This document shows, piece after piece, positions 1-23,448 of a stretch of 23,448 nt of DNA (position 1 is the first letter of the stretch; each line of letters opens with the position of its first letter). This stretch comes from a virus: positions 1-23,448 of IMG/VR virus record IMGVR_UViG_3300014501_000077; one strand, written 5' to 3'. The notes under the pieces are model-generated. The model worked only from the letters and a program-made list of their open reading frames with translations. It did no database searches and was not told the DNA's origin. The position numbers and the translations under genes are program-made.

Positions 1-322
1 TGCTCCCTGTGCCGTTGACGACCGTGGGGACGTTGGTGAAGATGGTATCCCCGCTGGCGGCGGCCAAGGTCGTTGGGAAGGCCGTCAGGTTCATTATAGC
101 GAACGGGAAGCCGTCACCAATGCCGGGAGTTGTTCCGGGAGTTCCAGGAGCCGTTGGAGCGACTTGGTTGATCTTCGGGAGTGTAATCGTCCCTCCAGCC
201 GCTAGGGACTGGAGCAGTAATCCAGGAGGCGCTGTTGCTCCCGCCCCGGAGCCCAAAGTGAGCGTTGCCGTCGTGTTTAGAAGGGTGCTTTGGCCCTGAC
301 TGATAAAATTGTAGCTCGACAT
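1..322 (-). CDS. Partial phage structural-type protein, cut by left edge
   Basis: An open frame starts at ATG 322 (minus) and runs off the window after 107 codons. The N-terminus reads MSSYNFISQGQSTLLNTTAT and is followed by Ala/Gly/Pro/Thr-rich low-complexity sequence of the kind seen in phage decoration or fibre proteins. An AGGGA ribosome-site-like sequence lies about 10 nt upstream. It is downstream of the major capsid gene on the same strand, so a virion role is likely. I do not recognise the family, and the C-terminus is missing. Confidence 0.6.
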   Translation of the reverse strand, partial: MSSYNFISQGQSTLLNTTATLTLGSGAGATAPPGLLLQSLAAGGTITLPKINQVAPTAPGTPGTTPGIGDGFPFAIMNLTAFPTTLAAASGDTIFTNVPTVVNGTGS

Positions 323-337
323 AGTTGAAATTTTCCC

Positions 338-493
338 TTACCCGACAAATTCGGGGATATCGGACATCTCCGCCTTTACGATCCGGTTAAACGACTCGCG
401 CAACGGATCAATTTCTGTTACCCACCGACCGGCCCAAAAGACCCGATCTTCAAACCTTAGCGGCCCAGGATCAACGTATTCGTCAAGAACTAT
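338..493 (-). CDS. Possible 51-aa ORF or -1 frameshift extension of the capsid protein
   Basis: Directly after the capsid stop (TAA 498-496) a second frame stays open for about 53 codons down to TAA 340-338. Its content looks protein-like: an acidic start (LDEYVDPGPLRFED), then aromatic and charged residues ending SDIPEFVG. There is no ATG, GTG or TTG near its beginning; the first usable codon is an ATA at 493. It lies in the -1 frame relative to the capsid gene. The last capsid codon is CCG preceded by CC (C CCG TAA), so a -1 slip of the proline tRNA onto CCC at the stop would give a capsid extended by about 53 residues. Reinitiation at ATA or a sequencing error are alternatives. Confidence 0.35.
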   Translation of the reverse strand: MVLDEYVDPGPLRFEDRVFWAGRWVTEIDPLRESFNRIVKAEMSDIPEFVG

Positions 494-495
494 TT

Positions 496-1584
496 TTACG
501 GGTAAAGAACGGGGCCGATTTCTTTAAAATTGCATCTTGGGTTAGAAATAATTAAATCTCCCGCCCAAACAAATTGACCTGCAACATCAAGGGTGGTCTG
601 GGCTTCCTTAAAGCCAGTGAATCCGAATTGCGCCGACTTCGCGTCGCTGCTATAGAGTTCGGCGTAGTTGGTATTCACTCCGAACATAGCGCCATTTGTG
701 CCGTCGGTTGGCATGTACTTGTCAACTACAACCGTGCTGGCATTGAACTGGAAGGCGTTGAAGCCGATCTTGCCGATGTCCGTTCCGCTCGCGTCCATGT
801 TGTAGCGCTGTAGCGGCTGGATCGCGTTCCACATTCTGTTATATCCGGTCTGTGTGCAGCAGATCAGATCCGGGAAGTCGCGGCCAAACCACGCATATCC
901 GTATGCCGTGTTAATTTCGTTTAGCGTGAATGTCGTCAAGGCGCGATTCGTATAGGCGTTTAGGCCCTGAATAGCCGTCGATGGGGTGGTCGCTCCCGTG
1001 AACGTCGGAGCGGTGGTGAAGAAGTCGGCACGGTTCTGGCCACCTACCGCAAGGAAGGACTTGGTTAGGTTGGTTGCGCTGGAGTAAGAGCCGGAGTTGT
1101 TGCCGTCATCGATCCAGGCCAAAAGTCCGTCAATAGAAAGAGTGCTACTTAGTGCGCCGGTAAACGGTGGGGTGACGCTGGATTGACCGTCCTGGTAAAG
1201 CGCTGTTGCGATCAATTGCGCCATCGTCATAGAGGCGTTGGCGAACTTCGATTCAACAATACTGAATGCCGCCTGTGGGCCTCGGTTTAAAATATTGTCG
1301 ATGAAGTACAGCGAGATATTGACGTATACCGTCTTGATCGACACCGTGACCGCTGTATCGGTGGTCACGTAGGCGATGTTCAGGTCGTCGCCCTTCCCAA
1401 ACCATCCGCCGCTTAATGCTTGGTACATCAACGGGCGCTGAATGTAAGTGCCGCCCGCAAAACGCATCCGGCGGCGGCTTAAGAGTCGCGCCAGAAGCGG
1501 GGACTCTTTAAAGATAACGTCGGTCGTGCGTTCTACAATGTACTGTTCTGTAAACGCAGTCAAGTCAGTTAGCGTAAGTGCCAT
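496..1584 (-). CDS. Major capsid protein (HK97-fold type)
   Basis: 362 aa, the expected size for an HK97-type major capsid protein. The N-terminal region (EQYIVERTTDVIFKESPLLA) and the later sequence mixing short glycine-rich and aromatic stretches (GGWFGKGDD, NAIQPLQRYN, AELYSSDAKS) fit phage coat proteins. Its position just downstream of a scaffold-like gene and in line with portal and terminase supports the assignment. Start ATG 1584 has AAGGG 6 nt upstream. It would form the icosahedral shell of the head. The family call rests on context and overall look, not on a search. A second frame continues right after its stop codon (see the entry at 338-493). Confidence 0.75.
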   Translation of the reverse strand: MALTLTDLTAFTEQYIVERTTDVIFKESPLLARLLSRRRMRFAGGTYIQRPLMYQALSGGWFGKGDDLNIAYVTTDTAVTVSIKTVYVNISLYFIDNILNRGPQAAFSIVESKFANASMTMAQLIATALYQDGQSSVTPPFTGALSSTLSIDGLLAWIDDGNNSGSYSSATNLTKSFLAVGGQNRADFFTTAPTFTGATTPSTAIQGLNAYTNRALTTFTLNEINTAYGYAWFGRDFPDLICCTQTGYNRMWNAIQPLQRYNMDASGTDIGKIGFNAFQFNASTVVVDKYMPTDGTNGAMFGVNTNYAELYSSDAKSAQFGFTGFKEAQTTLDVAGQFVWAGDLIISNPRCNFKEIGPVLYP

Positions 1585-1631
1585 ACTAAACCCTTGTCCT
1601 CTTGTCTTCTAATATGGCGTTACGCCGAACT

Positions 1632-2576
1632 TTAATTCGTTCGTCCCGCCTGCTTTGCCAAAAACTCTCTCGCCGCGAAGGCTGCTAATCCGCCTTCTCC
1701 AATCGGAACTTCCGGGGCCTTTGGTTTTTCGCCATCCACCAGTTGTTCCTGCTGAACCTGCATTCTCCGCTGTAACGGTCCAAGCTCAGAACTGCCGTTA
1801 TCAATCGGGTTGCCGGACGGGCTGCCCATTACCTGCTGTTTCTTGGCTTCCGCCTGGGCATTCGCTACCGCAGCCGCCTTGTCCGTCTCGGCCAATGTCT
1901 TAGCGTCCGCTAGCTGCTTTTCGTAGTCAGCCTTCATTTTTTGGGTGCGGCGCTCTACAACCCAATCTTTTTCGTACAAATCTCGGTAATCCATGCGGCC
2001 CTTTTCTGCCGCGTATTTCATGAACGCATCGGTGTCCATGATCTCGCCAAATTCCTGCTGGTGCTTTAACAGGATGCCGGGAACCTCGACGGCTGCCCTG
2101 GCGATTGGCTGGCTATAGCCCTTCACGTAGTCCTGAAACTCCGTGGCCTTGCCTTTAACTACTTCGTCTAGGGATGTTCTATCCACAATCCCCTTATCTT
2201 TCGTGTATTTATCAAGACTTTGGTTCAACTGTTCAAACGTCATTTCTTCTCCAGTTCCCAGTGCTGCCGTCCTAGCTGTCTCTAATTCCTGCGCCAATCT
2301 ATCGGCTTCGGCCTTTAGCCTAAGCTCTGATTTTGAAGCATTGCTCTCGTCGTCCCAGTTTTCCTTCCGCCACTCATTCCAAGTGTCGGCTAGCTTAACT
2401 TTGTCTCGGACTTCATCCATCTTTCGGCTGTAATCCGACTGGGCGAGAACTGAATCCTTTAACTTGGGAACCTTCTCCGCCAACTCTGCGAATGCCTTAC
2501 GAACCGGACCCTTGAATTCAAATTCCTCAGTATCCGATAACGTTTCGAGCAAACTATCAAAACTGCTCTTTGCCAC
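1632..2576 (-). CDS. Scaffold-like capsid assembly protein
   Basis: 314 aa, highly charged and predicted mostly helical, with long Ala/Glu/Lys/Gln stretches suited to coiled coils (about residues 75-105 and 210-250) and a proline/glycine-rich segment near 250-270. This composition, and its place immediately upstream of the capsid gene, match phage scaffolding proteins, which guide procapsid assembly and leave before or during packaging. The start is GTG at 2576 with GGAGG 6 nt upstream, one of the best ribosome sites in the window. The N-terminus reads MAKSSFDSLLETLSDTEEFE. No protease motif was recognised. Confidence 0.65.
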   Translation of the reverse strand: MAKSSFDSLLETLSDTEEFEFKGPVRKAFAELAEKVPKLKDSVLAQSDYSRKMDEVRDKVKLADTWNEWRKENWDDESNASKSELRLKAEADRLAQELETARTAALGTGEEMTFEQLNQSLDKYTKDKGIVDRTSLDEVVKGKATEFQDYVKGYSQPIARAAVEVPGILLKHQQEFGEIMDTDAFMKYAAEKGRMDYRDLYEKDWVVERRTQKMKADYEKQLADAKTLAETDKAAAVANAQAEAKKQQVMGSPSGNPIDNGSSELGPLQRRMQVQQEQLVDGEKPKAPEVPIGEGGLAAFAAREFLAKQAGRTN

Positions 2577-2602
2577 ACTTCACCTCCAGGCGAACCTTTT
2601 TG

Positions 2603-2620
2603 ATAAGCGCTTTCGCTTAT
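2603..2620 (-). other. 7-bp perfect hairpin at a gene boundary
   Basis: ATAAGCG and CGCTTAT form a 7-bp stem with a 4-nt loop, overlapping the stop codon of the 124-aa gene and lying about 27 nt before the GTG of the scaffold-like gene. On the minus strand it is followed by TCAAAAAGG rather than a run of T, so it does not look like an intrinsic terminator. It could affect mRNA processing or stability between the two genes. Confidence 0.4.
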
Positions 2621-2991
2621 GCCGCTAACGCGGCTACCTGACCTTCCACCCCTGGACGAGGCGTCTCTAGTCCGGCACGCGGCCCTTGCCCTTGTGATTT
2701 TTGCTTTGCCTGTTGTACTGCTTTCATTGCCTGAGCCCCGACTTGGCCCATCTTTTTTACATATTCAATCATGGTCGGATCTTCCATTTGCGCTACTTCC
2801 GCGATTTTACTTAACGTCTCGGCAACCTGATTGAAGAGTTGCTCGATTAATTGAATACCCGTCGGGCCTTCTTGTTTTGGCTGCTGCTGTTGCTGCTGAC
2901 CCTGTTGTTGAGCAAGTTGCTCCAGGCTGGTCCCTTCCTGTTGATTCGTTACGTCCGGAGGAAGAGGAGGAGTCTGTGTATCCTGAGCCAT
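2617..2991 (-). CDS. Gln-rich small head-region protein
   Basis: 124 aa. The N-terminal third is Pro/Gln-rich and has a run of six glutamines (about residues 32-40). The middle (about 45-95) is a predicted amphipathic helix (IQLIEQLFNQVAETLSKIAE), and the tail is Gly/Pro-rich. The poly-Gln is encoded by mixed CAG and CAA codons. It sits between the portal-side small genes and the scaffold-like gene, so a role in head assembly is likely, but I do not recognise a family. Confidence 0.6.
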   Translation of the reverse strand: MAQDTQTPPLPPDVTNQQEGTSLEQLAQQQGQQQQQQPKQEGPTGIQLIEQLFNQVAETLSKIAEVAQMEDPTMIEYVKKMGQVGAQAMKAVQQAKQKSQGQGPRAGLETPRPGVEGQVAALAA

Positions 2992-2997
2992 GCTTGA

Positions 2998-3276
2998 TTA
3001 GCCGTTGCCTTGCTGTTTGTCTGCCCTGTGACTCATCGGCGTGGGATAGGAATCCCAACCCTTAACTGCCGTCCTGCCTAATGGAACTTCCTCGCCAAGG
3101 TTCTGGTACGTGCCTTCGGATACCGCGCTCTTGAAATCGCATACCGGAGTACGAGACAGCGGCACGGATTCTCCCAAAAGTTCCATCTCCATCTTCCCGG
3201 TGGAGCCGTCGTCGCGAACCGTTCGCGGTGAAGACTTATCCAGCGGCATTCTCGATCCGTGAAATTCTTTTTCCAT
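2998..3276 (-). CDS. 92-aa protein with short internal repeats, unknown function
   Basis: The start chosen is ATG 3276 (MEKEFHGSRMPLDKSSP) because GGAG lies 5 nt upstream; an in-frame ATG at 3294 has a weaker site. The protein has related segments HGSRMPLDKSSPRTV, GESVPLSRTPV and GEEVPLGRTAV, a three-fold degenerate repeat about 25-33 residues apart. It is soluble and charged, with no membrane segment. It is on the same strand as, and 6 nt before, the 124-aa gene, so the two are probably co-transcribed. Function is unknown. Confidence 0.55.
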   Translation of the reverse strand: MEKEFHGSRMPLDKSSPRTVRDDGSTGKMEMELLGESVPLSRTPVCDFKSAVSEGTYQNLGEEVPLGRTAVKGWDSYPTPMSHRADKQQGNG

Positions 3277-3353
3277 AACCACTCCGCCCCACATAAATCT
3301 AGCCGGGGGCTATTTCCCAACAGCCCTCGGCATGGTTTGTCAGTCGCTTTCGG

Positions 3354-3398
3354 TTAGCGTTTCGCTTTCCGTCCGCCCTTACGATGCCGTTTACGCAT
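3354..3398 (-). CDS. 14-aa highly basic micropeptide
   Basis: ATG 3398 is followed by 13 sense codons and TAA, encoding MRKRHRKGGRKAKR, which has ten Arg/Lys residues. AAAGGAG lies upstream with about 10 nt between GGAG and the ATG. It resembles the 16-aa peptide at 3487-3537 (both have RH[KR]KG followed by Arg/Lys), so the two may be paralogues. Such composition suggests binding to nucleic acid or ribosome, as for short protamine-like or microvirus J-type peptides. That is inference only. Confidence 0.5.
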   Translation of the reverse strand: MRKRHRKGGRKAKR

Positions 3399-3473
3399 TT
3401 GCTGGGTTCTCCTTTCCTGTGAGAATCAGGCCACCTTTGTTTTAACCTCGCGGGCAAATTCGAGGTAGACGTG

Positions 3474-3484
3474 GGATCACCTCC
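3474..3484 (-). promoter_or_regulatory. Near-perfect Shine-Dalgarno sequence lacking a normal start codon
   Basis: GGAGGTGATCC, an 11-nt match to the complement of the 16S rRNA 3' end, follows the stop of the 16-aa peptide. At ideal spacing (7 nt) the next codon is ACG (3472), opening a 57-codon basic frame to TAG at 3301-3299, rather than ATG. Either a start codon has been lost or ACG is used. The 14-aa micropeptide lies inside that frame in another register. Confidence 0.45.
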
Positions 3485-3486
3485 CC

Positions 3487-3537
3487 TTACTTGCGTTTCT
3501 TGCCACGTCCCTTTTTGTGTCGATTTGCAGTTTCCAT
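3487..3537 (-). CDS. 16-aa highly basic micropeptide
   Basis: ATG 3537 opens a 16-codon frame ending in TAA, encoding METANRHKKGRGKKRK. AAAGGAGG lies 8 nt upstream, an almost ideal ribosome site in a region otherwise empty of long minus-strand genes. Nine of 16 residues are basic (Arg, Lys or His). It is in line with the downstream head genes and probably shares their transcript. Any DNA- or RNA-binding role is inferred from charge alone. Confidence 0.55.
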   Translation of the reverse strand: METANRHKKGRGKKRK

Positions 3538-3651
3538 TTAGAGGACCTCCTTTCTTGAAATTTTGGCGTTCAATTGTTATAGTCGGCCCCGGTTGGATAA
3601 TTGTTTCTTTTGCCAGCAACAACTTAGCGACACTTTGGGTATTTCTATATA

Positions 3652-3676
3652 TTTCCGCTTGACAAAATGCTACATG
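3652..3676 (+). promoter_or_regulatory. 25-bp promoter module, copy 1 (plus orientation)
   Basis: Contains CCGCTTGACAAAA with a consensus -35 (TTGACA, 3659-3664). The same 25 nt occurs with two mismatches in minus orientation at 17676-17652. Here it drives the plus-strand HTH gene: the hexamer AAACAT (3683-3688), 18 nt after the -35, ends 6 nt before ATG 3695. The -10 is poor but the geometry matches two other promoters in this window. Confidence 0.55.
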
Positions 3677-3694
3677 TTATGCAAACATGCCTAC

Positions 3695-3922
3695 ATGGAT
3701 CTTGTAGCAAAAGCAAAAAGCCTTAAGCGGAAAACTCCAGATGTGATTAAGCCACAAGGGTTCCTGGAGCTTGCCATCGCCTACGCTAACGGAGATGTAA
3801 CTGCAAACCAAGGGTCTAAGGCGGCTGGGTTTAAACACATTAGTACCTTTGTTTCTTCCGCCTTTTACGAACTTCGCCGCGCCATCATAGATGGTGAGGT
3901 TAAGCTAATTGAGAAGGTATGA
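3695..3922 (+). CDS. Small HTH-like DNA-binding protein, copy 1
   Basis: 75 aa from ATG 3695. A basic N-terminus (MDLVAKAKSLKRKTPD) precedes a helical segment (ELAIAYANGDVTANQGSKAAGFK) that reads like a helix-turn-helix, so DNA binding is likely. The upstream in-frame ATG 3674 lies inside the promoter-like module, so 3695 is preferred; the mRNA would then have no leader. It is followed by a second, closely related gene whose start overlaps this stop (ATGA). It sits on the opposite strand to the head genes and may be a regulator. The target is unknown. Confidence 0.6.
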   Translation: MDLVAKAKSLKRKTPDVIKPQGFLELAIAYANGDVTANQGSKAAGFKHISTFVSSAFYELRRAIIDGEVKLIEKV

Positions 3923-4167
3923 CCATTATGAACGATCTGGAACCTATCGATCTTGTAGCAAAAGCAAAAAGCCTTAAGCGGAAAACTCCAGATAAGATTA
4001 GGCCACAAGGGTTCCTGGAGCTTGCCATCGCCTGTGCTAACGGAGATGTAACTGCAAACCGGGCCACCAAGGCGGCTGGGTTTAAGGGTGTAAATTGCTT
4101 TACCTACGCCGTCATTGTAGAACTTCGCCGCGCCATCGCGGAGGGTAAGGTTAAGCCAATTGAGAAG
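3698..4167 (+). repeat. Tandem gene duplication
   Basis: The coding sequence beginning at 3698 is repeated from 3949 (offset 251 nt). The first 45 nt are identical, followed by long identical blocks, such as the one encoding QGFLELAIA and the one encoding ELRRAI. The central segment differs most. This is a tandem duplication followed by divergence in the putative recognition region. Confidence 0.85.
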
Positions 4168-4176
4168 ATATTCTAA
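3919..4176 (+). CDS. Small HTH-like DNA-binding protein, copy 2
   Basis: 85 aa from ATG 3919, which overlaps the stop of copy 1 as ATGA, so translation is probably coupled; GAGAAGG precedes the start. It adds MTIMNDLEPI before the shared DLVAKAKSLKRKTPD start. The HTH-like core is kept but the part after it (RATKAAGFKGVNCFTYAVIV) differs from copy 1 (QGSKAAGFKHISTFVSSAFY), consistent with different specificity. The stop TAA (4174-4176) lies in the left target duplication of a 191-bp transposable element. Before that insertion the gene would have ended overlapping the portal stop codon. Confidence 0.6.
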   Translation: MTIMNDLEPIDLVAKAKSLKRKTPDKIRPQGFLELAIACANGDVTANRATKAAGFKGVNCFTYAVIVELRRAIAEGKVKPIEKIF

Positions 4177-4177
4177 G
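4170..4177. repeat. 8-bp target-site duplication, left copy
   Basis: ATTCTAAG directly abuts the left terminal inverted repeat and is repeated exactly at 4369-4376. It contains the TAA stop of the HTH copy 2 gene. Confidence 0.8.
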
Positions 4178-4342
4178 GGGATTTATATACATAAGTCCAG
4201 AGACCTTGGTATAGATTCTGAAGGACTTGGAAGTCCCGCAAGGAGCCGCGTTGTATGTTTCCTGTGAGTCGCGAAGAATTTCCTCGAACGCACTAATCTG
4301 CGCTTTCGTGGGCCTCAATCGCAACTCGTAGGATCTAAACAT
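4178..4342 (-). pseudogene. Truncated TnpB (IS200/IS605-type) N-terminal fragment
   Basis: From ATG 4342 the frame begins MFRSYELRLRPTKAQISAFE, then eilrdsqetYNAA, matching the typical TnpB start (a short strand, then L.PT..Q...., then a conserved YN). After about 33 residues the similarity ends and the remaining sequence looks like an element end, not a protein. The RuvC region and zinc finger are absent, so no nuclease can be made. The frame itself runs past the inverted repeat to a stop at 4153-4151, inside the HTH gene on the other strand. An internal deletion joining the tnpB start to a right end would explain it. Confidence 0.6.
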
Positions 4343-4368
4343 TGCCTGTAGTCATGTATATAATTCCC
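4178..4368 (-). mobile_element. 191-bp MITE-like element carrying a tnpB fragment
   Basis: The ends are 15-bp inverted repeats matching at 14 of 15 positions: GGGATTTATATACAT (4178-4192) and the complement of 4354-4368 (GGGAATTATATACAT). They are flanked by the 8-bp direct repeat ATTCTAAG. This is the signature of a DDE-type transposition. No transposase of that type is encoded, so it is non-autonomous. Inside is a minus-strand fragment of a TnpB N-terminus and small inverted repeats such as GGACT/AGTCC near 4224-4237. ISL3, IS256, IS66 and IS1595 families can give 8-bp duplications, but I cannot assign a family. Confidence 0.75.
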
Positions 4369-4376
4369 ATTCTAAG
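4369..4376. repeat. 8-bp target-site duplication, right copy
   Basis: ATTCTAAG follows the right terminal inverted repeat and equals 4170-4177. It contains the portal gene stop codon (TAG on the minus strand, 4374-4372), so the insertion left both convergent genes intact. Confidence 0.8.
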
Positions 4377-6231
4377 CGCCCTTCTTCTCCTGAGCGCTTC
4401 GCGGGGATTTCCCGACCGCACCTATGCCCATCTTATGCTCTGCCTGAAGTTGCTGCATAAGTTCTTCCGGGTTGGGTATTTCCAGAACTTTGTACAGGTA
4501 TTGCAATGGGATGGCTCCGCGAGCAAATAGCTGCATCGCGTAGTTCTTTGTCCGGTCTTTGCTGCCTCCGTGAACCGATCCAGGCATGACCTGGACGCCG
4601 AACTGTTTCCAGTGGTCCCACTTCGGCAAAGTTCTATCCGGGACGAGCGACCCTGGATCTAGGTCGTAGTCCTCTAGGGTTGTTCCGTCTGAGCCTAGAA
4701 TTCTTAGCCTCTGAGCGGCGGTATAAAATTGGAAAACGTTAGAAAGCGCCTGTTGGGCCATATCCCGCAAGAAAACTTCTATGTATCTTTCTTCAAGACG
4801 GGATGTTGTATTTAGCGAATCCCGCATCATATCGATGGTATCTCCCGCAGGAACTTGCTTTTTCTTAGACAAAGACCCGACATCTAAAGCGTTGGACATC
4901 CTGTCAAATTCAGGTACTAGATACTGCAAAAGAAGCTGGAAAACGTAGGCAGGGATCTCAGGAGGCGGCATGTACCGCAAATCCTGAGAAACGTTAGCCA
5001 TCGAGCCCATGTAAAGCTTTCCTCCAGGCATATCTGAATAGAATTCTTTCCACGCGGCTGGTGAAACAGAGCCCTGCTTAGCAATCGCCTGTGGGTTTAA
5101 GGCCCTCTTGGTCATATCCAACATGCCAGCTACGATATCGTTTATGGCCATGTTGATAGGAAGAAGGTTTCTATATGACCCTAGTCCCCAAAAACTCCAA
5201 GGTACCGGGTTTAGGCGCATACACGCAAACGGATACATTCCGTGCCAGAACGGCGATGGTCCGTCATACAACCTACGCCTACCGGCAAAAATTAGAAGTC
5301 TTTTCCTGGGATAAAGCCTTTCTCCTGGTTGAACCCAGTACCACCAGTTGTAACCGTCCAATGGCCAGTACGGGTGCCTCATGAGGACTGGTCTTCGGGA
5401 GTCATTTATGGAGTGGTCTTCTACGTACATCTCCTGATACTCTAGAGACTTAAATATAGAAGACTGCGCTTCTGGTGGAGGATTTGTTGACTGTCCCAAA
5501 GCTCGTTGCATAGCCGGGGAAAGGCCGTTCCACACGTATTCGTCTATATTGTCCGGTCGGGTGTATTTAGAATTTCCTGGACGAACATCGTAAGTACTGC
5601 CTTCCCGTTCTATTCCGGTTGAATCAAAAGGGAACTTTCTCTTCACCCAAGGGATTGCTTTCCAGGTCTTGTACAATACTCCGGTAGATTCTTGGATGTC
5701 AAAACCGGGTTGGACCGGCATAACGGAATCCGGACCACATGGTAACGCGCTCATCGAACCAGGATACGAGGCCCCTATCTTACTAAACCCGGTCCCGAAT
5801 AACTTGGTAATATCAGTCGTGGTGATAAGACTAAGGTCCATGTTCTTATCTAACCACTCGTGCTCGAAAATCTTTTTGATGATGTCTACTTGATGGACTA
5901 ATTCCGAGCGCTTGGTCGTTATGTCCATCGTCGGCCTTGTGTCGGTGAGAACCGCTAAATTGTCGGTTCTAGCCTTGTCCATGCGGTTGGCGAAGAAGCT
6001 GGACTTATATTTAGGTCGGCGGCGGTCCCAGAACTTTCCCGTGAGGGCTGAAATGTATTGCGGAACTTTGGCTAGTTCTTCGCTTAAACGTGCTGTGTCC
6101 TGGGCTTCCTTCCTGAACTCATCTTGCCAATACATCAACTTGCGGTCGTATCCCTCTTCGCGCACGGGTTTCGCTTCGGGACTATCGTCGTAGTACATCG
6201 GCGCTGTAGGGAGGTAGGAGCTATTACTCAT
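4372..6231 (-). CDS. Portal protein
   Basis: 619 aa, within the range for phage portal proteins, which form the dodecameric ring for DNA packaging and tail attachment. The N-terminal half is charged and helical (RKLMYWQDEFRKEAQD, NRMDKARTDNLAVLTDTRPT), followed by Trp/Tyr/Pro-rich strands (YWPLDGYNWWYWVQPGERL), then YRNLLPINMAINDIVAGMLDMTKRAL and a long helical C-terminal region, the usual order for portals. The Lys/Arg-rich tail ends SAQEKKGA. It overlaps the preceding zinc-ribbon gene by 8 nt, so the two are translationally linked. Its gene order with terminase and capsid supports the assignment. Confidence 0.75.
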   Translation of the reverse strand: MSNSSYLPTAPMYYDDSPEAKPVREEGYDRKLMYWQDEFRKEAQDTARLSEELAKVPQYISALTGKFWDRRRPKYKSSFFANRMDKARTDNLAVLTDTRPTMDITTKRSELVHQVDIIKKIFEHEWLDKNMDLSLITTTDITKLFGTGFSKIGASYPGSMSALPCGPDSVMPVQPGFDIQESTGVLYKTWKAIPWVKRKFPFDSTGIEREGSTYDVRPGNSKYTRPDNIDEYVWNGLSPAMQRALGQSTNPPPEAQSSIFKSLEYQEMYVEDHSINDSRRPVLMRHPYWPLDGYNWWYWVQPGERLYPRKRLLIFAGRRRLYDGPSPFWHGMYPFACMRLNPVPWSFWGLGSYRNLLPINMAINDIVAGMLDMTKRALNPQAIAKQGSVSPAAWKEFYSDMPGGKLYMGSMANVSQDLRYMPPPEIPAYVFQLLLQYLVPEFDRMSNALDVGSLSKKKQVPAGDTIDMMRDSLNTTSRLEERYIEVFLRDMAQQALSNVFQFYTAAQRLRILGSDGTTLEDYDLDPGSLVPDRTLPKWDHWKQFGVQVMPGSVHGGSKDRTKNYAMQLFARGAIPLQYLYKVLEIPNPEELMQQLQAEHKMGIGAVGKSPRSAQEKKGA

Positions 6232-6697
6232 CTAGATACAGCCAAGGCGTTCCGTCTTCTTTCGGAGCCACAGCACCCCATGCCGAGTCCCCTATGCCAA
6301 CAGTGTCTAGCCTTTTTCCGTCTGCCGAGATGAAGGACTGTGGGTTTACGTCAGTCGGGTCAATTAAGCCTTCCGCTCGACAAAAATCGATTTGATCTCT
6401 TCTTGTCCTAATGACGCACTTTTCAGGTCCGCCATCCGCTAAGCGGCTGCTCTTTACGCGCCATGCGTAATGCCCGCCATCCTTACAGTCCTGAAAAGGC
6501 TCCTTGCCGCTTTCTTTGAATCGATCTAAGGTTCCGGTCCAGGGAGCGTTAAATGTCGAGACTAGGCGTGTCATTTTGACACCGCATTTGGGGCAGTTTG
6601 GATCTTCTTTGGACATTCTACTGGCATACCACTCGAACTTGGGGATCGGATGATACACGCATTCCGCATTGTCACAACGAAGCTCTCGGACTGGCAT
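6224..6697 (-). CDS. FmdB-like zinc-ribbon protein
   Basis: 157 aa. The N-terminus holds two cysteine pairs, C8/C13 and C35/C38 (NCPKCG), with ELRCDNAECVYHPI and the phrase CGVKMTRLVSTFNAP, resembling the short zinc ribbon of FmdB-type regulatory proteins. The remaining 110 residues (about 48-157) match no family I know. It lies between a Tat-exported protein and the portal gene, overlapping the latter by 8 nt. It may bind nucleic acid or serve as a small head-assembly factor; the position does not decide. Confidence 0.55.
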   Translation of the reverse strand: MPVRELRCDNAECVYHPIPKFEWYASRMSKEDPNCPKCGVKMTRLVSTFNAPWTGTLDRFKESGKEPFQDCKDGGHYAWRVKSSRLADGGPEKCVIRTRRDQIDFCRAEGLIDPTDVNPQSFISADGKRLDTVGIGDSAWGAVAPKEDGTPWLYLDE

Positions 6698-6707
6698 TTT
6701 TAGTTAC

Positions 6708-7100
6708 TTAAAATCCTTCCTTATGGAGTAGGGCGATGAGGTTGTCTAATGTGCGCTTCCTGATCTCTCCTTTCGCCTTGTCATCGACAATCTTATCTAC
6801 CCAACAACCATGTTGACAACGGGAAATATCGAATATTTCCCCGCGACGGAAGCGCTTGAACTCTCCCCCAGAGCTTGCGTAGAAGTACTTCTCCGCCTTA
6901 ATATCAAAAGCTACCCATTGAGCGGCTTCGTTGATACTGCACCACTCCTGCTTCCAACCCGTCCACATAATCTCGTAGCCGCGATAGCTGAATCCATCAG
7001 GAGCATCTTTGAGCTTTGGAGGAGGAAGAATCGCGGCTCCACCAAGGGAAACCAACGGAGCCGCTGCTAGCAATCCGAATAGTTTTCTGCGTGTTAACAT
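6708..7100 (-). CDS. Tat-signal exported protein of unknown function
   Basis: 130 aa. The N-terminus MLTRRKLFGLLAAAPLVSLG has a twin-arginine motif (TRRKLF) followed by a hydrophobic stretch and a likely cleavage site near GGA, typical of Tat export of folded proteins. The mature part has SYRGYEIMWTGWKQEWCSIN and a Cys pair in CQHGCW, with no family recognised. A phage protein sent out through Tat would act in the periplasm or envelope of the host. It lies 10 nt from the zinc-ribbon gene, so they are probably in one operon. Confidence 0.6.
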   Translation of the reverse strand: MLTRRKLFGLLAAAPLVSLGGAAILPPPKLKDAPDGFSYRGYEIMWTGWKQEWCSINEAAQWVAFDIKAEKYFYASSGGEFKRFRRGEIFDISRCQHGCWVDKIVDDKAKGEIRKRTLDNLIALLHKEGF

Positions 7101-7141
7101 TATCTCATCTCTTTTCTTGTATTAATCTAAATATTCCACGA

Positions 7142-7681
7142 CTATGCCCCCACCAACTCTTTCTTCTCTGTGAGCGCCAAGATGTCTTCGCCAGTTAGAC
7201 GCTTCTTGCCGGTTAGCTTTTCTAACCTGCGTCCTTGGTCTTCCGTTATGTAAACGACTGGCTCATAGCTCATACCCTGCACATAGAAGGCTAGATTGTT
7301 ACGGGCGTTTCTATGTATTACTTCGTCGATGAATTCTCTTTCGCTCATTCCTACGGCTTCGGCGCATGTTCTGAGCGCTGGCATGAGGGCATCATCGATA
7401 CTGAAGTCGTTCTTGCCTTTTAGCTTTTGAACTGCGGAAACAAGCTGCAATTCCGTCGAGACCTTTTCCTGGCAGGCATCTTCGATCTGCTTCACGCTCT
7501 CTCCTTTAAGCACTAGACCGCCGTTAGCGTAGCAGTCCAGGAGTTGATTGCAGATCAGCCCCAATGTTATTCCCGTCATCGTTTCGTTGCCCTGCAACCC
7601 CTTGGAGGCGGACAGTTTTTGGTAACTATCCCTATTCATTTCCAGGTTTAGGGGTATTGTTAGCTTTGCTTCTTTGACCAT
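7142..7681 (-). CDS. Putative regulator with RHH-like N-terminus
   Basis: 179 aa from ATG 7681, preferred over the ATG at 7777 because AAGGA lies about 10 nt upstream and a promoter lies at 7732-7704. The first residues (AKLTIPLNLEMNRDSYQKLS) suggest a beta-strand followed by a helix as in ribbon-helix-helix proteins. The rest is helical and charged, with no motif I can name (VGMSEREFIDEVIHRNARNN, KLTGKKRLTGEDILALTEKK). It is transcribed away from the plus-strand mini-gene at 7807, with an 18-bp dyad between them, so the two may be controlled together. This is an inference from context. Confidence 0.5.
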   Translation of the reverse strand: MVKEAKLTIPLNLEMNRDSYQKLSASKGLQGNETMTGITLGLICNQLLDCYANGGLVLKGESVKQIEDACQEKVSTELQLVSAVQKLKGKNDFSIDDALMPALRTCAEAVGMSEREFIDEVIHRNARNNLAFYVQGMSYEPVVYITEDQGRRLEKLTGKKRLTGEDILALTEKKELVGA

Positions 7682-7703
7682 TACTTTAAGTTCCTTATCG
7701 GAA

Positions 7704-7732
7704 AGTGTACAACGTAAAGGGGATTTTTGCAA
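7704..7732 (-). promoter_or_regulatory. Minus-strand promoter for the 179-aa gene
   Basis: TTGCAA (7732-7727), a 17-nt spacer and TACACT (7709-7704) form a reasonable sigma-70-type promoter. A start near 7697 would give a 16-nt leader that includes the AAGGA ribosome site. Confidence 0.55.
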
Positions 7733-7751
7733 GGACCAGATTTTTATTTCA

Positions 7752-7769
7752 AGTATTGAACAATATTTG
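7752..7769. promoter_or_regulatory. 18-bp dyad, candidate operator copy 1
   Basis: AGTATTGAACAATATTTG contains the imperfect dyad AGTATTG-AA-CAATATT. It matches 17 of 18 positions at 16133-16150. Here it lies immediately upstream of a plus-strand -35 and between two divergent genes, so a shared repressor or activator could bind. The bound protein is not identified. Confidence 0.5.
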
Positions 7770-7770
7770 C

Positions 7771-7800
7771 TTGACATTTTTATCCAGATCTTGGTACGCT
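7771..7800 (+). promoter_or_regulatory. Plus-strand promoter for a leaderless gene
   Basis: TTGACA (7771-7776), an 18-nt spacer and TACGCT (7795-7800). The -10 ends 6 nt before GTG 7807, placing the transcription start at or next to the start codon. Confidence 0.5.
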
Positions 7801-7806
7801 TACTGC

Positions 7807-8001
7807 GTGAACAAGTACGCTTCTGAATCTCGCTGGAAAGAGGCTCGCGGGTGCCTTAAGAAGCGGCGTGGGTATAAAAACAAAGATGAGGCAATGCTAG
7901 CAGTTACAAGGCACGTTAACGATATCCGCGTTAAGTCGTGCTATCTGTGTGATTTTTGCGGACTGTGGCACTTGAGTTCGCATTTACCAAAAACAACGTA
8001 A
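7807..8001 (+). CDS. 64-aa CxxC/H mini-protein
   Basis: From GTG 7807 the protein is VNKYASESRWKEARGCLKKR onward, ending near CYLCDFCGLWHLSSHLPKTT. The pattern C48-x2-C51-x3-H55-x3-H59 could bind zinc, and a basic helical N-terminal part precedes it. Small phage and bacterial proteins with a CxxC..WHL(T/S) end are common and poorly studied. The start was chosen because a promoter places the transcription start there; longer versions would extend through that promoter. Ten nt later the 50-aa gene starts with a strong ribosome site, so the two form an operon. Confidence 0.6.
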   Translation: MNKYASESRWKEARGCLKKRRGYKNKDEAMLAVTRHVNDIRVKSCYLCDFCGLWHLSSHLPKTT

Positions 8002-8011
8002 AAGGAGAAAC

Positions 8012-8164
8012 ATGACGAATCAACAGTTTGATGTATGGTGGGGAACTTATTTTCACTTTCTGCGTGGGCTCACGCCCGATAACGCCAAAGAAGGAGCCAA
8101 CGCGGCTCTAGAGGCTTTTGACTCGGTTAACAAGGAACCTATAGCTCCCAATACTCAACAGTAG
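8012..8164 (+). CDS. 50-aa protein of unknown function
   Basis: ATG 8012 is preceded by AAAGGAG at 4 nt, one of the strongest ribosome sites in the window. The product starts MTNQQFDVWWGTYFHFLRGL and ends NTQQ. It is acidic and probably helical. It is second in a two-gene plus-strand operon, and its last 26 nt overlap the end of the large terminase gene on the other strand. Confidence 0.65.
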   Translation: MTNQQFDVWWGTYFHFLRGLTPDNAKEGANAALEAFDSVNKEPIAPNTQQ

Positions 8165-11100
8165 ACCCACGCTCCCGTTCCCACACCCCGGCGTCTTCTA
8201 GAAGCTGTTTAGGATCGGCTTTTAGCCCTTTAAACGCCTTCGTGGAGGTTATCATCAACCTGATGGAGCCACATTTCTCGTTGCCGCATTTAAGGTTTTG
8301 CTCGCCCTCCATTGGGATTAAATTAGTGAAGTCTTTGTGTCCGCACACTACACATTGAACGGTGTAGGTGCAATCTTCCGGCTGGGACTGTTTAGATAAC
8401 GGGATATATCCGCGCGTCTCGTCGAACATGCCTTCGTAGGCGCACCACAGAGCTATCATCGTAGCGATTAGTTCGTCGTCCTTAGAATCACTGTCTGCGC
8501 CTGCCATGCGGTCATCATAATCATCCTTGACGAAGTTTTTCATCTCCTCCGCTGTGTTAGAAGACCGCACGAAGAACATTCTGTACTCCAAGAACCTCCT
8601 AAGGTTTTGATGCAACCTGGAGCGAGAAAGTAGATTCGTAAACCAGCCTAACTTTTGCGACAATGGCTGGATGGAATCCATGTGTTTCCAACGATATAAA
8701 TTAGGGTACTGAATGTTGCTTCTTAGCCAAGTCAGAACCGTATCATAGCGGTTTACTTCTACCGAAATCTCAGCCTCATTGTAGTATCGTCCTAGCTTTG
8801 CTAGCTCCTCCGCGAAATTTTGTGGTCCGATCTGATTTGATCTCCACACCGCCACTTGATATGTAGGGCCAATACTAGGTCCGCCAGCCATCTTTATAAC
8901 ACATCCAACACTAAAATCGCAATTGCCGCCAAGGCCCTCCGAAACGTCTGCTCCAACGTAGTATGTAGAGCCTGGATCTGGATATTCCCATATAAGAAGC
9001 GGGCAAAAATCATGAGAATGATCCTCTTCGCATTCCTCGATAATGCAATGGATCGTCTTCGGATCTATATCTTGCGTTACTGGATCTAGTTTAGCTAGTT
9101 TTGGATCAATGGCGTGAATGCGACCAGCTATGTCAAAAAAGCCTTTCAAGATGGGGTGTCTAACCTGCTCACTTGCGAAATCTTGAGCTACCTTACCGAA
9201 AACTTGATAACCACTAACCTGAAAGGCCTCCTCGACGGAGTTGTGGACCATGATCCCATTGCATCCAAAGCGATGAACGTCTTGTACGGTCAAGTCGTGA
9301 ACACGTTCGGAACCAGATGGTATTACTGATGCAATAGTATCTTCCATCTCATTATTAAAGGCACCCTTCCTCCTAGGCGGACGAACTGATCCGGTGGTGC
9401 GCTTGCGTTCGCTTATGAAGCCAACCTCGCGATGAAATACGTTAGATGATTCCGATTTCATTTGAAGATTATTGCCGTGATATGTTCTCCACAGCCCGGT
9501 CTCTTCATCTATTTTTTTCTTGTCCTCTGAGCAAATATGGGAATTGACTCCGCATCCAAGCAGAAGCAGTTGCACGTCCATCGCAAACTGATCCCATTTA
9601 GTAAAGAAAACAGTCTTTGGTGAGTCGCGGTAAGCGTGACCATCACATTCGATTAGCGCAGACAAGAATTGCCGCACGACTGGCTTTGGGCTTCTCCATA
9701 TACATTCCGGAACATGCACCAGCCGCCTCCAACTGCCGCATTCATAAGGAGCTATTAGCCCCAATCCAACAAGCATCCTACGCCATAGAGTATTATTGGA
9801 TCGTATGTCGGTTCTACCGTTGTAGTGGCTTATCAGCGGAGGGCTACCGACTATCCGCTCTAGCAGCGCCGCTACGTCGCCAACTACATCTTGATCTTTG
9901 CGATCCATAGTGACCTTAACGCCATCTTTACATAGACAACCGTCACCCATAAAATATCCAAGAAATCTACCCCAATCTTCGTCTATTTTTATAGACATCT
10001 TACAAGTGGGCGTATACATCCATTCGGCGGTATAATAATCCTCGACGAATCGAGGCGGGGAAAGCTGGATAACGTCTCCCTTGGATAGCTCCCTAGCCTC
10101 TAGCCATTCACCAGATTTAAGCAGAAACTTATGGTCGTGAGTGCAGCGCACCCTTCTGCCAAATTTAGTAGATACCTCAACCACCTCGCGGATTCCGTTG
10201 TCAAACCACTGAGTTACCGTGCCAGTCTCAGTGGCCTTGGCTGCCCTAGCCTCATCAATCCTGATTATTCCCAGATCGGTGCCAACCCGGCTATCGCCCG
10301 TTATACACCCGGCCTGTTCTTGCAGAAGTGTCTTTTGTGATCTTTCATCGCCGCGAGAGTTGTTTCTGCGGTCCTGCATCCATGCTAATTGATCGTCCGT
10401 TAAAATAAGCGGCTCAAGCGAACCAATTGCGCATGATGGACATACTTCATTAGCTTGGTCGATGTTGCACGTCCAGCGATTAAAGTACTTTTTGCAGGAT
10501 TCCTCAACGCATCTCACCCATTCGTTCTGAGCCTTTTCTCTCATGGATAACACGTCGCGGTCGTAGTACTGCCCGCTTGGGCTCAAAATCACATGGGTTC
10601 GGTCTACGAACCAAGGCAGAAATAGTGGGCTCCATTCTGATTTCTCGGCTAGCTGTTCACAACGCTTCCAAAAACGGTGAGAGTAGTTATTCGCACCCTT
10701 AGCTGTAGACTCCAGAAATGCAAAGGCTTCATCCATCAACGCCGGTTGCAAATCTTCTTCGATGACTTCTCTAGCAACATGCTCCGGCCAATCACACCAC
10801 TCCGACAGATGGGCCGCGCTAATTCTATACCCCTGAGCCACTCCACTAGCGGAGTTGGCTCCGCGAAGCATGACTTGGCTTTGCGTGCCGGGGTCGTGGC
10901 GGCGAGAATCTGGATTTGGGTTGTCGAATTTTAGGCCGCTTTCTAGTGTTCTACTGGATACACGCGGCTTTATCCACCAAGGGCACTTATCATAAATGCG
11001 CAGCATTATTCCGAGAAGTTCCTTGGTGTGGTCCCGATTATAGGAAACAACAAGACCAATTCGGTTGGTGAAAAACATCGTGTCCCAGGCCACTAGCGCT

Positions 11101-11462
11101 TCAATTAAAGTTGAGCATCCCAACCTGCGGGATTTCACAGTCACCACTCTTTGTTTCTTTCCTTTTGCCTTTAGTTCCAATAGCCTAGCGTAAATAAGCT
11201 CCTGGGAATCCCATAAGCAAAAGGGGGTTTCATTGCCGCGATCATCAGCTATCCAGAAGTAGTTCCTGGCGGCATATACGAAATCGTCGCGGCACTTTTT
11301 AACTTCTCCCTCTATTGCCAGCAACTCGGGGGAAGAAAGCAGACTCCACGGACTTTCTTCCTCCTCTATAGCGCGCTGCTCCAGAGCGTCCATGTGCTCT
11401 ATCAGGTCCGCAACAGCAAGATCCCTATACCATCTAGACCTAGGCTCTTGAATGCTAAACAT
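8139..11462 (-). CDS. terL: Terminase large subunit interrupted by an intein
   Basis: 1107 codons; the host protein without the intein is 751 aa. The ATPase domain has a Walker A-like KSRRLGCST (about 110-118), HLSEWCDW (218-225) as a possible Walker B region, and ESTAKG (251-256), a typical coupling motif. The nuclease domain has candidate metal-binding acids D839 (VGADVSEG), E902 (SVEVNRYD) and D995/D996 (DSKDDELIA). The C-terminus ends in a zinc ribbon (C1037, C1040, C1059, C1064). It cuts and pumps DNA into the head through the portal. An intein (residues 386-741) splits it in QEQAG/SVEEAFQVSG. The start overlaps the previous gene by 8 nt. Confidence 0.9.
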   Translation of the reverse strand: MFSIQEPRSRWYRDLAVADLIEHMDALEQRAIEEEESPWSLLSSPELLAIEGEVKKCRDDFVYAARNYFWIADDRGNETPFCLWDSQELIYARLLELKAKGKKQRVVTVKSRRLGCSTLIEALVAWDTMFFTNRIGLVVSYNRDHTKELLGIMLRIYDKCPWWIKPRVSSRTLESGLKFDNPNPDSRRHDPGTQSQVMLRGANSASGVAQGYRISAAHLSEWCDWPEHVAREVIEEDLQPALMDEAFAFLESTAKGANNYSHRFWKRCEQLAEKSEWSPLFLPWFVDRTHVILSPSGQYYDRDVLSMREKAQNEWVRCVEESCKKYFNRWTCNIDQANEVCPSCAIGSLEPLILTDDQLAWMQDRRNNSRGDERSQKTLLQEQAGCITGDSRVGTDLGIIRIDEARAAKATETGTVTQWFDNGIREVVEVSTKFGRRVRCTHDHKFLLKSGEWLEARELSKGDVIQLSPPRFVEDYYTAEWMYTPTCKMSIKIDEDWGRFLGYFMGDGCLCKDGVKVTMDRKDQDVVGDVAALLERIVGSPPLISHYNGRTDIRSNNTLWRRMLVGLGLIAPYECGSWRRLVHVPECIWRSPKPVVRQFLSALIECDGHAYRDSPKTVFFTKWDQFAMDVQLLLLGCGVNSHICSEDKKKIDEETGLWRTYHGNNLQMKSESSNVFHREVGFISERKRTTGSVRPPRRKGAFNNEMEDTIASVIPSGSERVHDLTVQDVHRFGCNGIMVHNSVEEAFQVSGYQVFGKVAQDFASEQVRHPILKGFFDIAGRIHAIDPKLAKLDPVTQDIDPKTIHCIIEECEEDHSHDFCPLLIWEYPDPGSTYYVGADVSEGLGGNCDFSVGCVIKMAGGPSIGPTYQVAVWRSNQIGPQNFAEELAKLGRYYNEAEISVEVNRYDTVLTWLRSNIQYPNLYRWKHMDSIQPLSQKLGWFTNLLSRSRLHQNLRRFLEYRMFFVRSSNTAEEMKNFVKDDYDDRMAGADSDSKDDELIATMIALWCAYEGMFDETRGYIPLSKQSQPEDCTYTVQCVVCGHKDFTNLIPMEGEQNLKCGNEKCGSIRLMITSTKAFKGLKADPKQLLEDAGVWERERGSTVEYWEL
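9240..10307 (-). other. Intein with LAGLIDADG homing endonuclease inside terL
   Basis: 356 codons from Cys386 (CITGDSRVGT) to Asn741 (GCNGIMVHN), followed by Ser742, the expected +1 residue. Splicing blocks: N-terminal Cys block, THDHKFL (441-447, with the usual TxxH), a C-terminal block RVHDLTVQDVHRFGC, and the final His-Asn. An endonuclease domain lies between: GYFMGDG (502-508) and LIECDG (603-608) are the two LAGLIDADG motifs, both with their aspartates. It looks able to splice and possibly to cut. The insertion point lies in the TerL motif QEQAG/SVEEAF that precedes the nuclease domain. Confidence 0.9.
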
Positions 11463-11853
11463 CGATCACCGCGCTCCTGGCCTTTTGCCCAGACGGACCC
11501 TGTTGAGGTGTGCCATCCCCAGCCTCCAGGCGGCGCAGGATCGATTCGAAGGACTGCGCCTTATCCGCAGTTGGAGACTCTCCATTCTTGTTGTAGACCT
11601 GCGTAATTACGTTTACCTGTCCGTTGCGAGGCTTGAACAGGTTTACGATCTGGAGGCACATATCCAGCGCCTTTACGTCTCCGGCCTTGGTTTTTTTTAG
11701 GAGTTGCTTATAGGAAGCGTCGAGAAGTGCGGGTAGGTTTTCGAAGTATAGGCGCTGCTGAAAGCGGTCTATATTGTCTGGTGTTAGCCTTATCTGCCTT
11801 GTTTTCTTTTGTTTAACCTTTGGCAGTTCAGGTTTATCTTTAACTTCGGCCAC
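11455..11853 (-). CDS. Probable terminase small subunit
   Basis: 132 aa. It lies directly upstream of the large terminase in transcription order and overlaps it by 8 nt. A basic N-terminal part (PKVKQKKTRQIRLTPDNIDR) and a helical middle (LPALLDASYKQLLKKTKAGDVKALDMCLQIVN) are consistent with a small DNA-recognition subunit, but there is no clear HTH signature. The assignment is by position. The C-terminal region (about 85-132) is Gly/Ser-rich and basic. Confidence 0.5.
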   Translation of the reverse strand: MAEVKDKPELPKVKQKKTRQIRLTPDNIDRFQQRLYFENLPALLDASYKQLLKKTKAGDVKALDMCLQIVNLFKPRNGQVNVITQVYNKNGESPTADKAQSFESILRRLEAGDGTPQQGPSGQKARSAVIDV

Positions 11854-11891
11854 GAAGCAAGTTTACGGCAGAAGTCATTTAAATGCAAGGT

Positions 11892-12053
11892 CTAGGATTT
11901 ATTCCATCGTTTAGCGGCGGCCTTTTTAGCGATTTCTTTGCGGCGCTCGGGCGTAAGCTTATTCGCGCGGCTTTGTCCACCCTTTACGGAGCGGATCACC
12001 TGGGCCATGCTTGTGGCCTTTATACCGACCCGCTTCTCTTCTGGGAGTTCCAT
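11892..12053 (-). CDS. 53-aa basic helical protein
   Basis: ATG 12053 opens MELPEEKRVGIKATSMAQVI and ends LTPERRKEIAKKAAAKRWNK plus S. The LTPERRKEIAKKAAAKRW ending is a recurring short motif in small bacterial and phage proteins. GGAGG lies about 12 nt upstream, inside the end of the preceding gene, which it overlaps by 34 nt. It could start instead at the internal ATG (MAQVIRSVKG). It is likely a DNA- or RNA-binding accessory; no function can be given. Confidence 0.6.
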   Translation of the reverse strand: MELPEEKRVGIKATSMAQVIRSVKGGQSRANKLTPERRKEIAKKAAAKRWNKS

Positions 12054-12763
12054 TGCTGTGATAATCCTCCAGCCTCCGGCATCGTAGAACCGGGAGCACC
12101 TCCCATCTCGGCAATCTGACGCTCTCGGTCTCCAGGAATGTTTCCTACTAGTGCCTGTCCCATCATTGGGGGCGGCTTGAGCGGCACTAGAACTTTTTTG
12201 TTCTTAGTATATAAGGCGTTAGCCTGTGAGCGGATGCTGTCAGTTAATTCGTCAGCATCTAGAAACTTGTCCGATGTAGCGATCCGGACAAACGGTCCCA
12301 TCCTTTGCCCTTCAATGGTCTGTCCTTTTTCTATCTGGTAGACAATACTTACAAATCCAAGATCCCCTGGAGCCGCTTCGACGAATTTATGGATCTCGAT
12401 TGGAGCATCGAAATCCGGTGGTCTAACCTGCAAAAGAGAAGGCATCTGGTCTCTGGCGAACTCCAGTAATTGGTCTTTAGTGAATCGCTCTACAAATGTC
12501 TCTTGCTCGGCACCGACACGTTCGGAGATGTCTATTCTTTTTTCAAGTGCCGGGTATGGGCCATCCTGCAAGTCTTTCATCATCCCAGCCTCCTGCGTGG
12601 GGCCTTGAATAATAGCTGCTTTCCCACCCATGAGCGCCATATCCTCTTCGAATGAAGATATTCTTTCGCAGATCGCTGCGGCTACTTGATCGGGCAATAA
12701 ACCACGACCACTTAGCTTTGAAAGAACTTTTGCTATCAGCGGCTTATACGTACCAATATCCAT
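12020..12763 (-). CDS. Unknown 247-aa virion-region protein
   Basis: Starts ATG 12763 right after the TAA of the 85-aa gene (TAAATG). Acidic and charged overall, without signal or membrane segment; contains CERISSFEEDMALMGGKAAI in its N-terminal part and KVLVPLKPPPMMGQALVG with a Gly/Pro-rich end. I do not recognise it. It lies in a tightly spaced operon upstream of the terminase genes and probably serves head or tail assembly. Confidence 0.5.
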   Translation of the reverse strand: MDIGTYKPLIAKVLSKLSGRGLLPDQVAAAICERISSFEEDMALMGGKAAIIQGPTQEAGMMKDLQDGPYPALEKRIDISERVGAEQETFVERFTKDQLLEFARDQMPSLLQVRPPDFDAPIEIHKFVEAAPGDLGFVSIVYQIEKGQTIEGQRMGPFVRIATSDKFLDADELTDSIRSQANALYTKNKKVLVPLKPPPMMGQALVGNIPGDRERQIAEMGGAPGSTMPEAGGLSQQWNSQKRSGSV

Positions 12764-13021
12764 TTATTCGACCTCGATCAATCTACTGTGGGGATTTTCT
12801 CCTATCCCGGCTGGAGCGATAGCGTCCGACTTTCGTTCGCTCATGAACGGCACTGTGGTTTTGCCAATGATAGCGGCCTGCTGCTGGGTATAGTACGTCA
12901 CAACCCACGCGGCGTCCTGAAGCCCTTCCCGTCCCTGAGCATCATTTGCTGCTTGTAGGCTCTGCGAGCCGTATGTAGGATATATGTTTCCGTTCCAGGT
13001 CTGGTAATCCTGATAGCTCAT
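12764..13021 (-). CDS. 85-aa protein with the NPHSRLIEVE tail
   Basis: Starts at ATG 13021, overlapping the stop of the membrane-protein gene (ATGA). The N-terminus is Gln/Tyr/Gly-rich (SYQDYQTWNGNIYPTYGSQS). The last ten residues NPHSRLIEVE are identical to the end of the 221-aa protein (13680-14345), although the two proteins are otherwise unrelated by eye. The shared end suggests a common partner or processing event. Function is unknown. Confidence 0.6.
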   Translation of the reverse strand: MSYQDYQTWNGNIYPTYGSQSLQAANDAQGREGLQDAAWVVTYYTQQQAAIIGKTTVPFMSERKSDAIAPAGIGENPHSRLIEVE

Positions 13022-13458
13022 AATTCAAAGTTCCTCGCTCCCGCCGGGCCGTTTAGGTCTTTTGTCTCTCGTTCTACTGCTCGCATAAGGGCCGTGGCGT
13101 AGTCTAATTCCGGGTTGGCTTCCTGGATCTTCTTGGCTTCCCAGGCAAAATTCTTGTCGTCTTCGGTCGGAGTTTCAAAATGCTTTATTTCGTCCCGGCG
13201 AAAGATTGCATCCTGAATTCCCTTCACGGCCTTGCGTAATTCCGTGATTGCGGCTATTTGTGCGGCAGACATTCTCATCTGACCTTCAAGTAGCGCCTGT
13301 ATTGTCTTGCTCTGGTCTCCAGAGAAGTATTTCTCAATACCTGAAATTGCCTGAAGTGCGGACATAAACCTTGTCCACGCTTTCCATCCTATAAAAACAA
13401 CTATTACCAGAAGAATAGTTCCACAGATGCTTGACAATACTATAGATAAAGTATTCAT
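13018..13458 (-). CDS. Single-pass membrane protein with coiled coil
   Basis: 146 aa. A hydrophobic segment (about residues 5-25: SIVLSSICGTILLVIVVFIG) is followed by a basic stretch and a long charged helical region (about 55-135) that may form a coiled coil. This fits an inner-membrane protein with a C-terminal soluble part. A holin- or lysis-related role is possible because cell-wall-active genes lie upstream in the operon, but one membrane segment does not prove it. ATG 13458 has a weak ribosome site. It diverges from the RHH gene at 13505. Confidence 0.5.
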   Translation of the reverse strand: MNTLSIVLSSICGTILLVIVVFIGWKAWTRFMSALQAISGIEKYFSGDQSKTIQALLEGQMRMSAAQIAAITELRKAVKGIQDAIFRRDEIKHFETPTEDDKNFAWEAKKIQEANPELDYATALMRAVERETKDLNGPAGARNFEL

Positions 13459-13469
13459 TTTACAGGCAC

Positions 13470-13498
13470 TTGATTTTCGTACAGCATTATGTTAACAT
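13470..13498 (+). promoter_or_regulatory. Promoter and palindrome of the RHH gene
   Basis: TTGATT (13470-13475), a 17-nt spacer and TAACAT (13493-13498). The -10 lies in the perfect 10-bp palindrome ATGTTAACAT (13489-13498), a good candidate for autoregulation. The -10 ends 6 nt before ATG 13505, as at the other leaderless candidates. Confidence 0.5.
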
Positions 13499-13504
13499 CA
13501 ACGC

Positions 13505-13738
13505 ATGGACTTAGCAACAGGAAATCCGACTAAAAGATCTGGTCGCAGGCCACTGGAGCCTAGCAAGAGACGGGTACAGTTCGGAACGCGCATCGCACCG
13601 GAAACATTACAGGGCTTGGAGGAGCTTTCTAAAAGGCAGCATATCAATCTAGGCCGTGTTATAGACGATCTAGTAGCGTCTATTCAACCTCAATTAGGCG
13701 AGAATGAGGGTTCTTATCCACAAAAGACTCCTGCTTAG
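13505..13738 (+). CDS. Ribbon-helix-helix DNA-binding protein
   Basis: 77 aa. The core RVQFGTRIAPETLQGLEELS, then KRQHINLGRVIDDLVASIQP, matches the Arc/MetJ/CopG pattern (beta-strand, helix, turn, helix), with basic residues before it. It likely acts as a dimeric repressor of nearby promoters, including its own. Its last 59 nt overlap the end of the 221-aa gene on the opposite strand. It is the clearest DNA-binding regulator in the window. Confidence 0.7.
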   Translation: MDLATGNPTKRSGRRPLEPSKRRVQFGTRIAPETLQGLEELSKRQHINLGRVIDDLVASIQPQLGENEGSYPQKTPA

Positions 13739-14345
13739 TTGGTTCTACTTTTTTAACCGATCCATCCGATCCATCCCGTGCCTCATTAAACCATCCAACG
13801 TTATTAGACCATTCACCGATATAGCTACTGGTTATCGTAGTAACAGGCGGCGGCGACACTTTCCCCGACCACCCAACGTTAAATACTGCACCTGTTTTTA
13901 CAGAGTTATCCGCTGCCAGCATCTCGGCATCACCGTAACGCAAGGCCCCTAGATCAACAAGCGTAGCCAAAGCAATGGTTTGCGATTCTACAAACACAGA
14001 CCCGTTTCTTTTAAAAACTACACATACTAATGCCATTCCTGATTGAAGTTCCAAGATCTCGGCACGCTCCACGTCGGCCCAGGCGTTAGAAAAAAGCCCA
14101 TAATTAAGCTGCTTAACTAGGACAGTAGTTACCCTCAGAAGATATGGTAATTTTGGACGATAAGTGTCCGATCCAGTCAGTACCAGGTCCATTTCCATCG
14201 CCTTTTTATAGGCGGCTTGTTGTTGCGCCAATCCATCACCAATTGCCAATATCTCATTAATTGCGGCAACCTCTTTGTTAAATTCCTCCAAGGCGCTGTC
14301 AGTCGCCATATAAAGCGGATATTCTCTAGGATTGTAATTTTTCAC
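13680..14345 (-). CDS. 221-aa protein with the NPHSRLIEVE tail
   Basis: Starts at GTG 14345, directly after the TAA of the 275-aa gene (TAAGTG). A helical N-terminal part (ALEEFNKEVAAINEILAIGD) is followed by beta-rich sequence (LPYLLRVTTVLVKQLNYGLF). The end, SVKKVEPTKQESFVDK followed by NPHSRLIEVE, shares ten residues with the 85-aa protein at 12764-13021. I do not recognise the family; it may be a tail or adaptor protein. Its 3' end overlaps the RHH gene on the plus strand by 59 nt. Confidence 0.55.
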   Translation of the reverse strand: MKNYNPREYPLYMATDSALEEFNKEVAAINEILAIGDGLAQQQAAYKKAMEMDLVLTGSDTYRPKLPYLLRVTTVLVKQLNYGLFSNAWADVERAEILELQSGMALVCVVFKRNGSVFVESQTIALATLVDLGALRYGDAEMLAADNSVKTGAVFNVGWSGKVSPPPVTTITSSYIGEWSNNVGWFNEARDGSDGSVKKVEPTKQESFVDKNPHSRLIEVE

Positions 14346-15173
14346 TTACACCGCCGTATTGCTAACCATTACCCCCATGCCAGCGCTAACAGAGATAATT
14401 GTTTCTGTCGGTAAAAGGGTACGCATCGGCATTGGTATCATCTGGCTGGTAGGAACAACCGGAGAAGCGATTACTCCTGCTTGCCATACCCACATGTTCG
14501 CCGGGGCTCCTGGTCCAGGGGTCGCTGGTTCGCTTACCCACTGTCCTGGCGCTCCTACGCCGCTAGCGTACTCCTGTAGAAGTAGATATCCCACCCACTG
14601 CCACTGGTTATTGCTGTCGATGAAGTAATAAATCCTACGGGTTTCCGCTCCGTATTGGATTTGCAGATCGCTGTTCCCCGGAGCAGGAGTCCACGTCTGC
14701 ACTCCGCCCTGTCCGCCTAGTGTGGAATATAGAGCGTTTGCTTGATCGAGCGTTGACAGGAAGTTTGGATTGACCGCGTTAATCGTAGTTGTAACGCCAT
14801 TGAGCGTTTGCGTCTGTACCGCTACGGTGGGTGCTGGAACCCATGCTGAATACGAGGTCGGGTCGTTTGGCAGGTTGACCACATTAGCCTGACCTGCGGC
14901 CAACAAGAATGGAGCCATCACCGGAGGGAAAACAATCTGCTGGGTGTCCCCTTCCGTTGCTGTCTCTAGAGAGTAGTAAACGGTTGGGACATTTGAATTG
15001 GCTGCACTGTCGAACCAAGTCTTTACAGGCCAAGATGGGTTGAAAGGCGGCGCTACAACACCAAAAGCCTGCAAAAAACTAGCCCTGGTATAAGTGCTAA
15101 ACAAATAAAGCAGACTTATCCCATACGGGGATGTAGGAGGAATCGGTTGCTGAGTCTGAACGGAGGTTGGCAT
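14346..15173 (-). CDS. 275-aa structural-type protein, unknown family
   Basis: ATG 15173 is preceded by AGAAG about 7 nt upstream. Pro/Ala/Thr/Val-rich sequence with several Trp and Tyr (WPVKTWFDSAANSNVP, WTPAPGNSDLQIQYG, YYFIDSNNQWQWVGYL), short on charged residues, as in extracellular or virion proteins. It is followed without a gap by the 221-aa gene and separated by 24 nt from the exported protein before it. Function is not recognised. Confidence 0.5.
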   Translation of the reverse strand: MPTSVQTQQPIPPTSPYGISLLYLFSTYTRASFLQAFGVVAPPFNPSWPVKTWFDSAANSNVPTVYYSLETATEGDTQQIVFPPVMAPFLLAAGQANVVNLPNDPTSYSAWVPAPTVAVQTQTLNGVTTTINAVNPNFLSTLDQANALYSTLGGQGGVQTWTPAPGNSDLQIQYGAETRRIYYFIDSNNQWQWVGYLLLQEYASGVGAPGQWVSEPATPGPGAPANMWVWQAGVIASPVVPTSQMIPMPMRTLLPTETIISVSAGMGVMVSNTAV

Positions 15174-15197
15174 AAGTATTCTTCTAAGGGTTAATGT

Positions 15198-16097
15198 TTA
15201 CTCTATGGCGGTCAAGGAAGTGGAGATCTGCTGCAACTGGGACTGCATCGCTGCAAGCTGTTGCTGAAGCATAACAACTTGTTTTTGTAGGGCGTCCACT
15301 CGCTCGCTGTCACGAGTAGCGAGGTTTAGTGTAGTCGCCACAACCGGGCGGACGTTCAGAGGCAGGTCACGCAGGTCTGACGGTGGCACCACAACTTCAG
15401 ACTTAGCTTCTACTGCAACAGGAACATCTGGCATTATCGGCTTGCTAATAGAGGCGTGCCGCAGCATTACGGGAGCCGCTATTGCCGGGGAAGTTCCAGG
15501 AATAAAGCTAAATTGGGCCGATACTGGATAAACAGTTCCGTTCCTGCTTTTTCTGCTGGACGGAGCCGATATGAATATCGTTCCCGTAGGCATACACTGG
15601 CCTGCGGCTAATGTCTGTGTGCCCATAGAATCTAGCGTGTTTGCTAGAAGCGACTGAATGTTTGCGGTATTAGCGCTCAACATCGGTGATATTTCCTGGG
15701 TCAGAAAGTTTGTTCCGAACAAAAGATAACCCAGCACAGAAGCGGATAACTTAACAGCGGCCCCAGGAATAGTAAGCGCTCCAACGCCAGCCGCCGCGAT
15801 TGCAATATCACGAATGGCCGTCTGTGCCGGAGTTCTGCTAAATGAATTATTCAGGATGATCGTAGCATCTGCCGGGTTCATAGCCCCAATTCCTCCTAGA
15901 TGTACGTAAATGTCTGGGATGGTTACGGTTAGCGGTCCAGACGCGCACGCTCTTACGGTCCCTTGAAGAACGCTTTTAGCCCCACGGCCAAAAATAGGAA
16001 CGCTGCTGGCTACCGTCACGGTCCCATATAGCGTTCCCTGCTGAGAGAAGGCGCTGGAAGACACCAACAGCAAAGCTGAAAATACTTTATATTTCAT
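15198..16097 (-). CDS. Sec-exported protein with C-terminal coiled coil
   Basis: The start is set at ATG 16097 (MKYKVFSALLLVSSSAFSQQ), a clear Sec signal peptide with cleavage likely after AFS, rather than at the upstream ATG 16154, which overlaps the -35 of a promoter. The mature protein is about 281 aa, with Val/Thr-rich sequence first, a hydrophobic stretch (AIAAAGVGALTIPGAAVKLS) and a C-terminal coiled coil (RVDALQKQVVMLQQQLAAMQ). Its own promoter and a candidate operator lie upstream. A secreted protein in a phage gene cluster may sit in the virion or alter the host envelope. Confidence 0.6.
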   Translation of the reverse strand: MKYKVFSALLLVSSSAFSQQGTLYGTVTVASSVPIFGRGAKSVLQGTVRACASGPLTVTIPDIYVHLGGIGAMNPADATIILNNSFSRTPAQTAIRDIAIAAAGVGALTIPGAAVKLSASVLGYLLFGTNFLTQEISPMLSANTANIQSLLANTLDSMGTQTLAAGQCMPTGTIFISAPSSRKSRNGTVYPVSAQFSFIPGTSPAIAAPVMLRHASISKPIMPDVPVAVEAKSEVVVPPSDLRDLPLNVRPVVATTLNLATRDSERVDALQKQVVMLQQQLAAMQSQLQQISTSLTAIE

Positions 16098-16125
16098 AAT
16101 TTTACCATATATTACATAAAGTGAC

Positions 16126-16154
16126 AGATTACAGTATTGAGCAATATTTGTCAA
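16126..16154 (-). promoter_or_regulatory. Minus-strand promoter overlapped by a dyad
   Basis: TTGACA (16154-16149), a 17-nt spacer and TAATCT (16131-16126). The spacer holds most of the 18-bp dyad at 16133-16150, so a protein bound there would block RNA polymerase. This serves the exported coiled-coil protein gene. Confidence 0.6.
16133..16150. promoter_or_regulatory. 18-bp dyad, candidate operator copy 2
   Basis: AGTATTGAGCAATATTTG, identical to 7752-7769 except for one base in the centre. It lies between the -35 and -10 of the minus-strand promoter and suggests repression by the same factor as copy 1. Confidence 0.5.
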
Positions 16155-16161
16155 GCTAAAA

Positions 16162-16941
16162 TTACGAGGCCGTGATCCTTTTTAAATTTGCCACCATAGA
16201 CGCCATCGGTACACCTCCGGGAGTTGATCCGCTTGGAGTCATCCAGTCCTGGGAGAGAAGCGCGTAAGCTTCCGAACAGTAAGTATAAATCCAACTCCAC
16301 GTTGCCAGCTTGATGGAGCCCCACGTAATTAACCCAACATATCTTGGATCTGCAACTACGCCCAAGACGCAATGCCCACCCCAACTTCCGGGCTCACCGT
16401 CCCCGGTTGCGCCACCGGCAGGAACGTCCCAAATATCTTGATCTTGCGCTGAAATAGGAAGTTCTACACCCAAATACGCTCCACCGAAATAATGGATTGC
16501 ATCGCGCATCTGGATAGCGCTTTGTGGGTTTACGCCTACGAAACCATCGATTTTATGGCCGAATATACCGCCGCTTTGCCACGTCGTTAAAAGATCCGAC
16601 TCTACGCCTCCGTTGTCCGTACTGGGATCTCCAGGGACGTATCCGCAAAGCCTGCTGTATTCTGCAATTACCTGAGCATCTGTAGGTACAACCGGGGCTC
16701 CGGTCAGTGTAGTCCACAACTGAAGTAAATGAGAAATACCAGCAATGGTGCAATCGCCTAAAGTATCGTTTGCATCCATTGGCCATGATGTTACTCCAGG
16801 CTTTTCTTGATAGCCTTTATACCAACCCACAGCGGGAGGCGGCTCTGGTAGCCCAGCCGTCAGGGACGCCAGCATCCTCATTCCCTTAGGATGTACGGCC
16901 TTCTTCTTGCCTAATTTAAAAATACTCGGATCGTGGATCAC
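16162..16941 (-). CDS. Papain-fold-like cysteine peptidase candidate
   Basis: 259 aa. C64 in LGDCTIAGISHLLQLW and H190 in WGGHCVLGVV match the cysteine and histidine of papain-like (C1/C39-type) enzymes. The expected Asn-Ser-Trp-Gly is represented only by LITWGS (about 204-209), so the third residue is uncertain. No signal peptide is evident. Its start overlaps the stop of the DUF2778-type gene by 4 nt (ATGA), which couples them. It could cut peptide crosslinks in the cell wall or act on another substrate. Catalysis is inferred from motifs only. Confidence 0.5.
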   Translation of the reverse strand: MIHDPSIFKLGKKKAVHPKGMRMLASLTAGLPEPPPAVGWYKGYQEKPGVTSWPMDANDTLGDCTIAGISHLLQLWTTLTGAPVVPTDAQVIAEYSRLCGYVPGDPSTDNGGVESDLLTTWQSGGIFGHKIDGFVGVNPQSAIQMRDAIHYFGGAYLGVELPISAQDQDIWDVPAGGATGDGEPGSWGGHCVLGVVADPRYVGLITWGSIKLATWSWIYTYCSEAYALLSQDWMTPSGSTPGGVPMASMVANLKRITAS

Positions 16942-17366
16942 GCTGTTACCTCAAGTTTATTATCTCCTGCTTTCTGCCTGTTTGCAATGTTTAACCATGC
17001 GGCGTAAGTGACCGCTACTATACAGCCGTCCGATGAGTTTCTACCTGCTGGCGTTCCCAGCATCCCGGCATCGCGTTTAGAATTTTTACAATGTATTCCA
17101 AAACTGGACCTGCCAAACATTTGGTTAGCTGGATCGGGGGTTAACCACATCACCGGGCCAAGGTGTTGATCTACCGTAGGATCTCCAATTGAGTAGGAGC
17201 CCTGCGGAAGTGGTCCCGTATTGTGTTGGTCCTGGAAAGCGCTATTATTTACGGCTTCCGGAACTAATCCTGCGTCCCCCCCGGCGTAGAAATCACCAGG
17301 ATTACTTATCTGGCTTCCGGAATCTTCAGTAAATAAAGCATTGGTTTGACCGTATGTCATTCTCAT
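16938..17366 (-). CDS. DUF2778/Tlde1-like L,D-transpeptidase-fold protein
   Basis: 142 aa. GPLPQGSYSI (51-60), MWLTPDPANQMFGRSSFGIH (73-92) and GRNSSDGCIV (108-117) follow the DUF2778 order of G-P-P-G-Y, P-N-MFGR-F-IH and S-GC. H92 and C115 are the likely catalytic pair of the L,D-transpeptidase fold. Known Tlde1 enzymes act on peptidoglycan tetrapeptides in the periplasm. In a phage this may weaken the wall at lysis or entry. There is no N-terminal signal peptide, so delivery is unclear. Start ATG 17366 overlaps the stop of the 55-aa gene as ATGA. Confidence 0.65.
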   Translation of the reverse strand: MRMTYGQTNALFTEDSGSQISNPGDFYAGGDAGLVPEAVNNSAFQDQHNTGPLPQGSYSIGDPTVDQHLGPVMWLTPDPANQMFGRSSFGIHCKNSKRDAGMLGTPAGRNSSDGCIVAVTYAAWLNIANRQKAGDNKLEVTA

Positions 17367-17530
17367 GTATATAATTCCCTAGTATTAGTACTTTGTTCAC
17401 AAAGAATTAATACGTAATGTTCTTCGTTAAAATGCTTAGATACTGCTCCGGCAAAGTCTCCTACTGCATCTATGATGTCATTGGTATTGCCTTCTACCAC
17501 TATTTGAACTGTGATTAACATTTTTGCCAT
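17363..17530 (-). CDS. 55-aa small protein, unknown function
   Basis: ATG 17530 opens MAKMLITVQIVVEGNTNDII and the frame ends in ELYT with TGA 17365-17363, overlapping the next start (ATGA), which implies coupled translation with the DUF2778-type gene. A GGTGAG-like ribosome site lies just upstream. A mixed hydrophobic and acidic pattern (DAVGDFAGAVSKHFNEEHYV) suggests a small folded alpha/beta protein. Confidence 0.6.
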   Translation of the reverse strand: MAKMLITVQIVVEGNTNDIIDAVGDFAGAVSKHFNEEHYVLILCEQSTNTRELYT

Positions 17531-17624
17531 ACGCACTCACCACAATGGAGTTCTCGCGACAAAGCTTGCCGCAATCGTGCTTCGCGTTCCGCATCGCCCG
17601 CCGCCTTAGTTCGTCCGCTGCCAA
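17478..17624 (-). CDS. Possible 48-aa basic/Cys-containing protein
   Basis: A minus-strand frame open to TGA 17480-17478 reads LAADELRRRAMRNAKHDCGK then LCRENSIVVSAYGKN. The promoter at 17669-17641 would start transcription near 17634, so TTG 17624 or ATG 17594 are candidate starts (AAGG lies 9-10 nt before the latter). The helical, charged start looks protein-like, but the end (NHSSNSGRRQYQ) does not add much. It overlaps the 55-aa gene by 53 nt. Treat as tentative. Confidence 0.35.
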   Translation of the reverse strand: MAADELRRRAMRNAKHDCGKLCRENSIVVSAYGKNVNHSSNSGRRQYQ

Positions 17625-17640
17625 CTTACCACTAAATAAA

Positions 17641-17676
17641 ATATTATCGTGCATGTTGCTTTTTGTCAAGCGGAAA
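17641..17676 (-). promoter_or_regulatory. 25-bp promoter module, copy 2, with near-consensus -10 (minus)
   Basis: The module at 17676-17652 matches 3652-3676 at 23 of 25 positions. It holds TTGACA (17669-17664); a 17-nt spacer leads to TAATAT (17646-17641), the best sigma-70-type promoter seen in the window. It should drive the small genes and the wall-enzyme pair below it. Confidence 0.65.
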
Positions 17677-17684
17677 CGTATAAT
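17656..17684 (+). promoter_or_regulatory. Plus-strand promoter of the PEP-CTERM gene
   Basis: TTGCTT (17656-17661), a 17-nt spacer and a perfect TATAAT (17679-17684). It overlaps the minus-strand promoter, so the two directions likely compete. The leader to GTG 17707 is about 16 nt and holds AGGAG (17692-17696). Confidence 0.6.
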
Positions 17685-17706
17685 GGCTGGTAGGAGTCTA
17701 TCAGCC

Positions 17707-18255
17707 GTGAAGTATTTATCAATACCGCTCCTCATCGCCCTCCCCCTGAGCGCCTCCATCGTCCAGGTCCCCTTCAGCAGCCAAGATGCCAGTTCCTTCT
17801 TCTCCGCGCCAACGTCCGAGTCGGACGGCTACTGGGAGATCCCGCTCCAGCCGTGGGAGGGGCCGAATGACGTGCTAGCTATCTCTGTTACGTATTTAGG
17901 TTTTACTGGTGAAACTGGCATCACGTGGCCGCCATACTGCCAGGACGTTGACCCTCCGATGGGCTACGGCGGGGGTCTAGTTCCGATGCTGATCGGGGCA
18001 TGTACCGGGTCTGGATCTAATGGCCAACAGTGGACTGTCGATTTCACCGGCCAAGACATGATTACGCTCATTCCGCCGCAGCCGCTTTACGAAGGAGATA
18101 TGATGGACGCCTACCTGGGACTTGGCATTAACACTGGAAGCGCTGTATCGTATTCGGTTCTACTGCTTGTAGACCCACCAGTGGACACCCCGGAGCCGGG
18201 AACGTGGCTAGCCGGGATCGGAATCATAATCATTGGAATTCGACTATTCTTCTAA
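17707..18255 (+). CDS. Secreted protein with PEP-CTERM sorting tail
   Basis: 182 aa from GTG 17707, chosen because AGGAG precedes it by 10 nt and a signal peptide starts at once (VKYLSIPLLIALPLSASIVQ). The middle is Gly/Pro/Asp-rich with cysteines. Residues 162-182 begin PEPGTWLAGIG and form a hydrophobic helix with a single Arg near the end, the PEP-CTERM signal cut and sorted by exosortase in Gram-negative hosts. The basic cluster after the helix is reduced. The last 26 nt overlap the end of the large secreted protein gene. No other domain is recognised. The gene would need a host exosortase. Confidence 0.7.
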   Translation: MKYLSIPLLIALPLSASIVQVPFSSQDASSFFSAPTSESDGYWEIPLQPWEGPNDVLAISVTYLGFTGETGITWPPYCQDVDPPMGYGGGLVPMLIGACTGSGSNGQQWTVDFTGQDMITLIPPQPLYEGDMMDAYLGLGINTGSAVSYSVLLLVDPPVDTPEPGTWLAGIGIIIIGIRLFF

Positions 18256-21200
18256 GCTCCCTACGTAATGCCCTATAGAGCGCCTCATCGCGCACTCCCG
18301 ATCCAGTAACCGCAGGGCTAGAAACCCCTACTCCAGAGCTAACTAGAGACTGCGCGTAAATAGGTAAGAACGTTTCTGTATTGCCCTGCCCACACCATAC
18401 TCCACACCATTTAGCGTTGTAGGTGTTATTGTAGAAAAACGTGTCAGTGCCGAAGTTATCAGAACATCCAGCGGCAGTCGAGCAAGTTCCGGGAGCGTCT
18501 GATGTTGGGCCACCTGCGAACACGTGACCATAAAGCTGGGTGAGCGTGTTTAGCATTCCAGGAATCGGGGCCGTATTATAAACATCAGTCAGACCAAAGA
18601 ATGTCTCAGGGATCACTTCACGGGCCTGCTGGTCAGTATTCCAAGCAGTACAAATACCATTGAAGTCGTAAGGGTTGAAACTGGACGGCCCGGAGCCGTC
18701 TGGGTTACACGCAAAGCCGCCAACTACGTACCACATGCCCTTGGTTGTGCCAGAGGAAGCGGTGCCGTTGAATACTATGTTTTGCGGGTATCCGATAGTA
18801 GTAAGCCAAGTAGCACTTTTCTGTAAAGCCGTGAGGAGTTGCGCCGCAAGGGTTGGATCGTAAGTCAACAACGCCTGATAGGCCAGGGAAAGGTTTTGCA
18901 GAGCGAGCCCCTCCATAAAGGGTTGCGTTTGAAATCCGCCCTGCACTTGCGCTAATTGCCATTCGCGACCAGTGAGATACGTGGTGCCGGAATAATTTGG
19001 AGTGATGCTGATTTGCGTAGATGATACATAAGTAGCCGAGTACCACTGCGAGTCACAATTGATCCTGTCAATGACATTAGCGGCTAGGGTTGCAGATCCA
19101 GTTATGGAAGCAATCGGACAGGACCAAAATCCAACAGGACCCTGATAATAAGCGTTTGTTATGTAGGTAGGGCAAGTTGCTCCCAGATTAGAAGTCATCA
19201 CTAGATAAAAATATGCGGACCCATTCGGCTGCGACCCGAAAAGGTTTTGTGTAAAATCTACCCTGGAAACAGTCCAAGAGCCATTGAGAGCCGAACAATT
19301 TGTCGCCCCAGTTATAGTAATCGTACTACCCGGAGCCATCCCCGGCATCGGAGATGTCATTGCAATCTCAAGCGGAGAGGCGCTGACGATACCGAACACA
19401 GTGGACTGGAACGCTGCCTGATTCCAACAAGCCCCACTGCAAGTGATGCTGTTCGTTCCGGTGGTGATGGCGTTGAGAGTGCCCATTCCGGATATATGCG
19501 TACCGTGGGTATCAAAACTTACATTATTATTTACACCGTTGGGGTTTCCGGTTGCAATCGCCCAGTTTCCGTCGCTACCCTGAAGCGGCAACCATCGATA
19601 TTTTATGATGGCGTCGAGGTAAGCCCGACAGAAAGCTTGATGGCTAGAATAGGGACTTGGTGCGGCAGGGGTGTTCGACGTATCTAACTGCGCACATAGC
19701 GATATTTCTCCCACTTCGTAGCTCTCTTCTCGAAGATCGGCAAGCGGGATTGCCGCTCCGGTGCAGGGGAGTGTTCCGGTCCAAGGATAGATAAACGTAA
19801 AGTTTGAGCATGTTAACTCTAGCTCATTATACATAGAAATTTGGGATACCATCAGCCACAAGTACTGCCATCTTTTAGAATTAAATGGCGTCCCGGCAAC
19901 GGCGTCTTCGTCTAGCGCCCGTAAATATTGACCCTGAGTGATTCTAGTTCGTGGAGGATAGCCGCAGCCGTTAGTAACGACATCGCATGTAGTAAAACGA
20001 TCCGTAACTGGACTGTAGAAATCTGCGTCTATGAGAAAGCGGAAATAGTTCAAGTGCGAGATCAGCCCAGTTTTAACGAAAATATTCCACATGCCCATCG
20101 CTAAATTGTAATAATAATTGGAATATCCGGTGTTGTTGCCCTTATTCCATCCTCCAAAGTCAACATTTGACCAGGATGTATAGTTGGAGTTTGAGATACT
20201 GGCTCCGCTCCATGTAGCATTGCCAGCGAGAATAAGATTGTGGTCGTCTTGCGTGCCGTTTCCGGTGTACCCAGAGCCGCCAACGATGGAGCTACTGCTC
20301 GTTACGGCTCCTCCAGAAACAATAAGGGTTACACTACCGCCAGTACCCGCTCCTATAAAAGTGGTGGAATAGCTGCCTGTTGTATAGCCTGACCCGCCGG
20401 ATATAATATTTATGCCGGTTACCGCTCCACCGCTGGTTGTGGCCGTAACGACGGCATTGGAACTACCTCCGAAATTTGTATTGACCAGCGTTCCAACGCA
20501 CGCCGAGACATTAGAGTATCTATAGCCTGTTGGATTCCACGACCAATTTGTATCGATATATGGAGCAACAAAAGCCGCGCTATTGACCGCCAATAAGCCA
20601 CCTCCGCAAAACGTTGAAGTGAAGGTCGTACTGCCATTACCGGCAACGGCTACTCCTCCGTTAGCGACAGTGACGGTTCCCGGAGCGTAGCTGAACCCGT
20701 GCGCATTGTCCCAATTCCACCGGATCGATATCGGAAGGCCGGAAGACCCAGCGAAGTATGGAACCACGGTGCCCTGAGCCACTCCAAATTTAGCAGACCA
20801 TGTGGCTTGCAAGGCATCCGTAGGCCAAGCGTTAGGAGATATCGTTTGATTATTCGCTATAGTCTGCGAACCAGAGATGGACTGAATAGTAGAAAGGATA
20901 TTAGTCACTACACCCTTGCTGTTAATTGGTACCACTCCGATATGGACCTGTGCTGGGGTGGTCTGCGGCGTAGAATCAGTACAGGACAATTGAATAATGT
21001 AGTCTGTCGTCGTAGTTGAGACGTTGGTAGCGGAGTTGAGATTCGAAATAGTTGGAGTAGGGGTTGTTCCGCCTGTGATCGTTGGAGTAGTCGGTCCAGC
21101 TATGTTATTCCACATATAACTAATGGCCGTTCCTCCATTGAGCGGTATGCCGGTTCCAACGGGGGTCGTGGAGCTTCCCAGCGGAGTAGTGTATGGGCCA

Positions 21201-21925
21201 GCAATCGTGCAGGATGGAGGGAATACCGATTTGACAGTGAATACGGATAGCCCGGTAAAGTTCTGGACGCTGGGGTTGACGGCATCGTTTCCGTTAGCGA
21301 CAGAAAACTCATAATCCGCGAGGTAGTTAATAAGGGACGAAGGGGGAGCAATTGATGGCGGTACTGTTGATGATCCAAGTCCAGAGTATGCTCGCAGGAA
21401 CCCAATGCTACCTCCAGCAGCAGAGATTGACTGGATAATCGATCCAGCGTTAATAATGGTTGTGCCTGTTGCAGTGATTGCTATTGTATCCGAATGAGTA
21501 CCTAAAAGCGCCCCAGACGGAACATCGAAGATTGCCAAAGTTTCCGTGTTTGCAATAGTATTGCGAATTATAATAAACGTCATATCCACAGTCCATCCAC
21601 CAGAAGGTGGACCTATAGAGAAGTTACCAGTTCCATTGGTAAGCGTGTCTGGGCTGTTAAGAAAAATAAGATCACCAACTGAGTAGCCTTGATTTGATAC
21701 CCCAAAACCGCCATAAGAGGAGATTGGATTTACGTTGTTTGTTGTTTGATTGAAGTTGAAATTATGAATCCATCCAACGACGGAAAAGCTAGTCGTTGAG
21801 CCGAAAGTTGAACTCGCAATCGAAGCCGTAGCTGCCGTAAACGGCAACGTAGCGAAGCAATACGATGGACATGTAACCCCGAAGGCAGGCAGCGCGATTG
21901 AAAACAAAAACAATAACCTTTTCAT
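18230..21925 (-). CDS. Very large secreted multi-domain protein, possible fibre or glycan-active protein
   Basis: 1231 aa. A Sec signal peptide (MKRLLFLFSIALPAFG) comes first, then a beta-rich domain (about 25-215) of the concanavalin/LamG type by look, then a Pro/Thr-rich Ig/PKD-like segment (about 235-335). Two phage-fibre-like repeats with GGSGYT lie at about 490-555. The C-terminal 650 residues have many Trp, Tyr and Cys, and a helical part (LALQNLSLAYQALLTYDPTL) resembling helical-barrel polysaccharide lyases. No catalytic motif can be named. It starts 4 nt after the fibre gene stop, so it is probably in the same operon and part of the host-recognition apparatus. The exported nature is unusual for a fibre. 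Confidence 0.55.
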   Translation of the reverse strand: MKRLLFLFSIALPAFGVTCPSYCFATLPFTAATASIASSTFGSTTSFSVVGWIHNFNFNQTTNNVNPISSYGGFGVSNQGYSVGDLIFLNSPDTLTNGTGNFSIGPPSGGWTVDMTFIIIRNTIANTETLAIFDVPSGALLGTHSDTIAITATGTTIINAGSIIQSISAAGGSIGFLRAYSGLGSSTVPPSIAPPSSLINYLADYEFSVANGNDAVNPSVQNFTGLSVFTVKSVFPPSCTIAGPYTTPLGSSTTPVGTGIPLNGGTAISYMWNNIAGPTTPTITGGTTPTPTISNLNSATNVSTTTTDYIIQLSCTDSTPQTTPAQVHIGVVPINSKGVVTNILSTIQSISGSQTIANNQTISPNAWPTDALQATWSAKFGVAQGTVVPYFAGSSGLPISIRWNWDNAHGFSYAPGTVTVANGGVAVAGNGSTTFTSTFCGGGLLAVNSAAFVAPYIDTNWSWNPTGYRYSNVSACVGTLVNTNFGGSSNAVVTATTSGGAVTGINIISGGSGYTTGSYSTTFIGAGTGGSVTLIVSGGAVTSSSSIVGGSGYTGNGTQDDHNLILAGNATWSGASISNSNYTSWSNVDFGGWNKGNNTGYSNYYYNLAMGMWNIFVKTGLISHLNYFRFLIDADFYSPVTDRFTTCDVVTNGCGYPPRTRITQGQYLRALDEDAVAGTPFNSKRWQYLWLMVSQISMYNELELTCSNFTFIYPWTGTLPCTGAAIPLADLREESYEVGEISLCAQLDTSNTPAAPSPYSSHQAFCRAYLDAIIKYRWLPLQGSDGNWAIATGNPNGVNNNVSFDTHGTHISGMGTLNAITTGTNSITCSGACWNQAAFQSTVFGIVSASPLEIAMTSPMPGMAPGSTITITGATNCSALNGSWTVSRVDFTQNLFGSQPNGSAYFYLVMTSNLGATCPTYITNAYYQGPVGFWSCPIASITGSATLAANVIDRINCDSQWYSATYVSSTQISITPNYSGTTYLTGREWQLAQVQGGFQTQPFMEGLALQNLSLAYQALLTYDPTLAAQLLTALQKSATWLTTIGYPQNIVFNGTASSGTTKGMWYVVGGFACNPDGSGPSSFNPYDFNGICTAWNTDQQAREVIPETFFGLTDVYNTAPIPGMLNTLTQLYGHVFAGGPTSDAPGTCSTAAGCSDNFGTDTFFYNNTYNAKWCGVWCGQGNTETFLPIYAQSLVSSGVGVSSPAVTGSGVRDEALYRALRRELRRIVEFQ

Positions 21926-21929
21926 AAGC

Positions 21930-23448
21930 TTAGAAAATTGCTGAATTGTAAACAGTCCACCCCACTAGTTGCATCGCTACGGCTTGACTGGAAGTGAGCG
22001 AATCAACAAAGTAACCTATGTTTGTCGGGGTGATGAAATTAGTGTGAGTCTCAGTTCCGGCCACATACCACGAACCGGGGGCCGCCGTCGTTCCGGGGAT
22101 TCCATCCCGGCTTACCGCGAAGGCCTTATTTGTTCCATCGTCCCGAACCCCCACACAGATTGGTTGATTATTGGCGTAAAGACCGCCGTTTCCGGCACTC
22201 CCGTTCCAATTCACCCAGTGAGACACCGTATCGGCTCCCGCTAGATTAAAGGCGTTCTGGCGCTCAGCAAATAGCGAATAGCTGCTTCCAATGCTTGAAA
22301 AGAACACAAACTCGGTGCTCGCTCCCGTCGTTGTACCGTTAGACCAGAACAGTCCCGCCGCGCCGATCTGCGCCGATCCTGTTAGCGGCACGGGCGCGTA
22401 GTCAACCACGAAACAACCGACCACCGTATAGGGAGTGGACGGAACGCTCGCAATTTGCCCCTGTGGATTCGATCCGCTGTTAGTAGTGCTTTTTAGCACC
22501 AATGCGCCGCCAACCTGCGTGAGCGTGGCCGACGTTTGGTTGATCCAACTCGTGTTGGATGTGAGAGGAAATGTGAGGTTTGAGAGTCCGCTCCAGGACC
22601 AGTACCAGGAACTTCCGTTGCAAAGCCCCTGATAGGCAGAATCCGTTCCCCAATAAATCAGACCGTTATTACCAGAATTGCAAGTAGGCGCTGATGTGCC
22701 ACCGGCCCCAATACTACCCCTAGAGTTAGTGGGTCCACTTCCACTGGGTGATGTTTGGGGATTTTCAAGCTCGAAGTTTGTGCCGTCATATTTAACCGTG
22801 GCAATTGCGGTAGTAAGAATGTCATTCGCATTGAGCGCCCCTCCGGCCCTTACGATAGTAGTTACCCCCAAGCCATTTACTGCAAGAGTGGGGGTGGTGG
22901 TGGTATTCGCGTTTGTCGGCAACCAGGAAACCGTTAGCCCTACCGTATAACTCGTAATGGCAGGGGATAGCGTCACGGTCTGCGCATTCGCTGAACCCCC
23001 ACCCGTTCCGAATCCCACCGCATTGATGTTGGTCTGCGTAGCGGCAGCGGAGCATCCCGCAGCTATCGTAGCAGGGATCTGCCCAGCCGTCAGCCCAGTA
23101 CAGTTAGAGGAAACAGGAGCGCCCGGTAAGTACGATCCAAGGTTTGTATCGTAACTTAGCGGTATACTCGTAACGTAGTTGGCCCCATTGGAGGCAGGTT
23201 GCGGCCCAGGAGACCCTAAGAGGCTAACTGGACCAGACCAAGTGATAGGGTTTAATGTAGGAGTAGCATTTTTTATATTTACTAAGATTGTCGCGCTGGC
23301 ACCTCCCGTTGGGGTTGGAAGCGCGATAGTAGCCGCCGCGTTCACGGTTATATCAAAGCAGTTATACGGTGCCCCCCAAGTGATTGTAAACGTAGTGCTG
23401 ATTTCATTAACAACTTGACATGCTCCCGCGCCGAAGCCACCGCCGCCA
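21930..23448 (-). CDS. Phage fibre protein, N-terminus cut by right edge
   Basis: The frame is open from the right edge (GGGGFGAGACQVVNEISTTF) through the GTG at 23345, so the true start lies outside the window and at least 505 residues are present. The central part (YTVGLTVSWLPTNANTTTTP, TLAVNGLGVTTIVRAGGALN) is the beta-repeat often seen in tail fibres. The C-terminal half (about 210 aa, from PLTSNTSWINQTSATLTQVG) resembles a carbohydrate-binding or jelly-roll domain of receptor-binding proteins. It stops 4 nt before the next gene. Host adhesion is likely. Confidence 0.65.
   Translation of the reverse strand, partial: GGGGFGAGACQVVNEISTTFTITWGAPYNCFDITVNAAATIALPTPTGGASATILVNIKNATPTLNPITWSGPVSLLGSPGPQPASNGANYVTSIPLSYDTNLGSYLPGAPVSSNCTGLTAGQIPATIAAGCSAAATQTNINAVGFGTGGGSANAQTVTLSPAITSYTVGLTVSWLPTNANTTTTPTLAVNGLGVTTIVRAGGALNANDILTTAIATVKYDGTNFELENPQTSPSGSGPTNSRGSIGAGGTSAPTCNSGNNGLIYWGTDSAYQGLCNGSSWYWSWSGLSNLTFPLTSNTSWINQTSATLTQVGGALVLKSTTNSGSNPQGQIASVPSTPYTVVGCFVVDYAPVPLTGSAQIGAAGLFWSNGTTTGASTEFVFFSSIGSSYSLFAERQNAFNLAGADTVSHWVNWNGSAGNGGLYANNQPICVGVRDDGTNKAFAVSRDGIPGTTAAPGSWYVAGTETHTNFITPTNIGYFVDSLTSSQAVAMQLVGWTVYNSAIF

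Follow-up and report, generated by a model that had tools for sequence, protein, structure and literature searches.

A 191-bp mini-element with IS1595-type ends and tnpB remnants lies at two overlapping stop codons in a phage record

Cas12 descends from TnpB, which in bacteria is known from IS200/IS605 and IS607 elements. TnpB-only elements (IS1341-like, placed under IS200/IS605) have tnpB as the main gene and no tnpA, and together with IS200/IS605 and IS607 elements they have been described without inverted repeats or target duplications (PMC3627910). In eukaryotes, the TnpB relative Fanzor1 rides as a passenger in DDE-type and other DNA transposons, including Mariner, Helitron, IS4-like, Sola, and MuDr (PMC3627910). 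The IS1595 family (ISApl4/IS1016 group, tISCpe8, and MTnSag1) has a zinc-ribbon DDE transposase, ends that start with GGG, A/T-rich 8-bp duplications, and passenger genes (PMC12561309, PMC5704250). ISApl4 shows such duplications with ends starting in GGGG (PMC12561309), and IS1595 elements that carry passenger genes are already known (PMC5704250). We found no description of TnpB together with IS1595 or other DDE transposases in bacteria in the open-licence literature, which was judged mostly at the title or abstract level. Since bacterial TnpB-only elements have been described without inverted repeats and duplications, tnpB as IS1595 cargo looks new. The phage elements studied here share the four IS1595 features listed above. 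Unlike known IS1595 elements, the element in our phage record has no transposase, its cargo was tnpB, and its subgroup resides in uncultivated phages. It resembles TnpB-only elements in having had tnpB as its main gene with no tnpA. Unlike these, as they are described in PMC3627910, it has inverted repeats, and both this element and four full-length relatives have duplications. It also resembles the Fanzor1 transposons in its passenger, but here a bacterial protein was carried by a prokaryotic IS1595-type element in phages.

The window, that is, the whole stretch of DNA that was analysed, comprises 23,448 nucleotides of the IMG/VR record IMGVR_UViG_3300014501_000077. The 191-bp element occupies positions 4178..4368 and is flanked by two exact copies of the 8-bp sequence ATTCTAAG, at 4170..4177 and 4369..4376. 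Its ends, GGGATTTATATACATAAGTCCAG and GGGAATTATATACATGACTACAG, agree at 14/15 positions over the outer 15 bp. The preliminary description had reported these repeats and the exact duplication; both hold, and the repeats extend to 23 bp at 19/23. The repeat at the tnpB 3' end lies at 4178..4200 (plus strand) and that at the tnpB 5' end at 4346..4368 (minus strand). A repeat finder returned a 26-nt inverted pair at 81% once flanking bases were counted. Compared with the 22-bp family consensus GGGNNTTATATACWTRACTNCC, the two ends scored 20/22 and 21/22, the higher score belonging to the tnpB 5' end. The top consensus score in 200 shuffles of the window, tested on one strand, was 19, and it occurred once. 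Duplications of 8 bp were frequent among elements with GGGNNTTATATACWTRACTNCC-type ends. A solo copy of the repeat, exact at 15/15, was also present at 17365..17379 (minus strand), at the start of ORF 16938-17366. No partner end was found for it, and it is possibly the relic of another insertion of the same family. Elsewhere in the window, Pfam matches identified a large terminase subunit with an intein bearing a LAGLIDADG domain (8139-11462, minus strand).

The insert is short, has inverted ends and a target duplication, and lacks a transposase, as do miniature inverted-repeat elements (MITEs). Such elements are also expected in multiple copies per genome, but the insert was present as a single copy in the 23-kb record, which is possibly a partial phage genome. 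Its ends start with GGG, as in IS1595 elements, and are common to transposase-bearing copies. Its A/T-rich target duplication has the 8-bp length of that family, and the phage family gives equal length. No DDE_Tnp_IS1595 transposase was detected in the insert or in the whole record; relatives with the same ends have one. The insert is therefore an IS1595 derivative and not a full member, because the transposase is missing, as expected of a mini-element.

We then determined the tnpB content of the insert. Codons 1-33 (MFRSYELRLRPTKAQISAFEEILRDSQETYNAA) lie at 4244..4342 on the minus strand, and the closest phage TnpBs share 70-76% identity with them at their N-termini. A phage TnpB HMM matched the six-frame translation of the window with an E-value of 5.5e-13 over model positions 1-46, and the similarity to the closest TnpB relatives began at residue 1 and ended at about residue 33. 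The fragment gave no match when used as a single query; a small alignment of TnpB N-termini did find relatives. These results agree with the earlier claim that a tnpB start lies within the element. That claim had overlooked the 3' end of tnpB, which is present on the minus strand in another frame at about 4183..4243 (ending in LAGLPSPSESIPRSLDLCI and a stop). This assignment is based on alignment to the 3' ends of full-length elements, and the break point is approximate. The last ~20 codons are retained, the frame ends in ..LDLCI, and its stop codon (TAA) falls within the inverted repeat. This stretch may possibly include the last part of a tnpB guide RNA. A TnpB nuclease has a RuvC catalytic core and a TNB domain; the insert retains residues 1-33 and the C-terminal tail only. 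Because tnpB is represented by both its start and its end, the insert is an internally deleted tnpB element and not a chance fusion of a tnpB start with some other element.

Full-length tnpB genes (1.1-1.4 kb) were found between the same ends in IMG/VR phage contigs, and four of these elements had 7-8/8 duplications. They lie in L018 (3585-4982, duplication AATTAAAT, 8/8), L179 (3859-5154, 8/8), L321 (2157-3334, 8/8), and L134 (1863-3204, 7/8). The 3' end of the insert aligned with the tnpB 3' ends of full-length elements, and the tnpB 3' end and its inverted repeat were arranged alike in L014, L018, L117, L125, L133, and L179. PF01385 and PF07282 were present in the two full-length TnpBs tested by Pfam, and the aligned TnpBs have invariant residues where a TnpB RuvC core is expected to have them. 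The closest TnpB in a host genome, from a Bryobacterales (Acidobacteriota) assembly, was 73% identical to that of L019; no GGGNNTTATATACWTRACTNCC-type ends were found beside this tnpB copy. An independent 298-bp tnpB mini-element with GGGGCTTATATAC ends was found in an acidobacterial genome (L222). It retains the start and the 3' end of tnpB, with a TnpB start ending in ..RLYN fused to a C-terminal ..RDHNAAIN.., and no duplication was present in its flanks. This second case suggests that internal deletions of tnpB elements recur. Some elements also have a small ORF before tnpB (L018 3585-3804, L117 3789-4000, and L019 2991-3241) in which several cysteines accompany a GGRPR motif; its product is perhaps a DNA-binding protein.

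A pattern scan of IMG/VR with the 22-bp end returned at least 120 stretches. Of 90 end pairs classified, 36 enclosed an IS1595-family DDE transposase by HMM (some of them broken), 15 tnpB sequence, and 39 other cargo; the set includes a few spurious pairs, and its tnpB count is inflated by a tnpB-directed search. Duplications of 7-8/8 were present in 57 of these pairs. Another scan targeted ends in ..ACTACA and gave 11 stretches, nine of them with an element bearing an 8/8 duplication. One family transposase was tested and matched PF12762 (DDE_Tnp_IS1595, E 5.7e-47) and PF12760 (E 3.1e-9). The cargo comprised several N6/N4 DNA methyltransferases, two C5 methylase-like proteins, one PAPS-reductase-like protein, and a weak Dam-like protein below the Pfam cut-off, and many small family elements contained a single gene. 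The IMG/VR contigs L228-L356 show that this family with IS1595-type ends is large in phages; many of its elements hold one gene, for instance a DNA methyltransferase, and cargo ORFs often terminate within the inverted repeat (..CI before the stop). L130, a phage contig that also has a tnpB element, carries a 383-bp element (60-442) with GTAAAAAA duplications. The 95-aa ORF of this 383-bp element (MSWSVSACG..) has similar ORFs in elements of L306 and L348. The preliminary description had called a TnpB fragment in a DDE-type element an unusual chimera. As tnpB was a recurrent cargo, in a set that the tnpB-directed search enriches for it, the combination is unusual but not unique.

Family transposases were found in three of 50,697 deposited phage records, all at ≤37% identity, so that the transposase of the phage subgroup has no close relative there. 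In Acidobacteriota, 5/61 genomes of one class had transposases sharing 63-68% identity with the phage enzyme. Four of the five lay between paired family ends, and 8/8 duplications accompanied three of these. At the fifth locus (L374) a single clear end was present. The end pattern was found in 6/396 Acidobacteriota genomes, which indicates that such ends are sparse in hosts. The duplication was missing from 11/15 tnpB-bearing end pairs and from 22/75 others (p 0.002; the two groups come from different searches), and some tnpB-bearing pairs may therefore have spread or rearranged by another route. The simplest idea is an exchange between copies in co-infecting phages.

We conclude that the insert is very probably a miniature, internally deleted tnpB element of an IS1595-type phage transposon family, inserted by a transposase acting in trans. 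The ends, the duplication, the two tnpB remnants, the full-length tnpB relatives, and the IS1595 transposases between the same ends can all be read from the sequences compared. The preliminary description had proposed a DDE-type mini-element without transposase that holds a tnpB fragment, and relatives with the same ends support it, having full-length tnpB and 8-bp duplications or an IS1595-type DDE transposase. The probable parent of the insert lacked a transposase, measured about 1.2-1.4 kb, and carried tnpB between two inverted repeats. Loss of about 1 kb from its interior would have left only the first 33 and last ~20 codons of tnpB. An IS1595 transposase from elsewhere, either another phage element or the host, would then have recognised the ends, inserted the element, and copied 8 bp. 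As this record has no transposase, the ends are the basis for naming the mobiliser, and an IS1595 transposase in trans is the likely one. The order of events, deletion before insertion, and a present lack of function would follow from the same reading.

It is also conceivable, but unlikely, that the insert was retained because it is functional. Either a transcript running through its tnpB 3' end would supply a TnpB elsewhere with a guide RNA, or its paired ends would act as a two-way terminator of the convergent genes. The minus strand of the insert folds better than shuffled sequences (z -5.4), although part of the folding energy comes from the inverted repeats. In full-length elements, the tnpB reading frame frequently stops within or close to the inverted repeat, and the 3' end forms a hairpin (conserved GCTC-GGGAT-GAGC) with compensatory changes. 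Base pairing is also possible between GUAUA of the inverted repeat and a UAUAC-type motif lying upstream, with loops of variable length in between. The corresponding TRTAC motif was present in 10/16 tnpB right ends and in 5/106 ends of other elements, with a p-value of 1e-7 that is overstated because the sequences are related. This suggests that the putative guide RNA extends to the element end. The insert kept the TRTAC...GTATA pairing, and the L222 mini-element likewise retained both tnpB ends. However, the GCTC-GGGAT-GAGC hairpin is lost from the insert and a matching TnpB is absent from the record. An Rfam search gave no match. For the full-length parents, we tentatively consider that the IS1595-type repeat might double as the 3' stem of the guide RNA used by TnpB, with the duplicated target and flank as the guide. 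TnpB might then cleave sites from which the element has gone, an RNA-guided nuclease captured by a DDE transposon as an anti-loss or homing device; we regard this as possible but doubtful. If it is true, the excess of tnpB-bearing end pairs without duplication would match spread by cut-and-repair.

We rejected as highly improbable an IS200/IS605-type origin, in which the insert would derive from a TnpB-only or palindrome-associated element mobilised by the single-strand transposase TnpA. Its tnpB is typical of IS200/IS605 and IS607, and the duplication-less tnpB-bearing pairs would fit it as well, but the insert has both inverted repeats and an exact duplication, which those elements are described as lacking, and the same ends flank a DDE transposase in other elements, so this origin is largely refuted. 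Short repeats alone can occur by chance in a phage intergenic region, but chance is refuted as next to impossible by consensus scores above all shuffles, the HMM match to tnpB, and the existence of full-length relatives.

The mini-element lies between two convergent genes. An 85-aa gene without Pfam or PHROG match, called an HTH gene in the preliminary description, occupies 3919..4176 on the plus strand and stops inside the left duplication. The portal protein gene (4372..6231, minus strand) stops inside the right one. When the flanks are joined without the insert, they read AAGATATTCTAAGCGCCC, in which the TAA of the plus-strand gene and the TAG of the portal gene (complement of CTA) share two bases. 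With the insert, the stops are separate (4174-4176 and 4372-4374). Insertion at two overlapping stops, leaving each gene its own, thus stands as first described. A small gene (..LVAKAKSLKRKTP..QGFLELAIA..) occurs twice in tandem beside the insert, at 3711-3922 and 3955-4176 (plus strand); among the related phages examined, nothing after the portal matched the second copy.

We next examined the targets of 50 family elements with a joinable empty site, with ORFs called mechanically, so that the figures are approximate. Targets overlapped the stop codon of a flanking ORF in 14/50 elements; the corresponding figure was 1.4% for random positions and 3.7% for AT-rich 8-mers. Insertions inside ORFs were below expectation (40% vs 72% for AT-rich 8-mers). 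Base counts showed that family targets are AT-rich and symmetric, and several are CTAA/TTAG-like. The family as a whole is biased towards stop codons; the insert in the window is no isolated case but was the only one with two stops in one target. Both a target preference and the loss of gene-damaging insertions probably lie behind this bias. The element probably came to sit on two overlapping stops because the family favours AT-rich, often stop-like sites and because gene-breaking insertions get lost.

We also compared the locus with related phages. A capsid protein search gave ten relatives of this phage at 60-83% identity, and the portal used as a single query gave none. Four portal-bearing relatives (L357, L358, L365, and L366) had neither the insert nor the 85-aa gene after the portal. 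As the 191 bp are missing from these four, they are not conserved phage sequence, the case that would have spoken against a mobile element. A stretch near 5430 in L357-L364 resembles an end but was rejected as an insert at the same place, being coding sequence inside the portal. The search for full-length parents and empty sites suggested earlier succeeded in part. It found full-length tnpB relatives with the same ends, but blastn of the insert against phages and plasmids gave no match, and neither an uninterrupted ATTCTAAG junction nor an intact empty site was found among the portal-bearing relatives examined. The exact left end of the insert was likewise not found in viral contigs, where near records possibly lay outside the search.

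These results suggest that TnpB can switch its transposon partner in prokaryotes, as Fanzor did in eukaryotes. They also reveal a large family of phage cargo transposons, carrying tnpB, DNA methyltransferases, and other genes, that is not described in the literature searched. Its frequent settling on stop codons is a way for a compact phage genome to gain genes with none broken.
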